From Streptacidiphilus anmyonensis (GTDB lineage: Bacteria > Actinomycetota > Actinomycetes > Streptomycetales > Streptomycetaceae), in contig NZ_BBPQ01000044.1 in NCBI RefSeq assembly GCF_000787855.1, positions 1-64,000 of the forward strand: 64,000 nucleotides of DNA, written 5' to 3'. The notes beneath the pieces were generated by a model, which saw only the letters and a list, made by a program, of their open reading frames with translations, searched no databases and was not told the origin of the DNA. Positions within the stretch are counted from its first letter, which is position 1, and the number at the start of each line of letters is the position of its first letter. Shown piece by piece: positions 1 to 64,000 of this stretch. The position numbers and the translations under genes were made by a program.

Positions 1-2
1 GC

Positions 3-512
3 GCGAGCCAGCCCGCCCCGGCGGCGGACGCCGCCACCACCGCCCCGGCGGCCCCTTCCACCCCTGCCTCCCCGGAGACGCCGGAGGCCCCGGCGTCCTC
101 GCCGGACATGCCGTGGCAGACCGCGGACGCCGCCGCCCCCACGGCCCGCCCGCGTCGCTCGCGCTCGGTCTCGGAGGGCAGCGTCAGCCAGCCAGCCGAG
201 CCGGCCCAGCCACCCGCCGCCGGCGGAGACTCCGCCGAGCCCCCGGCCTCCGCAGAGCCCCCGGCCTCGACCGAGACCCCGGCCGCGCCGGATGCGTCCG
301 CTCCGACGGCGCGTCCGCGCCGGACGAGGTCGGCCTCCGAAGGCAGCGTGAGCCAGGCCCCGGCCGCCGATGAGCCCGCCGCCCATGAGCCCGCCGCCGA
401 TGAGCCCGCCGCAGGCGGAGAGGGCGACGAGCCCCCGGCTCCCGACGCGTCCGAGAAGGCCGCCGAATCCGATTCCGCCGAAGGCGGTTCCGCTCCTGAG
501 GAGGGCGCGTGA
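3..512 (+). CDS. nuoG: NADH-quinone oxidoreductase subunit G, C-terminal tail (partial)
   Basis: The reading frame is open from the window edge and ends by a GTGA overlap with nuoH, the position nuoG takes in actinobacterial complex I operons. Only about 169 residues are visible, with none of the Fe-S or molybdopterin-like domains. The visible part is an Ala/Pro/Glu-rich tail of low complexity. It contains two copies of a basic motif ([17 protein letters not shown] near residue 45 and [17 protein letters not shown] near residue 99) and short repeats of the DEPAA type. Identity rests on gene order, not on conserved residues. The tail is probably disordered and dispensable for catalysis. Confidence 0.7.
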
Positions 513-1471
513 CCACCACGCTCGACGCGCTGGTGCGCTGCATCGCCGTGCTCCTCGTCTTCCTCGTCTTCCCGCTCGTGATCGGGCAGACCGAGCACAA
601 GGTGATGGCCCACATGCAGGGCCGGCTCGGGCCCATGTACGCGGGCGGCTTCCACGGGTGGGCGCAGCTCGTCGCCGACGGCGTGAAGTTCGCGCAGAAG
701 GAGGACGTCGTCCCCGCCGGGGCCGATCGGAAGATCTTCCAGCTCGCACCCGCCGTGGCCCTGCTGCCGTACCTGCTCGCGCTCGTGGCCATCCCGCTCG
801 GGCCGGGCGACCTGCTCGGGCAGTCGCTCGACGCAGGGCTGTTCTTCGTGCTGGCCGTGATGGGCGTCGGCGTGCTCGGCTCGCTCATGGCGGGGTGGGC
901 CTCGGCGAACAAGTTCTCCCTGCTCGGCGGCATCCGCACCGCCGCCCAGCTGTTGGCGTACGAGCTGCCGATGCTGCTCGCCGCCGCGTCGGTGGCGATG
1001 GCCGCCGGAACGGTCTCGCTGACCGGCATCCTCGGGGCGTTCCACTGGTGGTGGGTGCCCTGGCAGATCGTCGGCGGGTTCGTCTTCTTCGTGTCCGGGC
1101 TCGCGGAGCTCCAGCGGCCGCCGTTCGACATGCCGGTGGCCGACTCCGAGATCATCTTCGGCGCCTACACCGAGTACACGGGACTGCGCTTCGCGCTGTT
1201 CCTGCTCTCCGAGTACGCGGGCATCCTCGTCGTCTCGGCGCTGACCGCCGTCCTGTTCCTCGGCGGCTGGCACGGGCCGATGGCCGACAGCCTCGGCTGG
1301 CTGTGGATGCTGCTGAAGACCTTCGCGCTCGCCTTCCTGGTGATCTGGATCCGCGTCACCTACCCGCGTCTGCGGGAGGACCAGCTGATGCGCTTCGCCT
1401 GGACCGTGCTCATCCCGCTCTCCCTCGCGCAGCTCGCACTGACCGGCATCGTCAAGGTGGTGATCTCCTAG
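509..1471 (+). CDS. nuoH: NADH-quinone oxidoreductase subunit H
   Basis: Membrane subunit of respiratory complex I (320 residues) that forms part of the quinone chamber and links the peripheral arm to the proton-pumping arm. The family loop [13 protein letters not shown] lies near residue 41 and the ELQRPPFD motif near residue 199, with about eight hydrophobic segments. The GTG start overlaps the nuoG stop. The stop TAG shares one base with the GTG of nuoI, so translation is probably coupled along the operon. Length and motifs are normal for the family. Confidence 0.97.
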
Positions 1472-2022
1472 TGGCTTCGTTCCCCGGCCGCGGCCTGGCC
1501 AAGGGCCTCGCGGTCACCCTGCGCACGATGACGAGGAAGACCGTCACCGCGCAGTACCCCGACGTGCAGCCGGAGCTGCCGCCGCGTTCGCGCGGCGTCA
1601 TCGCGCTGCTGGAGGAGAACTGCACGGTCTGCATGCTGTGCGCGCGCGAGTGCCCGGACTGGTGCATCTACATCGACTCCCACAAGGAGACGCTGCCCGC
1701 CGCCGAGCCGAACGCCCGCGCCCGCACCCGCAACGTGCTGGACCGCTTCGCGATCGACTTCTCGCTCTGCATGTACTGCGGCATCTGCATCGAGGTCTGC
1801 CCCTTCGACGCGCTGTTCTGGTCGCCGGAGTTCGAGTACGCGGAGGAGGACATCCACGACCTCACCCACGAGCGCGACCGTCTGCGCGAGTGGATGTGGA
1901 CCGTGCCGGCGCCGCCCGCGCTCGACCCGGCCGCCGAGGACCCCAAGGAGATCGGCGCCGCCCGCAAGGCCGCCGAGAAGGCGCACGCGGCGGCGGAAGC
2001 CGCGAAGGAGGCCGAGGCGTGA
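1471..2022 (+). CDS. nuoI: NADH-quinone oxidoreductase subunit I (2x[4Fe-4S])
   Basis: Peripheral-arm ferredoxin-like subunit of complex I (183 residues) that passes electrons through two [4Fe-4S] clusters towards N2 and quinone. Both CxxCxxCxxxCP motifs are intact: Cys 51/54/57/61 and Cys 100/103/106/110. The GTG start shares a base with the nuoH stop. After the second cluster motif the protein carries an Ala/Lys/Glu-rich C-terminal helix typical of actinobacterial NuoI. Nothing is missing. Confidence 0.97.
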
Positions 2023-2573
2023 ACCTGGCCGCCGCCCCTCTCGACTCCACCCACGGCTTCCTCTCGCCGTCCGGCGCCGAGATCGTCTTCGTCCTCGTCG
2101 GCCTCGGCGTGCTCGGCGCCGCGCTGCTGACGGTCACCACCAAGCAACTGGTCCACGCCGCGCTCTGGCTGGTCGTCGCGCTGGGCGGACTGGCGATCGA
2201 GTACCTGCTGCTGACGGCGGAGTTCATCGCCTGGGTGCAGGTGCTGATCTACGTCGGCGCCGTGGTCGTGCTCGTCCTGTTCGGGCTGATGCTGACCAGA
2301 GCGCCGATCGGCGCCTCGCCGGACGCCGACTCGGGCAACCGGTGGCTCGCCCTCGGCGTCGCCCTCGCCGCCGCCGCGACACTGGTGACCCTGGTCGTCG
2401 ACGCGTTCCGCTGCACCTGGATCGACCTCGGCACCGTGGCGGGCAGCACCAAGGCCAACGGCGTCAGCCTGTTCCGCTACTGGGTGCTGCCGTTCGAGGC
2501 GCTCTCGGTGCTGCTGCTGGCCGCACTGGTGGGCGCGATCATCCTGTCCAGGCGCGAGAAGAAGGAGCCCTGA
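2019..2573 (+). CDS. nuoJ: NADH-quinone oxidoreductase subunit J
   Basis: Small membrane subunit of complex I (184 residues) in the NuoA/J/K/H connecting region. Five hydrophobic segments are visible, including the conserved region around [18 protein letters not shown] near residue 70. The GTG start overlaps the nuoI stop (GTGA). The position between nuoI and nuoK is canonical. Confidence 0.95.
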
Positions 2574-2577
2574 CGGG

Positions 2578-2958
2578 ATGCATCTGGTGTTCCCGGCCGT
2601 TCTCGCGGCCCTGCTCTTCTGCGTCGGTCTCTACGGTGTGCTGGCGCGGCGCAACGCCGTGCTGATGCTGATGTCCGTCGAGCTGATGCTCAACGCCGTC
2701 AACCTCAACCTCGTCGCCTTCGACGTCTGGCTGCGCGACACCCTGCACTCCGGCCAGGCGCTGACGCTGTTCACCATCACCGTGGCGGCCGCCGAGATCG
2801 GACTCGGGCTGGCCATCGTGCTGCTGATCTTCCGCAACCGCGGCACCGCCGACATCGACCGCGTGGGCCGCCTGACCGACGGCGACGAGAAGGCCGACGA
2901 CGACGAGAAGCCCGGCGACCAGAAGGCCGACGACGAAGAGATGGAAGGCGTCGGATGA
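2578..2958 (+). CDS. nuoK: NADH-quinone oxidoreductase subunit K
   Basis: Complex I membrane subunit with three transmembrane helices. The conserved membrane glutamate sits in the VELML motif at about residue 35, and a second acidic residue in [10 protein letters not shown] near residue 66. At 126 residues it is longer than the usual ~100. The extra part is a hydrophilic Asp/Glu/Lys-rich C-terminal tail from about residue 97, seen in several actinobacterial NuoK proteins. It ends overlapping the nuoL start. Confidence 0.96.
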
Positions 2959-4952
2959 CCCTCACCCTCGCGATCCTCGTCCCGCTGCTGCCGTTCCTCG
3001 GCGCGCTCGCCGGCCTCGCGTCCGGTCGTCGCGCGCCCGGACTGGTCCGGCCGCTGGCCGTGCTGCCGACGCTGGCCTCGGCCGTGCTGGCGGTGCTGGT
3101 CCTGGCGAAGCTCGGCGCCAAGGGTCACCTGGACTCGGCGACGCGGCTGACGCCGACCGGAGGTCTGCCGATCTCGCTGTCGGTGCACCTGGACGGCATC
3201 GCGGTGCTGCTGGCGGTGCTGGTCACCGTCGTCGCCACCTGCGTGCAGATCTACTCCACGGCCTACCTGCGCGAGGACCCCCGCTACCCCTCGTACGCGG
3301 CCCTGGTCTCGCTGTTCACCGCGGCGATGCTGCTGGTCGTCTACTCCGGCGACCTGATCGTGCTGCTGGTCGGCTGGGAGGTCATGGGCGTCTGCTCGTA
3401 CTTCCTGGTGGGGCACCACTGGGAGCGCCCGGACGCGCGGTCCGCGTCGATCAAGGCGTTCCTGGTCACCAAGCTGGGCGACGTCCCATTCCTCTTCGGC
3501 ATCTTCGTGCTGGCCACCGACGCCGGGACGTTCCAGATCGACGGCATCCTCGGCGCGGCGGCCGCGGGCCGCCTGCACCACGCGACGCTCGCGGCGCTGC
3601 TGCTGCTCTGCGGCGTGGCCGGCAAGTCCGCGCAGTTCCCGCTGCACACCTGGCTCCCCGACGCGATGGCGGGCCCGACGCCGGTCTCCGCGCTGATCCA
3701 CGCCGCGACCATGGTCGCCGCCGGCGTCTACCTGGTGGCCCGGCTGGAGCCGGTCTTCCTGCTCTCCACCGCGGCGCTGGTCGTGCTCGGGATCATGGCC
3801 GTGATCACCATGATCGGCTCGGCGCTCTGCGCGCTCGCCCAGGACGACCTCAAGCGGGTGCTGGCCTACTCGACCGTGGGTCAGCTCGGCTACATGGCCG
3901 GGGCGCTCGCCGTCGGCGACCGCGACGCCGCACTGTTCCACCTGCTCACCCACGGCGCGTTCAAGGCGCTGCTGTTCCTCTCCGCCGGCGTCGTCATCCA
4001 CGCCGCGCACACCAACTCGCTGACGGCCATGAGCCGCATGGACGGCCTGCGCCGCCGCATCCCGGACGCCTACGCGACGATGGGCATCGGTCTGGCCTCG
4101 CTGGCCGGGCTGCCGCCCTTCTCCGGCTTCTTCAGCAAGGACGCGGTCCTCACCGCCGCCGAGCACGCCGCCAACGGCGACGCGCTGACCGGCGGGCTCG
4201 GCCCGGCCGGGAACGTGCCGTCCTGGCTCGGCTGGACGGTGCTGATCGGCGGCCTGCTCACCGCGCTGCTCACCGCCGCCTACGCCACCCGGCTGTGGCT
4301 GCTGGCCTTCTTCCCGGTGCGGCGCCCCGCGGCCGAGGGCGTCGTCGAGGTCGGGGCCGTCGCACCGACCGCCGCCGCGGTCGCCGCGCTCGCCTCTGAC
4401 GAGCCCGCCGGGCCCGTCGAGCCGGCCGCGATGGTGGGCCCGCTGTGGCTGCTGGCCGTGCCCAGCGTGGCTCTCGGCCTCGTCGGACTGTGGCCGCACG
4501 CGCTGCCGGACTGGCTGGACGGCGTCTCGCTCACCCCCTCCAGCGTGACCTGGCCGATCGCCACCGCCCTCGCGCTGCTCGGCGCGGGCCTGGCCTGGCT
4601 GGCCTGGCGTCGCGCCGCCGCCCGGGTGCTGGCCGAGGCCGAGGCCGACGCTGCCGCTGCCGCCGACCCGGCGCCACTGCTGCTCGGCCCGCTGCTGCAG
4701 CCCTCCCGCAACGGCTTCGGCGTCGACGCCCTCTACGACCGCGCCTTCGTCCGCCCCGTCCTCGGCGCGGCCCGGCTGGTCTCCTTCCTGGACCGCGAGG
4801 TCGTCGAGACCTACGTCCAGGGCGCCGCCGGCACCCCCGGTCTGATCGGGCGGGTGGTGCGCCGCGCCCAGAACGGCAACACCCAGGGCTACCTGAGCGC
4901 GCTCGCGGCGGGCGTCGTGGTGCTGGCCGTGATCGTGGCGGTGGCCCAGTGA
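2955..4952 (+). CDS. nuoL: NADH-quinone oxidoreductase subunit L
   Basis: Distal proton-pumping antiporter-like subunit of complex I (665 residues), with many membrane helices and the family motif [12 protein letters not shown] near residue 249. The C-terminal third contains a long Ala-rich stretch matching the lateral amphipathic helix, followed by a final membrane segment. The ATG overlaps the nuoK stop. The 49-bp gap to nuoM is the widest in this operon, and nuoM has its own GGAGG ribosome site. Confidence 0.97.
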
Positions 4953-5001
4953 CGACCACGGCAGTGACTTCGATCGTCCGCAGCACGGAGGCGACCGTCC
5001 G

Positions 5002-6552
5002 ATGACCGCCCTGCTCCTCGCCCTGCTCGCGCTGCCGCTGGCCGGCGCCGCCGCCACGCTGGTGCCGGCGCTCGGCGGGCGTCGCGCGCTCTGGTTCGGC
5101 GTCGCCGTCACCGGAGCCGACCTCGCCCTGGCCGTCGCCCTGGCCGCCGGCTTCGACCTGCACCGCCCCGCCGTCATGCAGGGGGTCACGAACGTCGCCT
5201 GGATCCCCGCCCTGAACGTCCGCTTCCACGTCGGCGTCGACGGCATCTCGCTGCCGCTGCTGGTGCTGACGGCGCTGCTGACGTTCCTGTGCGCGCTCTA
5301 CTCGCTGAAGAAGCTGCCCTCAGGCGGCAGCGAGCGGGCCTGGACGGGCCTGCTGCTGCTCCTGACCACCGGCATGCTCGCCACCTTCGCCGTGCTCGAC
5401 CTGCTGCTGTTCTTCCTGGCGTTCGAGATCGTGCTGGTGCCCATGTACTTCATGATCGCCCGCTGGGGCGGGGAGAACCGGGGACCGGCCGCGTTCCGCT
5501 TCATCCTCTACACGCTGCTCGGCTCCGCCGTGATGCTGCTGGGGCTGCTGGTGCTCGGCCTCAAGGCCGGAACCTTCGACATGACCGCGCTGGCCGCGAA
5601 CCACGGCCTCGGCCTCTCCCGCGGCACGCAGATCATCGTCGTGCTCGCCGTCGGCGTCGGACTGGCCGTCAAGTCGCCGATGTGGCCCTTCCACAGCTGG
5701 CTGCCCGACGCCCACACCGCCGCGCCCACGGCGGGCTCGGTGCTGCTGGCCGGCGTACTGCTGAAGATGGGCACCTACGGCTTCGTCCGGGTGCTGATCC
5801 CGAGCACGCCGCTCGGCATGCACACCCTCGCGCCCTACCTCGGCGCGTTCGCCGTGGTCGGCATCCTCTACGGCTCGCTCGCCTGCCTCTCCCTGGTCCG
5901 CCCCGGCGCCAAGGGCGACCTGAAGCGCCTGATCGCCTACTCCTCCGTCGGCCACATGGGCTTCGTCCTGCTCGGCATCGCGACGCTGACCGCCACGGGC
6001 GTCAACGGCGCGCTCTTCGCCAACATCGGCCACGGGCTGATCACCGGCCTGCTCTTCTTCCTGGTCGGCGCGGTCAAGGACCGCTACGGCACCGCCGACC
6101 TCGACGCGCTCGCCGGGGCGGGAGCCGACACCGGCGCGGCGCTGTACGGGAGGCTGCCGCGTCTCGGCGGCCTGCTGGCGTTCGCCGCCGTGGCCAGCCT
6201 GGGCCTGCCCGGTCTCGCCGGGTTCTGGGGCGAGCTCCTCGCCATGCTGGGCTCCTTCCAGCCCGCCGCCGGCCTCTCCCGGCCGACGTTCGTGACCCTG
6301 ATGGTGCTGGCCGGGCTCGGCACCGTGCTCACCGCGGCCTACCTCCTCTCCGTCGTCCGCCGCGTCTGCATGGGCGATCCGGCCGCGGAGCCCCCGGCCG
6401 TCGCCAAGGCCCCGGCCCTCGCGGACGTCCAGGGCTACGAGGCCGCCACCTGGACCCCGCTGGTCGTCCTGACCGTCGTCGCCGGGCTGTGGCCCGCGCT
6501 GCTGCTCGGGCTGACCACCCCCGCCGTCAAGGCCCTGCTCGGAGGCAGCTGA
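5002..6552 (+). CDS. nuoM: NADH-quinone oxidoreductase subunit M
   Basis: Proton-pumping antiporter-like subunit of complex I (516 residues). The key membrane glutamate lies in FEIVLVPMY (Glu about 143), and the lysine-bearing helix region KSPMWPFHSWLPDAH lies near residue 225. About fourteen hydrophobic segments are visible. A GGAGG site precedes the ATG. Three bases separate it from nuoN. Confidence 0.97.
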   Translation: MTALLLALLALPLAGAAATLVPALGGRRALWFGVAVTGADLALAVALAAGFDLHRPAVMQGVTNVAWIPALNVRFHVGVDGISLPLLVLTALLTFLCALYSLKKLPSGGSERAWTGLLLLLTTGMLATFAVLDLLLFFLAFEIVLVPMYFMIARWGGENRGPAAFRFILYTLLGSAVMLLGLLVLGLKAGTFDMTALAANHGLGLSRGTQIIVVLAVGVGLAVKSPMWPFHSWLPDAHTAAPTAGSVLLAGVLLKMGTYGFVRVLIPSTPLGMHTLAPYLGAFAVVGILYGSLACLSLVRPGAKGDLKRLIAYSSVGHMGFVLLGIATLTATGVNGALFANIGHGLITGLLFFLVGAVKDRYGTADLDALAGAGADTGAALYGRLPRLGGLLAFAAVASLGLPGLAGFWGELLAMLGSFQPAAGLSRPTFVTLMVLAGLGTVLTAAYLLSVVRRVCMGDPAAEPPAVAKAPALADVQGYEAATWTPLVVLTVVAGLWPALLLGLTTPAVKALLGGS

Positions 6553-6555
6553 CCC

Positions 6556-8067
6556 ATGCTGACCGTCGCCGCCCCCTCGCTGATCCAGTCCGTCGACTGG
6601 GCGGCGATCGCGCCGCCGCTGGTGCCCGCCGCCCTGGCGCTCGTCGTCCTCGTCGCGGACCTCTTCCTGCCGCCCGCCCGCAAGGCGCTGCTCGGCTGGC
6701 TCACCGTCGCCGGGCTCGTCGCCTCGCTGGCGCTGCTGGTGCCGCTGCGCGGCGGCCACCACCGCACCTTCTGCCTCCCGAGCCAGGCGGCCCAGGCCCA
6801 CGTGCCGGTCTCCTGCTCGTATGTGGCCGACCACTTCGCGCTGGCCTTCCAGCTGCTGGTGCTGGGCGGGGCGCTGCTGGTGGCGCTGCTCTCGATCGTC
6901 TCCGTCGACGAGGACCGCCTCCCCGCCGGTGAGTTCTGGTTCCTGCTGCTCGCCTCGACCTGCGGGGCGGCCCTGCTGCCCGCCTGCCGGGACCTGGCCT
7001 CGCTCGTCGTCGCGCTGGAGCTCGCCTCGCTGCCCGCCTTCGCGCTCGTCGCGCTGCGCCGCGACGGCCGCGGCGGGGAGGCCGCGCTGAAGTTCTTCCT
7101 GTCGTCGGTGACGGCGACGGCCGTCACGCTGCTCGGCGTCAGCTTCGTCTACGCCGCCAGCGGCAGCCTCTACCTGGACCGGATCGCCGCGGCCCTGCCG
7201 AACGTGCCCGACCAGCTGCAGCCGCTGACCGCCGTCGGGACCGTGCTCACCCTCGTCGGCTTCGCCTTCAAGACCGCGGCGGTGCCGTTCCACTTCTGGG
7301 TGCCCGACACGTACGCGGGCGCTCCTGTGCCCGTGGCCGGATACCTCTCCGTGGTCGGAAAGGCTGCCGGACTGTCCGGCCTCGCCGCAATCGCCGTGCT
7401 CGGTTTTCACTCCTACGGGCGAGACTGGGGCCTGGCCCTCGCCGTACTGGCCGCGCTCACCATGACGGTCGGCAACGTCGGCGCGCTGCGTCAGCGCGCC
7501 GACGCCCCGTACAGCGCGGTCCGGCTGCTGGCCTGGTCCTCCGTGGCCCAGGCGGGCTATCTGCTGGTCCCGATCGCCGCGGCCGGCTACGGCGCGAGCG
7601 CGCACGCCGTGGGCGCGACCGTCGCCTTCGCGCTCGTCTACGGCGTGGTCAACCTCGGCGCCTTCGCCGTGGTCACCTCGGCGGGCGCGCGACTGGACGA
7701 GTACCGCGGCCTGTTCTCGCGCCGCCCGGCGGCGGCGCTGGCGATGGCCTTCTTCCTGCTGAACCTGGCGGGCCTGCCTCCGGGCGTGATCGGCCTGTTC
7801 GGCAAGGTCGTGGTCTTCCGCGCGGTGGTCGACGCGGGGATGGGCTGGCTGGCCGTCATCATGGCCGTCAACGTCGTGATCGCGCTGTACTACTACCTCG
7901 TCTGGACGGCCCGGCTGTTCCAGTCGGCGCCGGACGCGGTCGCGACGCGCCGCCGGGTTCCGGGCGCGCTGGTCGGCGCGCTCGCGCTGGCCGCGGCGCT
8001 GGGCGTGGTGCTGTCGGTGGACCCGCAGATCGTGATGCAGCTCGCCTCGGGCTCCCTCTTCGGCTGA
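6556..8067 (+). CDS. nuoN: NADH-quinone oxidoreductase subunit N
   Basis: Third antiporter-like proton-pumping subunit of complex I (503 residues). The conserved FKTAAVPFHFWVPDTY motif starts near residue 238, with about fourteen hydrophobic segments. It is the last gene of the nuo operon here; the next gene starts 150 bp downstream with its own ribosome site. Confidence 0.97.
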   Translation: MLTVAAPSLIQSVDWAAIAPPLVPAALALVVLVADLFLPPARKALLGWLTVAGLVASLALLVPLRGGHHRTFCLPSQAAQAHVPVSCSYVADHFALAFQLLVLGGALLVALLSIVSVDEDRLPAGEFWFLLLASTCGAALLPACRDLASLVVALELASLPAFALVALRRDGRGGEAALKFFLSSVTATAVTLLGVSFVYAASGSLYLDRIAAALPNVPDQLQPLTAVGTVLTLVGFAFKTAAVPFHFWVPDTYAGAPVPVAGYLSVVGKAAGLSGLAAIAVLGFHSYGRDWGLALAVLAALTMTVGNVGALRQRADAPYSAVRLLAWSSVAQAGYLLVPIAAAGYGASAHAVGATVAFALVYGVVNLGAFAVVTSAGARLDEYRGLFSRRPAAALAMAFFLLNLAGLPPGVIGLFGKVVVFRAVVDAGMGWLAVIMAVNVVIALYYYLVWTARLFQSAPDAVATRRRVPGALVGALALAAALGVVLSVDPQIVMQLASGSLFG

Positions 8068-8216
8068 CCGGCCGGGCCCCTCCCCGGTCAGCCCGGGTCG
8101 GTCACCCGTACCGGGGACCCCACGGGTGAGCAGGGAACCAGGGAATCCGTCCCACCCGTTGGAAGTCCTGAACGGGCTGTGAAAGACACCCCCCACGCAC
8201 GTCTCGGAGGGCTTCC

Positions 8217-9089
8217 GTGCACCGCCAGCACAACGGTCTGAAGACGGCCGTACTCCTCGGCGCGATGTCCGCGCTGATCCTTGTGATCGGCAGCTTCTGG
8301 GGCCGTACCGGCCTCGTCATCGGACTGTTCGTCGCGCTGGCGACCAACGGCTTCGCCTACTGGAACAGCGACAGGCTGGCACTGCGCTCGATGCGGGCCC
8401 GCCCGGTCAGCGAGATCGAGGCGCCGGTGATGTACCGGATCGTCCGTGAGCTCTCCACCTCCGCGCGTCAGCCGATGCCGCGGCTCTACATCTCTCCCAC
8501 GGACGCGCCCAACGCCTTCGCCACCGGCCGCAACCCCCGCAACGCCGCGGTCTGCTGCACCCAGGGGATCCTCAACATCCTGGACGAGCGGGAGCTGCGC
8601 GGCGTGCTCGGCCACGAGCTGTCCCACGTCTACAACCGGGACATCCTCATCTCCTCGGTGGCGGGCGCGCTGGCCTCGGTCGTGATGTTCCTGGTCAACT
8701 TCGCCTGGCTGATCCCGATCGGCCGCAGCGACGACGACGAGGGCCCGGGCCTGGTCGGGATGCTGCTGATCATGATCCTCGGCCCGCTGGCCGCGAGCAT
8801 CATCCAACTGGCCGTCAGCCGCTCCCGCGAGTACCAGGCGGACGCCTCGGGCGCCCAGCTGACCGGGGATCCGCTCGCGCTGGCGAGCGCGCTGCGCAAG
8901 CTGGAGCGCGGCACGCAGCTGCTGCCGCTCCCGGCCCGGCCCGAGCTGGAGACCACCAGCCACATGATGATCGCCAACCCGTTCCGGGCCGGTTCCGGCG
9001 GCGGGATCGCCACCAGGCTGTTCTCGACGCACCCGCCCATGCCGGACCGCATCGCCCGCCTGGAGCAGATGGCCGGCCCCCTGGGCTGA
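8217..9089 (+). CDS. htpX: M48-family zinc metalloprotease, HtpX-like
   Basis: Membrane-bound zinc endopeptidase (290 residues), by family a quality-control protease for misfolded membrane proteins. Two N-terminal membrane segments are followed by the zinc motif HELSH at residues 133-137 and the third ligand Glu205 in [11 protein letters not shown] second pair of hydrophobic segments lies between them. The GTG start is preceded by GGAGG at 8206-8210. It converges with the Nramp-like gene only 17 bp downstream. Confidence 0.93.
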
Positions 9090-9106
9090 CCTCCCGTGAG
9101 GGCGCG

Positions 9107-10450
9107 TCAGGCCAGCCCGAACCAGCCGAGCACCGTGTCCACCAGCAGGATCGTCGACATCAGCGCGACGCCCACCACGACGACCGTGGCCACGATCCGG
9201 TAGCGCGGGCTGTTGGCGTGCGCGCCCAGCAGGCTGCGGCGGTTGGTCAGGATCAGCAGGTAGACCAGGATGATCGGGGTGATCAGGCCCTGCAGCACCT
9301 GAGTGCCGATCAGCAGCTGGATCACGTCGACCGGCGTCATCGCCACCGCCGCGCCCAGCAGGATCTGCGCGGTGAACAGGCTGAGGAAGAACGGCGCGTC
9401 GCGGAACGAGCGGGAGACGGAACGCTCGACGCCGGCCGCCTCGCCGATGGCGTAGCTGGCCGAGAGCGGCACGACCGCGCCCGCCAGCGCGGAGGCGCCG
9501 ATCAGGCCGACCGCGAAGAGGGCCTCCGCGCTCTGCCCGGCCACCGGCTCCAGCGCCTTGGCCGCGTCCGCCGCCGAGTTCAGCGGACCCGTGCCGCCGA
9601 TGGCGGAGGCGGTGGCGATGATGATGGTCAGGCTGATGACGCAGGCGAACACGGCGCCGATGATCGCGTCCGCGCGGATCAGCGGGTAGTCGATGGTCCG
9701 GGTGCCGCGGTCGACCACGCCGGCGGCGGCGTAGAACTGCATGTAGGGGCTGACCGTGGTGCCGATCAGGGCGACGGCCAGCAGGATGAAGGCCTTGTCG
9801 CCGGTCAGGTGGGGGATCACCAGGTTCTTGCCGACGACGCCCCAGTGCGGCTTGCCCAGGATCATCGCGATCGGGTAGGCGAAGAAGACCAGCGACATCA
9901 CCAGGAAGATCCGCTCGGCGTAGCGGTAGGAGCCGAACAGCACCAGCCCCCACAGCAGCAGCGCGGCGGGCGGGATGATCGCCCACTTGGGGATGCCCAG
10001 CAGTTCGAAGCCCGCGCCGATGCCCGCGAACTCGGAGACCACCAGGCCGGTGTTGGCCAGCAGCAGGCAGCCCAGCGCCAGCCCGGTCGCGCGCAGGCTG
10101 AACTGCTCGCGGATCAGTGCGCCCAGGCCCTTGCCCGTGAAGGCGCCGAGCCGGACCGCCATCTCCTGCACCAGCACCAGGGCGATGGTGACCAGCACCA
10201 TGAAGAACAGCGTCCCGTAGGCGTACTGCGATCCCGCGCTGGCGTACGTCGCGATGCCGGCCGCGTCGTTGCCGGCGTTCGCCGCGACCAGGCCGGGGCC
10301 GGCCACGCCGACCAGGGCCACGATCCTGGTCCAGCGGCTCCAACGGGTGACGCGGCCCAGCACGGGGATCCGGGCCAGTCGGCTCGCCGGCGCTGCGCCG
10401 GGCTCGGCCGCCGCGGCCTCGCCCTGGGCGCTGTCGGTGTCGACGGTCAC
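9107..10450 (-). CDS. Nramp-fold divalent cation transporter with altered metal-site motifs
   Basis: Integral membrane transporter of the Nramp/SLC11 fold (447 residues, about eleven helices after a 40-residue cytosolic N-terminus). The helix-1 metal motif DPGN of Mn/Fe transporters reads NAGN here (residues 58-61). In helix 6 the canonical TVMPHN reads TVSPYM (232-237), so the substrate methionine and neighbouring histidine are replaced by Ser234 and Tyr236. The gene is translationally coupled (GTGA overlap) to an MgtE-like regulatory protein. Established: loss of the helix-6 Met is a mark of Nramp-related magnesium transporters. Inference: the substrate may be Mg2+ rather than Mn2+. Confidence 0.85.
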   Translation of the reverse strand: MTVDTDSAQGEAAAAEPGAAPASRLARIPVLGRVTRWSRWTRIVALVGVAGPGLVAANAGNDAAGIATYASAGSQYAYGTLFFMVLVTIALVLVQEMAVRLGAFTGKGLGALIREQFSLRATGLALGCLLLANTGLVVSEFAGIGAGFELLGIPKWAIIPPAALLLWGLVLFGSYRYAERIFLVMSLVFFAYPIAMILGKPHWGVVGKNLVIPHLTGDKAFILLAVALIGTTVSPYMQFYAAAGVVDRGTRTIDYPLIRADAIIGAVFACVISLTIIIATASAIGGTGPLNSAADAAKALEPVAGQSAEALFAVGLIGASALAGAVVPLSASYAIGEAAGVERSVSRSFRDAPFFLSLFTAQILLGAAVAMTPVDVIQLLIGTQVLQGLITPIILVYLLILTNRRSLLGAHANSPRYRIVATVVVVGVALMSTILLVDTVLGWFGLA

Positions 10451-11844
10451 TGCAGGAACCTCCGGAAGTGCAGGCGGCCCCTGGCGGGCAGCAGGTGGTC
10501 GAGGACGTCGTCGGCCAGGATCCGGCCGAGGGGACGCCGGTCCTCGTCGACGACCAGGAGCGAGGAGGCGCGTGAGGCGACCAGCCGCGCGGCCACGTCC
10601 CCGAGCCGGGTGTGCGCGTCCACCGCCTCGTCGCGGGTGAACTGGCTCAGCCAGTCCGCGATCTCGCCGATCGTGGTGCGGTCCTCGGCGACGGTCAGGT
10701 CGAACAGCGGGATGTCGGCCAGCAGCCGGCCGTCGTCGGCGACCAGCGCCACCGCGTCGATCTCGGCGCGGTGCTCGGCGGAGGTGGCCAGCTCGGCGCG
10801 GATCTCCGCCACGGTCTGCTCGCGCAGGGCGGTGACCAGGCGGGTCGTCATCGAGCCGCCCGCGGTGTCCTCGGGGTAGGCCAGCAGCTCGCGCAGCTGG
10901 GCCGCCTCGTCGTCGCCGATCCGGGTGAGCAGCTGCTCGCGCTCGTCGTGCTGCAGGTCGCGCAGCGCCTCGGCGGCCTCGTCCGGCTCCATCTCCTCGA
11001 CCAGGCGGGCGGCGCTCTCCGGAGGGGCCTCGCGCAGCAGGTTCTCCAGCTCGGCGGGCTCCATCTCCTCCAGCGCGTCGGCGGCGTGCCCGGGGTCGAG
11101 CATGGCCAGCAGCTGCTGGCGCTCGGAGCGGCCGAGGTCCTCCAGCAGGTCGGCCAGCTCGGAGGGGCGCAGCCGGTGCAGGGCGGAGCGGGACGCGTTG
11201 AGCCGCACCTCGGCCGGGCCGTCGGTGGCGTTCTCGGCGAAGGGGGCGACAGTCTGCCAGTCGACCACTCGTTCGGGTGTAGCCCGCGTCTGCCAGCGCT
11301 TCGGGCCGAGCCGCCGAAGTAGGGTGGGGAGGCTGACATCGACTCCCACCAACAGCACCCGGCCGCCGACGGGCGCGAGGTAGAGGTCGGCCGCGCGGTT
11401 CACCTGCACGCCGTCCACGTCGACCAGTTGATGGTCCAGCACATCGCGCCCGAGCAGCACCTCGCCCGGGCGGCGGACGAAGTCGGTGAGGTCCATCCGG
11501 GCGCTCTTGAGCTGCACCCGGTCCGCGCGGATCTGCCCGATCGCGGAGGCGGCGAGGAACGAGCGGCGGCGTCCGACGCGGACGACCAGACCCGTGACGG
11601 GCGGGTAGGGCTCGTTGCCGTACAGCCGCGCGACGACGTCGACGACGCGGCCGACCTCGTCGCCCACGGGATTGAGCACCGGGCGACCGGTCAGGCCGGC
11701 GAGGGAGACGAGGGCCTCGCGCACGGCGCGTGAGGCGGTGGCCTGGCGGACCAGCTGTACGCGTCGGCCGCGCAGCCGCGCCGTCGTGCCCGTGAGCAGG
11801 GCGGACGAGCTCGGGCCGGCGTTGGACGAGGTGGTGGAAGGCAT
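10447..11844 (-). CDS. PRC-barrel / MgtE N-domain / CBS-domain protein without membrane domain
   Basis: Soluble protein of 465 residues. PRC-barrel-like segments occur at about 50-110 and 125-185, followed by an MgtE intracellular N-domain superhelix at about 225-330 ending in YPEDTAGGSMT, and paired CBS domains at about 335-460. In true MgtE channels these cytosolic domains sense Mg2+ and gate a membrane domain; here the membrane domain is absent. The stop overlaps the start of the Nramp-like transporter. Inference: a detached Mg2+ sensor or gate acting on that transporter. The ATG at 11844 begins MPSTTSS. Confidence 0.85.
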   Translation of the reverse strand: MPSTTSSNAGPSSSALLTGTTARLRGRRVQLVRQATASRAVREALVSLAGLTGRPVLNPVGDEVGRVVDVVARLYGNEPYPPVTGLVVRVGRRRSFLAASAIGQIRADRVQLKSARMDLTDFVRRPGEVLLGRDVLDHQLVDVDGVQVNRAADLYLAPVGGRVLLVGVDVSLPTLLRRLGPKRWQTRATPERVVDWQTVAPFAENATDGPAEVRLNASRSALHRLRPSELADLLEDLGRSERQQLLAMLDPGHAADALEEMEPAELENLLREAPPESAARLVEEMEPDEAAEALRDLQHDEREQLLTRIGDDEAAQLRELLAYPEDTAGGSMTTRLVTALREQTVAEIRAELATSAEHRAEIDAVALVADDGRLLADIPLFDLTVAEDRTTIGEIADWLSQFTRDEAVDAHTRLGDVAARLVASRASSLLVVDEDRRPLGRILADDVLDHLLPARGRLHFRRFLQ

Positions 11845-12359
11845 GGCGGTGACACCCCCAGTTACCCGCGCGAAGGCGGATCAGGGCGGCACGAAGACGG
11901 ACGGCCTCAGGCGCGGGCCCAGGGCGCGGCGGCGGGCGCGGTCTGTGGGGAGACGCCTACCGGCGCGGGGCGGCCGACTTCGAGCAGCGGGAGAAGGCGG
12001 AGGACGAGGTGGGAACTGGGTGGGGCTGACTATGGCCCGGACTACTGTCCACGTTTCGCCTCCTTCCGATCGGGGACGCCGCACATGAGTGCGTGTTCGC
12101 GTCGCTGCGAGTCGGCGGTCTGGGGTGCCGTCGGTCTTGGGTGCCGTCGGCCTGCGATGCCGTCGGTCTGCGGTGCCGTTGACACAATGACAGGTCGACA
12201 CGGTGACAACCGGCCGGATTCTACCCAGGTGGAGCTGCAGCACGCCATTGGTCCAGCTCCAGGCCCGCTCGGGGCCCGAGTGGCAGCACGTCGAACGGGG
12301 AACCAGACTGTCATGGACGGGCGTGGAACGTGGTGGAAGCGTCGACACGGAGGAGAGAA
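11845..12359. other. 515-bp intergenic region with divergent promoters
   Basis: Gene-free stretch between the MgtE-like gene (minus) and yccF (plus). No convincing open frame is seen; the frames present have poor codon use. It must hold two divergent promoters. The only structure seen is the 16-bp tandem repeat at 12114-12177. Confidence 0.6.
12114..12177 (+). repeat. Four tandem 16-bp units
   Basis: Imperfect tandem repeat with a 16-bp period. Units start at 12114, 12130, 12146 and 12162; the consensus is GTCGGTCTGCGGTGCC. It lies in the divergent promoter region upstream of yccF. It may be a slippage product or a repeated protein-binding site. Confidence 0.8.
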
Positions 12360-12761
12360 GTGAAGCTGATCAACTTCGTCCTGAACGTCATCTGGCTCGT
12401 CTTCTGCGGCCTGTGGATGGCGCTCGCCTACGTGGTCGCCGGGATCATCTGCGCGATCCTGATCATCACGATCCCCTGGGCGATCGCTTCCTTCCGGCTC
12501 GCCATGTACGTGCTGTGGCCGTTCGGACGGACGACGAGGGTGCGCGACGACGCCGGCGCCGCCTCCTGCGCGGGAAACGTGGTCTGGTTGATCTTCGCGG
12601 GCTGGTGGCTGGCCATCGGCCACATCGCCACCAGCATCGCGCTGGCCGTCACGATCATCGGGATCCCGTTCGCCTGGGCGAACCTGAAGCTGATCCCGGT
12701 CTCGCTGATGCCGCTCGGCCGCGAGATCGTCTCGACCGAGGACCGTTTCGCCGGCTGGTGA
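12360..12761 (+). CDS. yccF: YccF domain-containing inner membrane protein
   Basis: Small membrane protein (133 residues) with the duplicated YccF (DUF307) arrangement. The two similar halves each carry the pattern NVIW/NVVWL followed by TIPWA/GIPFAWA, with about four hydrophobic segments. Molecular function is not established for this family. The GTG start is chosen for the strong GGAGGAGAG site just upstream (12349-12357). It is monocistronic and convergent with the mismatch glycosylase gene. Confidence 0.9.
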   Translation: MKLINFVLNVIWLVFCGLWMALAYVVAGIICAILIITIPWAIASFRLAMYVLWPFGRTTRVRDDAGAASCAGNVVWLIFAGWWLAIGHIATSIALAVTIIGIPFAWANLKLIPVSLMPLGREIVSTEDRFAGW

Positions 12762-12816
12762 GCGCGGCGCGGCGCAGGCGGGGCCCAGGTGGGGCACAGG
12801 TGGGGCGCAGACGGGG

Positions 12817-13371
12817 TCAGCCCTCGACGGCCTCGCGCAGGCGGCGGAACTCCGCCGCGATGCCGTCCAGGGTGTAGTGGGCGTTGAGCCCGCTCGGGTT
12901 GGGCAGCAGCCAGACGCGGGTGGCCTCCGTCGCGCCGCCGAGCCCGAGCTCCTGCGGTCCGACGGTGGCCCTCGGCCGGCCGAACGCCGCCCGGTAGGCC
13001 CCGATGCCCAGAACGGCGAGCGCTCTCGGCTGCCACCGTTCCACCCGCTCGACCAGCGCCTTGCCGCCCAGCCGGTACTCCTCGGCGGTCAGTTCGTCCG
13101 CCTTGGCTGTGGTGCGGGCCACCACGTTGGTGATGCCGAGCCCCAGCCCGAGCAGTTCGCCCTGCTCCTCCGGCCGCAGCTGACGCGGTGTGAAGCCGCC
13201 GCGGTGCAGCGCCGGCCAGAACCGGTTGCCCGGTCGGGCGAAGTGGCGGCCGGTCGCGCCCGACCAGAGCCCCGGGTTGATGCCGCAGAACAGCACCCGC
13301 AGGTCGGGTCCGATCACGTCGTCGATGATCGCGTCCTGCGCGGCGGCCAGCTGTTCGGCGGTGGGTTTCAC
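12817..13371 (-). CDS. mug: G/U mismatch-specific DNA glycosylase (Mug/TDG family)
   Basis: DNA repair enzyme of the uracil-DNA glycosylase superfamily (184 residues) that removes uracil or thymine mispaired with guanine. The Mug-family motif GINPGLWS is at residues 30-37, with the catalytic Asn in INPG. The helix-insertion motif NPSGLN is at 158-163. Length is normal for the family. It stands alone between yccF and the HTH gene, with convergent or short gaps on both sides. Confidence 0.92.
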   Translation of the reverse strand: MKPTAEQLAAAQDAIIDDVIGPDLRVLFCGINPGLWSGATGRHFARPGNRFWPALHRGGFTPRQLRPEEQGELLGLGLGITNVVARTTAKADELTAEEYRLGGKALVERVERWQPRALAVLGIGAYRAAFGRPRATVGPQELGLGGATEATRVWLLPNPSGLNAHYTLDGIAAEFRRLREAVEG

Positions 13372-13404
13372 GTGCCCCAGTCTGCACCGGCCGGCGTGCG
13401 GGCC

Positions 13405-14715
13405 CTACTCGTCGACCGAGGTGTGGGACCAGGCGGTGCCGTCGTAGAAGTAGGCCGGGTCGCCCTGGAGGCCGACGGTGCGGAAGGGCCGGCCCTGGGA
13501 CGTGATCGGCAGCTGCCCCTGCCGGTCGCCGCTGCTCCAGGACAGCTCGAGGTACCAGCTGACGTCCCGGCCCACGGTGCTCGCGTCCACGTCCAGGACC
13601 TGCGGGTCGCCGGCCGAGACCTGGTAGGGGAAGTTCGTGACCGTGGCCGTCACGCCGTTGCCGACATAGCCCGCCACGGGCGTGGTGCGCGGCACCGGCT
13701 GGTCGAGGTTCACCGCGAAGGACGCCGGGTCGAGCCCGCCGCCGCAACCGGAGCCGGGGGTGAAGGCGTTCCCCTTCGGCGCGGGCTTGCTGCTGATCAC
13801 GTGCACGAAGAGCGCGTGCAGCACGACCGGCTGCCCGTTCGTGCTCTGCACCGTCAGCTGCAGCCGCAGGTGCCCGCCCGGGACCCCGCCGAGGGCGGAC
13901 GCCCACGCGCCGGTCTGCTCCAGCGACGGCGGCGGCGGGACCTTGCCCGGCTGCTGCTGCATCAGGAACCACTGGCCGCACTGCATGTCCCAGTTGTCGG
14001 CCAGGACGTTGACCGAGATGAGCGGCTGACCGTTGCCGGCGCCGCTTTGGCCGCCTCCGGCGCTCGCCGAGGTGGAGGGGGTTCCGTTCGCAGAGCTCGG
14101 GGAACCGGATGAGGACGCGGACGCCGTCGCCGAGGCGTCCGGGGGTGGACCGGATGGGCCGGTGGCACCGGTGGCACCGGCCGCACCTGTCGAGGCGCGG
14201 AGCGCGAGCGGGGTGGTGGCGCCGGTGTTCTGCGCGCCGCCGCCCGCGCCTCCTCCGTGGAGGGCGACCGGTAGGGCGGCGACGGTGGCGAGCCCGGCGA
14301 CTGCGGCGACGGTGCTGAGGACGAGCACGGACCGCCGCGGCCGGCGCAGCCGCGGCAGCCGCTGCAGAACGTGGGCATCGACCGGCTCGGCCGTGCCGGG
14401 TGCGCTCTCGACCACCTCGGGTGCGACCGTGGACAGGGGTTCCGGCTCCTCTGCCGCCCGCTCGGGCTCGCGACGCGCGGCGTCCGCCAGCAGCCAGCGG
14501 CGGTGCAGGATCACGAGTTCGTCCGGCGTCGCCCCGCACAGGCGCGCGAGGCGCTCGACCGGGGCGTAGTCGGTGGGGACCGCGGCGCCGTTGCAGTAGC
14601 GGTGCAGCGTGGAGGTGCTGACGTGCAGCCGGGTGGCGAGCTGGCCGTAGCTGCGTCCCGAACGCTCCTTCAGTTCGCGCAGCAGCGCCGCGAAATCCTC
14701 GATGCGCGTGGCCAT
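13405..14715 (-). CDS. Membrane-anchored XRE-type helix-turn-helix protein
   Basis: 436 residues. An N-terminal XRE/HTH domain (about 5-65, with SYGQLATRLHVSTSTLHRY as recognition region) is followed by an acidic linker, one transmembrane helix (about 129-152), a Ser/Ala/Gly/Thr-rich linker and an extracytoplasmic C-terminal domain of unknown fold with Cys residues. This layout is common in streptomycetes, with DNA binding inside and a sensor-like region outside. The start MATRIED is preferred over an upstream start because it places the HTH at the N-terminus. It is divergent from the DUF4232 lipoprotein gene. Confidence 0.82.
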   Translation of the reverse strand: MATRIEDFAALLRELKERSGRSYGQLATRLHVSTSTLHRYCNGAAVPTDYAPVERLARLCGATPDELVILHRRWLLADAARREPERAAEEPEPLSTVAPEVVESAPGTAEPVDAHVLQRLPRLRRPRRSVLVLSTVAAVAGLATVAALPVALHGGGAGGGAQNTGATTPLALRASTGAAGATGATGPSGPPPDASATASASSSGSPSSANGTPSTSASAGGGQSGAGNGQPLISVNVLADNWDMQCGQWFLMQQQPGKVPPPPSLEQTGAWASALGGVPGGHLRLQLTVQSTNGQPVVLHALFVHVISSKPAPKGNAFTPGSGCGGGLDPASFAVNLDQPVPRTTPVAGYVGNGVTATVTNFPYQVSAGDPQVLDVDASTVGRDVSWYLELSWSSGDRQGQLPITSQGRPFRTVGLQGDPAYFYDGTAWSHTSVDE

Positions 14716-14889
14716 TCCACTCTCCCCTCGTCCCGCGACGCCGTTCCAGGCGACGCCATCATCGCAGCTCAGGGCGGCAGAAACGTTCCAGCGTCCCTGA
14801 CTGTCGCGAGACTGTGGCATCCGGGACGGATCAGGCCCGACGGTGGTGTCGCAAGCCAGTCGACGATCACACAGCGAAGGTCAGCCACC

Positions 14890-15648
14890 ATGTCGATGAA
14901 GTCCGCTCTCACGTCCGCCGCCGTCCTCACCCTGGGGGCGCTCGCCCTCACCGCCTGCCAGGCGGGTACGACGGGGACGGCGGGCGGGTCCTCGCCGTCC
15001 TCCGTCGCGTCGAGCCCCGCGTCCGGCACCGCCGGGGCCTCGTCGGGCACGTCCGGCAGCACCTCCGGTCAGCCGGTCTCCGCCTCGTCCGGGCCCGCCT
15101 CGTCGAGCGGCGGCAGCACGGGCGGCTCCGGCGGGACGGGTGGTTCCGGTGGTTCCGGTGGTGACGCGACGAGCGACAGCTACGCCTACAAGCACCCCTG
15201 CGCGCCGCAGCAGCTCTCGGTGCACGTCGTCCGGCGCTCGGCCGCGCCGTCCCAGCGGGTGATCGAGGTCATCAACAACGGGTCGCGCTCCTGCGGCCTC
15301 AGCTACTTCCCGCAGGTCTCGCTGGACAACGCACAGGCGGCGGACGGCAGCCAGGCGGTCAGGCCGCTGATCCCGAGCGGCCTCGGCGGCGCTCCCGCCT
15401 TCCCCGTCTACGCGGGCCGGACCGCCTACGCCGTCATCGACCTCGACCCGAGCGGCGCGACCACCGGCACGGTGGCGGGCGTCAACGAGCTCAACGTCCT
15501 CGCGGACGGCGACCACATGCCGAACGCGGCCACGTTGAACTTCCCGCTCGGCGACGGCGCGCTCGTGCTGAAGCCGAAGCTCGGCCTCTACCGCGACAAC
15601 GTCGCGGACGCCGTCAGCTCGATGCAGTCCGCGGACCACCAGTCCTGA
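14890..15648 (+). CDS. DUF4232 domain-containing lipoprotein
   Basis: Secreted lipoprotein of 252 residues. A basic start and hydrophobic signal run into the lipobox LTAC (Cys23). A long Ser/Gly/Thr-rich spacer (about 25-95) precedes a C-terminal DUF4232 domain with the features CAPQQLSVHVV, CGLSYFPQV and YAGRTAYAVIDL. The function of DUF4232 is unknown. Such proteins sit on the outer face of the actinobacterial membrane. The ATG at 14890 is chosen because it directly precedes the signal sequence. Confidence 0.87.
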   Translation: MSMKSALTSAAVLTLGALALTACQAGTTGTAGGSSPSSVASSPASGTAGASSGTSGSTSGQPVSASSGPASSSGGSTGGSGGTGGSGGSGGDATSDSYAYKHPCAPQQLSVHVVRRSAAPSQRVIEVINNGSRSCGLSYFPQVSLDNAQAADGSQAVRPLIPSGLGGAPAFPVYAGRTAYAVIDLDPSGATTGTVAGVNELNVLADGDHMPNAATLNFPLGDGALVLKPKLGLYRDNVADAVSSMQSADHQS

Positions 15649-15720
15649 AGGTCCGGGCCGACGCCGGGCGCCTCGCGGCGGATCGTCGCCGGCAGCGTGC
15701 GCCCGGTCGGCCGAACGACG

Positions 15721-15779
15721 AGGGCACAACGAGGGCGGCAGCGGAGTCGGCCCCGGCCCGGATGCCCTCGTTGTGCCCT
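15721..15779. terminator. Bidirectional terminator hairpin
   Basis: Perfect 16-bp inverted repeat (15721-15736 with 15764-15779) around a 27-base loop, between the convergent DUF4232 and yajQ genes. It is likely to end transcription from both sides. Confidence 0.75.
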
Positions 15780-15858
15780 GCAGCCACCCCGTCAGTCACC
15801 CAGGGCCTGCCTGCCTGCATGAATGCATACCTGCGTTTGCGCAGGTCAGGGCGATGAT

Positions 15859-16347
15859 CTAGCGGTAGTTCACGAACTGGACGGCGAAGTCCAGGTCCTT
15901 GCCGCGCAGCAGCGTCTGGACGGCCTGCAGGTCGTCGCGGCTCTTCGAGCTGACCCGCAGCTCCTCGCCCTGAACCTGGGCCTTGACGCCCTTGGGGCCC
16001 TCGTCCCGGATGATCTTGGCGATCTTCTTCGCGTTGTCCTGGGTGATGCCCTCCTGGATGGTCGCGAAGATCTTGTACTCCTTGCCGGAGAGCTGCGGGT
16101 CTCCCGCGTCCAGCGCCTTCAGTGAGATCCCGCGCTTGACCAGCTTGGTCTGGAAGACGTCGAGGATGGCCTTGACCCGCTCCTCGCCGTTGGCCTTCAT
16201 CTCGATCTTCTCGCCGGACCACTCGATGGAGGCCCCGACGTTCTTGAAGTCGAATCGCGTGGCGATCTCGCGGCCGGTCTGGTTGAGCGCGTTGTCGACC
16301 TCCTGCCGCTCGACCTTCGAAACGATGTCGAAACTGGAGTCGGCCAT
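15859..16347 (-). CDS. yajQ: YajQ family nucleotide-binding protein
   Basis: 162-residue YajQ (UPF0234) protein with the two ferredoxin-like halves of the family: start [18 protein letters not shown], then ATRFDFKN, and the end [11 protein letters not shown]. Homologues bind cyclic di-GMP or other nucleotides and act as regulatory adaptors; the role in streptomycetes is not established. The start MADSS is preferred over an in-frame ATG 51 bp upstream because it matches the family N-terminus. It lies next to tRNA-Tyr, a gene order also found in Streptomyces coelicolor. Confidence 0.94.
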
Positions 16348-16533
16348 GATGCTTGAGTCTCCTTGATTCCCTCGGGTCCCGTGCACCGGCCCGGGCACGG
16401 CGGTCGACCCAGCCTAGCCACCCGTCCGGCCTCCTGCCCGCCCCCCACACTGATCAACCGAGTGGCGAAGCACCCCCCACCATCAGGTATGGTTTACGAC
16501 GTCGGAGCGGGCGACCGCGAAGACACTATCCCT

Positions 16534-16614
16534 GGCGGGTTGCCCGAGCGGCCAAAGGGAGCAGACTGTAAATCTGTCGCGCAAGCTACGCAGGTTCGAA
16601 CCCTGCACCCGCCA
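16534..16614 (+). tRNA. tRNA-Tyr (GTA)
   Basis: 81-base class II tRNA. The acceptor stem GGCGGGT pairs with ACCCGCC (16607-16613), with discriminator A16614. The D-stem is CCC/GGG, the anticodon stem CAGA/TCTG holds GTA, a long variable arm is present, and the T-arm reads CAGGTTCGAACCCTG. CCA is not encoded. Its 3' part is the left attachment site of the element at 16565-21698, so the working gene now ends in element-derived DNA. Confidence 0.97.
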
Positions 16615-16625
16615 CGTGGAAGCCG
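16565..16625 (+). repeat. attL, 61-bp core repeat in tRNA-Tyr 3' end
   Basis: Identical over 61 bases to 21638-21698. It begins at the anticodon (ACTGTAAATC) and runs through the T-arm and acceptor stem into the flank ending GGAAGCCG. Bases to the left (GCAG against GGAC) and to the right (AGAGG against GAAGG) differ, defining the core. Confidence 0.92.
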
Positions 16626-16663
16626 AGAGGCCCCGGACCAGCACAAGCGGTCCGGGGCCTCTC
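16625..16663 (+). terminator. Terminator after tRNA-Tyr
   Basis: Perfect 15-bp stem (16625-16639 with 16649-16663) with a 9-base loop, directly after the tRNA. It lies mostly inside the element, so the element supplies its own terminator for the tRNA. Confidence 0.8.
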
Positions 16664-17004
16664 GCATGTCAGGTCCCCGGTGAACTCCGCCACGTACCGC
16701 TGTTCCCCGCCTCTTCTGGCACGTGGATGGCACGGCCGTGCTGGCGCCCCCGATAGGCTTGACCTGACCCTGCGCCGATCGGCAGACGCCCCTAATGCCG
16801 GTCCGTCTTTGTGGAGGGGGCCTGCCGTGTTCGAGCCGGGCCAGGGTGGGGATATCCCGTCACGGGCCTGAGCGGCCGAGGACGCGAGCGGATTTACAGA
16901 CCGCCCAGCAAACGAGGGGTCTAGCCTCCTGATCTGCACCGGGTCGTCTTGTGCCTGACGCGCCCGGGGCCTTGGTCCGCCCCTGGTCCGGATCTTGATG
17001 CCAG
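16664..17004. other. Left-end element DNA without a recognisable gene
   Basis: About 340 bp between the tRNA terminator and the first element gene. Open frames here are antisense to the tRNA or have poor codon use. No repeat or promoter is convincing. Confidence 0.5.
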
Positions 17005-17310
17005 TCAGTAGAAGGTGCGACTGGCTACCTCGGGCCGCGTACCAGTGCGCCGATACCGGGTCCACACGCCGAAGGCCGCTTGAAGAAAGGAGCGCCAGCC
17101 GTCAGCGTCTTGATTGCTCCACTCCTCGGTCTCCAGATTGACGCTCATCCCGTTCGGGACGGGCTCCCCAACCTCGTTGGACACTCGGAACAGGGCCTCG
17201 GGCAAACAGAAGAGCAGCCACCCGCTACGCCCACCATCCGACTCAGCCCAGGAGTACACCGCGCCAGCCTCCGTATCCGACACGAGACGAATCGCAATCG
17301 ACGCCGCCAC
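17005..17310 (-). CDS. Hypothetical protein of the element
   Basis: 101 residues, acidic, no signal peptide or membrane segment. It is rich in Trp and has a compact mixed pattern (VYSWAESDGG, GWLLFCLPEALFRV, WRSFLQAAFGVWTRY). The GTG start has an AAGGGG ribosome site. Size and composition resemble small immunity-type proteins and it neighbours a SUKH-like gene, but no family is recognised with certainty. Codon use is less GC-biased than in flanking chromosomal genes, in line with acquired DNA. Confidence 0.5.
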   Translation of the reverse strand: MAASIAIRLVSDTEAGAVYSWAESDGGRSGWLLFCLPEALFRVSNEVGEPVPNGMSVNLETEEWSNQDADGWRSFLQAAFGVWTRYRRTGTRPEVASRTFY

Positions 17311-17504
17311 GCTGCGCCCCTTCTGTTGCCCAGGGCAGGGAATCTAGCTCACAGGGCCGCATCGCCCACACCGAGGAGGCTCCGTCTAAGCAACTTGGGC
17401 TGACCTCGACTCCTGTACCTGTAGGAACGGGTGCTCTTCTCCCCGCTGGTGCCCTTGCCGCCCCTAGGCTCCCCGGTCGATCTGGCGCAGTTGTGGCACG
17501 GCTC

Positions 17505-17972
17505 TCAGAGAAGCCCATCAGCCATCTGCTCCAGGATGACCGACCACCAGTTTTCAGCGTCCGCCAATGCCAAGGGGTCAATCATCGAGATCCGCCTCTG
17601 GAGGTCATCCAGGGTCTGCGTGGCTTGATCCTCGTCACACTCGGCAGCCGCCTCGGAGAATTCGGCAAGGCATGAGCCATAGGCGCCCAGAGTAGCCACG
17701 AATGCATCGAGGGACCGGCTTACGAACCGGTTCGGAATCCGTTCGCTGGAACCGACTGGGACCGCGTGGAGGTGGCCGTCTTGGCTGCTGATGCAGAGGT
17801 TGGTGCCGCTGTCGTCACCGATCCAGGTCATGCCGGCGTCCTGGAGAGTTGCCTCGGATACATCCAGTGGCTTCGTGGTCACGAGCTCCCCGGGGAGGTC
17901 GAGCAAGGCCCCGCCTTCGTGATTGAGGCGGACGCTCAGATGCCGCATCGCCGCTTCCAATACCTCAGACAC
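17505..17972 (-). CDS. SUKH-4-like immunity protein
   Basis: About 155 residues from the GTG at 17972, which has GGAGG five bases upstream; an ATG at 18020 would add 16 residues. The pattern WIGDDSGTNLCIS, then NRFVSRSLDAFVATL, then DPLALADAENWWSVILEQM resembles SUKH-4 (SMI1/KNR4 superfamily) proteins, which neutralise polymorphic toxins. The N-terminal RFLTEVGLP-type region of typical members is only weakly recognisable. No toxin gene is seen nearby, so it may be an orphan immunity gene. Confidence 0.6.
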   Translation of the reverse strand: MSEVLEAAMRHLSVRLNHEGGALLDLPGELVTTKPLDVSEATLQDAGMTWIGDDSGTNLCISSQDGHLHAVPVGSSERIPNRFVSRSLDAFVATLGAYGSCLAEFSEAAAECDEDQATQTLDDLQRRISMIDPLALADAENWWSVILEQMADGLL

Positions 17973-18093
17973 AAAACCCTCCGGGTAATTCGTGTTCGCC
18001 TGGCCAGACAGCCTAATCATGCGGGCCTGCCCATATCGGGGGCTAAGTGGGGTGGTTCCTCCTCGATCGGGCAGCTCTGCCGCACCGGGGTTC

Positions 18094-18150
18094 TCCCAGG
18101 GCCGCCAGGCTCACGGCGTGACCCTTGGGCTTGGCCTGGCGGCCCTGGGA
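18094..18150. repeat. Perfect 17-bp hairpin
   Basis: Arms 18094-18110 and 18134-18150 are exact reverse complements (TCCCAGGGCCGCCAGGC type) around a 23-base loop. Strong enough for a terminator, but it also fits an origin-associated structure. It lies upstream of the SUKH-like gene, which reads away from it. Confidence 0.75.
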
Positions 18151-18389
18151 GGTTCCCGGTACGCCTCTGGTGCTCGGTCGGGGAGGTGCCGCCCCACGCC
18201 ACCACCCTTACCCCCCCACCTCCCGCACCATTTCGCCCTCGCTTCGAGCCTCCTTGAGAGGGCCGGGGTTTGGGGCAGAGCCCCATGGCGTCCGCCCTGC
18301 TGGCGGTGATGGTCGCGGCTGAGGAGTAGGGCGTCACGCTCGCGAAGGCGGGCCGCATGGTTGCTGCGTGCCTCCCGCCGAGGCGGCCC

Positions 18390-18789
18390 CGGTCCCGCCC
18401 CGACCCGACCGGCACCCTGGACGCACCCCGTACCCGTTCCGGCGGTGGGTGCTTGATGCAAATCGTCGGTGAGCTCAGCCATGCCGTCCCGGACTGTTGA
18501 TCCCCCAAGTCCTTCTTTGCTTGAGGGGGCGGCCACCGCCGGCGCGCGCTCGCCCGTACTTAAGGCTTGAGGGCGGGCGGGCGTCGGCGGATGGCCGACG
18601 CCCGCGTAGCAGCGTGAATGTCCAGACCGTGAGGTCGCCGATCAGTTATTCGCTCTGCCGTGAGTCCGTGGTGGCTGCTGCGGGACTCGTCCCGCGTCGA
18701 TTCCTGCTCTTCCTCGCCCTGCGGTTGGTTGAGTACGGGCCTGCGGGAGCGACCGGGGAGAGGGTGCCGATCGGGTCGGGGCGGGACCG
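18390..18789. repeat. Long-range inverted repeat, 29-bp arms
   Basis: 18390-18418 and 18761-18789 are reverse complements with a single mismatch in 29 bases, separated by 342 bp. The intervening DNA has no clear gene. Confidence 0.75.
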
Positions 18790-19074
18790 AGGCAGTCATC
18801 CGCGGGAAGGTCAGCGGGGACGACGGCGGGCGGTGCCGCGCGAGCGGAGCGAGCGCCTTAACTCAGTAGAGAAAGTCATCACAGCTCCCTGCCGGGCGCC
18901 CATGTCCGGTCTCGGGTGATGCTTGACACCGCTTTCCTCGGCTTGGCTGTGCGTGTCTGACGACGCGTATGGGGAGGCCGGGGCTGTGCTGGTGGAGTTG
19001 AGCGTGATCGAGCAGAGGCATGACGCGGTCAAGGAGGTGTCTGCTACATCGTCCAGACCTCGGGCGAGGGTCGA

Positions 19075-19935
19075 TCACCTCCCGTGGTGATGCGCTCTGC
19101 GTATGAGTGTCTCGGCGTCCTGTGTCCGACCGGCAAGTTCTGCAGCGGCCTGGATCTGTTCATCGGTCATCCCGTGCATGACCAGCTGGATCGCTTCGTG
19201 TAGTCCATCCCCGTTGGCGTGATTGAGCATGGCGAGGAACCAGCGAACCGCTTGGACCTTGTCTGGGGCTGTTCCCAAGCCGTCGCGGTACCAGCAGCCA
19301 GCGGCGAACATCGCACTTGTATGGCCTTGCCGAGCGGCGTGGAGGTACCAGGAGAGGGCCTCTTCGTCCTCGTCGATTGCGGCCAGTTGGTTGCCGAGCA
19401 CGGCCGCTGCCTCTGTCACCCCGCCATTGGCGGCTTGGCGGAGGAGGCGCAGGCACTCTGCGTGGTTCCTGGAGCGGATTTCGCCCGTGATGTGCATTCC
19501 CGCCAGGTTGTAGGCGGCGTACGGGTCGCCTGCCTGGGCGGCGGAGCTGAACAGGGACTCCGCTTGGAACGAGGAGGCTGGGGCGCCGCGTCCTGAGCGG
19601 TACATGTACCCCAGGGTGCGTGTCGCCGCCGCGTTCCCGGCCTTGGCTGCCGAACGTGCGTATTCGAATGCAGTGGGGAGCGCGGAGTCGTCCAGGAAGT
19701 CGACCATCAGGCCGGCCGCTAGCGCCTGTGCGTCGATGTCGCCAGTGTCCGCGAGCGCCCTGAGGCCCGGGATGGCGCTCAGCAGCAAGTTCGCCGATTC
19801 GAGGCTTCCCGAGTTCGAGCCAGCGAGCCAGGCGTTGGCGGCCTCTTTCCAGTCTCCTCGTGCTGCGGCCTGGTGGCCTCGGCTGACCCACTCAGCGGCA
19901 GACTTGTGTGTGTCAGGAGAAGGAACCGGCGTCAT
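19075..19935 (-). CDS. Sel1/TPR-like repeat protein
   Basis: 286 residues built largely of helical repeats of the Sel1/TPR type: units such as AATRTLGYMYRSGRGAP, DPYAAYNLAGMHITGEI, EAAAVLGNQLAAI and SAMFAAGCWYRDGLGTAP follow each other at about 36 residues from residue 100 on. No signal peptide or membrane segment is seen. Sel1 repeats mediate protein-protein contacts; a specific role cannot be assigned. It sits in the tRNA-Tyr element just upstream of a small hypothetical gene on the same strand. Confidence 0.75.
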   Translation of the reverse strand: MTPVPSPDTHKSAAEWVSRGHQAAARGDWKEAANAWLAGSNSGSLESANLLLSAIPGLRALADTGDIDAQALAAGLMVDFLDDSALPTAFEYARSAAKAGNAAATRTLGYMYRSGRGAPASSFQAESLFSSAAQAGDPYAAYNLAGMHITGEIRSRNHAECLRLLRQAANGGVTEAAAVLGNQLAAIDEDEEALSWYLHAARQGHTSAMFAAGCWYRDGLGTAPDKVQAVRWFLAMLNHANGDGLHEAIQLVMHGMTDEQIQAAAELAGRTQDAETLIRRAHHHGR

Positions 19936-19951
19936 GAGCCGTCATCCTGCC

Positions 19952-20224
19952 TCATGCCCTCCCGGTTCCACAGTCCGGTCCTGCTGTGCCTCGTGAGGTC
20001 CGTACTCGGGCTTCGTGCGCACGACGACGGCCTTCCTCGGCGGCGCGGAGCAAGGCATGGGCTACGCGCTCGGCATCGTCCGGGGACAGGTAGATCTCAT
20101 CGGTCCACAGCACTACTGACAGGCGCACTGTGCCATCCAGCAGGTTCGTGGCCACGTCCATCTCAGCGCCGTTCCCGGTGATGTCCATGACGTTCAAGTC
20201 CTGGTCGCTGCTGTAGGCGCTCAC
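19952..20224 (-). CDS. Small hypothetical protein of the element
   Basis: 90 residues from a GTG at 20224; an internal ATG at 20188 is an alternative start. The core (GNGAEMDVATNLLDGTVRLSVVLW, split by two turns, then YLSPDDAERVAHALLRAAEEG) looks like a short beta-sheet plus helix domain. The C-terminus is Arg/Gly-rich. No family recognised. It lies 16 bp upstream of the Sel1-repeat gene on the same strand and may be co-transcribed. Confidence 0.5.
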   Translation of the reverse strand: MSAYSSDQDLNVMDITGNGAEMDVATNLLDGTVRLSVVLWTDEIYLSPDDAERVAHALLRAAEEGRRRAHEARVRTSRGTAGPDCGTGRA

Positions 20225-20288
20225 GGGCCATGAGCATGCCCGAGGGCCCGCCCCGAAGGGAGGCGATTGCAGCTTGATCGTCTAGCCC

Positions 20289-20335
20289 GACCGTCAAACG
20301 TCAGGTGAAGCCGAACCGTCAAGCATCAACTGAAC
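20289..20335 (+). repeat. Imperfect direct repeat near element HTH remnant
   Basis: Two related 22-23-base units (starting 20289 and 20313) of the form GACCGTCAA-ACGTCA-TGAA. They sit in the 150-bp gap between the hypothetical gene and the HTH fragment and may be former operator sites. Confidence 0.4.
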
Positions 20336-20370
20336 CTAGACATCTGCCGGGCGCCCAACGGATCTGGTGA

Positions 20371-21597
20371 GTGCAGTGCTCAGCGACCGTTGACCGACGC
20401 CTTGACGCGCCCGGCATCGTTTCGCCGGCCTCCCAACGCTTCCATTGCCGAAGCATGTTGGCGTCTTCTGGCAGCTTCTTCGGTGCGTGTGCGCGCAGCA
20501 TCGCAATCGCATCACCCTGGGACATGCCTCGCGCTTCGCGCTCGGCCACGATCACCGACGCTGGCCTGTGGCTGGACAGGAAGCGCGTCGAGATCGAGGA
20601 AGGTCGCTGGCTCGACCCGGACGCGGGGAAGACGACCGTGGGGGAGTGGGCTGACCGCTGGCTGGCCTCCGCCCGGCCGGGCCTCAAGGCGACCACCGAC
20701 GCGCTCTATGCCGGACTGATCCGTTCCCGGATCAAGCCGAAGTTCGGCACGGTGGCTGTTGCTGACCTCCGCCCGATCATGGTTGCCGAGTGGGTTGCCG
20801 AGATGCGCTCGGACGGCCTGAGCGCGTCGCGCATCCGGCACGCCTACATCGTGCTGAGTCAGATGATGGCCGCGCCTGTGGACAATGATATGCGCAGCTC
20901 ATCGCCGTGCCGTGGCGTCAAGCTCCCGCGCATCACCCAGGCAGAACCGACCATCCTGACGCCCGAGCAGGTCGAACGGCTCATCGGGCAACTCCGGGGC
21001 AAGCACCGCGTCCTCGTCATGCTGCTGGCGTACGCCGGACTGCGGCTCGGTGAGGCGTTCGCCCTCCGCCGGTCCGCTGTCGATCTGGCCTCGCAGCGCA
21101 TCCACGTCGTGGCCAGCGTTACCGAGATCAGCGGGAAGCAGGTGTTCGACCTGCCCAAGTCGCACCAGACACGAGAGATCACGATCCCGGCCACTGTGGT
21201 GACTGCCCTCCAGCGGCTGATCGCCAAGCTTCCGGAGGAAGGTGACCCCCTCGTCTTCACCGGGGACCGCCTCAGTCGGCCGCTCCGCTACGGCTGGTGG
21301 CGCGAGTACATCTTCGACCCCGCCGCCGAGCGCGCCGGGCTCCCTGAGATCACCCCGAAGGACCTCCGGGCGACTCACGCCACGTGGGTGGCGGACCGGC
21401 TCGGCGTCATGGCGGCGGCCAAGCGGCTCGGCCACTCCAACGCCAGTGTCACGACGCGCCACTACGCTCGTGCTGTGCAGGCGCGAGAGGACGAAGCGGC
21501 ACGGACACTCGACGCGATGCGTGATCAAGCGCTTAAGGCACGTGAACGGCACGACGACGGAGACGACGGCGCTGCGGGCGTCCTGGTACCCGTCTGA
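20371..21597 (+). CDS. int: Tyrosine recombinase (integrase) with replaced N-terminus
   Basis: Site-specific recombinase of the phage/SLP1 integrase class, adjacent to attR. From about residue 67 (LWLDRKRVEIEEGRW) the protein is a normal integrase: core-binding domain, then the catalytic domain with Arg in YAGLRLGEAF, the HxxR-region LRATHATW, and LGHSNASVTTRHYAR holding the nucleophilic Tyr. The first ~60 residues come from DNA antisense to an HTH gene fragment and lack the usual arm-binding domain. The frame is therefore a deletion fusion. Activity is doubtful; the 408-residue start is only the longest possible one. Confidence 0.75.
   Translation: MQCSATVDRRLDAPGIVSPASQRFHCRSMLASSGSFFGACARSIAIASPWDMPRASRSATITDAGLWLDRKRVEIEEGRWLDPDAGKTTVGEWADRWLASARPGLKATTDALYAGLIRSRIKPKFGTVAVADLRPIMVAEWVAEMRSDGLSASRIRHAYIVLSQMMAAPVDNDMRSSSPCRGVKLPRITQAEPTILTPEQVERLIGQLRGKHRVLVMLLAYAGLRLGEAFALRRSAVDLASQRIHVVASVTEISGKQVFDLPKSHQTREITIPATVVTALQRLIAKLPEEGDPLVFTGDRLSRPLRYGWWREYIFDPAAERAGLPEITPKDLRATHATWVADRLGVMAAAKRLGHSNASVTTRHYARAVQAREDEAARTLDAMRDQALKARERHDDGDDGAAGVLVPV
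20410..20560 (-). pseudogene. Fragment of an XRE-type HTH regulator
   Basis: On the minus strand about 50 residues (VIVAEREARGMSQG, then MLRAHAPKKLPEDANML, then RQWKRWEAGETMPG) match the N-terminal HTH of Streptomyces regulators that carry the LPED-LLRQWKRWE signature. Homology stops abruptly after MPG, and the sequence runs into the integrase frame on the other side near 20560. No intact regulator remains. It is antisense to the N-terminus of the integrase frame. Confidence 0.6.
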
Positions 21598-21637
21598 CCT
21601 GCGGCGGAAGTGCCCCGGCGCTAGTTGATCACGGGAC

Positions 21638-21698
21638 ACTGTAAATCTGTCGCGCAAGCTACGCAGGTTCGAACCCTGCACCCGCCACGTGGAAGCCG
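21638..21698 (+). repeat. attR, 61-bp copy of tRNA-Tyr 3' end
   Basis: Exact copy of 16565-16625, with no upstream tRNA half, so it is not a functional tRNA. A diverged version of the terminator hairpin follows (21699-21713 with 21723-21737), matching the one after tRNA-Tyr in layout. Confidence 0.92.
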
Positions 21699-21824
21699 GA
21701 AGGCCCTGTGACCTGAAAAAACGGTCCAGGGCCTTTCGCATGTCCGGGCTCCGGCAGTCCCCCGGTGTGGGACGTGGACGCAGGGCGAGCGGTGCTCGGC
21801 CGTGCCACCCTGGGCCGGGCTGCC

Positions 21825-22415
21825 TCAGGGGTGCTGCGTGCCAGGCAGTGGCGGCGGGAACGGGTCACGCGCGAGCCGTGCGTGGAGATGTTCGTCGTGC
21901 AGTTCGCCGTCGCCGTAGCGATACGAGGACCGGAGCGTGCCCTCCAGCAGGAATCCGGACTTCGCCGCGACCCGGCAGGATGCGGGGTTCTCCAGTCCGT
22001 GCAGGAGTTGTAGCCGCGTCAGCCCCAGCTCCCCGAACGCCCAGTCTGCGACCGAACGCAGCGCGGCGGTGCCGACGCCTCGGCCGCGGGCCCACGGTGC
22101 GACCCGGTAGCCGATCTCCGCGGAGGAGTTCTCGGTGTCGATGTCGAACAGGGATATCGTTCCGAGCAGCCTGCCCTCCGGGGCGTCGAAGACTCCCCAC
22201 TGCGCCGAGGCGCCCCCGTTCCAGTTCGACCAACGCTCGCACCAGGCCAGGGCCGTCTCCTCATCGGTGACGCCGGTCAGCGCGTTCCACATCCGGATCT
22301 CGGCCTCGTGCGACATCGCCAGCACGTCCTTGGCCTCACGCGGCGAAGGGGGCCGGAGGCGGTAGCCGCCGGCCATGACCTCGACTGGCTCAAGCACAAG
22401 ATCAGACGACTCCAT
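21825..22415 (-). CDS. GNAT family N-acetyltransferase (RimJ/RimL-like)
   Basis: 196 residues. The acetyl-CoA-binding motif A reads RVAPWARGRGVGTAAL at about residues 106-121, followed by LGLTRLQLLHGLENPAS and a C-terminal GFLLEGTLRSSY, the layout of RimJ/RimL-type transferases. The substrate is unknown. The ATG starting MESSDL is preferred to a start 12 codons upstream. It is divergent from the multicopper oxidase gene, and the two share a 280-bp promoter region. Confidence 0.87.
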   Translation of the reverse strand: MESSDLVLEPVEVMAGGYRLRPPSPREAKDVLAMSHEAEIRMWNALTGVTDEETALAWCERWSNWNGGASAQWGVFDAPEGRLLGTISLFDIDTENSSAEIGYRVAPWARGRGVGTAALRSVADWAFGELGLTRLQLLHGLENPASCRVAAKSGFLLEGTLRSSYRYGDGELHDEHLHARLARDPFPPPLPGTQHP

Positions 22416-22580
22416 GCCGCGGATTGTGCCGGAGGCCGACGGTGACGTCACACGACTTTCGACAGATCAGGTGCGTGCGGAGGCGGGAGACGGCGTGAGG
22501 GAGGCCCCCAGTGGCGACGGCGCGCCGTGCTGGGGCGGTTCCTTGAGCGCGGAGTGACAAGTCGTATGCTCAGCGTCGTC

Positions 22581-22613
22581 ACAATGCGCGCATAAGTGGT
22601 GACAGTGCGCATA
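22581..22613 (+). promoter_or_regulatory. Direct repeat, possible operator
   Basis: ACAATGCGCGCAT (22581) and ACAGTGCGCATAT (22602) recur at 21 bp, two helical turns, in the divergent GNAT/oxidase promoter region. They could bind one regulator dimer pair. No matching regulator gene lies beside it. Confidence 0.35.
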
Positions 22614-22696
22614 TCGGATGGTTGACGGTGGTCGGCGGCAGGGCCTGCTGCGGCTTGGCAGACGGGCGGTGTCGCAGCTTCCCAGGAAGGCATGCC

Positions 22697-24961
22697 TTGT
22701 CCGAGCACGAAAACAGCGACCGGTCCGACCGAGCACAGCTGAGCCGCCGACGGTTGCTGGCCGTCGCGGGATGCCTCGGGGCGGCCTCCGTGACCTCTCT
22801 CAACGGTCTGATCCGGCCTCAGACGGCGGTGGCGTCGGTGCTTCGGCCGCAGACGCCGCTGCCCGGCGGGAAGATCCCCAAATACGTCACCGCGCTGCCG
22901 ACGTTCGGCGGTCAGCGGGTCACCGCCTCGTCGATGACGACCTCGTTCGTCGAGTTCCCGCAGCAGGTGCTGCCGCCGGGGATGTATCCGCGCTCCCACA
23001 AGGAGGGCACCTGGGTGTGGGGCTACCAGGTCGCGGACCGACCGGCCAGTTGGCCGGGCTGTACCGTCGAAGCCTGGGAGGGGCGGCCCACCACCGTCCG
23101 TTACGTCAACAAGCTGCCCTGGATCGGCCACGGTTCGCGGCTGGCACCGCTGCTGACGGTCGACCAGACCATCCACTGGGCCGACCCGCTCCACCAGATG
23201 GAGTCCTTCGAGCCCTACCGCGGTCCGATCCCGGCGGTCGCGCACCTCCACGGCGGGGAGGTGCCCTCCGGGGACGACGGCGGGCCGTCCGGGTGGTTCA
23301 CTGCGAACGGGCTGCGCGGTCCCGGATACGCCACCCACGACGGGGCCGCGCCGAACGAGGCCGTCTACCGGTATCCGAACAGCCAGCAGTCGTGCACGCT
23401 GTGGTTCCACGACCACGCCCTCGGCGTCACCCGACTGAACGTGTACGCCGGTCTCGCCGCCTTCTACCTCGTCCGCGACCAGTACGACACCGGGCGGCCG
23501 GACAACCCGCTGGGGCTTCCCGCCGACCCGTACGAGATCGAACTCGCGATCCAGGACCGGCGGTTCGACACCAACGGGCAACTGCTCTTCCCCGACGGCT
23601 CGAACCCTTACGACGACACCTTCGTCGGCCCGCCGCCCAATCCGAAGGCGCACCCGTACTGGATCCCGGCGTACCTCGGTGACGCGATGTGCGTCAACGG
23701 ACGCACCTGGCCGGTGCTCAAGGTGGAGCCACGCCGCTACCGCTTCCGCTTCCTCAACGGATGCAACAACCGCTACCTGTCGATGAGCCTGACCGACGCA
23801 CCGGACGCGGACCGGGGCGGCGCGCCGTCCGCGGTCGCGTTCTGGCAGATCGGCACCGAGGGCGGACTGCTCGACACCCCCGCCGAACTCAACACGCCCG
23901 GCCGGCCCAAGGCTCCCCGGCTCATGCTCTCTCCGGCCGAGCGCGCCGACGTGGTCATCGACTTCGCCGGCCTCGAAGGCGCCTCACTGATCCTGACCAA
24001 CGACGCGGTCCGCTCCTTCCCCACCGGCAGCCCGCCGGATCCGACCCTGGACGGTCAGATCATGCGGATCGACGTGTCGCTCCCGCTCTGCGGGAGGGAC
24101 GCCACCTACGACCCGGCGTCCTGCGCTCCGCTGCGCGGCGGAGCCGGGCGGCCCGCGCCGATCGTCCGGCTCGCCGATCCCCGCACCGGCCATGTGCCGC
24201 CGGGCGTTCCGGTGCACGCCAGGCGCCAGCTGGTGATCAACGAGCAGGACAGCGTCGCGTGCTACACGCCGCCCAAGCCCGCCGAGCCGGGAACGATCCT
24301 GGCCCTGGTCAACAACAGCATGTGGACCGGCCTGCGCGCCGGAACGGACACTCCGATCGTCGGCTCCCGGCCCGACGGGTACGGCCAGGGCCTGTGGCTG
24401 ACCGAACGGCCGCGCGTCGGGGCCACCGAGGTCTGGGAGATCCTCGACGTCGCCATGTTCGCGCACCCCATGCACATCCACCTGGTCCAGTTCCAGGTCC
24501 TGAACCGGCAGCACGTCGACGTCCGGTCCTACATGGACGCCTGGGCGTCCGAGTTCCCGGGCGGCGTGTTCGACGGGCAGAACTGCGACGGGACGCTGGG
24601 CAAGGTCAGCTACCCGCCCGGGGTGGTCATCCCCGGCTACGGGCCGCCGCGCGACTACCTCACCCCGAACGCGGACGGCGCCATCGGCGGCAATCCCGCC
24701 TTCGGCCCCCACCTGGTGGGACCGGTCATCCCGCCGGACCCGAGCGAGGCGGGCTGGAAGGACACCGTCAACGCCCTGCCCGGAATGATCACGCGAGTGG
24801 TCGCCCGCTGGGCGCCCACGGCGCTGCGCGCCGGCACCGTCAAGCCGGGCGAGAACCGCTTCCCCTTCGACCCCACCGAGGGGCCGGGGTACGTCTGGCA
24901 CTGCCACATCATCGACCACGAGGACAACGAGATGATGCGCCCGTACGCGCCGACGCACTGA
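22697..24961 (+). CDS. Tat-exported multicopper oxidase (phenoxazinone synthase/CotA-like)
   Basis: Three-cupredoxin copper oxidase of about 754 residues that would couple oxidation of phenols or aminophenols to reduction of O2. All four copper motifs are present: HLHGG (183-187), WFHDH (236-240), HPMHIH (590-595) and HCHIIDHEDNEMM (735-747) with an axial Met. The N-terminus has a twin-arginine signal (SRRRLL, residues 16-21) and a hydrophobic stretch. TTG at 22697 is chosen because AGGAAGG lies six bases upstream; longer in-frame starts lack a ribosome site. It is about 0.5 kb from the biosynthetic operon; a role in it is possible but unproven. Confidence 0.87.
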   Translation: MSEHENSDRSDRAQLSRRRLLAVAGCLGAASVTSLNGLIRPQTAVASVLRPQTPLPGGKIPKYVTALPTFGGQRVTASSMTTSFVEFPQQVLPPGMYPRSHKEGTWVWGYQVADRPASWPGCTVEAWEGRPTTVRYVNKLPWIGHGSRLAPLLTVDQTIHWADPLHQMESFEPYRGPIPAVAHLHGGEVPSGDDGGPSGWFTANGLRGPGYATHDGAAPNEAVYRYPNSQQSCTLWFHDHALGVTRLNVYAGLAAFYLVRDQYDTGRPDNPLGLPADPYEIELAIQDRRFDTNGQLLFPDGSNPYDDTFVGPPPNPKAHPYWIPAYLGDAMCVNGRTWPVLKVEPRRYRFRFLNGCNNRYLSMSLTDAPDADRGGAPSAVAFWQIGTEGGLLDTPAELNTPGRPKAPRLMLSPAERADVVIDFAGLEGASLILTNDAVRSFPTGSPPDPTLDGQIMRIDVSLPLCGRDATYDPASCAPLRGGAGRPAPIVRLADPRTGHVPPGVPVHARRQLVINEQDSVACYTPPKPAEPGTILALVNNSMWTGLRAGTDTPIVGSRPDGYGQGLWLTERPRVGATEVWEILDVAMFAHPMHIHLVQFQVLNRQHVDVRSYMDAWASEFPGGVFDGQNCDGTLGKVSYPPGVVIPGYGPPRDYLTPNADGAIGGNPAFGPHLVGPVIPPDPSEAGWKDTVNALPGMITRVVARWAPTALRAGTVKPGENRFPFDPTEGPGYVWHCHIIDHEDNEMMRPYAPTH

Positions 24962-25000
24962 ACCGGTCGCAACGAAACGCGAGGGCGCGTCGTCAACGCC

Positions 25001-25038
25001 AGAGGCTCCTGGGCGGCGTATGCCGTCCAGGAGCCTCT
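25001..25038. terminator. Terminator hairpin after the multicopper oxidase
   Basis: 12-bp perfect stem (25001-25012 with 25027-25038) with a 14-base loop, between the oxidase gene and the small minus-strand peptide gene. It separates the oxidase from the biosynthetic operon. Confidence 0.75.
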
Positions 25039-25092
25039 CGGCCGTCCCGGAGGGACGCCCCGCGGGGAGGGGCGGGGCGCCTCGCTGAGCGC

Positions 25093-25248
25093 CTAGTCGG
25101 CCGCGGTGGCCGTGGTGGCGGTGGCGGCGCGCAGGGCGTCGGACTCCTCGAGGATCTCGTCGAGGTCGGCGTCGGACAGGAAGGCGTCGGAGAGGAAGGC
25201 GTCGTCGGGCGCGGGAGCCGAGGACGGGCTGCCGGGGGTCTGCGTCAT
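25093..25248 (-). CDS. 51-residue acidic peptide, possible precursor peptide
   Basis: A short gene on the minus strand with a strong AGGAGG site 9 bases before its ATG. The product starts MTQTPGSPSSAPAPDD, has the repeat DAFLSDAFLSDADLD, an acidic helix (EILEESDALR) and a C-terminal Ala/Thr tail. It has no Cys, signal peptide or membrane segment. The acidic leader-like half plus a Thr-rich tail recalls RiPP precursors, but no RiPP maturation enzyme is in the window. It is divergent from the first ACP gene. Existence as a gene is likely; function is unknown. Confidence 0.55.
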   Translation of the reverse strand: MTQTPGSPSSAPAPDDAFLSDAFLSDADLDEILEESDALRAATATTATAAD

Positions 25249-25476
25249 GGTCTGCGCCTCCTGATGGCGGAACGGACAGGACAGGGCTGGCAGGACGGAC
25301 GGGCGCCGGAACCGTCGCCGACCGGGCCGGAGGAACGCTTGAAGGAGGGGCGAGCGGGGGGAGCGGAAGGGGTCTCGCGCGACCCCGGTGACGTGCTCAA
25401 GGTCGGCTCGAGCAGCGCGGCGCACAGTGCGGCTCCGAGACGTCACCCCGCCGCTGACACGGCCGAAGGAGCGATC

Positions 25477-25788
25477 ATGGACGCTGCGCCCTGGGACCAG
25501 ACGTTCGAGGGGACGGTGCGTGCGGCGCTGCCGTACCTGGAGCCGGACGAGCCGCTGCTGCCGGTGACCTCGCTGACCGAGTGCGGGCTCGACTCGATGG
25601 GCATGATCCAGCTGACCGAGGTGCTCGAGCGCACGTACGGGGTCTCGTTCCCGCCCGGGACCATGCCGACGACGGCGTTCTCGGCCGCCGGGACGCTGTG
25701 GGGCGCGGTCCAGGCCGCCCAGGTGGCGCAGCGGTCGGACGCGGGAACGACTCGAGCCGGGCGCCTCGCGGAGCCGTGGCCGACGTGA
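25477..25788 (+). CDS. Acyl carrier protein (first of left arm)
   Basis: 103-residue discrete carrier protein. The phosphopantetheine Ser is Ser40 in CGLDSMG, followed by the helix IQLTEVLERTYG. The 25 C-terminal residues are an unstructured extension. The start ATG is taken from the fit to carrier-domain length. It lies 175 bp before the acyl-AMP ligase. Inference: it may accept the activated fatty acid from that ligase, on which the two dehydrogenases then act. Confidence 0.87.
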   Translation: MDAAPWDQTFEGTVRAALPYLEPDEPLLPVTSLTECGLDSMGMIQLTEVLERTYGVSFPPGTMPTTAFSAAGTLWGAVQAAQVAQRSDAGTTRAGRLAEPWPT

Positions 25789-25962
25789 GCGAACGGCCAT
25801 GAGCAGGGCGGAGCCCTTCGAGTACGGATGAGGGAGCGCGCGAGTCGGCCTCTGGCCGGTTCGACATGGTCGCGAGGGGCTCTCGAGAGACCCGCCCCAT
25901 TCTCGGCACCAGCGGATCCGACGGAGGATCCCGCACACGGTCCGAGCTGAGGGGGAACAGAC

Positions 25963-27939
25963 GTGACGAGTGGGGTCGAGCCGTCGAGCGCACGCACGTT
26001 CACCGACGCACGCACCTTCACCGAGCGGTTCCGTGCACACGCGGAGGCGCTGGGGAAGCGGAACGCGTTCGTCTTCCTGCATCAGAAGCCGAGCGGGCCG
26101 GAGCCGGAGCGCGTCTCCTACCAGGAGCTGGACCGCGCCGCCCGCGGTATCGCCGCGTGGATCCAGGAGACGGGCAAGGCCGGCGACCGGGTCCTGGTGC
26201 TCCAGTCCTCGGGGCTGGCCTTTCTCACCAGCTTCCTCGGCTGCCTGTACGCGGGCGCGGTCGCCGTGCCGACGCCCGTGCCGGACAGCTCCAGCGTCAA
26301 CCTCGAGCGGTTCCTCGGCATCATCAGAGATGCCAACGCGAGCCTGGTGCTGACCGACAGCGCCAACGCGCCGGAGATCTCGCAGCGGCTCGCCGAGGCG
26401 GGCCGGCCGCAGGTGCGGTGTCTGGCCACCGAGTTACTGCCCGAGGACAGCGCCGACAGCTGGGTCGAGCCGGCCTTCGCGCCTGACAAGCTGGCCTTCC
26501 TGCAGTACACCTCCGGCTCCACCGGTGAGCCCAAGGGCGTGATGGTCTCCCACGGCAACCTCGCCGCCAACCAGGAGACGATCCGTCGGGCCATGCGCAC
26601 CGGGCCGGACTCGGTCATCGGCGGCTGGCTGCCGTTCCACCACGACATGGGCCTGGTCGGCCACCTGCTGCACCCGCTCTGGCTGGGCGCGTCGGGCGTG
26701 CACATGGAGCCGGTGGCGTTCATCCGCCGACCGGTGTCCTGGCTGCGCATGATCACCGAGTACCGGGTCACCACCGGCGGCGGGCCCGACTTCGGCTACC
26801 AGCTCTGCCTGGACCGGATCAGCGACGCGCAGATGGAGGGGTTGGAGCTCTCCAGCTGGCGCAACGCGGTCAACGGCTCCGAGCCGATCAAGGCCGGCAC
26901 GCTGGCCCGGTTCGCGGAGCGCTTCGCGCCCGTCGGGCTCCAGCGGGGCGCGCTCTACCCCTGCTACGGCATGGCCGAGGCGACGCTGCTGGTCGCCGGC
27001 GACACCCCGGGCCGTCAGCCGATGCGGTTCCGCGCCGACGGCGAGGAGTTGGACGGGCGTCGCCTCAAGGGCGCCGCCATCGGCGGCGGGACGCCGCGCA
27101 CCATCGTCAGCAGCGGCCGTCCGCACGGCTGCGAGCTGCGCGTCGTCGACCCCGACACGCACGCGAGCCTGCCCGACGGCACCGTCGGCGAGATCTGGCT
27201 CCGCGGTCCCGGGGTCGCGCTCGGCTACTGGAACCGGCCGCTGGAGACCGGCGAGACCTTCCAGGCCGTCACCGCCGAGGGCGACATCGGCTGGTTGCGC
27301 ACCGGCGACCTCGGTGTGCTGCACGAGGGGCGGCTGTTCGTCACCGGCCGGATCAAGGAGATCGTGATCCTGGCCGGGCGCAACCTCTACCCGCAGGACA
27401 TCGAGCGGGCCGTGCAGCGTGCGGACGCGCAGTTCGGATCCGGGGCCGCGTTCGGGATCGACACCGGCGAGTCCGGCCGCGAGCAGGTCGTCCTGATCCA
27501 GGAGGTGCGCCGCCCCGGGCAGCCCGACACCGACTTCGCCGCGCTCGCGGCCACCGCGCAGCGCAGCATCCTGCGCGAGTTCGACATCCCGGCGGAGAAC
27601 GTGCTGCTGGTCCGCCCCGGCACGCTGCGCCGCACGACCAGCGGCAAGCCGCGGCGCGGCGAGATGCGGCAGCTGCTGCTCAACGGCTCGATCCGCCCGA
27701 TCCACTCGGTGCTGCACCCGTACCTGAGCGAGCTGATCGCCAGCGGGGTCGCCAGCGGGGTCGCCGGCGCAGCCCTAGGCGGAGCGGGCAGGGCCATGGG
27801 CAGCCGGATGGGCAGCGGCATGGGCAGCGGGATGAGCGGCTTCAGGGGCGGTGCGATGCCGAACGGTGCCATGCCGAACGGCACGATGCCGAACGGCACG
27901 ATGGGATCGCCAGGCGCGGGCGGGAGGCCGTCGTGGTGA
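25963..27939 (+). CDS. Fatty acyl-AMP ligase (FAAL)
   Basis: Adenylate-forming enzyme of 658 residues that activates a fatty acid as acyl-AMP and passes it to an ACP. The P-loop YTSGSTGEPKG is at 182-192, the FAAL-typical GWLPFHHDMG at 221-230, then YGMAEATLL, RTGDLG, GRIKEIVILAGRNLYPQDIE, and the C-terminal catalytic Lys562 in TSGKPRR. Odd features: a TTA codon at residue 158, so translation should need the bldA tRNA, and a Gly/Met/Asn-rich tail after residue ~600 encoded by short tandem repeats. The GTG start has a GAGGGGGAA site. Its stop overlaps the next start. Confidence 0.92.
   Translation: MTSGVEPSSARTFTDARTFTERFRAHAEALGKRNAFVFLHQKPSGPEPERVSYQELDRAARGIAAWIQETGKAGDRVLVLQSSGLAFLTSFLGCLYAGAVAVPTPVPDSSSVNLERFLGIIRDANASLVLTDSANAPEISQRLAEAGRPQVRCLATELLPEDSADSWVEPAFAPDKLAFLQYTSGSTGEPKGVMVSHGNLAANQETIRRAMRTGPDSVIGGWLPFHHDMGLVGHLLHPLWLGASGVHMEPVAFIRRPVSWLRMITEYRVTTGGGPDFGYQLCLDRISDAQMEGLELSSWRNAVNGSEPIKAGTLARFAERFAPVGLQRGALYPCYGMAEATLLVAGDTPGRQPMRFRADGEELDGRRLKGAAIGGGTPRTIVSSGRPHGCELRVVDPDTHASLPDGTVGEIWLRGPGVALGYWNRPLETGETFQAVTAEGDIGWLRTGDLGVLHEGRLFVTGRIKEIVILAGRNLYPQDIERAVQRADAQFGSGAAFGIDTGESGREQVVLIQEVRRPGQPDTDFAALAATAQRSILREFDIPAENVLLVRPGTLRRTTSGKPRRGEMRQLLLNGSIRPIHSVLHPYLSELIASGVASGVAGAALGGAGRAMGSRMGSGMGSGMSGFRGGAMPNGAMPNGTMPNGTMGSPGAGGRPSW
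26434..26436 (+). promoter_or_regulatory. In-frame TTA leucine codon (bldA control point)
   Basis: Codon 158 of the acyl-AMP ligase gene is TTA. In streptomycetes this codon is read by the developmentally controlled bldA tRNA. I saw no other in-frame TTA in the biosynthetic genes, reading by eye. Confidence 0.8.
27795..27897 (+). repeat. Coding minisatellites in the FAAL tail
   Basis: Two adjacent arrays inside the acyl-AMP ligase gene: about three 12-bp units (GGCAGCGGSATG type, near 27795-27836) and three 15-bp units (ATGCCGAACGGCACG type, 27853-27897). They encode GSGM and MPNGT repeats beyond the catalytic C-terminal domain. Confidence 0.75.
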
Positions 27940-29762
27940 CGACGCCGCGGCGCACTGCGCCCGCCGGGCTCGACTGGCCGCTGCCGCACCCCTCCTGGGA
28001 GCTCGGCGCCCGGCTCGACCGGGAGCTCGGCGACCCGGCCGACGACGCCGGGGTGCACTCCTACCAGGAGTCGATCCGGCTGGACGAGGGCGAGGAGTTC
28101 CCCGCCGAGCAGCTGGCCGCGCTCGACCTGTGGGGGCTGGCCGAGTACTACGTCCCGGCCCAGTACGGCGGTCGGCTGACGGACTACCAGGACCTGTCCC
28201 AGCTGATCCGGATGCTGGCCCGACGGGACCTCACGGTCGCGATCGCGCACGGCAAGACCTTCCTCGGCGCGGCGCCGGTCTTCCTCTCGGGCGACCACGC
28301 GGCCGCCCGGCGGCTGGCCCGGCTGGTCCGGCGCGGGGCCCGGGTCTCGCTCGGGCTGACCGAGCGCACCCACGGCAGCGACATCCTGGCCGGTGAGCTC
28401 ACCGCCGAGAACCACGGCGACGGACTGCGCCTGAACGGCGAGAAGTGGCTGATCAACAACGCCACCCGGGGGCGGCTGCTGTCGCTGCTCACCCGGACCT
28501 CGCCCACCGGCGGCCCGCGCGGATTCTCGCTGGTGCTGGTCGACAAGGACGAGCTGCCCGAGGGCACCTACCGGCACCTGCCCAAGCTGCGCACCCTCGG
28601 CATCCGCGGCGCGGACATCAGCGGCGTCGTCCTCCAGGACGCGCCCGTGGGCGCGGACGCCGTCGTCGGCGGCGTGGGCGGCGGGGCCGAGCTGGTGCTG
28701 CGCACGCTTCAGGTCACCCGGACGCTGTGCCCGGCGCTCTCGCTGGGCGCCGCCGACCACGCGCTGCGGCTGGCCGTCGGTTTCGCGCAGGAGCGGGAGC
28801 TGTACGGCAGGATGCTGGCCGAGCTGCCGCTCACGCGTCACACCCTCGCCGGCGCCTACGCCGACCTGCTGCTGTGCGAGGCGCTCAACACCGTCGCGGT
28901 GCGCAGCATCCACGCGCTCACCAGCGAGTTGGGCGTGACCGCCGCCGTGGCCAAGTACCTGGTGCCGTCGGTGGTCGACGAGATCGTCGCCGATCTGGGC
29001 GGGCTGCTGGGCGCGCGCAGCTTCCTCGCCGACCACTACGCCCACGGCCGCTACCAGAAGCTGGCGCGCGACCACCGGATCGTCGGCATCTTCGACGGCA
29101 ACACGATGGTCAACCTGTACTCGCTGGTGGTCCAGTTCCGGGCGCTGGCGCGCAGCTTCCTCGCCCCCGCGGACCATCGGCCGCGTCTGGCCTCGCTGTT
29201 CGACCTGGACCGGCGGCTGCCCGAGTTCGACCCGGGGCAGCTGGTGCTGGTCTCGCGCTACGGCAGCAGCATCATGGGCACCCTGCCCGCGGCCGTCCGC
29301 GAGCTGCGCGCCGAGGCGGTCGGCCGGCCCGCGCTGGCCCGTGCGGCCGCGCTGGCGGAGGAGCTGGACCGGACCGCCCGCGAGCTGCACGAGCGGATCG
29401 CGACGTGCACCTCGACCGTCGGCGACGCGGCCCCGGCGAGCTTCGAGGACGCCCGCAGGTACTCCCTGTGCTTCGCCGGCGCGGCGGCGCTGGGGCTGTG
29501 GCTGCACTCCCATCAGGCCGCCGAGTGCGGGCCGACGGGCGAACTGTGGCGGGACGGCCTGTGGTTGGAGGCCGTACTCGACCGGGTGCTGCGGCGTCAG
29601 GCCCTCGGCGGGCCGGCCCGGCTGTCGGCGCCGGCGGCGGGCGGCGCCACTGAGACGGACCTGAGCGAGCGGCTCGAGGCCCGGCTCATCGAGCAGTACC
29701 AGCGGGGCAGCCTCTTCTCGCTGCTGCCCTGCCCAGTGGCGGAGGGACCCGTGTCATGTTGA
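27933..29762 (+). CDS. Acyl-CoA/acyl-ACP dehydrogenase 1
   Basis: Flavoprotein of the acyl-CoA dehydrogenase superfamily, 609 residues, the long VLCAD-like type with an extra C-terminal helical domain. Recognisable features are GLTERTHGSDILAGEL, LNGEKWLINNA and the FAD region. The catalytic-base motif, FEGT in long-chain members, reads FDGNT here (Asp388 in place of Glu). The position next to an acyl-AMP ligase and an ACP suggests alpha,beta-desaturation of an ACP-bound acyl chain. The GTG start overlaps the ligase stop by 7 bases. Confidence 0.88.
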   Translation: MVTTPRRTAPAGLDWPLPHPSWELGARLDRELGDPADDAGVHSYQESIRLDEGEEFPAEQLAALDLWGLAEYYVPAQYGGRLTDYQDLSQLIRMLARRDLTVAIAHGKTFLGAAPVFLSGDHAAARRLARLVRRGARVSLGLTERTHGSDILAGELTAENHGDGLRLNGEKWLINNATRGRLLSLLTRTSPTGGPRGFSLVLVDKDELPEGTYRHLPKLRTLGIRGADISGVVLQDAPVGADAVVGGVGGGAELVLRTLQVTRTLCPALSLGAADHALRLAVGFAQERELYGRMLAELPLTRHTLAGAYADLLLCEALNTVAVRSIHALTSELGVTAAVAKYLVPSVVDEIVADLGGLLGARSFLADHYAHGRYQKLARDHRIVGIFDGNTMVNLYSLVVQFRALARSFLAPADHRPRLASLFDLDRRLPEFDPGQLVLVSRYGSSIMGTLPAAVRELRAEAVGRPALARAAALAEELDRTARELHERIATCTSTVGDAAPASFEDARRYSLCFAGAAALGLWLHSHQAAECGPTGELWRDGLWLEAVLDRVLRRQALGGPARLSAPAAGGATETDLSERLEARLIEQYQRGSLFSLLPCPVAEGPVSC

Positions 29763-31642
29763 GCAGGCTGAACGACACGCCGTGCAGCGGCGATCCGGCG
29801 GAGGGTCCACACGGCGCAGGCACGACGCACGGCCAGGCAGGCGCCACGCCCGACCACGGGGGCGTCGGCCTGGACGCGGGGGAGCGGCAGATCCGGGAGC
29901 GGGTCGCCGCGTTCGAGGAGCTGCTGGGCGACCCGCACGAGGCGGGCAACCCCTTCGGCAACGCGGCGCTGCTGGAGGCGGACGAGCGCGGCGAGCTGTC
30001 GGTGGAGGCGGAGCGGGCGCTGGCGGCCTTCCGGCTCAACGACGAGTTCGTCCCGCGTGAGCTGGGCGGCAACCTGGACCGGATCGACGGGCTGGCCCGC
30101 GTGCTGCGCCCGCTGTTCCGGCGCGACGCCTCGCTGGGGCTCGGCTACGGCGTCACCTCGTTCCTCGCCGCGATCGCGGTGTGGGCGGCGGGCGACGAGG
30201 CGCAGCGCGGCCGGACCGCGGACCTGCTGCGCGGCGGCGGCCGCCTCGCGATCGCCTACCACGAGCTGGCGCACGGCAACGACTTCGTCCGCAACGAGTT
30301 CTCCGCCCGTCCGGACGGCAGCGGCGGCTACCTGCTCGACGGGCGCAAGGACGTCATCAACAACGCCGGGCGCGCGGAGGGCCTGGTGCTGTTCTGCCTG
30401 ACCGCGCCGCCCGGTCAGCGCGGCCCGCGCAGCCATTCGGTGCTGCTGGTCGACACCGCCGGGCTGCCGGAGGACGCCTGGCGGGTGACGGACCGGTACC
30501 GGACGGTCGGCGTGCGCGGCTGCCAGGTCGCGGGCTTCTCGTTCGAGCGGTGCCGCGTCCCCGCCGACGCCCTGGTGGGACGTCAGGGCGGCGGTGTGGA
30601 GACGGCGCTGCGCTCCTTCCAGATCACCCGCAGCGTGGTGCCCGGCATGGTGCTGGGCGGGGCGGACACGGCGCTGCGCACCGTGGTGCGCTTCGCCACC
30701 AGCCGGGAGCTGTACCGCAGGTCGGTGCTGGACATCCCGCACGCGCAGGCGACGGTGGCCAGCGCCTTCACCGACCTGCTGGTCTGCGACAGCATCTGCC
30801 TGGCCGCGACCCGGGCGGTGCACCTGCTGCCGGAGCAGACCAGCGTCTACGCGGCGGCGGTCAAGTACCTGGTGCCCAAGCTGCTCCAGGACGCCTGCTA
30901 CAACCTCTCCATCGTGCTCGGCGCCAACTTCTACGTGCGCGACGGGGACTACGGCGTCTTCCAGAAGCACGTCAGGGACCTGCCCATGGTGAGCCTGGGG
31001 CACGCGGGCAGCGCCGCCTGCCAGGCGACGATCATCCCGCAGCTGCCCCGGCTGGCCCGGCGCTCGTGGACGCAGGGGACCCCCGCGCCCGAGGCGCTGT
31101 TCCGCACCGGCGGCGGGCTGCCCGCGCTGGACACCGACCGGCTGGTGCTGGCCGCCGAGGACGACGCCCTGGTGGCCTCGCTGCTGGCGGCCGCCGACCG
31201 GCTGGAGGGGCCGCGGGAGGCGGGCGCCGAGCTCGCGCCGGTCCGGGCCCTGGTCCGCGCGCTGGTGGCCGAGCTGACCCGGGTCCGCGAGGAGTGCCTG
31301 GCCCTCGGGCCGCACGACCGCACCGCGATGGCCAGCCCGCACGCCTACGCGCTGGCCGACCGCTACACCCTGCTGCTGGCCGGATCGGCCTGCGTCAACG
31401 TGTGGCTGGCGCAGCGTCAGGACGGCGGGGACTTCCTCGCCGACCCGCGCTGGGTGGTCGCCGCGCTCACCCGCGTCTGCCGCCACCTGGGCCTGCCGCT
31501 GCCGGAGGAGGCCGACGAGCACAGCGAGTGGATGCTCGCCGAGGTGCTCGGCCGGTACCACGAGGGCCGCAGCTTCGACCTGTACGACACCCACCTGGCC
31601 GGTCCGCTCGTCGACGACGAGCCCGCCGCCGCCCGCCACTGA
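29756..31642 (+). CDS. Acyl-CoA/acyl-ACP dehydrogenase 2
   Basis: Second long acyl-CoA dehydrogenase (628 residues), a diverged relative of its neighbour with the same layout (YHELAHGNDFVRNEF, LDGRKDVINNAGRAEG). At the position of the FEGT catalytic motif it reads VSLGHAG (about 411-417), so the usual Glu is missing. It may act with dehydrogenase 1 as a heteromer, or use a different base. The ATG overlaps the upstream stop by 7 bases; translation is probably coupled. Confidence 0.85.
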   Translation: MLSRLNDTPCSGDPAEGPHGAGTTHGQAGATPDHGGVGLDAGERQIRERVAAFEELLGDPHEAGNPFGNAALLEADERGELSVEAERALAAFRLNDEFVPRELGGNLDRIDGLARVLRPLFRRDASLGLGYGVTSFLAAIAVWAAGDEAQRGRTADLLRGGGRLAIAYHELAHGNDFVRNEFSARPDGSGGYLLDGRKDVINNAGRAEGLVLFCLTAPPGQRGPRSHSVLLVDTAGLPEDAWRVTDRYRTVGVRGCQVAGFSFERCRVPADALVGRQGGGVETALRSFQITRSVVPGMVLGGADTALRTVVRFATSRELYRRSVLDIPHAQATVASAFTDLLVCDSICLAATRAVHLLPEQTSVYAAAVKYLVPKLLQDACYNLSIVLGANFYVRDGDYGVFQKHVRDLPMVSLGHAGSAACQATIIPQLPRLARRSWTQGTPAPEALFRTGGGLPALDTDRLVLAAEDDALVASLLAAADRLEGPREAGAELAPVRALVRALVAELTRVREECLALGPHDRTAMASPHAYALADRYTLLLAGSACVNVWLAQRQDGGDFLADPRWVVAALTRVCRHLGLPLPEEADEHSEWMLAEVLGRYHEGRSFDLYDTHLAGPLVDDEPAAARH

Positions 31643-31673
31643 CTCGACTGGGCCGATTCGAAGGGACCACGCG

Positions 31674-31940
31674 ATGCCTGCTGTCACGCCTCTCGAGGCC
31701 GAGTACCGCGACTGGCTCGTCACCCGGCTCAGCGGCTACCTGCGCCGACCGGAGAACGACATCAACGTCTGCATCCCGTTCAGCGAGTACGGGATGGACT
31801 CGGTGGCGGCGCTGAGCCTGTTCGGCGACATCGAGGACGCTTTCGGGCTGTACCTGGAGCCGACGGTCGCCTGGGACTACCCGACCATCGAGGCGCTGGC
31901 CCGCTTCCTGGTCCGCGCCGGAAGCGACGGGGCGCTGTGA
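31674..31940 (+). CDS. Acyl carrier protein (second of left arm)
   Basis: 88 residues, a free-standing carrier domain. Attachment Ser43 is in the YGMDSVAAL motif, followed by GDIEDAFGLYLEP and a C-terminal helix. A GAAGGGACC site precedes the ATG by a few bases. The stop overlaps the PKS start (TGATG). Likely the donor of the starter acyl chain to the KS-AT-ACP module. Confidence 0.93.
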   Translation: MPAVTPLEAEYRDWLVTRLSGYLRRPENDINVCIPFSEYGMDSVAALSLFGDIEDAFGLYLEPTVAWDYPTIEALARFLVRAGSDGAL

Positions 31941-34900
31941 TGCCCGAACCCACGGCCGGGCCGAGCGCCGGGCCGACCTCTGGGCCGATCGCCGGGCCGA
32001 TCGCCGTGGTCGGGCTCGACTGCCGGTTTCCGGGGGCCGCCGACCCCGACGCCTTCTGGCGGATGCTGCTGGCGGGCGCGGAGAGCGTCGCCCCCCGTCC
32101 GGCCAGCCGCGGCGCGCAGGGGGAGGGGACGGGCGCGCCCGGCGGCTTCCTCGACGACGCCGACGCGTTCGACCACGCCTTCTTCGGCATCAGCCGGGCC
32201 GACGCGGCGGCGATGGATCCGCAGCAGCGGCTGCTGCTGCAGACCGCCTGGCGGGCGCTGGAGGACGCCGGTCTCAGCCCGCTCCAGCTGGCGGGCAGCA
32301 GCACCGGCGTCTTCGTCGGCGCCATGGCCGACGACTGGGCCCGGCTCCAGCTCTCCGACACCAGCGAGCCGACGCCGCGGCTCGGCATCGGCGCGGGCCG
32401 CTCCATGCTCGCCAACCGCCTCTCCTACCAGCTGGATCTGCGCGGTCCCAGCCTCACCGTCGACTCGGCCTGCTCCTCGGCGCTGCTCGCGGTGCACCTG
32501 GCGGTCAACTCGCTGCTGGCCGGGGAGTGCGACACTGCCGTGGTCGGCGGCGTCAACCTGGTGCTGACGGACGCGCTCGACGCGATCTACCGGCAGGCCG
32601 GGCTCGCCGCGCCGGACGGGCGCTGCAAGCCGTTCGGCGCGGCCAGCGACGGCATCGGCCGGGCCGAGGGCGTCGGCGCGGTGGTGCTGCGGCGCGCGGC
32701 GGACGCGCGGCGCGACGGGCAGCTCGTCCACGCGCTGCTGCTGGGCAGCGCCGTCAACCAGGACGGGCGCAGCAACGGCATCATGGCCCCGTCGCGACGG
32801 GCGCAGCGCGAGGTCATGCTCGCGGCCTGCCGCCGGGCCGGGGTGGAGCCGGCCGAGGTCTCCTTCGTCGAGGCGCACGGCACCGGCACCCCGATCGGCG
32901 ACCTGATCGAGGCGCGGGCGCTGGGCGACGTCTACGGGCCGGGCCGGGCGGTCCCCTGCGGGATCGGGTCGGTCAAGGGCAACATCGGCCACGCCGAGGG
33001 CGCGGCCGGCATCGCCGGGCTGATCAAGGCGACGCTGGCGCTGCGCCACGGCGTGGTCCCGCCGCTGGCCACGGTCGGCGGCGAGCACCCGGGGCTGGCC
33101 CTGCGCGACCACGGTCTGCGGCTCATCGAGCGGCCCGAGCCGCTGCCCGCCGACGTCACCGGGGTGCTGATCGGGGTCTCCAGCTTCGGCATGGGCGGCA
33201 GCAACGCGCACGTGATCCTCGCCGGCGCGCCGCGTGAGGCCGTCGTCGCGGCGGCCGCCGTGTCACCGGCTGCGGCGGCGACGGACCACGAGGAGGTCTC
33301 CGCCTCCGTGTTCACCCTCACCGCGCCCTCCGCGCAGGGACTGCGGCGCAACGCGGCCGCCCAGGCGGACGCGCTGGCGCGGCTCACGCCCGACTGGGCG
33401 GGCGAGCCCGCTGCGGTGTCGGTGGGCCGCGTCTGCTGGACCAGCAACAGAGTGCGCACCGGGCAGCCGTACCGGCTCGCACTGGCCGCCGCCGACCTGC
33501 CGGGTCTGGTGGAGGGGCTGCGTGACGCCGCGTCGGGCGAGGAGCGGTGCGGCAACGCGCCGGGCGAGACGCCGGTGCTCGGGTTCCTCTTCACCGGACA
33601 GGGCGCGCAGTACCCCGGCATGACCGCCCGGCTGTACCGCGAGAGCGCCCTGTACCGGCACCACCTGGACCTGGCCTCGCGCGCCCTGGACCCCCACCTT
33701 CCCGGTTCCGTCGTGGAGTTGCTGCTCCGCGGCGACGAGGCAGTGCACCGCACCGAGTGGACGCAGCCCTGCGTCTTCGCCGTCGAGTACGCCCTCGCCG
33801 CCTCGCTCGCCGAGCTGGGCGTGCGGCCGGACAGCGTGGTCGGGCACAGCATCGGCGAGTTCGCCGCCGCCGTCGCCGCGGAGGCGCTGACCCTGGACGA
33901 GGCCGCGGCCGTCGTCGCCGCCCGCGCCACCGCGATGGGCGCGCTGCCCGAGGGCGGCGGAATGCTCGCGGTACGCGCCGACGCGGACGCGCTCGCCGAG
34001 ATCGTCGCGGCCGAGCCCCTGGTCTCCCTCGCCGCCGTCAACGGCCCCGGCGCCACCGTCCTCGCCGGTGACCTGGGCGCGCTGGCCAGACTGCGCGAGC
34101 GCTTCGCGGAGCAGGGCACGGGCGCGACCGCGCTGAAGGTCTCGCACGCCTTCCACTCCACGCTGATGGAGCCGGTGCTGCCCGAGTTCCTGCGCCGCGC
34201 CGGGCGGATCCCCGCGGGCAGCCCGCGGCTGCCCATGTTCTCCACCGTCACCGGCGCCGTGCTCGACCACGGCCTGGAGCACAGCCTGGACGCGGACTAC
34301 TGGTGCGCGCACATCACCGGCACCGTCCGCTTCGCCGACGCGGCGCAGACGATGCTGCGGGCCGGCATCACGCACCTGGTGGAGCTCGGCCCCAAGCCGG
34401 TGCTGCTGACGCTGGCCCGACGTGTGCCGGGCGGCACGCGAGTACCGGGGTTCAGCGTGCTCAGCGGCCCGCAGTCGGGGGCGCAGGCGCTCGCCGCGGC
34501 CGCCGCCGAGCTGTACCGGCAGGGCGCGGAGCTGTCCTTCGACCCCCTCTACACCCCCGGCGACCAGCGCCTGACCCGGCTGCTGCCGCAGGTCTTCGAC
34601 GACTCGGTGCGGCTGTGGCGCCGCCCGTCCGCGCCCGTCGTGCGGTCGGCCGCCCCGCCCGCGGCCGGGCACGATCAGGCGGAGCGCGAGCGTGACCGCC
34701 CCGCCCGTACCGAGAGCCCGGCGGAGGCGGTCCCCGCCAGCGTGGCCGCCGTGCTCGGCGTCGACGCGGCCGAGGTCGGCCGCTACGACCGCTTCTACGA
34801 CGACCTCGGCTTCGACTCGGTGATGCTGATGGAGCTGAAGACGCTGCTGGAGGAGCGGCTGCCGGCGCTCGGCGAGCTCGCGCTGCCCGAGATGATGGCC

Positions 34901-34969
34901 GCCCTGGTCAGCGTCGACTCGCTGGTCAGCCACCTGGACGAGCAACTGGCCCTGAGCAGGGCCGCATGA
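31940..34969 (+). CDS. Single-module type I polyketide synthase (KS-AT-ACP)
   Basis: 1009 residues. KS has Cys178 in VDSACSSA, His313 in VEAHGTGT and His351 in KGNIGHAEG. AT has Ser637 in GHSIGE and the HAFH motif at 736-739, which by published rules indicates malonyl-CoA. ACP has Ser960 in GFDSVML. There are no reducing domains and no thioesterase, so one round would give a beta-ketoacyl-ACP. No N-terminal docking segment is clear beyond a Gly/Pro-rich lead. The ATG at 31940 is used; a GTG one codon earlier is possible. The stop overlaps the KAS III-like gene. Confidence 0.94.
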   Translation: MPEPTAGPSAGPTSGPIAGPIAVVGLDCRFPGAADPDAFWRMLLAGAESVAPRPASRGAQGEGTGAPGGFLDDADAFDHAFFGISRADAAAMDPQQRLLLQTAWRALEDAGLSPLQLAGSSTGVFVGAMADDWARLQLSDTSEPTPRLGIGAGRSMLANRLSYQLDLRGPSLTVDSACSSALLAVHLAVNSLLAGECDTAVVGGVNLVLTDALDAIYRQAGLAAPDGRCKPFGAASDGIGRAEGVGAVVLRRAADARRDGQLVHALLLGSAVNQDGRSNGIMAPSRRAQREVMLAACRRAGVEPAEVSFVEAHGTGTPIGDLIEARALGDVYGPGRAVPCGIGSVKGNIGHAEGAAGIAGLIKATLALRHGVVPPLATVGGEHPGLALRDHGLRLIERPEPLPADVTGVLIGVSSFGMGGSNAHVILAGAPREAVVAAAAVSPAAAATDHEEVSASVFTLTAPSAQGLRRNAAAQADALARLTPDWAGEPAAVSVGRVCWTSNRVRTGQPYRLALAAADLPGLVEGLRDAASGEERCGNAPGETPVLGFLFTGQGAQYPGMTARLYRESALYRHHLDLASRALDPHLPGSVVELLLRGDEAVHRTEWTQPCVFAVEYALAASLAELGVRPDSVVGHSIGEFAAAVAAEALTLDEAAAVVAARATAMGALPEGGGMLAVRADADALAEIVAAEPLVSLAAVNGPGATVLAGDLGALARLRERFAEQGTGATALKVSHAFHSTLMEPVLPEFLRRAGRIPAGSPRLPMFSTVTGAVLDHGLEHSLDADYWCAHITGTVRFADAAQTMLRAGITHLVELGPKPVLLTLARRVPGGTRVPGFSVLSGPQSGAQALAAAAAELYRQGAELSFDPLYTPGDQRLTRLLPQVFDDSVRLWRRPSAPVVRSAAPPAAGHDQAERERDRPARTESPAEAVPASVAAVLGVDAAEVGRYDRFYDDLGFDSVMLMELKTLLEERLPALGELALPEMMAALVSVDSLVSHLDEQLALSRAA

Positions 34970-36006
34970 GCACGACGATGTGGCTGCGCTCCGCCGCGGC
35001 CGCGCTGCCCGGACCGCCGGTGGACAACGCCGCGCTGGGGGCCAGGATCGGTCTGCCGGCCGAGTGGATCGACCGCTTCGTCGGCACCCGCGCGCGGCAC
35101 TTCGCCAAGGGCCGCACCGACCTGGCGGGCCTGTGCGAGCGCGCCGCGCGCGACGCGCTCGGCCGGGCCGGTGTCGCGGCCCGCGAGCTCGACTTCGTGG
35201 TCCTGGCCACCGCCACCCCGGACGCGTTGATGCCGACCACGGCGGCCGTCGTCGCGGACCGGATCGGCGCCGGCGACGCGCCCGTCTACCAGCTCCAGTC
35301 CGGCTGTTCCGGCACTGTGCAGGCGTTGGCGCTGGCCCGGGCGCTGCTCGCCGACGGGGCCGGGCTGGGCCTCGTCCTCGGCGGCGACGTCGCGGCCAAA
35401 CACCTGGACCTGGACCAGGACTTCCGCTCGATGCGCCCGGCCCAGCTGGTCAACTACGTCGTCTTCGGGGACGGCGCGGGCGCGGCGGTCGTCTCCGCCG
35501 ACCGCGCGCCGGGCGCGGCCCGCTGCGCGGCCGTCGGCCACCGCCCGGTGCTGCCGGGCGTGGCGCCCGGCCAGCGGCTGGAGTGGTACGGCGCGGCGGA
35601 GCGCGACTCGCAGCTGCCGCCCGCGACGGAGGACTACGCCGCCGTGGAGCAGCGCGTCCCCGAGCTGGCCGAGCAGGCCGCCAAGGAGCAGCTGGCGACC
35701 CTGGGTTGGACCGGCGAGCAGCTGGACCACCTGCTGCCGCCGCAGCTCGGCGGCCGGATGACGACCGCGATCACCGCCCGGCTGCGGGCCGCGCTCGGCG
35801 CGGAGCGAGCCGCGGAGCTGTCCTGCGTCGCGGACACCGGCAACACCGGGAACGCGCTGCTGCTCCAGCAGTTGGCGCTGCTGCTGCCGCTGCTGCGCGA
35901 GGGGGAGCGGACGCTCGCGGTCTGCGTCGAGTCGAGCCGCTGGATCACCGGCACGCTCGCGCTGGGCACGCCCGGCCCGCAGCCCGGGGAAGGGCGATCG
36001 GCATGA
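34966..36006 (+). CDS. KAS III-like condensing enzyme with altered active site
   Basis: 346-residue thiolase-fold protein of the FabH class. The acyl-accepting Cys114 is present in QSGCSGT. The HQAN motif reads PQLG (residues 259-262), so the catalytic His and first Asn are lost, and GNTS reads GNTG with Asn293 retained. Such changes argue against ordinary decarboxylative condensation and for acyl transfer or a special C-C/C-O bond formation. The neighbours (ACP, E2-type acyltransferase, hydrolase) are those of tetronate-forming KAS III enzymes. Its ATG overlaps the PKS stop. Confidence 0.87.
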   Translation: MSTTMWLRSAAAALPGPPVDNAALGARIGLPAEWIDRFVGTRARHFAKGRTDLAGLCERAARDALGRAGVAARELDFVVLATATPDALMPTTAAVVADRIGAGDAPVYQLQSGCSGTVQALALARALLADGAGLGLVLGGDVAAKHLDLDQDFRSMRPAQLVNYVVFGDGAGAAVVSADRAPGAARCAAVGHRPVLPGVAPGQRLEWYGAAERDSQLPPATEDYAAVEQRVPELAEQAAKEQLATLGWTGEQLDHLLPPQLGGRMTTAITARLRAALGAERAAELSCVADTGNTGNALLLQQLALLLPLLREGERTLAVCVESSRWITGTLALGTPGPQPGEGRSA

Positions 36007-36260
36007 CCGGTGTGAACGGGACCGGGCCTGCCGAACTGGCCGACCTGGGCGGCCTGGTGGCGCTGCTCAACGAGGAGCTGGACCTGGAGCTCTCGGCGGA
36101 GCAGGCCGACCTGCCGCTGGACGCGCTGCCCGGCTGGGACTCGATGCTGCTGCTGCGCGTCCTGCTCGCCATCGAGGCCGCCGCGGGCCGGGCGCAGTCG
36201 CTCGCCGACCTGCTCACCGCCGGGACGCTGCGCGAGCTGCACCGGGCGGTGCGGCGGTGA
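36003..36260 (+). CDS. Acyl carrier protein (third of left arm)
   Basis: 85 residues. The attachment Ser47 is in the PGWDSMLLL motif, followed by VLLAIEAAAG. The Trp before the Asp-Ser pair is unlike the GxDS of fatty acid ACPs. It overlaps the genes on both sides by four bases. In tetronate pathways an ACP at this place carries the glyceryl unit; here the enzyme that would load glycerate is absent, so the cargo is unknown. Confidence 0.85.
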   Translation: MTGVNGTGPAELADLGGLVALLNEELDLELSAEQADLPLDALPGWDSMLLLRVLLAIEAAAGRAQSLADLLTAGTLRELHRAVRR

Positions 36261-37099
36261 GCCGCCGCGACCGGGCGCGGCGTCACACCCGGTACTTCCT
36301 CGACTGGGCGCGCAGCGCCGCCCCGGTGCATCTGGGCGCCGAGGTCGACATGCGCGGCGTCGAGGCGCACCGGGCCGCCGCCCGTGCGGCGGGCTCGCCG
36401 ACGTCCGTCGTCAGCTACCTGCTCTACGCCGCCGGACGAGTGCTGGCCCGCCACCCCGAGGCCAACGCCGTCGCCGTCGGCCGGGTCTTCCCGAGGACGG
36501 TCCGCTTCGACCGGGTCCACGCCAAGCTCGCCGTCGACACGGGCGGCGGACCGGCCGGGGGCACGGGCGGGGAACGGCGGGTGCACACCGCCGTGCTGCA
36601 CGACGTGGACCGGCTCCCGCTGGCGGAGCTCCAGCGGCTCGTGGAGCACCACCGCGACGACCACACGGACGGCAGCGCCGACGCCGCACGGCTGCTGGCC
36701 CGCCTGCCGGCCCCCGTGGGCCGGCTCGCCTTCCGGGCCGCGATGGCCCGCACCTCGCGCAGGCCCGAGCTGCTCGGCACGGTCGCCGTCAGCTCGCTCG
36801 GCCACCGGCGCGTGGACACCTTCGACGCCTTCGGCGGCACGGCGGTCACCCTCACCGCCGGCCGGATCAAGCAGCACCCCACCCCGGTGCTGCGCCTGGG
36901 GCTCACCTTCGACCACCGCGTCATCGACGGCGCCGCAGCCGCGGATGTCCTCGACGAGCTCGTCCACTTGCTGGAGGCCTGTGATGCCGCTCTTCCCGGG
37001 GGGTGGGACGACCCTCGACTCCGTCTCGGTGATGGACCGGCCGATCCGCCTGACCGGTCCGGAGGGGCCCTGGCACCGGTTCGCCAAGGCCTTCCGTGA
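36257..37099 (+). CDS. Free-standing 2-oxoacid dehydrogenase (E2)-type acyltransferase
   Basis: 280 residues carrying only the catalytic CAT-like domain of E2 subunits, with no lipoyl or subunit-binding domain. The catalytic HxxxD motif is FDHRVIDG with His220 and Asp224, near the C-terminus as expected. Established: Agg4 and QmnD-type homologues in tetronate clusters acetylate the tetronate hydroxymethyl group. Inference: the same chemistry here. The last ~40 residues lie beyond the conserved domain and overlap the PPTase gene. Confidence 0.87.
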   Translation: MSRRDRARRHTRYFLDWARSAAPVHLGAEVDMRGVEAHRAAARAAGSPTSVVSYLLYAAGRVLARHPEANAVAVGRVFPRTVRFDRVHAKLAVDTGGGPAGGTGGERRVHTAVLHDVDRLPLAELQRLVEHHRDDHTDGSADAARLLARLPAPVGRLAFRAAMARTSRRPELLGTVAVSSLGHRRVDTFDAFGGTAVTLTAGRIKQHPTPVLRLGLTFDHRVIDGAAAADVLDELVHLLEACDAALPGGWDDPRLRLGDGPADPPDRSGGALAPVRQGLP

Positions 37100-37838
37100 G
37101 CACGGCGTGGCCATGGTGCACGCCCGGCTGGCCGACTGGGTCCCCGAGGACCTGGACGACCCCGGGCTCGCCCTCGCGCTCGGCCGCGACTACGCGCGCT
37201 TCCGCGACATGCGCCACCGGCCCGTCCGCGAGCGGTTCGCCGCGTCGCGCTCGCTGCTGCACTGGGTCGCCGGACAGGCCATGGACGCGCCGCCGGAGAC
37301 GGTCGAGATCGCGTACAAGCCCGGCGGCCGCCCCTACCTGCGCGGCTGCGACCAGATCGACATCAGCCTGAGCCACACCGACGAGCTGCTGCTGGTCGGC
37401 ATCACCCGGCGCGGCTGGATCGGCGTCGACGCGGAGCTCTCGGACCGGCCCATGCTGAGCCCCGGCATCGAGCGCCAGGTCTGTACCGCGTACGAGCGCG
37501 CCATGCTGGCCGACGTGGAGGAGGACGACCGCAACCACGAGATGGTCCGGCTGTGGACGCTCAAGGAGGCCTACAGCAAGGCCATCGGGCAGGGCCTGCG
37601 GTTCCGCTTCAACGAGTTCGGCTTCGGCCCGGCGGGACGCCCGCTCCAGGTGCTGCGGCCCGACGGCTCGCCGGGCACCGGGGACGAGTGGGTCCTCGAC
37701 AGCTGCACCATCGACGGCAGGTACACCGTCAGCTGGGCCCTGTACGACGCCGGCTTCGGCGACACCGAGGACACCCGGGCCAGCACCATGCTCGATCCCG
37801 GGCTGCTGGAGGCACTCATGGACGGAGCAGGGGCATGA
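36984..37838 (+). CDS. Sfp-type 4'-phosphopantetheinyl transferase
   Basis: 284 residues. It converts apo-ACPs to the holo form with CoA. The magnesium-binding GVDAE (Asp149, Glu151) and the WTLKEAYSKA motif (Lys194-Glu195) are intact. Start choice: the ATG at 36984 has GGAGG six bases upstream but overlaps the acyltransferase gene by 116 bases; ATGs at 37032 and 37113 would shorten the overlap but lack a ribosome site. A dedicated PPTase fits a cluster with four discrete ACPs and an in-module one. Confidence 0.92.
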   Translation: MPLFPGGGTTLDSVSVMDRPIRLTGPEGPWHRFAKAFREHGVAMVHARLADWVPEDLDDPGLALALGRDYARFRDMRHRPVRERFAASRSLLHWVAGQAMDAPPETVEIAYKPGGRPYLRGCDQIDISLSHTDELLLVGITRRGWIGVDAELSDRPMLSPGIERQVCTAYERAMLADVEEDDRNHEMVRLWTLKEAYSKAIGQGLRFRFNEFGFGPAGRPLQVLRPDGSPGTGDEWVLDSCTIDGRYTVSWALYDAGFGDTEDTRASTMLDPGLLEALMDGAGA

Positions 37839-38905
37839 CCGTCAGCAGAGTCCACGACGGCGTCGGCGTCGAGGAGCTGTCCGAGCTCGCGCTGCTGCAC
37901 GCGCTCGCCCAGGGCATCGACGAACCGACGGCGCGGGAGCTGCTGACGCGGGTGCGCCGCCCGTGGGGCGAGGGCTCCGACGCGTGGGGGCCGGTCTGGA
38001 CGGCGGCCGCGGACCGGCTCGCCGGGCTCGGCCGTCTGCTGGAGGCCTGCCGTCTCTACGCCGTCGCCCGCTTCCCCTTCCCCGGCGACGAGCCGCGTCG
38101 CGTCGCGCAGCGGCGCTGCGTCGAGAGCTTCGACCGCTGGCGCCACGCGCAGCCGACCCCGATCGACCGGCTGACGGTCTCCCTGGACGGCGAGCGCTTC
38201 GTCGCCTGGACGGCGGGCCTGGACCCGGTGCGGCCCCGGCCGCTGCTGCTGGTGCTCGGCGGCATCGTCAGCGTCAAGGAGCAGTGGGCGCCGCTGCTGA
38301 CGCAGGCCGACGCGCTGGGCGTGGCCCTGGCCGTCACCGAACTCCCGGGCGTCGGCGAGAACACCCTGCGGTACGACGCGGCCGCGCCGCGGATGCTCTC
38401 CGCCCTGCTCGACGCGCTGCTCGGCCTCGCCGACGTGCGCCGCGTCGCGGCGGTGGCACTGAGCTTCGGCGGTCACCTCGCGATGCGCTGCGCGCTGGAG
38501 GATCCGCGGATCGCGTCCGTCGCGACGGTCGGCGCGCCCGTGCGGCGGTTCTTCACCGACGCCGCCTGGTGGTCGACGCTGCCCGCCACGACACGGGCGT
38601 GCCTCGCCCACACCATGCGGACGCCGCCGACCGAGCTGCGGGAGCGGTTGCGCGACTGGGCGTTGACGGACGGGGAGCTGGCGCGGCTGGCCGAGCAGCG
38701 GGTGCCGGTGCACTACGTCGCGAGCCTGCGCGACGAGATCACGCCCCCGGGGGAGGCCGACCTGCTGCGCCGGGCGGGCGTGCCCGGCACGGACCGCGCC
38801 TTCGACGACGTCCACGGCGCGCCGGACCACCTGGACGAGACCCGCCTCCACCTGATCGGCGGCGCGCTCGCGACGTTCAGAGGCGCCCCGGGGGCGGGGA
38901 GATGA
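37835..38905 (+). CDS. Alpha/beta hydrolase (FrsA/Agg5-like)
   Basis: 356 residues. A helical N-terminal region (about 1-120) precedes an alpha/beta hydrolase domain with nucleophile Ser210 in ALSFGG, Asp in SLRDEITPP and a C-terminal His. The layout matches FrsA/DUF1100-type hydrolases, the class that includes Agg5-like enzymes that eliminate acetate from acetylated tetronates. That function is inferred from the neighbouring E2-type acyltransferase; a plain thioesterase role is the alternative. The ATG overlaps the PPTase stop. Confidence 0.82.
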   Translation: MTVSRVHDGVGVEELSELALLHALAQGIDEPTARELLTRVRRPWGEGSDAWGPVWTAAADRLAGLGRLLEACRLYAVARFPFPGDEPRRVAQRRCVESFDRWRHAQPTPIDRLTVSLDGERFVAWTAGLDPVRPRPLLLVLGGIVSVKEQWAPLLTQADALGVALAVTELPGVGENTLRYDAAAPRMLSALLDALLGLADVRRVAAVALSFGGHLAMRCALEDPRIASVATVGAPVRRFFTDAAWWSTLPATTRACLAHTMRTPPTELRERLRDWALTDGELARLAEQRVPVHYVASLRDEITPPGEADLLRRAGVPGTDRAFDDVHGAPDHLDETRLHLIGGALATFRGAPGAGR

Positions 38906-39279
38906 CACCGGGCTGGACCTACCGCACGCCGACCGGCCGCGCGACGAGCGCGCTGGTCGGCGTCGCCGCGCTGGCCGCGGCGCGGGGCCTCGCCGGGCCG
39001 CGGAGCAGGACCCTGTGGGTCTGCGCGGTGGTGCCGGACGTGGCCCTGCTGATCGGCCTATCGGCCGCGCCGACGTGGAAGCAGCTGCCGTCCTACGCGA
39101 TCCGCCCGTACAACACGCTGCACTCGCCTGTCGTCCCTGCCGCGCTTCTCTTGGCCGCGGGGATCTCGCGCCATCGCGGCACCACGGTCGCCGGCCTCGC
39201 CTGGCTGGCGCACATCGCGGTCGACCGCGCGTTCGGTTACGGGCCACGCGACGCCGAAGGGTTCGTTGCACACGCCTAG
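38902..39279 (+). CDS. DUF4260 family membrane protein
   Basis: 125 residues with three to four hydrophobic segments and the family ending VDRAFGYG. DUF4260 proteins have no established function. It is the last gene of the left-arm operon, overlapping the hydrolase stop, and is followed directly by a long hairpin. It may be a membrane partner or a passenger. Confidence 0.8.
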   Translation: MTPGWTYRTPTGRATSALVGVAALAAARGLAGPRSRTLWVCAVVPDVALLIGLSAAPTWKQLPSYAIRPYNTLHSPVVPAALLLAAGISRHRGTTVAGLAWLAHIAVDRAFGYGPRDAEGFVAHA

Positions 39280-39380
39280 GGGCGCGAGGAACTGCGCGAC
39301 AAGCCACCCACGCGGGTAGAGCCCCGAACGCGCAGGGCCATCCGCATGTCGGGGGTTTCTCGCGCAGTTCCTCGCGCCCC
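39279..39380. terminator. Dispersed Streptomyces hairpin repeat, copy 1
   Basis: Perfect 21-bp inverted repeat (39279-39299 with 39360-39380) of the GGGGCGCG-GGAACTGCGCGA type that recurs in many streptomycete chromosomes between genes. Here it separates the convergent DUF4260 and P450 genes and should terminate both. A second copy lies at 60391-60491. Confidence 0.85.
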
Positions 39381-39385
39381 CGGGG

Positions 39386-40540
39386 TTACCACTCGACCGG
39401 AAGCTCCACCAACCGGTTCACCAACAACCCGCTGTGCATCCGCAGTTCGTCGACCGGCACGCCCAGACGCAGCTGCGGCACCCTGCGCGCCAGCGCACTG
39501 AGCGCCGTGCGCAGCTCCGCGCGGGCGAGGGAGGCGCCGAGGCAGTAGTGGGGGCCCTGGCCGAAGGCCAGGTGGGGGCGGCCGTCGCGGGAAGCGTCGA
39601 AGCGGTCCGGGTCGGGGAAGACGGACTCGTCGCGGTCCGCCGAGCAGATCGACGCGATCACCGCGCTGTTGCGCGGGACGAACGTCCCGGCGATCTCGAC
39701 GTCGCGCAGGGTGACGCGCAGCGGGCCGCCGTCGCCGACGGGGTTGTACCGCAGCAACTCCTCGACCAGGGAGTCGAGCGCCGCCCCGGTCGAGGGGACC
39801 GCGCGCAGCCCTTCCGGGCGCAGCAGCAGCGTCAGCACGGAGGTGCCGATGACGCCGGCGGTGGTCTCGTGGCCGGCGAGCAGCAGGGTGACCGCCATCG
39901 TCAGCAGTTCGCGTTCGTCGAGGCCGCCGAGGGCCAGCGCGCTGAGGAGGTCGTCACCGGGGTCGCGGCGCTTCGCGGCGACCAGGCCGCCGAGGTACTG
40001 GAGCAGCGCGCCGCGGGCCTCGGGGCTGGGGGCGGTGAGCGAGAGGACCTGGTCGGACCAGGACTGGAAGGTGTCGCGGTCGGCGAAGGGCACGCCCAGC
40101 AGCTCGCAGATGACGAACGCGGGCAGGGGGAAGGCGAAGTGGCTGATGAGGTCGGCCCCGGGACCGGCCGCGACGAGGCCGTCGACGAGGCGGTCCGCAG
40201 CCTCGTCCAGCAGCGGCTGGAGCGCGGCCGTGCGCCGCGGGTTGAACTCCTTCGCGACCAGGGCGCGCAGGCGGGTGTGCTCGGGGCTGTCCAGCGTGAA
40301 CAGGCCGCCGGGGTCGAAGGGGAGCCGGGTCAGCTTCGGGGCCTCCGGCAGGACCGTCGCGGCGCGGCTGAAGTCGGGGTCGCCGAGGATCCGGCGCACG
40401 TCCTCGTAACGGCTGACCAGGTAGCCGTGGTCGCCGCTGGGGAAGCGCACGTGGGCGACGGGGCAGGAGCCGCGCAGCTCGCGGTAGGCGGCGGGCACCT
40501 CGGTGGCGTTCGCACGGGCGGGCGGGTAGTCGAGGCTCAT
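39386..40540 (-). CDS. Cytochrome P450
   Basis: Soluble bacterial P450, 384 residues. The heme ligand Cys333 is in FGQGPHYCLG, the oxygen-activating I-helix reads LLAGHETTAG, and the EELLR motif gives the ExxR pair. Likely hydroxylates or couples an intermediate of the adjacent clusters. The start MSLDYPP is used; a longer frame upstream would run into the divergent promoter. It is divergent from the DUF6059 gene. No dedicated ferredoxin gene is seen. Confidence 0.92.
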   Translation of the reverse strand: MSLDYPPARANATEVPAAYRELRGSCPVAHVRFPSGDHGYLVSRYEDVRRILGDPDFSRAATVLPEAPKLTRLPFDPGGLFTLDSPEHTRLRALVAKEFNPRRTAALQPLLDEAADRLVDGLVAAGPGADLISHFAFPLPAFVICELLGVPFADRDTFQSWSDQVLSLTAPSPEARGALLQYLGGLVAAKRRDPGDDLLSALALGGLDERELLTMAVTLLLAGHETTAGVIGTSVLTLLLRPEGLRAVPSTGAALDSLVEELLRYNPVGDGGPLRVTLRDVEIAGTFVPRNSAVIASICSADRDESVFPDPDRFDASRDGRPHLAFGQGPHYCLGASLARAELRTALSALARRVPQLRLGVPVDELRMHSGLLVNRLVELPVEW

Positions 40541-40609
40541 GCGGGGAGTGTCGGCGCGGCCGCTCGGATTCCGGTCGAGATCGTGAACCACACCGACCAT
40601 GACTCGCCC

Positions 40610-40627
40610 TGGAGTGGCTCTCGAGCG
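40610..40627 (+). promoter_or_regulatory. Weak SARP-type heptamer pair
   Basis: TGGAGTG and TCGAGCG start 11 bp apart in the P450/DUF6059 intergenic region. The spacing fits SARP sites but the first heptamer is a poor match. Confidence 0.35.
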
Positions 40628-40676
40628 GCCGGGCCGACCATGGAAGGCATCCCCTTTGTGCCAAGGAGGTGCCCTC

Positions 40677-40958
40677 GTGGGCAGGTTGGGGCGAGGTCTC
40701 GCCAAGTACTGCTTCTATCCGGTGTTGCGGGCACTGGCCGTCTACGGGCAGTGCCAGGTAGGGGTCTTCCACCCGGACATCAACCCGACGGAGCTGGCCC
40801 GTCAGCTGCGTCCGGCGGACGACCGGGTGCCGTCCGTGCCGGCCACGTTCCTCGGCCTCGCCGGGCCGCCGCTGGGGCACCCGGAGCGGCTGACCGCCGG
40901 GGTCGGGCTCTCCTCCTACGAGCGTGAGGTGCTGCGTCAGTTGGACCTCAGCAGCTGA
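40677..40958 (+). CDS. DUF6059 family small protein
   Basis: 93 residues. The order YPVLRALAVYGQC, LAGPPLGHPERLT and LSSYEREVLRQL matches DUF6059, a family of small proteins usually found beside SARP regulators in streptomycete clusters. Function unknown. The GTG at 40677 has AAGGAGG eight bases upstream; a longer frame to 40599 lacks such a site. Next downstream gene is a SARP. Confidence 0.82.
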   Translation: MGRLGRGLAKYCFYPVLRALAVYGQCQVGVFHPDINPTELARQLRPADDRVPSVPATFLGLAGPPLGHPERLTAGVGLSSYEREVLRQLDLSS

Positions 40959-41134
40959 GGGCGGCCGTGGGGCGATTGATCGCGTTTGAGGGTGATTGAG
41001 GAAGTCCTTCGCAAGTCGTGAAGATCTCACTGTTCCCGACCGTCCGGCCTTTGGCACTCTGGTGCTTGGCTCTCTCCGCAGCGACCTCGAAAGGAGAAGG
41101 CCGCGGCGCCTACCGTGGAGGGGACGGTGAGGGC

Positions 41135-42019
41135 ATGGAGATCAAGGTACTGGGCCCGCTTGAGGCGGTCGAAGCGGAAGTCTCGATCGTTCCCACGGCC
41201 GGCAAGCCGCGTCAACTGCTCGCCCTGCTGGCGCTGAACGCGCGTCAGATGGTGCCTGTGGTCGCGATGATGGACGAGCTGTGGGGTCCGCGTCCGCCGC
41301 GCAGTGCGGCGACCACCTTGCAGACCTACATCTTTCAACTGCGTCGTTCGCTCTCGGCCGCGATGGTCGGCACGGGGCGCGACGCCAAGGAGGTGCTGAT
41401 CACCCGCAGTGCGGGATATCTGCTGGAGACTCCGATGGGCGACGTCGACGCCTGCCGGTTCGACGAGTTGACCGTCAGAGGCTACGCGGCCTTCGAGGCG
41501 GGAGACCCGGAGGCCGCGTCGCGCCAGCTCGGTCAGGCGCTGGGCCTCTGGCGAGGTCCGGCGCTGATCGATCTTCCGCGCGGCAGCAGGCTGGAGATCG
41601 AGGCGACCCGGCTGGACGAGAGCCGGGTCGCGGCTTTGGAGCGACGCCTCGACGCGGACCTGCAGCTGGGGCGGCACCACGAGATCCTCGGGGAACTGGC
41701 CGGGCTGACCGCCCAGTACCCGCTGCACGAGAACCTGCACGCCCAGTTCATGCTGGCGCTCTACCGCTGCGGGATGTCCGCGCGGGCCTTGGAGGTCTTC
41801 CGGCGGCTGCGCGCCTCGCTGATCGACGAGTTGGGCCTGGAGCCCTCCGCGCCGGTGCAGCGGCTGCAGCGGGCGGTGCTGTCCTCGGATCCGATGCTCG
41901 ACCCGGTCAGTCCGTTGCGTCCGCAGAGTCCCAGGTCGCAGCCGGTCGGCACGGAGCGTCGGCAGACCCTCGACGGGCCGGGCCGGGCCATGGCCCCGAG
42001 GGCAGGGAGCCGCGGCTGA
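41135..42019 (+). CDS. SARP family transcriptional activator 1
   Basis: 294 residues. An OmpR-like winged-helix DNA-binding domain (about 1-95, with ELWGPRPPRSAATTLQTYIFQLRR) is followed by a bacterial transcriptional activation domain (about 100-250). No ATPase or TPR extension, so it is a small pathway-specific SARP like ActII-ORF4. The C-terminal ~40 residues are Pro/Arg-rich. ATG at 41135 begins MEIKVLG, the usual SARP start. The 176-bp upstream gap should hold its promoter. Confidence 0.93.
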   Translation: MEIKVLGPLEAVEAEVSIVPTAGKPRQLLALLALNARQMVPVVAMMDELWGPRPPRSAATTLQTYIFQLRRSLSAAMVGTGRDAKEVLITRSAGYLLETPMGDVDACRFDELTVRGYAAFEAGDPEAASRQLGQALGLWRGPALIDLPRGSRLEIEATRLDESRVAALERRLDADLQLGRHHEILGELAGLTAQYPLHENLHAQFMLALYRCGMSARALEVFRRLRASLIDELGLEPSAPVQRLQRAVLSSDPMLDPVSPLRPQSPRSQPVGTERRQTLDGPGRAMAPRAGSRG

Positions 42020-42084
42020 GGCGCCCGCACACCACCATCGCTCCGCCCCGGCCCGCGCCGTCGGCTCCGCCGCCGTGCGCGGGC

Positions 42085-42102
42085 TCAAGAGCATGTCAAG
42101 CG
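42085..42102 (+). promoter_or_regulatory. SARP-type direct repeat upstream of thioesterase/SARP 2
   Basis: TCAAGAG (42085) and TCAAGCG (42096) start exactly 11 bp apart, the spacing of classic SARP half-sites. They lie about 80 bp upstream of the type II thioesterase start and would control thioesterase and SARP 2 together. Confidence 0.6.
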
Positions 42103-42131
42103 TTCCTGCAGCTTCTCTGAGGACGATCGTT

Positions 42132-42156
42132 CACACCTGAGGTTGCTCAGGGTGTG
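42132..42156 (+). promoter_or_regulatory. Imperfect palindrome in the thioesterase leader
   Basis: CACACCTGAG and CTCAGGGTGTG face each other across four bases between the SARP-type repeat and the thioesterase start. It could be an operator or a short leader hairpin. Confidence 0.4.
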
Positions 42157-42181
42157 CGCGACGTGACGAGGGGGTGCGGTC

Positions 42182-42970
42182 ATGGGCGGCTGGTTCGCGG
42201 TGGACCCGGGGCCTTCGGGGCCGATGCGTCTGTTCTGCTTCCACCATGCGGGGGCGGGCGCGCTCTCCTTCGCCCGCTGGCAGAATCGTTTCCTCAGCGC
42301 TCTCCCCGTGGAGGCGCCGGTACGTGTGGTGCCCGTGCGGCTTCCCGGGCGCGAGAGCCGGCTGCGCGAACCGCGGATCACCTCGGCGACGCGTCTGCTC
42401 GACGAACTCGAGGCGGCCCTGCGCGCGTACTGCGACGAGCCGTACGCGCTCTACGGGCACAGCCTGGGCGCGCTGGTCGCCTACTCCGTCGCGGACCGGC
42501 TGCGCAGCCGAGGGCTGCGCCCGCCGGAGCTGCTCGCCGTCGGCGCCTGCTCCCCGCCCCACCTCGGCATGCCGCTGCTCGACGGCGCCGAGCTCGACGA
42601 CCGCGCGCTGCACGGCCTGCTCGAGCGCACCGGCGGCGAGATGCCGCAGAGCTCCCTGGGGCCGGTCTGGTCGCAGACCATGCTCGACATCCTCAGGGAC
42701 GACCTGCTGCTGGCCCGGGGTCTTCGGGCGGCCGCGGGCCGGACGTTGGACGTTCCCGTGCTCGCCCTGGCCGGTCAGGCCGACCATGTCGCGCCGGTGG
42801 CCCAGGTCGCCGAGTGGAGCGCCTACACGGTCGGGGGCTTCACGCTGCGGAGCCTTCCCGGCGACCACTTCTTCGTCCGTGACGAACCGGTCGTGGCGCT
42901 GCTCGCGGAACGGCTCGGACAGATCCCGGCGGACTGCCTGACCTCCGCGACCGCCGCCCCCCTGGGCTGA
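42182..42970 (+). CDS. Type II thioesterase
   Basis: 262 residues, alpha/beta hydrolase of the editing thioesterase class. The nucleophile is Ser94 in YGHSLGAL, with Asp in GQADHVAP and His in PGDHFF. It hydrolyses misloaded or stalled acyl groups from carrier proteins. It is a free enzyme, with SARP 2 following 19 bp downstream. It could serve the single-module PKS of the left arm, which has no thioesterase of its own. Confidence 0.93.
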   Translation: MGGWFAVDPGPSGPMRLFCFHHAGAGALSFARWQNRFLSALPVEAPVRVVPVRLPGRESRLREPRITSATRLLDELEAALRAYCDEPYALYGHSLGALVAYSVADRLRSRGLRPPELLAVGACSPPHLGMPLLDGAELDDRALHGLLERTGGEMPQSSLGPVWSQTMLDILRDDLLLARGLRAAAGRTLDVPVLALAGQADHVAPVAQVAEWSAYTVGGFTLRSLPGDHFFVRDEPVVALLAERLGQIPADCLTSATAAPLG

Positions 42971-42989
42971 CTCAAGAAGGAGCTCGACG

Positions 42990-43832
42990 ATGGACATTGG
43001 TGTGCTCGGGCCCTGCCAGGTCACGCTGGCGGGGGCCTCCGTCGTACCGACAGCGATCAAGCCGCGCAAGGTGCTGGCGCTGCTGGCGATGTACCCCGAC
43101 CAGGTGGTGGCGGTCTCCCGGCTGATCGAGGAGCTGTGGGGCGCCAACCCGCCCCGGAGCGTGCAGACCACGCTCCAGACCTACATCCTCCAGGTGCGCA
43201 ACCTCATCGGCGCCGCGCTCGCGGTGGGCCCCGGCGGGAACCTGGGCTGCGGCCCCAAGGACATCCTGGTCACCTCCGCCAACGGCTACATGCTCGACAC
43301 CCAGGGCGGCCTGGTCGACGCCGTCGAGGCCGAGCGGCTCGCCGCCATCGGCCACCGCGCCCTGTCGGTCGGCGACCACCAGACCGCCGCCTCCCGCTTC
43401 CGCCAGGCGCTGGCCCTGTGGCGCGGCCCGGTCCTGGTCGACGTGCAGGTCGGCCCGCTGCTGGAGGCCGACGTGATCCGGCTGGAGGAGTGCCGGCTGA
43501 GCATCCTGAGCCAGCGGATCGAGGCCGACCTGGCCCTCGGCATGCACCACGAGATCCTCGGCGAGCTGGCCGGTCTGGCCGCCCGCCACACCACCCATGA
43601 GCGGCTCCAGGCGCAGTTGATGCTGGCCCTGTACCGGGCCGGACGTCGTGGCAGCGCCCTGGAGACCTACCAGCGGCTCCGGATCACCCTCGGCCGCGAG
43701 CTGGGCCTGGACCCGTCCCCGACCCTGCAGGGCCTGCAACGGGCGATGCTCTCCGACGACCCCGAGCTGGAGTACGCGGGAGCGGGAGCGGGAATCGGGC
43801 CCGGTTCGCTGGCGGTGGGCCGGTCGGGCTGA
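42990..43832 (+). CDS. SARP family transcriptional activator 2
   Basis: 280 residues, winged-helix plus activation domain, with the same layout as SARP 1 (ELWGANPPRSVQTTLQTYILQVR). An insertion with AVGPGGNLGCGPKDILVTS lies in the linker. A GAAGGAGCT site precedes the ATG. It sits at the head of the type II polyketide genes, so it is the likely activator of the right arm, while SARP 1 may control the left; the reverse is possible. Confidence 0.93.
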   Translation: MDIGVLGPCQVTLAGASVVPTAIKPRKVLALLAMYPDQVVAVSRLIEELWGANPPRSVQTTLQTYILQVRNLIGAALAVGPGGNLGCGPKDILVTSANGYMLDTQGGLVDAVEAERLAAIGHRALSVGDHQTAASRFRQALALWRGPVLVDVQVGPLLEADVIRLEECRLSILSQRIEADLALGMHHEILGELAGLAARHTTHERLQAQLMLALYRAGRRGSALETYQRLRITLGRELGLDPSPTLQGLQRAMLSDDPELEYAGAGAGIGPGSLAVGRSG

Positions 43833-43894
43833 GACCTGGTCAGCCCCTCGGCGCCGCAAGGGCACCACTCACCTCACCGAAAGGACCGCACGCG

Positions 43895-44161
43895 ATGGCC
43901 ACCTATACCGTGCAGGAGCTGACCGCTGCGCTGCGCGAGTGCGCCGGCGACTCCGACACCTACGACCTGTCCACGGCCGACGACTCCGTCCTCGACGTCA
44001 CGTTCTTCGAGCTCGGTTACGACTCCCTCGCGGTGCTCCAGGTCACCGGTGTGATCGGGCGCCAGCTCGGCATCCAGATCGAGGACGACGCGGTGGCGCA
44101 GGCGGAGACGCCGCGCCTGCTGCTGAAGATCATCAACGCCGCTCCGTCGCGCGCCGCCTGA
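43895..44161 (+). CDS. Type II polyketide acyl carrier protein
   Basis: 88 residues with the type II PKS pattern FELGYDSLAVLQ; the phosphopantetheine Ser is Ser44. The N-terminus MATYTVQELTAAL and the end ETPRLLLKIINAA are typical of aromatic-polyketide ACPs. It lies 3 kb from KS-alpha and KS-beta rather than right after them, an unusual order. A GAAAGGACC site precedes the ATG. Confidence 0.95.
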   Translation: MATYTVQELTAALRECAGDSDTYDLSTADDSVLDVTFFELGYDSLAVLQVTGVIGRQLGIQIEDDAVAQAETPRLLLKIINAAPSRAA

Positions 44162-44180
44162 TTCGAAAGGTCGAACGTTC

Positions 44181-44564
44181 ATGCCGTACGCAGCCATCAC
44201 CTACCGGGTCAAGCCCGGCTTCGAGGACGAGATCGCCGCGATCTTCGCCGGGTTCCAGCGGGTGGACACGCCCGATCTCCCCTCGTTCCAGGCCGGCGAG
44301 GCGCCCGCCGGGCGCCTGCTCGGCACCGGCGTCTTCATCAAGGACGACGTCCTGGTCCGGGTCATCCACTACGAGGGGGAGTTCGCCGCGGTCGGGCGTC
44401 ACATGGCCGCGCAGAAGGGCGTCCACAAGCTGGAGGAGGAGCTTCTCCCGTACCTCGCCGAGGAGCGCGACACCCGCAGCGACGCGGACTTCGCCGCGTA
44501 CTTCAAGGACGCGACGATGCGCTCCATCGCCCAGCTCACGGTGGACACCCACCCGGGCCGCTGA
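44181..44564 (+). CDS. SchA/CurD-like protein 1
   Basis: 127 residues. Start MPYAAITYRVKPGFEDEIAAIF and the middle GVFIKDDVLVRVIHYEG match the SchA/CurD-like domain found in spore-pigment and pentangular polyphenol clusters. It is a ferredoxin-like alpha+beta fold of the ABM superfamily type. The exact step is not settled; a cyclase or oxygenase role is proposed for relatives. It follows the ACP by 19 bp. A paralogue is encoded at 45515-45916. Confidence 0.85.
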   Translation: MPYAAITYRVKPGFEDEIAAIFAGFQRVDTPDLPSFQAGEAPAGRLLGTGVFIKDDVLVRVIHYEGEFAAVGRHMAAQKGVHKLEEELLPYLAEERDTRSDADFAAYFKDATMRSIAQLTVDTHPGR

Positions 44565-44593
44565 CCGGCACGGCCGAGAGAGGAGGGAGGGCC

Positions 44594-45046
44594 GTGGTCG
44601 AGACCCTCAGCGTGCTCGCGGCCCTGGGCACCGGAGTCACCGCGGGCGTGCTGTTCGCCGTCGCGCTCAGCGTGCTGCCCGCGCTGTTCGCGATGGAGCC
44701 GCGCACCTACGTGGAGGCGCACCGGCTGCTGGGTCGCAACTGGGATCCGGTGATGCCGCTGATCGTGCTCACCAGCACCGGCCTCAACGTGGCGCTCGCG
44801 GTGCTGCGGACCGGCACGGCGCGTGAGCTGTACATCGTGACCTCGGTGCTGCTGTTGGGCGTCTCGACGGTCTCGCACCTGTGCAACGTCCCCATCAACC
44901 GCAGAGTCAAGGCGGTCGCCACGGACGGGGCGCTACCGTCGGACTGGGAGGACCCGCGTCCCCTCTGGCGGCGGTGGCACATGCTGCGCACCGGCCTGGC
45001 GCTGGCCGCCCTCGTGGTGGGCAGCGGCGCGACAGCTCTGCACTGA
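44594..45046 (+). CDS. DUF1772 (anthrone oxygenase-like) membrane protein 1
   Basis: 150 residues with four hydrophobic segments and the family pattern VTAGVLFAVALSVLPAL, then NVPINRRV, as in DUF1772 proteins. Members act as cofactor-free anthrone oxygenases in aromatic polyketide pathways. The GTG start has an AGGAGGGAGG site. A paralogue lies at 49970-50434. Confidence 0.83.
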   Translation: MVETLSVLAALGTGVTAGVLFAVALSVLPALFAMEPRTYVEAHRLLGRNWDPVMPLIVLTSTGLNVALAVLRTGTARELYIVTSVLLLGVSTVSHLCNVPINRRVKAVATDGALPSDWEDPRPLWRRWHMLRTGLALAALVVGSGATALH

Positions 45047-45120
45047 CAGTCCCCGGGCGGGGCTCCTCGGAGTCCCGCCCTTTCCCGCCCGCGGGCGGCC
45101 GGCCAAGGAGACGACCACCC

Positions 45121-45447
45121 ATGCGACCACCATCCATCCGATTACGACGACGCCTGCTCACCACGGCGCTGGTGCTGGGCCTGGCCCTGCCGGGGCTCGC
45201 GGCCTGCGCCGACGCCAAGGGCTCGTGCGACAAGGGGCAGTGCCGCCTCGACCTGCACGAGGGCTCGCAACTCTCGCTCGACGGAGCCGACTTCGTGGTC
45301 AAGCGGGTCGACGCGGCCTCGATCGTCATCAGTTCGCACGGCTTCAGCTACACGCTCCAGAAGGGCTTCGACCTGAAGCTCGGCCGGTTCCACCTGAAGC
45401 TCGCGGACGTCAACGACGGCTCGGCCGGAGTGAACGTCTCCAGCTGA
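45121..45447 (+). CDS. Small putative lipoprotein
   Basis: 108 residues. A basic start (RLRRRLL) and hydrophobic signal run to the lipobox LAAC near residue 28, followed by a Cys-rich start of the mature part and a small beta-rich domain (DFVVKRVDAASIVIS, FDLKLGRFHLKLADV). No family recognised. The ATG has AAGGAG upstream. It may be bound to the outer membrane face and is unusual inside a type II polyketide cluster. Confidence 0.75.
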   Translation: MRPPSIRLRRRLLTTALVLGLALPGLAACADAKGSCDKGQCRLDLHEGSQLSLDGADFVVKRVDAASIVISSHGFSYTLQKGFDLKLGRFHLKLADVNDGSAGVNVSS

Positions 45448-45459
45448 GCGGCGCACAAG

Positions 45460-45488
45460 GAGGCCGGACCCGCAGGGGGTCCGGCCTC
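45460..45488. terminator. Terminator between lipoprotein and SchA/CurD 2
   Basis: 11-bp perfect stem (45460-45470 with 45478-45488) with a 7-base loop between the converging genes. Confidence 0.75.
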
Positions 45489-45514
45489 GACGCGTCCGGG
45501 GACGGTCCGGGACG

Positions 45515-45916
45515 TCAGCCGCGTATCGAGATCTGCGTCAGGCAGGGCAGCAGGCTGCGGTTGAAGGTCGCCACGAAGCCCTCCGGCGTGCCGGTGTCGC
45601 GCGGCTTGCTGAGGTAGGGCTTCAGCTTGGCCTCGACCTCCTGCACGCCCGGCTGGGTGGCCATGTGCCAGGCGACCTCCTGGAGGTCGCCCTCGTACTC
45701 GATGAGCCGGACCATCGTCGCGTCGCGCAGGAAGACGGCCGTGGACAGGATCCGCGTCGTCGGCGCCGGCGCGTCGGCGTCCGGCGCCGCGCCCGCTCCC
45801 GCTCCCGGCCGGCCCTGCACGGACGACGAGCCGACCCGCTTGAAGCTGCCGAAGATCTCCGCCAGCTCCTTCTCGAAGCCGGACTTGATGTCGTACTGGA
45901 TCGCCGCGAAGGGCAT
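45515..45916 (-). CDS. SchA/CurD-like protein 2
   Basis: 133 residues, start MPFAAIQYDIKSGFEKELAEIF, paralogous to the protein at 44181. It carries a Gly/Ala/Pro insertion (about 34-52). The start is fixed by the AGGAGAGGAG ribosome site just upstream; that site itself encodes a spurious longer N-terminus. It is the only minus-strand gene in the first half of the right arm and is divergent from the TcmI cyclase operon. Confidence 0.83.
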   Translation of the reverse strand: MPFAAIQYDIKSGFEKELAEIFGSFKRVGSSSVQGRPGAGAGAAPDADAPAPTTRILSTAVFLRDATMVRLIEYEGDLQEVAWHMATQPGVQEVEAKLKPYLSKPRDTGTPEGFVATFNRSLLPCLTQISIRG

Positions 45917-46064
45917 GCCCTCTCCTCTCCTCATGGTCGCGGGCGGGCCGGGCCGTCGGCGGGGGGAAGGCCGACGGCCGCGCGGCCCGCCCGGCCCCTC
46001 CATGCTGGCCCGCGCTTTCGCGCCGGACTCGAGGGCGGCTGGTCCGCCGACCGTGCAGCCCATG

Positions 46065-46082
46065 TCGAGCGCCACTCGAGGG
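46065..46082 (+). promoter_or_regulatory. SARP-type heptamer repeat upstream of the KS operon
   Basis: TCGAGCG (46065) and TCGAGGG (46076) start exactly 11 bp apart; a further TCGAGGG lies at 46029. TCGAGCG-like heptamers at 11-bp spacing are established SARP sites (DnrI, ActII-ORF4). This pair lies 63 bp before the TcmI cyclase start and should drive the main operon, and perhaps the divergent SchA/CurD gene. Confidence 0.65.
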
Positions 46083-46144
46083 AGGCGGAGGAGTGTTCGG
46101 ACCGCTGCTGTGAAGCAAGTCATCGACCCGCAGAGGAGGCGGCG

Positions 46145-46480
46145 GTGCACCGGACACTGATCGTGGCACGGATGGACCCGAGGAACGCTGAGCCTGTCGC
46201 GAAGCTGTTCGAGGAGTCGGACGGGACGGATCTGCCGCACCTGATCGGCGTGTCCCGCCGCACGCTCTTCAACTTCCACAACCTGTACTTCCACCTCGTC
46301 GAGGCGGACCAGGACATCTCCCCGAACCTCTACAAGGCCCGCAGCCACCCGCTGTACGAGCGGATCAACACCGGTCTGACCGAGTGGATCTCGCCGTACG
46401 ACCCGAACTGGCAGGAGCCGAAGGACGCCATGGCGTCCCCGTTCTACGTGTGGACCAGCGAGCAGGGGAGGATCCAGTGA
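46145..46480 (+). CDS. TcmI-type polyketide cyclase
   Basis: 111 residues with the TcmI pattern: MHRTLIVARMDPRNAEPVAKLF, DLPHLIGVSRRTLF, and HPLYERINTGL. It directs ring closure of the folded poly-beta-ketone chain. The GTG is preceded by AGGAGG. The stop overlaps the cupin start. Same gene neighbourhood (cyclase, cupin, KS-alpha, KS-beta) as in WhiE-type spore-pigment and pentangular polyphenol clusters. Confidence 0.93.
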   Translation: MHRTLIVARMDPRNAEPVAKLFEESDGTDLPHLIGVSRRTLFNFHNLYFHLVEADQDISPNLYKARSHPLYERINTGLTEWISPYDPNWQEPKDAMASPFYVWTSEQGRIQ

Positions 46481-46917
46481 CCACGCCCGTCAACGACCCG
46501 AGCATCCTTCGCGTCAACGTCTCCGACGCCACGCCCAACCGCAAGCGCGGCGGTGACATCCGGGTCACCCTGAGCCCCGTCACCGTCGGCTGCGGCTCCG
46601 GCTTCGGCGGTGTGCTGCACCTGGAGGCCGGCGAGTACATCACCCGCCACTACCACCCGTACTCCGAGGAGTTCCTGCACGTCGTCCAGGGCCAGCTGGA
46701 GCTGACCCTGGACGGCAAGCCGCTCGAACTCGGCCCGGAGGACTCGGTGCTGATCCCGATCGGCGTCGACCACCGGCTGGTCAACGTCGGCAAGGTGCGG
46801 GCCACCGCCGTCTTCCACCTGTCGCCGCTGGCGCCCCGCCCCGAGCTGGGCCACGTGGACACCGAGGACGTCGTCGACGCGGGCGCGCCGCAGCCGCAGG
46901 TGGGCGATGCCCCATGA
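46477..46917 (+). CDS. Cupin-domain polyketide cyclase/assembly protein
   Basis: 146 residues, single cupin barrel. Metal-site residues are in [16 protein letters not shown] (first cupin motif) and the second motif is in [12 protein letters not shown]. Homologues (WhiE ORFII type) act at early cyclisation. The GTG start overlaps the TcmI cyclase stop and its own stop overlaps KS-alpha, so the three are translated together. Confidence 0.9.
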
Positions 46918-48191
46918 CCCGTCGTGCCGTCATCACCGGCATAGGGGTGGTCGCTCCCGGCGGACCCGACCGGGAGGCCTTCTGGGACCTGCTGTCCGCC
47001 GGGCGCACCGCGACCCGGCGGATCTCCCTCTTCGACCCCACCCCGTTCCGTTCCCAGGTGGCCGCCGAGGTCGACTTCGACCCGGCGGCCCGGGGGCTGA
47101 CGGACGCCCAGATCCTGCGCATGGACCGGGCCGCGCAGTTCGCCGTCGTCGGCGCGCGTGAGGCCGTCGAGGACAGCGGCATCGAGCTGGACGCCGTCGA
47201 ACCCGAGCGGATCGCGGTCAGCATCGGCAGCGCCGTGGGCTGCACCATGGGCCTGGAGCAGGAGTACGTCACCCTGAGCGACGGCGGCCGCAACTGGCTC
47301 GTCGACCACACCAAGGGCGTGCCGCACCTGTACGGCTACATGGTGCCGAGCACCCTGGCCGTCGAGGTGGCCAGGGACGCGGGCGCGGAGGGGCCGGTCG
47401 CGCTGATCTCGACCGGCTGCACCTCCGGGCTCGACTCCATCGGCCACGCCATGCAGCTGATCGAGGAGGGTTCGGCCGACGTCGTGCTCGCGGGCGCGAC
47501 CGACGCGCCGCTCTCCCCGATCACCTCCGCCTGTTTCGACGCGATCAAGGCCACCACCCCGGACAACCACCGTCCCGAGTCGGCGTCGCGGCCCTTCGAC
47601 CGGGACCGCTCCGGCTTCGTGCTGGCCGAGGGCTCGGCGGTGCTGGTGCTGGAGGAGAAGAGCGCGGCCGAGGCGCGCGGCGCGCACATCTACGCCGAGC
47701 TGGTCGGCTTCGCCGGCCGCAGCAACGCCTTCCACATGACGGGCCTGAAGGCCGACGGCCGGGAGATGGCCGAGGCCATCACCCGGGCGCTGGCCCAGGC
47801 GAAGCTGGACCCGACCGCCGTCGGCTACATCAACGCGCACGGCTCCGGCACCAAGCAGAACGACCGTCACGAGACGGCGGCCTTCAAGCGCAGCCTGGGC
47901 GACCACGCCTACCGGACGCCGGTCAGCTCCATCAAGTCGATGGTCGGCCACTCGCTCGGCGCGATCGGCTCGATCGAGGTCGCCGCCAGCGCGCTGGCCC
48001 TGGAACACCAGGTGGTGCCGCCCACGGCCAACCTGGAGGTCGCCGACGCCGAGTGCGATCTGGACTACGTCCCCAAGACCGCGCGCGAGCACCGCATGGA
48101 CGTGGTGCTGAGCGTCGGCAGCGGATTCGGCGGATTCCAGAGCGCGATGCTGCTCGCCCGACCGGGCGTCGTCGCCTACGAGAGGAGCTGA
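46914..48191 (+). CDS. Type II PKS ketosynthase alpha
   Basis: 425 residues, the condensing subunit of the minimal PKS. The active-site Cys169 is in STGCTSGLD, with His309 in NAHGSGT and His346 in MVGHSLGA. Works as a heterodimer with KS-beta on malonyl-ACP. The ATG overlaps the cupin stop. Sequence flavour and neighbours fit the long-chain (pentangular/spore-pigment) branch; chain length cannot be fixed by eye. Confidence 0.97.
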
Positions 48192-48193
48192 GC

Positions 48194-49429
48194 GTGTCCG
48201 CATCAGCAGACGACGCCCCGCTGATCACCGGTATCGGCGTGGTCGCGCCGACCGGGCTGGGCACCGCCGATCACTGGGCCGCGGTCCTCGCGGGCAAGTC
48301 CGGCATCGGCCCGATCAGCCGCTTCGACCCGGCGACCTACCCGGTCCGCTACGCGGGCGAGGTGCCCGGCTTCGACACCGCGGCGCAGGTGCCCAGCCGG
48401 CTGGTCACCCAGACCGACCGGTGGACCCACCTGGCGCTCGCGGCGACCGCCGACGCGCTGGAGGACGCGGCCGTCGATCCCAAGCAACTGCCGGAGTTCG
48501 AGATGGCCGTGGTCACCTCGTCCTCCTCGGGCGGCACCGAGTTCGGCCAGCACGAGATGGAGAACCTGTACCAGCACGACCCGTCCTGGGTGGGCGCCTA
48601 CCAGTCGATCGCCTGGTTCTACGCGGCCACCACCGGCCAGGTCTCCATCCGGCACGGCATGCGCGGCCCCTGCGGCGTGATCTGCTGCGAGCAGGCCGGC
48701 GGCCTGGACGCGGTAGGGCAGAGCAGAAGGCTGCTGCGCCGCGACGCTCGTCTGGTCGTGACCGGCGGCACCGACTCCTCGCTCTGTCCCTACGGGGTGA
48801 CCGCGCAGCTCAGCTCCGAGGGACTGTCCACGGTGGACGACCCGCTCCGGGCCTACCTGCCCTTCTCCGCGGACGCCTCCGGCTTCCTGCCGGGGGAGGG
48901 CGGCGCGATCCTGATCACGGAGCGCCCCGACGCCCTCGCCGAGCGCGGCGGCGGCCGCGCCTACGCCCGGGTGCTCGGCTACGCGGCCGGCTTCGACCCG
49001 GCGCCGGGCGGTGACCGCCCGCCGGTGCTCACCCGCACGATCGAGCGGGCCCTCGCGGACGCGGGGCTGCGCCCGCAGGAGGTCGACGTGGTCTTCGCCG
49101 ACGCCTCCGGCGTGCCGCAGGCCGACGCGGAGGAGGCGGCGGCGCTGCGCGCGCTGTTCGGCGCGTACGGCGTCCCGGTCACCGCGCCGAAGACGCTGAC
49201 GGGCCGCCTCTACGGCGGCGGCGCCCCGCTGGACGTCGCCACCGCCGCGCTGGCGCTGCACCACCAGGTCATCCCGCACACCCCGGGCGTGCCGTCGGCG
49301 CGGCCCGAGTTCGGGCTCGACCTGGTGCTGGACGGGCCCCGTCCGGCCGCCCTGCGCACCGCCCTGATCGTGGCCCGCGGCTACGGCGGCTTCAACGCGG
49401 CCCTGGTCCTCGGCGCCGTCCCGCACTGA
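48194..49429 (+). CDS. Type II PKS ketosynthase beta (chain length factor)
   Basis: 411 residues. The Cys position of KS-alpha is replaced by Gln167 in CCEQAGGLD, the signature of chain length factors, which initiate by malonyl-ACP decarboxylation and set chain length. The GTG start lies two bases after the KS-alpha stop. The ACP that normally follows is absent; an aromatase gene follows instead. Confidence 0.97.
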   Translation: MSASADDAPLITGIGVVAPTGLGTADHWAAVLAGKSGIGPISRFDPATYPVRYAGEVPGFDTAAQVPSRLVTQTDRWTHLALAATADALEDAAVDPKQLPEFEMAVVTSSSSGGTEFGQHEMENLYQHDPSWVGAYQSIAWFYAATTGQVSIRHGMRGPCGVICCEQAGGLDAVGQSRRLLRRDARLVVTGGTDSSLCPYGVTAQLSSEGLSTVDDPLRAYLPFSADASGFLPGEGGAILITERPDALAERGGGRAYARVLGYAAGFDPAPGGDRPPVLTRTIERALADAGLRPQEVDVVFADASGVPQADAEEAAALRALFGAYGVPVTAPKTLTGRLYGGGAPLDVATAALALHHQVIPHTPGVPSARPEFGLDLVLDGPRPAALRTALIVARGYGGFNAALVLGAVPH

Positions 49430-49933
<504 letters not shown>

Positions 49934-49969
49934 GGCGATCCCACCGACCGACGCCAGAAGGGAGCCGAT

Positions 49970-50434
49970 GTGCTCGCCCTGCTCGCACCCGTGGTGCTGC
50001 TGCTCAACGGCCTCGCCGCCGGCGTAATGCTCGGCACCCTGCTCGGCGGCTGGCCGCTGCTGGCCGCACTGCCCGCGGACCGCTACGTCGAGGCGTACGC
50101 GTTCCTCGCCACCCGCTACGACCCGGCCATGCCGATCTGCCTGCTCGGGACCCTGGCCGGGGACGTCACGCTGGCGTCGCTCTCCTCGGTGGGCAGCCAC
50201 CCCGCCGCCCGTGCGCTCTTCCTGGTCGCGGCGGCGCTGGCGGTGACCACGGTCGCCATCTCGGTGAGCAAGAACGTGCCCACCAACCGGTGGATCCAGT
50301 CCGTCGACCCGGACGCCCCGCCCGCGGACCTGCCCGCCAAGAAGGCCGCCTGGGGCGTCTGGAACCGGCGCCGCAGCCTGGTCGCCATCGCCGCCCTGCT
50401 CGTCAACTGCGCCGCCCTGTCAGCCCTGCTGTAA
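49970..50434 (+). CDS. DUF1772 (anthrone oxygenase-like) membrane protein 2
   Basis: 154 residues, four hydrophobic segments, ending in the NVPTNRW-type motif of DUF1772. Paralogue of the protein at 44594. The GTG start (49970) has GAAGGGAG upstream; the ATG two bases before it is out of frame. Two such proteins suggest two oxygen insertions or a paired complex. Confidence 0.82.
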
Positions 50435-50474
50435 AGCCACCGCTCGGAACCGATCACCCAAGGAACGAGGAGTC

Positions 50475-51227
50475 ATGGATCTCGGCCTCACCGGTAAGAA
50501 GGCACTGGTCACCGGCGGGACCCGGGGCGTCGGGCGCGGCATCGTGCTGGCGCTCGCCCGGGCCGGAGTGGACGTCGTCACCTGCTACCAGCAGCCCGGT
50601 GAGGCCGTCACCGCGCTGGAGCGGGACCTGAAGGAGATCGGCGGCGACCACCTGGTGGTCCAGGCCGACGTCTCCGACCCGGCCCAGGTGGCCGCGCTGG
50701 TCGAGCACGCGCGGGCCAAGTTCGGCCGGCTCGACCTGGTCGTCAACAACGCCGGCGCGATCAGCCACATCCCCTACGCCGAGCTGCCCCTCGAGGAGTT
50801 CCAGCGGGTCTTCGCGGTCAACGTCACCGGCGCGCACCTGGTCATCCAGAACGCGCTGCCGCTGCTGGACGCCGGGTCCTCGGTGGTCAGCATCGGCTCC
50901 AAGGCGGTCGACGCGGGCATCCCGCTGCGCTCCCACTACACCGCCACCAAGGCGGCGCTGGCCGGCCTGAACCGGTCGCTGGCCAAGGAGTTCGGCAGCA
51001 AGGGCATCCGGTTCAACGTGGTCGCGCTCGGCGTCGTCGAGACGGAGAACCTCTACAAGATGCCCGAGGAGCAGCGCGCGCTGATGGTCGAGCGCTACTC
51101 GGCGAAGACCGCGCTGGGCCGCCTGGGCCTGCCCGAGGAGGTCGCCGGCGCGATCCTGTGGCTGGCGAGCGACCTCTCCCGCTACGTCACCGGCTCCACC
51201 GTCTCGGTCGACGGGGGCATCTCCTGA
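50475..51227 (+). CDS. SDR-family ketoreductase 1
   Basis: 250 residues, Rossmann-fold reductase. The cofactor motif TGGTRGVG is at 14-21, NNAG near residue 93, and the catalytic Tyr/Lys are in HYTATKAAL with Ser in VVSIGSKAV. Likely reduces one keto group of the polyketide or an aromatised intermediate with NADPH. The stop overlaps the next start. Confidence 0.92.
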
Positions 51228-51562
51228 TGGCGGCCCAGAGCGCCGAGACCTTCCGCGTCCTGCTCTCCATGAAGATCAAGGAGGGCCAGGCCGCCGCGTT
51301 CGAGCAGGAGTGGCTCTCCGGGACGGACGCCGTCACCGGCCACCGGGCCAACCTGGGCCAGTGGCTGGGCCGCAGCAGCACCGACCCGGACACCTACTTC
51401 ATCGTCAGCGACTGGGTCGACGAGGCCGGGTTCAAGGACTTCGAGGACAGCGGCGCCCACGTCGAGCACCGCGAGCGCCTGCACGCCTACCGGGCCGACG
51501 CCACCTTCGCCACGATGCGGGTGGTCCACCACATCGAGGGAGCGGCGACCCGTGTCGGGTGA
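51227..51562 (+). CDS. ABM-family monooxygenase 1
   Basis: 111 residues, antibiotic biosynthesis monooxygenase fold. The pattern VLLSMKIKEGQAAAFEQEW, then YFIVSDWVDEAGFKDFE, is that of cofactor-free quinone-forming oxygenases such as ActVA-Orf6/TcmH. Its ATG shares two bases with the ketoreductase stop. It overlaps ABM 2 by 11 bases, and the two may form a heterodimer. Confidence 0.87.
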   Translation: MAAQSAETFRVLLSMKIKEGQAAAFEQEWLSGTDAVTGHRANLGQWLGRSSTDPDTYFIVSDWVDEAGFKDFEDSGAHVEHRERLHAYRADATFATMRVVHHIEGAATRVG

Positions 51563-51896
51563 GGTCCGGGTGATGGTCCACCAGCGGGCCAGGGACGCCG
51601 CCGAACTGGCCGCCGTCGAGGCGGCCTACCAGCTGGTCTCCGCCCGCATGGCGGGCGTCCCCGGGCTGCTCGGCAACGAGCTGCTGCGCTCCTCCACCGA
51701 CCCGACCAGCCTGGTCGTCGCCAGCCGCTGGGCCGACCGGGCCGCGTTCGAGGCGTGGGAGCGCGGCGCGGAGCACCGCCAGGACACCGCGCCGCTGCGC
51801 GCCTACCGCGACGACCGGCTCGCGGTCCCGTTCGGCATCTACGAGGTCGCCTCGGCGTGGGACGCCCAGGGTCCCGTCCCGCAGACCACTCCCTGA
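51552..51896 (+). CDS. ABM-family monooxygenase 2
   Basis: 114 residues, same small dimeric fold (EVRVMVHQRARD, LLGNELLRSSTDPTSLVVASRWADRAAFEAW in several segments). The GTG start lies inside ABM 1. Less conserved than ABM 1 at the N-terminus. A third member is at 59169. Confidence 0.85.
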   Translation: MSGEVRVMVHQRARDAAELAAVEAAYQLVSARMAGVPGLLGNELLRSSTDPTSLVVASRWADRAAFEAWERGAEHRQDTAPLRAYRDDRLAVPFGIYEVASAWDAQGPVPQTTP

Positions 51897-51912
51897 AAGG
51901 ATGGAGAGATCC

Positions 51913-53331
51913 ATGCGCGAACACACCCAGATCCTCGTCGTGGGGGGCGGCCCGGCCGGCTCCACCGCCGCGGGGCTGCTGGCCAAGCAGGGTTTCGAGG
52001 TCACCCTGCTGGAACGGGACCGATTCCCGCGCTACCACATCGGCGAGTCGATCCTGCCCTCCTGCCGTCCCATCTTCGAGCTGCTCGGCGTCTGGGAGAA
52101 GATCGAGGCCCACGGCTTCCAGCCCAAGGGCGGCGCCTTCTTCTTCTGGGGAGAGGAGGAGTGGGAGGTCCGCTTCAGCGACATGGGCGACGCCACCAAC
52201 GCCTGGCAGGTGCGCCGCGCCGAGTTCGACAAGATCCTCCTCGACCACGCCCGTGAGCTGGGCGTCGAGGTGCTCGAGGAGACCGGCGTCAGCGAGATCG
52301 AGTTCGCGGGCGGACGCCCGGTCGCGGCCCGCTGGCAGGACGCCACGGACGAGGCGAAGAAGGGCCGGATCACCTTCGACTACGTGGTCGACGCCTCCGG
52401 CCGCAACGGCGTGCTGGCGGCCCGTCAGTTCAACAGCCGCAAGTTCCACGACATCTTCAAGAACATGGCCGCCTGGACCTACTGGAAGAACGCCAAGCCG
52501 CTGCCCAAGGGCCCCGAGGGCGCGATCGGCGTCGCCTCGATGCCCAACGGCTGGTTCTGGATCATCCCGATGGGCCAGGGCGTCACCAGCGTCGGCCTGG
52601 TCACCGGCCGCGACCACTTCCTGGCCCGCAAGGCCGAGCTGGGCGGCGTCGAGCAGGTCTACTCGGCGGCCGTGGCCGACCAGCCGATCGTCAAGGACAT
52701 CCTCGACGGCGCCGAGCAGACGGCCGACTTCAAGGTCGAGGCGGACTACTCCTACGCCGCCGAGTCCTTCTGCGGCCCCGGCTACCTGCTCTCCGGCGAC
52801 GCGGCCTGCTTCCTGGACCCGCTGCTGTCCACCGGCGTCCACCTGGCCACCTACAGCGGCATGCTGGCCGCCGCCTCGATCGGCTCGACGCTGCGCGGCG
52901 AGGCGACCGAGGAGGAGGCCTGGGCCTTCTACCAGAAGGTCTACCGGCACGCCTACGAGCGGCTGCTGGTCCTGGTCTCGGTCTTCTACGAGAGCTACCG
53001 CGGCAAGGACTACCACTTCTACAACGCGCAGAAGCTGAGCAGCGAGCAGCGCGACGAGCTGGACCTGCAGGCCGCGTTCGACCGCATCATCACCGGCATC
53101 GAGGACCTCAACGACGCGCAGGACGTCTATGCGGCGGTGCACGGCCACCTCAACGGCGCGGAGAGCGGCGACCCGATCCCGCTGAACAACCTCAACCGGG
53201 TGCACGAGCAGAAGCAGGCCCCGCTGAACGAGGAGCAGGCCGTGGCCGGCCTGTACCTGTCGTTCTTCCCGCAGCTGGGTCTCAAGCGTGCCGGCGAGAA
53301 CGGCGCCGCGCAGAAGGAGGCCGGGGCATGA
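51913..53331 (+). CDS. Flavin-dependent halogenase
   Basis: 472 residues. FAD motif GGGPAG is at 11-16. The halogenase signature WxWxIP is present as GWFWIIP (Trp214, Trp216). The conserved Lys proposed to form the chloramine is Lys72 in PKGGAFFFW. The second FAD motif GDAACFLDPLLSTG and the aromatic C-terminal domain fit phenolic or carrier-bound-substrate halogenases rather than tryptophan halogenases. The ATG at 51913 has GGAGAG upstream; an ATG four codons earlier has no proper spacing. Predicts a chlorinated aromatic product. Confidence 0.93.
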   Translation: MREHTQILVVGGGPAGSTAAGLLAKQGFEVTLLERDRFPRYHIGESILPSCRPIFELLGVWEKIEAHGFQPKGGAFFFWGEEEWEVRFSDMGDATNAWQVRRAEFDKILLDHARELGVEVLEETGVSEIEFAGGRPVAARWQDATDEAKKGRITFDYVVDASGRNGVLAARQFNSRKFHDIFKNMAAWTYWKNAKPLPKGPEGAIGVASMPNGWFWIIPMGQGVTSVGLVTGRDHFLARKAELGGVEQVYSAAVADQPIVKDILDGAEQTADFKVEADYSYAAESFCGPGYLLSGDAACFLDPLLSTGVHLATYSGMLAAASIGSTLRGEATEEEAWAFYQKVYRHAYERLLVLVSVFYESYRGKDYHFYNAQKLSSEQRDELDLQAAFDRIITGIEDLNDAQDVYAAVHGHLNGAESGDPIPLNNLNRVHEQKQAPLNEEQAVAGLYLSFFPQLGLKRAGENGAAQKEAGA

Positions 53332-54059
53332 GCGTCAACGGCAAGCGCGTCCTGGTGACCGGCGGCACCCGCGGCATCGGCCGGGCCACGGCCCTGGCCT
53401 TCGCCCGCGCGGGCGCCAAGGTCGCGGTGGTCTCCCGCGGCGGCGGGGAGGAGGCGACCTCGCTCGCCAAGGAGCTCGACGAGATCGGCCCCGGACACGT
53501 CCTGCTCCAGGCGGACGTGACCGACTCAGGCCAGGTCGCCGCGCTGGCCGAGCGCGTCGGCGAGGTCTTCGGCGAGCTGGACGCCGTCGTCAACAACGTC
53601 GGTGTGGACAGCCAGTTCTGGTTCGGGGACCTGCGCGAGGACGAGTGGCACCGCGTCATGGACGCCAACGTCACCTCGGTCTTCCTGGTCACCCAGGCGC
53701 TGCTGCCCAAGACCGTCGACGGCGGCTCGGTCGTCATCATCGGCTCCTCGGCCGGGCTGCGCGGCCGGGCGCGCGGAGTCCACTACACCGCGTCGAAGGC
53801 GGCGCTGGTCGGCTTCACCCGGGCCCTGTGCAAGGAGGCCGGCGAGCGCCGCATCCGCGTCAACACCGTGGCGCCGGGCCTGACCGAGACGGAGCCCGGC
53901 GCGGGCCTGCCGCCGGAGGCGGTGGAGCGCATCGTCGGGATGACGGCGCTCGGCCGCATCTGCACCCCGGAGGACGTGGCCGGGGCGGTGCTCTTCCTCG
54001 CCGGCGACGACTCCCGCTACATCACGGGCCAGACCCTCAACGTCGACGGCGGCGTCTGA
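53328..54059 (+). CDS. SDR-family ketoreductase 2 (FabG-like)
   Basis: 243 residues. Cofactor motif TGGTRGIG at 12-19, NNVG near residue 88, catalytic Ser in IIGSSAGL and Tyr/Lys in HYTASKAAL. The ATG overlaps the halogenase stop. Two SDRs in one aromatic cluster point to two separate ketone reductions or to one reducing a quinone. Confidence 0.92.
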   Translation: MSVNGKRVLVTGGTRGIGRATALAFARAGAKVAVVSRGGGEEATSLAKELDEIGPGHVLLQADVTDSGQVAALAERVGEVFGELDAVVNNVGVDSQFWFGDLREDEWHRVMDANVTSVFLVTQALLPKTVDGGSVVIIGSSAGLRGRARGVHYTASKAALVGFTRALCKEAGERRIRVNTVAPGLTETEPGAGLPPEAVERIVGMTALGRICTPEDVAGAVLFLAGDDSRYITGQTLNVDGGV

Positions 54060-54167
54060 CGCCCCTGGGCCCGTGCCCGTTCCGGCGGCCCCGGTCTCCC
54101 CTCCCGGGAGCCCGGGGCCGCCTCCCGTTCCCCTGCTTCCCGCCAACCCCCCAGCTACGGAGCTGCC

Positions 54168-55016
54168 ATGGACATCGGCGTCGGTCTGCCCACCACCGTT
54201 CCCGACCGTGACATCACGCGCCTGCCGGCCTGGGCCGCGCACGCCGAGTCGCTCGGGTTCAGCACCCTGTCCACCCTGGACCGGCTCGTCTACGACAACG
54301 ACGAGTCGCTGATCGCGCTCGCGGCCGCCGCGGCCGCCACCTCACGGATCCGCCTGGCCACCACGATCCTCATCGCCCCCTACCGCCGCGACACCGCCGT
54401 GCTGGCGAAGCAGGCGGCCACCCTGGACGCCCTCTCCGGCGGGCGGCTGCGCCTGGGCCTGGCGGCGGGCGGTCGGGAGGACGACTACGCCGCCACCGGC
54501 GCCAGCTACGGGGACCGGGGCCGCCGCCTGGACGCCATCATCGAGGAGCTGCGCGGCCACTGGGCGGACTCCTCGCCCATCGGCCCGAGGCCGGTCACCC
54601 CGGGCGGGCCCCGGCTGATCGTCGGCGGCCACTCGCCGGCGGCGATGCGCCGTGCCGCCCGGCACGCCGAGGGCTGGATCGCGGGCGGCTCCTCCGTCGC
54701 CGGCTTCGCCGCGCTCGCCGAGCAGGCCCGCACCGTCTTCGCGGAGGCGGGCCGCCCCGACAGGCCGCGCACCCTGTCGCTCGCCTACGTCTCCCTCGGC
54801 CCCGACGGGCAGCAGACGGCCGAGAACTACCTGCGCCGCTACTACGCCTTCATCGGCCCGAAGGCGGAGCGCGCCGCCGCCGGTGTGCTCACCACCCCGG
54901 AGGCGGTGCGCGCCACCGTCGACGACTACGGCGCGGCCGGCTGCGACGAACTGCTCTTCTTCCCCTGCACCGGCGACCCCAAGCACCTCGACCTGCTGGC
55001 CGAGGCCGCGCTCTGA
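54168..55016 (+). CDS. LLM-class flavin-dependent oxidoreductase
   Basis: 282 residues, luciferase-like TIM-barrel enzyme using reduced F420 or FMN. Features: MDIGVGLPTTVPDRD, IRLATTILIAPYRRD, and GGRLRLGLAAGGREDDY. Separated from the reductase by 107 bp and with its own GGAG site, it may have a separate promoter. It is the last plus-strand gene before the terminator at 55030. A role in redox tailoring is likely, but its substrate is unknown. Confidence 0.87.
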   Translation: MDIGVGLPTTVPDRDITRLPAWAAHAESLGFSTLSTLDRLVYDNDESLIALAAAAAATSRIRLATTILIAPYRRDTAVLAKQAATLDALSGGRLRLGLAAGGREDDYAATGASYGDRGRRLDAIIEELRGHWADSSPIGPRPVTPGGPRLIVGGHSPAAMRRAARHAEGWIAGGSSVAGFAALAEQARTVFAEAGRPDRPRTLSLAYVSLGPDGQQTAENYLRRYYAFIGPKAERAAAGVLTTPEAVRATVDDYGAAGCDELLFFPCTGDPKHLDLLAEAAL

Positions 55017-55029
55017 TCGCATGCACGAA

Positions 55030-55060
55030 GGAGGGCCGGGGCTCTGGGCCCCGGCCCTCC
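55030..55060. terminator. Terminator at end of the KS operon
   Basis: 12-bp perfect GC-rich stem (55030-55041 with 55049-55060) with a 7-base loop, between the converging oxidoreductase and antiporter genes. Confidence 0.85.
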
Positions 55061-55072
55061 TCGCGGGTCCGG

Positions 55073-56329
55073 TCAGCCGACGGGCTCGACGACCGGTGCC
55101 GCAGCGCCGAAGACCAGCTCCGGCTGCGGCTCGCTGCCGCGCAGCAACCGGATCAGCGGGCCCGTCATGAATGTCGTGACCAGCGCCATGACCACCATGA
55201 GGGAGTACAGCCCGGTGTCCAGCACACCGAGTTGGAGCCCGACGGTGAGGATCACCAGCTCGGTCAGGCCGCGGGTGTTCATCAGCGTGGCCATCACCGC
55301 CGAGTCGCGGCCGCCCAGACCCAGCAGCCGGGCCCCGGAGAAGGCCCCGACGAACTTGCCGCCCACCGCGACGAGCAGGATCAGTCCGAGCTCGCCCAGG
55401 TCGTCCCCGTTCAGCTTGGACAGGTCCACCTTCAGCCCGGCGATCACGAAGAACACCGGCAGCAGGAAGACTGTCCCCACCGTGCCGAGGCTGTCGCGCA
55501 GCCCCTCGCGGAGCCCGGCAGGGCCGACCCGCGGCATCGCCAGGCCGAAGACGAAGGCGCCGAAGATGAAGTCCACGTGCATCCACTCCACCGCGGCGCA
55601 CGAGAGCATCAGTCCGGTGGCCACGGCGGCCAGCAGCGCGGGCGTGAGACCCGCCTGGTTCTCACGGGCGGTGAACAGCCGCTGGAACAACGGCCGGACG
55701 ACCCAGGCCATCAGCGCCAGATAGACCGGCGCCAGCATGACCCGCCACTGGAGACCGCCCCCGGCGACCGTGGTCACCACCGCGAGCATGCCCCAGGCCA
55801 GCAGGTCGCCGACCCCGGCCGCCGCCAGCGCCAGCCCGCCCAGTTCGGTGTGCTGCATCCGCCGGTCGGCCAGGATCCGCGCCAGCACGGGGAACGCCGT
55901 CACGGACATGGCCGCGCCGATGAACAGCACGAAGCCGGTGTGCGAGTGGCCGATCTGGTGCCGGTGGGCCAACTGGAAGGCCAGCACCGCGCCGAGGCCG
56001 AAGGGCAGCAGCATGGAGCCCAGGGACACCCCGGCCGCCACCTTGGCGCGGCCGCGCACCAGCGCCGCGTCAAGGTCGTAGCCGATGACGAACATGAAGA
56101 GGACGAGCCCCAGATCGGCCAGCGAGGTGAGGAACGGGCGCACGTCCATGGGGAAGAGCGCCCGGGTCACCGCGCCGCCGAAGAGCGTGGGGCCGAGCAG
56201 GACGCCGGCCAGGATCTCGCCGAGCACCGGGGGCTGGCCAATGGCCCGCGCCCCGGCGCCCAGCAACCGAGCCAGCACCAGGATCACCGCGATGCCCAGG
56301 AAGAGCATCGCCGCCTGATGGTCGGTCAT
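55073..56329 (-). CDS. CPA2-type cation/H+ antiporter
   Basis: 418 residues with about twelve hydrophobic segments, the layout of monovalent cation:proton antiporter-2 proteins (GQPPVLGEILAGVLLGPT near 27, FVIGYDLDAALV, GAAMSVTAFPVLARIL). No KTN/RCK nucleotide domain follows. Antiporters of this class occur in several aromatic polyketide clusters and are proposed to give self-protection or export. Its ATG lies 20 bp after the stop of the FAD monooxygenase gene on the same strand, so they are probably co-transcribed. Confidence 0.9.
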   Translation of the reverse strand: MTDHQAAMLFLGIAVILVLARLLGAGARAIGQPPVLGEILAGVLLGPTLFGGAVTRALFPMDVRPFLTSLADLGLVLFMFVIGYDLDAALVRGRAKVAAGVSLGSMLLPFGLGAVLAFQLAHRHQIGHSHTGFVLFIGAAMSVTAFPVLARILADRRMQHTELGGLALAAAGVGDLLAWGMLAVVTTVAGGGLQWRVMLAPVYLALMAWVVRPLFQRLFTARENQAGLTPALLAAVATGLMLSCAAVEWMHVDFIFGAFVFGLAMPRVGPAGLREGLRDSLGTVGTVFLLPVFFVIAGLKVDLSKLNGDDLGELGLILLVAVGGKFVGAFSGARLLGLGGRDSAVMATLMNTRGLTELVILTVGLQLGVLDTGLYSLMVVMALVTTFMTGPLIRLLRGSEPQPELVFGAAAPVVEPVG

Positions 56330-56349
56330 ATCAGCTGTGCTCCTTGCCC

Positions 56350-57975
56350 TCAGCCCTGCGTCGTCACGGGCTCCAAGCCCGCCGCGGCGGCCAGGACCTT
56401 GCCCAGCACGTCCTTCGGCTCGCCCTCGTCGGTGGCGCCGCGCCAGGCGATGAAGGCGTCCGGACGCACCAGCGCCGCGCCGCCCTCCGGGATGCCCCAG
56501 ACGTCGGTCCAGCTGCGGTCCTGCTCGGCCGGGACCAGGTCGGTGCCGACCAGGTACGTCTTGAGCGGGACGCCCAGCTCGGCCGCCGCCTTGACCGCCG
56601 CGTCCGCCCACGCCTGACCGGCCTCGCCGGCCGGAGCGAGCAGCACGTAGTGGTCCCAGAACAGGTCGACGGTGGAGATCCGCTCGCCGTCCCGGTCCAG
56701 CCAGTAGTGCGGGGCACGGGTGCCCGGCTCGCCGGTCAGGGCCAGCTCCTGGGTCAGCGTCGGCGTGTCCATCGGGGCCGCGATGCCGGTGGAGCGGTAG
56801 CGGTAGCCGAGGGTGATGATGATGTCGTCCACCATCGCCTTCTTGTCCTCGTCCGTCGCGTAGCCGTGCCGGATCCGGTTGCGCACCAGCGCCTGCGAGG
56901 CCATCGCCGAACCGACGCGGTGACGCTCGGCGTGGTAGGTGTCCAGCAGCTGGTCACCCGCCCATCCGCTGATCACGCCCGCCAGCTTCCACGCCAGGTT
57001 GTGGGCGTCGTGGATGCCGGTGTTGGCGCCGAAGCCGCCCGCCGGCGGGTGGACGTGGGCGGCGTCGCCCGCGAGGAACACCCGGCCGGTGCGGAACCGC
57101 TCCGCGACCAGCTGCGCGCCCTCCCACGGGATCTTCGCGACGATCTCCACGTCGATGTCCTTGCCAGCGGCGCGCTGGACGATGCCGACGCAGCGCTCGT
57201 CGGTGAAGTCCTCCGGCTTCTCGCCCTGGTCCGGGTGGTAGATGGGCGCGGCCAGCCACGGGTTGATCCCGTGCAGCCGGGACAGGCCCATCAGGGTGCC
57301 ACCCGCGGAGGCGTAGCACAGGATGAACTTCCGGCCCTTGAGCAGGACCTCGAGTTCGGGCGCCTGGAAGTAGATGCTGAGCGCGTGGAAGACGGTGCCC
57401 CGCCCCTCACGCTCGACGCCCAGCGTGCGGCGCACCTGGCTGCCCGCGCCGTCCGCGCCGACCAGGTAGTCGGCCCGGATGGTGAGCTTCTCGCCGGTGT
57501 CCAGGACCTCGGCCGTCGCCGTGACGCCGTCCTCGTCCTGGACGAAGTCCAGCAGCTTGGTGCGGAAGCGCACGTCCGCACCGTTCTCGCGGGCCTTCTC
57601 GGCCAGCACCTTCTCGTAGCGGTCCTGGCCGCAGCCCATCACCCGCTCGGGGCTGACCTGCGGCCCGTCGAGCGACGGGCGCTCGAGGAGCACCGCGTCG
57701 TCGATGCCCGCGAAGGTCTCGACCTGGATGATGCCGCCCTCGAAGTAGGCGTGCGTGTCGCCCTTCTCCAGCGCGCGGATGTCCTTGCCCAGACCCGCCG
57801 CGCGGAACAGTTCCATGGTGCGGGCCTGCAGGCCGGGGGCCCGGGGCAGCAGGGAGGTGCCGTCCCGCTTTTCCAGCACCATCGTGGGCACGCCGTGGCG
57901 TCCCAGGAAGAGTGAAGTCGCCAGCCCCACCGGGCCGGCACCGATGACAAGAACCGGGACTCGAACGTCTACCAT
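56350..57975 (-). CDS. FAD-dependent aromatic hydroxylase (PgaE/RdmE type)
   Basis: 541 residues, class A flavoprotein monooxygenase. GAGPVG at 12-17, the DG-type region GADGAGSQVRR near 160, FAD ribityl motif FLAGDAAHVHPPAGGFG, and a C-terminal thioredoxin-like domain. Hydroxylates polycyclic aromatic intermediates with NAD(P)H and O2. The start MVDVRVP is preferred because the frame upstream lies in a divergent promoter. It is divergent from the O-methyltransferase gene. Confidence 0.93.
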   Translation of the reverse strand: MVDVRVPVLVIGAGPVGLATSLFLGRHGVPTMVLEKRDGTSLLPRAPGLQARTMELFRAAGLGKDIRALEKGDTHAYFEGGIIQVETFAGIDDAVLLERPSLDGPQVSPERVMGCGQDRYEKVLAEKARENGADVRFRTKLLDFVQDEDGVTATAEVLDTGEKLTIRADYLVGADGAGSQVRRTLGVEREGRGTVFHALSIYFQAPELEVLLKGRKFILCYASAGGTLMGLSRLHGINPWLAAPIYHPDQGEKPEDFTDERCVGIVQRAAGKDIDVEIVAKIPWEGAQLVAERFRTGRVFLAGDAAHVHPPAGGFGANTGIHDAHNLAWKLAGVISGWAGDQLLDTYHAERHRVGSAMASQALVRNRIRHGYATDEDKKAMVDDIIITLGYRYRSTGIAAPMDTPTLTQELALTGEPGTRAPHYWLDRDGERISTVDLFWDHYVLLAPAGEAGQAWADAAVKAAAELGVPLKTYLVGTDLVPAEQDRSWTDVWGIPEGGAALVRPDAFIAWRGATDEGEPKDVLGKVLAAAAGLEPVTTQG

Positions 57976-58026
57976 GCCGTTCCCCTCGTCGACGTGCTGT
58001 CGCTGAGCAGGAGTACAGACGGCGGC

Positions 58027-58071
58027 TCGAGAATGCCTTACGAACCTCTCGGTTCGCGTGCCTCTCGAGGG
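58027..58071. promoter_or_regulatory. Divergent promoter with TCGAG repeats and imperfect palindrome
   Basis: TCGAGAA (58027), TTACGAA (58038) and TCGGTTC (58049) recur at 11 bp, and TCGAGGG lies at 58065. The whole stretch is an imperfect palindrome around 58049. It lies between the FAD hydroxylase and O-methyltransferase genes and could serve a SARP in both directions. Confidence 0.45.
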
Positions 58072-58152
58072 GCTCCAGCGGTATTCGACGCGCCTTCCAT
58101 CCGGGGCTGGGAACGTCCCCGCGACCAGCCTCATTGCAGAAGGAGCCTTCCG

Positions 58153-59169
58153 ATGACGAGCACTCCCCTGGACGTCGGCACCGCCGCGGGCATCCTCCGC
58201 CTCGGCAACGCCTTCTGCGACGCCAAGGCGTTGCTGACCGCTGTCGAGTTGGACCTGTTCTCGCTGCTGCACAGCACGGGGGGTTCCACCGAGGAGGAGA
58301 TCCGCACCCAGCTCGGCCTGCACGGTCGCGGCCTGCGCGACTTCCTCGACCTGCTGACCGCCCTGAAGCTGCTCACCCGCACCGACGGCCGCTACGCCAA
58401 CGCGTCCGGCGCCGACGAGTTCCTGGTGCGCGACAGCGAGCAGTTCGTCGGCGGCTTCCTGCTGCGCTCCAGCCGCAACCTGTACCCGGCCTGGGGCCGG
58501 CTCCAGGAGGCGCTGCGCACCGGCGAGGCGCAGTCCGGCAGCCACTTCGACGAGGTCGTGAAGAACCCGGCGATCCTGCGCCAGTTCGTGGGCAGCATGG
58601 ACGCGTTCACCAACGTGCTGGGCCCGCACGTGATCGAGGCGTTCGACTGGTCCGGCCACAACTCCGTGCTGGACGTGGGCGGCTGCCGCGGCAACCTGTG
58701 CGCCCAGATCGTCCGGGCGCAGCCGCACCTGGCCGGTCACGTCTTCGACCTGCCGCAGATGGCCCCGCTCAACGCGGAGCTGCTGGACGACCTCGGCCTG
58801 ACCGGCAAGGTCGAGTTCCACGGCGGCAGCTTCTTCACCGACCCGCTGCCCGTCACCGCGGACGTGGTCATCCTCGGCCACGTGCTGCACGACTGGAACC
58901 CGGAGCAGCGCGAGGCGCTGGTCCACAAGGCGTTCAAGTCGGTCAACCCCGGCGGCGCGCTGGTGATGTACGACCGGATGCTCGACGACGAGGAGAAGCA
59001 CGTCGAGAACCTGGTGATCAGCCTGGACATGCTGCTGGTCACCGACGGCGGCTCGGAGTACCCCGCCACGGAGGTCGTCGCCTACGCGGAGGCGGCCGGG
59101 GCAGCCTCCGTCGAGGTCTCCGAGCTGCACGACTACGACACGATCGTGGTCGCCCGCAAGGCCGCGTGA
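58153..59169 (+). CDS. SAM-dependent O-methyltransferase
   Basis: 338 residues, plant-type small-molecule O-methyltransferase fold: N-terminal dimerisation domain, SAM-binding loop LDVGGCRGN from residue 173, and the catalytic base His246 in LHDWNPEQR. Acts on phenolic hydroxyls. An AAGGAGCC site precedes the ATG. The SAM it uses could come from the metK-metH operon 1.4 kb downstream. The stop overlaps the next gene. Confidence 0.93.
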   Translation: MTSTPLDVGTAAGILRLGNAFCDAKALLTAVELDLFSLLHSTGGSTEEEIRTQLGLHGRGLRDFLDLLTALKLLTRTDGRYANASGADEFLVRDSEQFVGGFLLRSSRNLYPAWGRLQEALRTGEAQSGSHFDEVVKNPAILRQFVGSMDAFTNVLGPHVIEAFDWSGHNSVLDVGGCRGNLCAQIVRAQPHLAGHVFDLPQMAPLNAELLDDLGLTGKVEFHGGSFFTDPLPVTADVVILGHVLHDWNPEQREALVHKAFKSVNPGGALVMYDRMLDDEEKHVENLVISLDMLLVTDGGSEYPATEVVAYAEAAGAASVEVSELHDYDTIVVARKAA

Positions 59170-59498
59170 TGACCGCGGTCGACAGCACCACCGGGATCGT
59201 GCGGGTGCTGCTGCGGATGGAGGTCCGTCCGGGGACGGAGGCCGAGTTCGAGCGGACCTGGCTCGAGATCGGCCACCGGATCGCCGAGCAGCCGGCCAAC
59301 CTCGGCCAGCAGCTGGTCCGCAGCACCACCGATGCGCACGTCTACTTCGTCGTCACCGACTGGGCGGACGAGACCTCGTTCCGGACCTTCGAGCTCAGCG
59401 CCCCGCACCAGGAGAACCGCGCGGCGCTGAACCGGTTCCGGGTCGCGGGCGAGATGACCGTCACCCGGCTCGTGCACCGGCTGGAGGTGGCCTCGTGA
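59169..59498 (+). CDS. ABM-family monooxygenase 3
   Basis: 109 residues, start region VRVLLRMEVRPGTEAEFERTW, then VYFVVTDWADETSFRTFE. It resembles ABM 1 most closely (shared NLGQ-LVRSTTDA/NLGQWLGRSSTDP stretch). Overlaps the methyltransferase stop and the following reductase start, so translation is coupled. Confidence 0.87.
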   Translation: MTAVDSTTGIVRVLLRMEVRPGTEAEFERTWLEIGHRIAEQPANLGQQLVRSTTDAHVYFVVTDWADETSFRTFELSAPHQENRAALNRFRVAGEMTVTRLVHRLEVAS

Positions 59499-60358
59499 GC
59501 GGCAGGCTGGCGTTCGTGGGGCTGGGCAACATGGGCGGCGGCATGGCCGCCCGGCTGCTCGCCCAGGGCTTCGAGCTGACGGTGCACAACCGCACGCCCG
59601 AGAAGGCGGCGCCGTTGGCCGCGGGTGGCGCGGTCGTCGCCGACTCGCCGGAGGCGGCGGTGGCGGGCGTCGGCACGGTCCTGATCAGCCTCGCCGACGA
59701 GCACGCGGTCGAGGAGGTGCTGTTCGGGCGGATCGTCCCGGCGCTCGCGCCGGGCAGCGTCGTCGTCGACACCTCCACCGTCTCGCCCGGCTACGCGGTC
59801 GAGGCCGCGGGCCGCCTCGCCGAGGCGGGCCTGCGCCGCGTCGAGGCCTGCGTCGTCGGCAACCCGCTCCAGGCCCGGGAGGGCCAGCTGCGGGTCTACG
59901 TCAGCGGCCCGGAGGCCGACGTCGCCGAGGTTCGGCCGATCCTGGACGCCATCGGCTCCGAGGTGGTCCCGACGGGCCCGTTCGGGACGGCGACGACGGT
60001 CAAGCTCATCTTCAACCTGCTGCTGGGCGCGCAGGTCGCCTCCCTGGCGGAGGCGGTCGGCTACGGCGTCACGGCCGGGCTGGACCGCGATCAGCTGCTG
60101 CAGGCCGTCGCGGCGAGCGGGTTCAGCTCGGTGGTGATGCGGTTCCGCGCGGAGCTGATGCGCGCCGGGCGCTACCAGCCGGCCTTCTTCCGTTCGGTGC
60201 TGATGGAGAAGGACCTCCGCCTGGCGGTGGCCGCGGCCCGCGACAACGGCGTGGACCTCCCGGTCCTGGAGTCCGTCCGCGCGGCGTTCGCCTCCGTGGT
60301 GGCGGCGGGCGACGGCGACAAGGACGCGGCGGTGGTCATCGAGCACACCAAGCACTGA
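59495..60358 (+). CDS. NAD(P)-dependent dehydrogenase of the 3-hydroxyisobutyrate dehydrogenase type
   Basis: 287 residues. Rossmann motif GLGNMGGGMA at 9-18 and the catalytic Lys170 in TVKLIFN. The substrate-binding motif, usually DAPVSGG, reads EACVVGNPLQAREG, so the substrate is not a normal beta-hydroxyacid. Related proteins occur as tailoring reductases in aromatic clusters. Last gene of the right arm before the hairpin repeat. Confidence 0.85.
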   Translation: MSGRLAFVGLGNMGGGMAARLLAQGFELTVHNRTPEKAAPLAAGGAVVADSPEAAVAGVGTVLISLADEHAVEEVLFGRIVPALAPGSVVVDTSTVSPGYAVEAAGRLAEAGLRRVEACVVGNPLQAREGQLRVYVSGPEADVAEVRPILDAIGSEVVPTGPFGTATTVKLIFNLLLGAQVASLAEAVGYGVTAGLDRDQLLQAVAASGFSSVVMRFRAELMRAGRYQPAFFRSVLMEKDLRLAVAAARDNGVDLPVLESVRAAFASVVAAGDGDKDAAVVIEHTKH

Positions 60359-60390
60359 GCTTCTGCACTCACCTCCCGTTGCACCGCCTA

Positions 60391-60491
60391 GGGGCGCGGG
60401 GAACTGCGCGACAAGCCACCGGCCTGCGGATGGTCCCCCTGTAACAGGGCCATCCGCATCGGGTGGTTGCTCGCGCAGTTCCTCGCGCCCC
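60391..60491. terminator. Dispersed Streptomyces hairpin repeat, copy 2
   Basis: 21-bp inverted repeat (60391-60411 with 60471-60491; one mismatch forming a G-U pair in RNA) of the same family as 39279-39380. An inner stem (GCGGATGG with CCATCCGC) lies in the loop. It separates the cluster from metK. Confidence 0.85.
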
Positions 60492-60583
60492 TGATCGCTT
60501 CCGCGGCTTTGACCCGGTCTTGAGCCGTCCTGCCGATGGTTCTCGCACGATGGTTCAACAGTCACCCAAGACTTGGAGGACCC

Positions 60584-61801
60584 GTGTCCCGACGACTGTT
60601 CACCTCGGAGTCCGTGACCGAAGGTCACCCGGACAAGATCGCCGACCGGATCAGCGACGCGATCCTGGACGCGATCCTCCGTCAGGACCCGTCCTCGCGC
60701 GTGGCCGTGGAGACGCTGATCACCACCGGTCAGGTCCACGTCGCGGGCGAGGTGACCACCACCGCCTACGCCGACATCCCGGCGATCGTGCGCGAGGCCG
60801 TGCTCGACATCGGCTACGACTCCTCCGCCAAGGGCTTCGACGGCGCCTCCTGCGGCGTCTCGGTGTCCATCGGCTCGCAGTCCCCGGACATCGCGCAGGG
60901 CGTCGACAGCGCCTACGAGGCGCGGGTCGAGGGCGACGTCGACGAGCTGGACAAGCAGGGCGCCGGCGACCAGGGCCTGATGTTCGGCTACGCGTGCGAC
61001 GACACGCCCGAGCTGATGCCGCTGCCGATCTACCTGGCCCACCGCCTCTCGCGCCGGCTCACGGAGGTCCGCAAGAACGGCACCGTCCCGTACCTGCGCC
61101 CGGACGGCAAGACGCAGGTCACCATCGAGTACGACGGCGACAAGGCCGTCCGCCTGGACACCGTCGTGGTCTCCTCGCAGCACGCGCCCGACATCGACCT
61201 GGACTCCCTCCTCGCGCCCGACATCCGGGAGTTCGTCGTCGAGCCGGAGCTCAACGCGCTGGCCGAGCGCGGCATCGAGCTGGACGCCGACGGCTACCGG
61301 CTGCTGGTCAACCCGACCGGTCGCTTCGAGATCGGCGGGCCGATGGGCGACGCCGGCCTGACCGGCCGCAAGATCATCATCGACACCTACGGCGGCATGG
61401 CCCGCCACGGCGGCGGCGCCTTCTCCGGCAAGGACCCGTCCAAGGTCGACCGCTCCGCCGCGTACGCGATGCGCTGGGTCGCCAAGAACATCGTCGCGGC
61501 CGGTCTGGCCAAGCGCGCCGAGGTCCAGGTCGCCTACGCCATCGGCAAGGCCGAGCCGGTCGGCCTGTTCGTGGAGACCTTCGGCACCGAGACCGTCCCG
61601 GTCCTGGCGATCCAGGCCGCCGTCACCAAGGTCTTCGACCTGCGCCCGGCCGCCATCATCCGCGACCTGGACCTGCTCCGCCCGATCTACTCCCAGACCT
61701 CCGCCTACGGCCACTTCGGCCGTGAGCTGGCGGACTTCACCTGGGAGAACACCGACCGCGCCGAGAAGCTGCGCGCCGCAGCTGTCGTCCAGAAGGGTTG
61801 A
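60584..61801 (+). CDS. metK: S-adenosylmethionine synthetase
   Basis: 405 residues, makes SAM from methionine and ATP. GHPDK is at 14-18, the ATP-binding [12 protein letters not shown] near 126-137, and the phosphate loop GGGAFSGKD near 275-283. The GTG start has TTGGAGGA upstream. Full length. It is followed by an adenosine-kinase-like gene (6-bp gap) and metH. No SAM riboswitch is recognisable in the 90 bp before it. Confidence 0.97.
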
Positions 61802-61807
61802 TCCACC

Positions 61808-62791
61808 GTGCGGATTCTCGTCACCGGTTCCATCGCGACCGACCACCTCATGGTCTTCCAGGGCAGCTTCAGCGAGCAGCTGATACCCGAGAGCCTTGAG
61901 AACGTCTCCCTGTCGTTCCTCGCCGACCGGCTCGAGATCCGCCGTGGCGGCGCGGCCGCGAACATCGCCTTCGGGCTCGGGCGGCTCGGTCTGCGCCCGG
62001 TCCTGGTCGGCGCGGCGGGGGAGGACTTCGCCGACTACGCCGACTGGCTGAACGTGCACGGCGTCGACACCGACTCCGTCCGGATCAGCCGCACGCTGCA
62101 CACGGCCCGGTTCGTCTGCACGACGGACCGGGCGCAGAACCAGATCGCCACGTTCTACCCGGGCGCGATGAGCGAGGCCCGGGAGATCGAGCTGGCGCCG
62201 ATCGGGCGCCGCGTCGGCGGCATCGACCTGGTCGTGATCTCCCCGAACGACCCCGAGGCGATGCTGCGCCACACCGACGAGTGCCGCAGCCTCGGTCTCG
62301 CGTTCGCGGCCGACCCCTCGCAGCAGCTCGCGCTGATGGACGGCGAGTCGGTGCGACGTCTGGTGGACGGGGCGCGCTACCTGTTCACCAACGAGTACGA
62401 GGCCGAGCTGCTGCTGTCCAAGACGGGCTGGTCCGAGCCGGAGGTGCTGGCCCGGGTCGGCACCTGGGTCACCACGCTCGCCGCGGACGGGGCCCGGATC
62501 AGCCAGGAGAGCGCCGCGCCCGTCCACGTCCCGGCCGTGCCGACCGAGAACGTCGTCGACCCGACCGGCGCGGGCGACGCCTTCCGCTCCGGCTACCTCG
62601 CCGGCGTGGTGCGCCGCTGGACGCCGGAGCGCTCGGCGCAGCTGGGCTGCGCGCTGGCCTCGGCCGTGCTGGAGTCGGCCGGCGGCCAGGAGTACGGGCT
62701 CAGCGCCGAGCTGCTCCAGGCGAAGATCGACACGGCCCACGGGGGTTCGGTGGCCAGGGACATGGCGCCGCTGCTCGCGGGGGTCCGATGA
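61808..62791 (+). CDS. PfkB-family sugar/nucleoside kinase, probable adenosine kinase
   Basis: 327 residues, ribokinase-fold kinase. Substrate-binding GGAAANIAFGLGRLG near residue 47 and the ATP/catalytic motif DPTGAGD at 251-257 with base Asp257. Phosphorylates adenosine or a similar nucleoside. Lying between metK and metH, it would remove the adenosine released when S-adenosylhomocysteine is hydrolysed. Other PfkB substrates cannot be excluded. The stop overlaps the metH start. Confidence 0.88.
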   Translation: MRILVTGSIATDHLMVFQGSFSEQLIPESLENVSLSFLADRLEIRRGGAAANIAFGLGRLGLRPVLVGAAGEDFADYADWLNVHGVDTDSVRISRTLHTARFVCTTDRAQNQIATFYPGAMSEAREIELAPIGRRVGGIDLVVISPNDPEAMLRHTDECRSLGLAFAADPSQQLALMDGESVRRLVDGARYLFTNEYEAELLLSKTGWSEPEVLARVGTWVTTLAADGARISQESAAPVHVPAVPTENVVDPTGAGDAFRSGYLAGVVRRWTPERSAQLGCALASAVLESAGGQEYGLSAELLQAKIDTAHGGSVARDMAPLLAGVR

Positions 62792-64000
62792 GCACAGGGA
62801 CGTCGCTGCGCGAGGCGCTGGCCACCCGGGTCGTGGTCGCGGACGGGGCCATGGGCACGATGCTCCAGGCCCAGGACCCGACGCTGGAGGACTTCCAGGG
62901 GTACGAGGGCTGCAACGAGGTCCTGAACGTCTCCCGCCCCGACATCGTGCGCGCCGTCCACGAGGCGTACTTCGCGGTGGGCGTGGACTGCGTCGAGACG
63001 AACACCTTCGGCTGCAACGCCGCGGCGCTGGGCGAGTACGAGATCGAGGAGCGGATCGAGGAGCTGGCCGAGGCCGGCGCGCGGTTGGCCCGCGAGGTCG
63101 CGGACGGGTTCGCCGCGCGGGACGGCCGCGAGCGCTGGGTGCTCGGCTCGATGGGGCCGGGGACCAAGCTGCCCTCGCTCGGCCACCGGCCGTTCGCCGA
63201 GCTGCGCGAGGGCTTCCGCGCCTGCGCGGCCGGGCTGATCGCGGGCGGCGCGGACGCGCTGTTGGTCGAGACGACGCAGGACCTGCTCCAGACCAAGTCC
63301 GCCGTCCTCGGGGCCAAGGACGCCCTGCGGGAGGCGGGCGCGGACCTGCCGGTGATCGCGCAGGTGACCATGGAGACGACCGGCACGATGCTGCTGGGCT
63401 CCGAGATCGGTGCGGCGCTGACCGCGCTGGAGCCGCTCGGCATCGACCTGATCGGCATGAACTGCGCGACCGGTCCGGCCGAGATGAGCGAGCACCTGCG
63501 CTATCTGGCCCGGCACGCCAAGGTGGGCCTGTCCTGCATGCCGAACGCGGGCCTGCCGGTGCTCACCAAGGACGGGGCGCACTTCGACCTGACGCCGCAG
63601 CAGCTCGCCGACGCGCACGAGGCCTTCGTGCGCGACTACGGCCTCTCCCTGGTCGGCGGCTGCTGCGGCACCACGCCGGAGCACCTGCGGGCCGTGGTGG
63701 ACCGGGTCCGGGGGCTGCCCCTGACGCCGCGCACGCCGCAGCCGGAGGCGGCCGCCTCCTCGCTCTACCAGGCCGTCCCGTTCCGCCAGGACCTCGCGTA
63801 TCTGGCGATCGGTGAGCGGACGAACGCGAACGGGTCGAAGAAGTTCCGCGATTCGATGATCGCGGGCGACTGGCAGGCGTGCGTGGACATCGCGCGCGAG
63901 CAGATCCGCGAGGGCGCGCACCTGCTGGACCTGTGCGTGGACTACGTCGGCCGTGACGGCGTGGCGGACATGCGCGAGCTGGCCGGACGCCTGGCCACGA
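62788..64000 (+). CDS. metH: Cobalamin-dependent methionine synthase, N-terminal part
   Basis: The first 404 residues are visible; the gene runs off the window. The homocysteine-binding domain has zinc ligands Cys226 (MNCATG) and Cys292/Cys293 (GGCCGTTPEH). The pterin-binding domain starts at about 335 (LAIGERTNANGSKKF). It remakes methionine from homocysteine with methyltetrahydrofolate. The ATG overlaps the kinase stop (ATGA). Confidence 0.96.
   Translation, partial: MSTGTSLREALATRVVVADGAMGTMLQAQDPTLEDFQGYEGCNEVLNVSRPDIVRAVHEAYFAVGVDCVETNTFGCNAAALGEYEIEERIEELAEAGARLAREVADGFAARDGRERWVLGSMGPGTKLPSLGHRPFAELREGFRACAAGLIAGGADALLVETTQDLLQTKSAVLGAKDALREAGADLPVIAQVTMETTGTMLLGSEIGAALTALEPLGIDLIGMNCATGPAEMSEHLRYLARHAKVGLSCMPNAGLPVLTKDGAHFDLTPQQLADAHEAFVRDYGLSLVGGCCGTTPEHLRAVVDRVRGLPLTPRTPQPEAAASSLYQAVPFRQDLAYLAIGERTNANGSKKFRDSMIAGDWQACVDIAREQIREGAHLLDLCVDYVGRDGVADMRELAGRLAT

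Follow-up and report, generated by a model that had tools for sequence, protein, structure and literature searches.

A predicted NRMT-clade Mg2+ importer and its soluble MgtE-like partner in Streptacidiphilus anmyonensis, preceded by a conserved leader ORF

The window analysed here, a stretch of 64,000 nucleotides of Streptacidiphilus anmyonensis DNA, carries on its minus strand a two-gene operon that in its main lines, and taken as one combined statement (probability of about 0.6), we read as an NRMT (Nramp-related Mg2+ transporter) importer of Mg2+ with a Mg2+-sensing MgtE-like partner acting in trans. The upstream gene (11844-10447) encodes P0001, a soluble PRC-PRC-MgtE_N-CBS protein of 465 amino acids recognized by profile and predicted-fold matches, and the downstream gene (10450-9107, GTG start) encodes P0002, an Nramp-fold transporter of 447 amino acids that is 97% identical to that of its closest named relative, Streptacidiphilus melanogenes. 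The two genes share a stop/start overlap of 4 bp (GTGA, 10447-10450), as described in the first-pass annotation, whose coordinates and strands were correct. That annotation had also proposed an Nramp-fold Mg2+ importer with a separate MgtE-type sensor, which is still the best reading, but the combination is not uncharacterised as it supposed. Shin et al. (2014, PMC4072509) had found that most NrmT-group loci hold a gene whose homology is confined to the cytoplasmic domain of MgtE, for which they proposed cytoplasmic feedback regulation or a chaperone role. Since both the pairing and the feedback hypothesis were reported there, the locus belongs to an already published kind of gene pair, with some detail that is new. 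No later study of the MgtE-like partner was retrieved by a literature search, most subscription journals being outside its reach. Beside the operon (5002-9089) lie NADH-dehydrogenase-like (NuoM/NuoN) genes and an HtpX-like protease gene (8217-9089, plus strand), the latter convergent with the P0002 gene at a gap of 17 bp; these names were given by reading the sequences, without a profile search.

The assignment of P0002 to the NRMT clade of SLC11 is near certain from sequence comparison. A profile search matched it to the Pfam Nramp family (PF01566, E 8.8e-79), and its best relative in the PDB is EleNRMT of Eggerthella lenta (7qia; 308 bits, near full length, 40% identity over 403 amino acids), DraNramp reaching 70 bits. 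In a tree of 72 rows, P0002, EleNRMT and their relatives stand apart from DraNramp and two further Nramps (100/100), and the P0002 group is joined to the EleNRMT group (88/88), which is the outcome of the phylogenetic check suggested earlier. The canonical DPGN motif of TM1 aligns with D62-A63-A64-G65 (10256-10267, minus strand) against EleNRMT and DraNramp alike, EleNRMT there reading D-A-G-G; the metal-ligand Asp is therefore kept, the actual change being Asn to Gly. The replacement of DPGN by NAGN reported in the first-pass annotation was an error of register, AGN sitting just before DAAG as it also does in EleNRMT (AGNDAGG), and a loss of the TM1 metal ligand was rejected on this ground. 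The change of MPHN to SPYM was correctly seen: canonical AxxMPH corresponds to T231-T-V-S234-P-Y, where the TxxS motif aligned with AxxM lies at 9749-9760 (minus strand), so that Thr231 stands in place of Ala/Cys and Ser in place of the metal-binding Met. The two proton-path histidines of TM6 are replaced as well, DraNramp MPHVIYLH being aligned with SPYMQFYA. The supposed loss of the Mn/Fe-selecting residues thus holds for the TM6 Met and fails for the TM1 Asp. A canonical Mn/Fe Nramp (MntH) is ruled out by the motifs (DAAG and TTVSPY against DPGN and (A/C)xxMPH), by the score and by the tree.

One residue departs from the published NRMT signature, DxxG-TxxA/T (PMC8806188), in that the fourth ion-site position of P0002 is Ser234 and not Ala or Thr. 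This could be taken to mean that P0002 is inactive or has a non-metal substrate, its motif changes representing lost metal binding; such an explanation appears very improbable, considering that P0002 retains Asp, Gly and Thr at the NRMT ion site, that partner-bearing operons commonly show either Ser or Thr at the fourth position, and that the operon is associated with an M-box in relatives. Ser is common to the close relatives of P0002, slightly more distant ones carrying Thr. Because Ser occurs in 25 of the 62 partner-bearing operons and P0002 is placed among TxxT relatives in the tree, Ser234 reads as variation inside the NRMT clade.

The partner P0001 contains an MgtE_N domain (residues 225-326, 10867-11172; PF03448, E 3e-22) followed by a CBS pair and the start of the plug-helix position (residues 327-452, 10489-10866; CBS profile and 2yvy fold), and in structure comparison its predicted fold corresponds to that of the cytosolic domain of MgtE (2yvy; Z 24.9, rmsd 2.5, 239 residues). 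Neither a membrane helix (maximum 19-residue Kyte-Doolittle value of 1.52) nor the C-terminal MgtE membrane domain was found in P0001, which ends shortly after CBS2; profiles and hydropathy bear out its earlier description as an MgtE N/CBS protein lacking a membrane part. The preceding PRC barrels are not evident from the sequence of P0001 itself, for which the PRC profile is weak (E 0.38), and are supported by the significant match of this profile in relatives and by the predicted fold of residues 43-206 (11227-11718), which resembles that of CdpB1/CdpB2, proteins with tandem PRC barrels (Z 11.7, 133 residues). All these domains are encoded on the minus strand.

In Thermus thermophilus MgtE, the Mg2+-site residues tested by mutation include E59, D91, D95, D226, D247 and D250 (PMC5882242). 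Five of the six positions, at which mutation of MgtE stops channel closure, are acidic in P0001, namely D256 (E59), D288 (D91), E292 (D95), D446 (D247) and D449 (D250), the D226 position being the exception. In an alignment of 92 rows of NRMT-linked or related MgtE-like proteins, 91-98% of the rows have an acidic residue at these five positions (the average for all aligned acidic MgtE positions is 53%), and the D226 position is mostly Arg or Asn. P0001 stops 16 residues past the D250 equivalent, and its later plug-helix positions (E258/D259) are not acidic. The retained acidic sites of the N and CBS domains, together with this early end, suggest that the MgtE-type domain of P0001 may still be able to close on Mg2+ and would lack the segment with which MgtE plugs its pore.

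Of 80 named loci spread over several phyla, 62 have a same-strand MgtE-like gene directly upstream of the NRMT gene; a sample of 30 loci from the phylum, which includes the window, gave 26 with this arrangement. As the host genome holds only two MgtE_N genes, this pairing is beyond chance. Named loci without the upstream gene are mostly from Acidobacteriota, and these partnerless NRMTs, at eight listed loci and others, form a natural contrast set for the role of the partner; most of them read TxxTPF in TM6. Three forms of partner were encountered at NRMT loci: soluble, with one C-terminal membrane helix, and with several hydrophobic segments. The single-helix form occurs at five loci, where the transporters share 77-96% identity with EleNRMT; for its nearest relatives the value is 90-96%. 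The multi-segment form precedes the NRMT gene at twelve other loci of the phylum, where the neighbours are apparently full-length MgtE channels.

The MgtE-like protein might instead be a general Mg2+- or ATP-responsive factor, such as a chaperone or a PRC-barrel scaffold, that shares the operon without gating the transporter. The host indeed possesses a second soluble PRC-MgtE_N-CBS protein (G000, contig C153, 66333-68283) beside a DUF1003 gene and with no transporter, and related copies are nearly universal in the order, 98 of 99 genomes having a match. In the one published co-expression test, that of the Acidobacterium capsulatum pair in Bacillus subtilis, the MgtE fragment was without effect (Shin et al., PMC4072509). 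We consider this explanation doubtful, because the linkage to NRMT is strong, specific and maintained across phyla, and because single-helix and multi-helix versions of MgtE occupy the same position.

Evidence on the substrate comes from riboswitches. In the window leader no M-box (RF00380) or other Rfam riboswitch was detected, even at permissive thresholds, and this candidate was rejected for the window copy. An M-box is found directly before the MgtE-like/NRMT operon in Streptomyces coacervatus, Streptomyces violascens and two Kitasatospora (127-134 bits, for a gathering score of 44), as well as in further relatives; the transporters of close relatives with this arrangement are 82-84% identical to P0002. 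Within the order, 25 M-boxes were counted: 19 lie before another Nramp-family gene and four before the MgtE-like/NRMT pair, together 23, the remaining two being located before an MgtC gene and before an ORF with a regulator-type domain. The only M-box detected in the host precedes its second Nramp-family paralogue and not the window operon; this paralogue (G000, contig C142, 133429-135160) has the motifs DxxA-TxxA and a related leader ORF, MDGSPGPGRKRPHDTRLTSSSFGMR. Since M-boxes precede the same operon in close relatives, Mg2+ gains independent support as the substrate in this lineage, an argument that is indirect for the window copy, and it is probably the physiological substrate of P0002. 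The pair need not be the main Mg2+ route of the host, which has four CorA genes.

The same data bear on the proposal that the pair imports Mn2+ and that P0001 responds to this ion or to a different signal, an idea already raised for A. capsulatum. In that species NrmT, which has an MgtE-like gene beside it, restored a Mn-transport mutant completely, a Mg mutant needed millimolar levels for rescue, and the co-expressed pair gave mainly Mn rescue (Shin et al., PMC4072509). EleNRMT carries Mn2+ as well as Mg2+, uncoupled from H+ (PMC8806188), and the missing M-box of the window copy would also agree with a Mn2+ importer. This proposal nonetheless looks unlikely, given the M-box directly before the operon in close relatives and the absence of the transition-metal Met from P0002.

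The leader of the operon holds a small ORF, VDSSPGHSQPHPVPTSSSAFSRCSKSAAPRR (11957-12052, minus strand), that has a GGAGG Shine-Dalgarno sequence, lies 112 bp before the ATG of the MgtE-like gene and is conserved before the operon in relatives. Its peptide starts VDSSPGHSQP in the window (12052-11957) and MDSSPGHSRP in the family to which it belongs, whose ORFs, likewise with GGAGG, are situated ahead of the first gene and, in leaders that carry an M-box, behind this riboswitch. In Streptomycetales, most M-boxes are followed by a related ORF, and the genes downstream are of the Nramp, MgtE-like and MgtC types. A comparison revealed that the start codon is ATG, GTG or TTG, that the Shine-Dalgarno sequence is kept, that length variants stay in frame and that changes are partly synonymous; because of the varying start codons, the in-frame inserts and the synonymous changes, translation of the ORF is suggested. 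The core of the leader element, GGACAGTAGTCCGGGCCATAGTC (12028-12050, minus strand), contains two potential short stems and has 0 occurrences expected by chance in the window; among 392 genomes from the order, 11 contain it. A GGGCC..GGCCC stem is also kept, its counterpart in the host's other leader being GGGTCG..CGACCC, and the element may act both as peptide and as RNA stem. The leader peptide matched nothing in NCBIfam or in a literature text search. One copy of the element (G663, contig C1, 8520954-8520976) has no Nramp or MgtE-like gene within 1.5 kb downstream.

Starting from the family, the pairing, the retained sensor sites and the M-boxes of relatives, all of which the sequences show, we propose that P0002 most likely admits Mg2+, and probably Mn2+, down the membrane potential, and we infer that, like EleNRMT, it does so without proton coupling. 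P0001 would bind cytosolic Mg2+ through the retained acidic sites of its N and CBS domains and, once loaded, most likely close up like the cytosolic domain of MgtE itself; the closed form would then dock on P0002, through a physical contact that we also infer, and inhibit it when Mg2+ is sufficient. Inhibition in trans is plausible, with about even chances. The transcript leader would contribute the conserved small ORF, ahead of which the M-box of close relatives would add Mg2+ control of expression. In favour of a link at the membrane we count the single-helix partners of the nearest relatives of EleNRMT and the other NRMTs found beside a multi-helix MgtE. Counted against the mechanism are the null co-expression result with A. 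capsulatum, whose transporter favoured Mn over Mg, and the Mg2+ transport by NRMTs expressed without a partner (PMC4072509), the missing M-box of the window and the presence of the host's own on another paralogue, the D226 position, the lack of E258/D259 sites, and the four CorA genes. A wider picture, in which an MgtE-type sensor acts in trans on a carrier of unrelated fold and a leader peptide placed after the M-box adds translation-linked Mg2+ control that persists after M-box loss, is put forward tentatively, the odds being somewhat against it.

The structural work on EleNRMT left the neighbouring MgtE-like gene untreated. The comparison made here picks out residues to mutate, reveals soluble, single-helix and multi-helix partners and pinpoints Streptomyces and Kitasatospora strains with an M-box on this operon, and trans-gating of an uncoupled Mg2+ importer is thereby directly testable. 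The present analysis adds the conservation of the pairing (62/80), the M-box in close relatives, the leader ORF and the range of partner forms.

Among known systems, the closest are the pairs of Shin et al. (2014) in Clostridium acetobutylicum (Ca_c0685) and A. capsulatum, which share with the window an NRMT gene adjoining a gene for the MgtE cytoplasmic part only. The window copy differs from them in that its leader contains an ORF and lacks an M-box, in that the fourth ion-site residue is Ser, and in that the partner has PRC barrels, a feature not mentioned in the available part of that paper. P0002 resembles EleNRMT in its DxxG motif, in the TM6 Thr and in the loss of the Met and of both TM6 His, and differs in reading TxxS where EleNRMT has TxxA; the partners of the nearest EleNRMT relatives have a C-terminal membrane helix, whereas that of the window is soluble, and the 2022 EleNRMT paper makes no mention of the operon (PMC8806188). 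P0001 shares with the cytosolic domain of T. thermophilus MgtE (2yvy/2zy9) the N and CBS fold and acidic residues at the E59, D91, D95, D247 and D250 positions, but has no channel domain, is non-acidic at D226 and at the later plug-helix positions, and has PRC barrels added. In Mycobacterium tuberculosis, an M-box is followed by the conserved uORF2 (rv1805A), a small ORF with its own Shine-Dalgarno sequence before Mg2+-linked genes (PMC12810186), an organization like that of the streptomycete leaders. A simple script found a comparable ORF to be missing in many mycobacterial leaders, and those peptides that could be compared (MSKTSPGDSR, MSSSDSPGRSP) resemble MDSSPGHSRP loosely. The streptomycete ORF is of other sequence than uORF2, and the window keeps it without an M-box, but its occurrence suggests that the mycobacterial arrangement of an M-box and a small ORF also exists in Streptomycetales.
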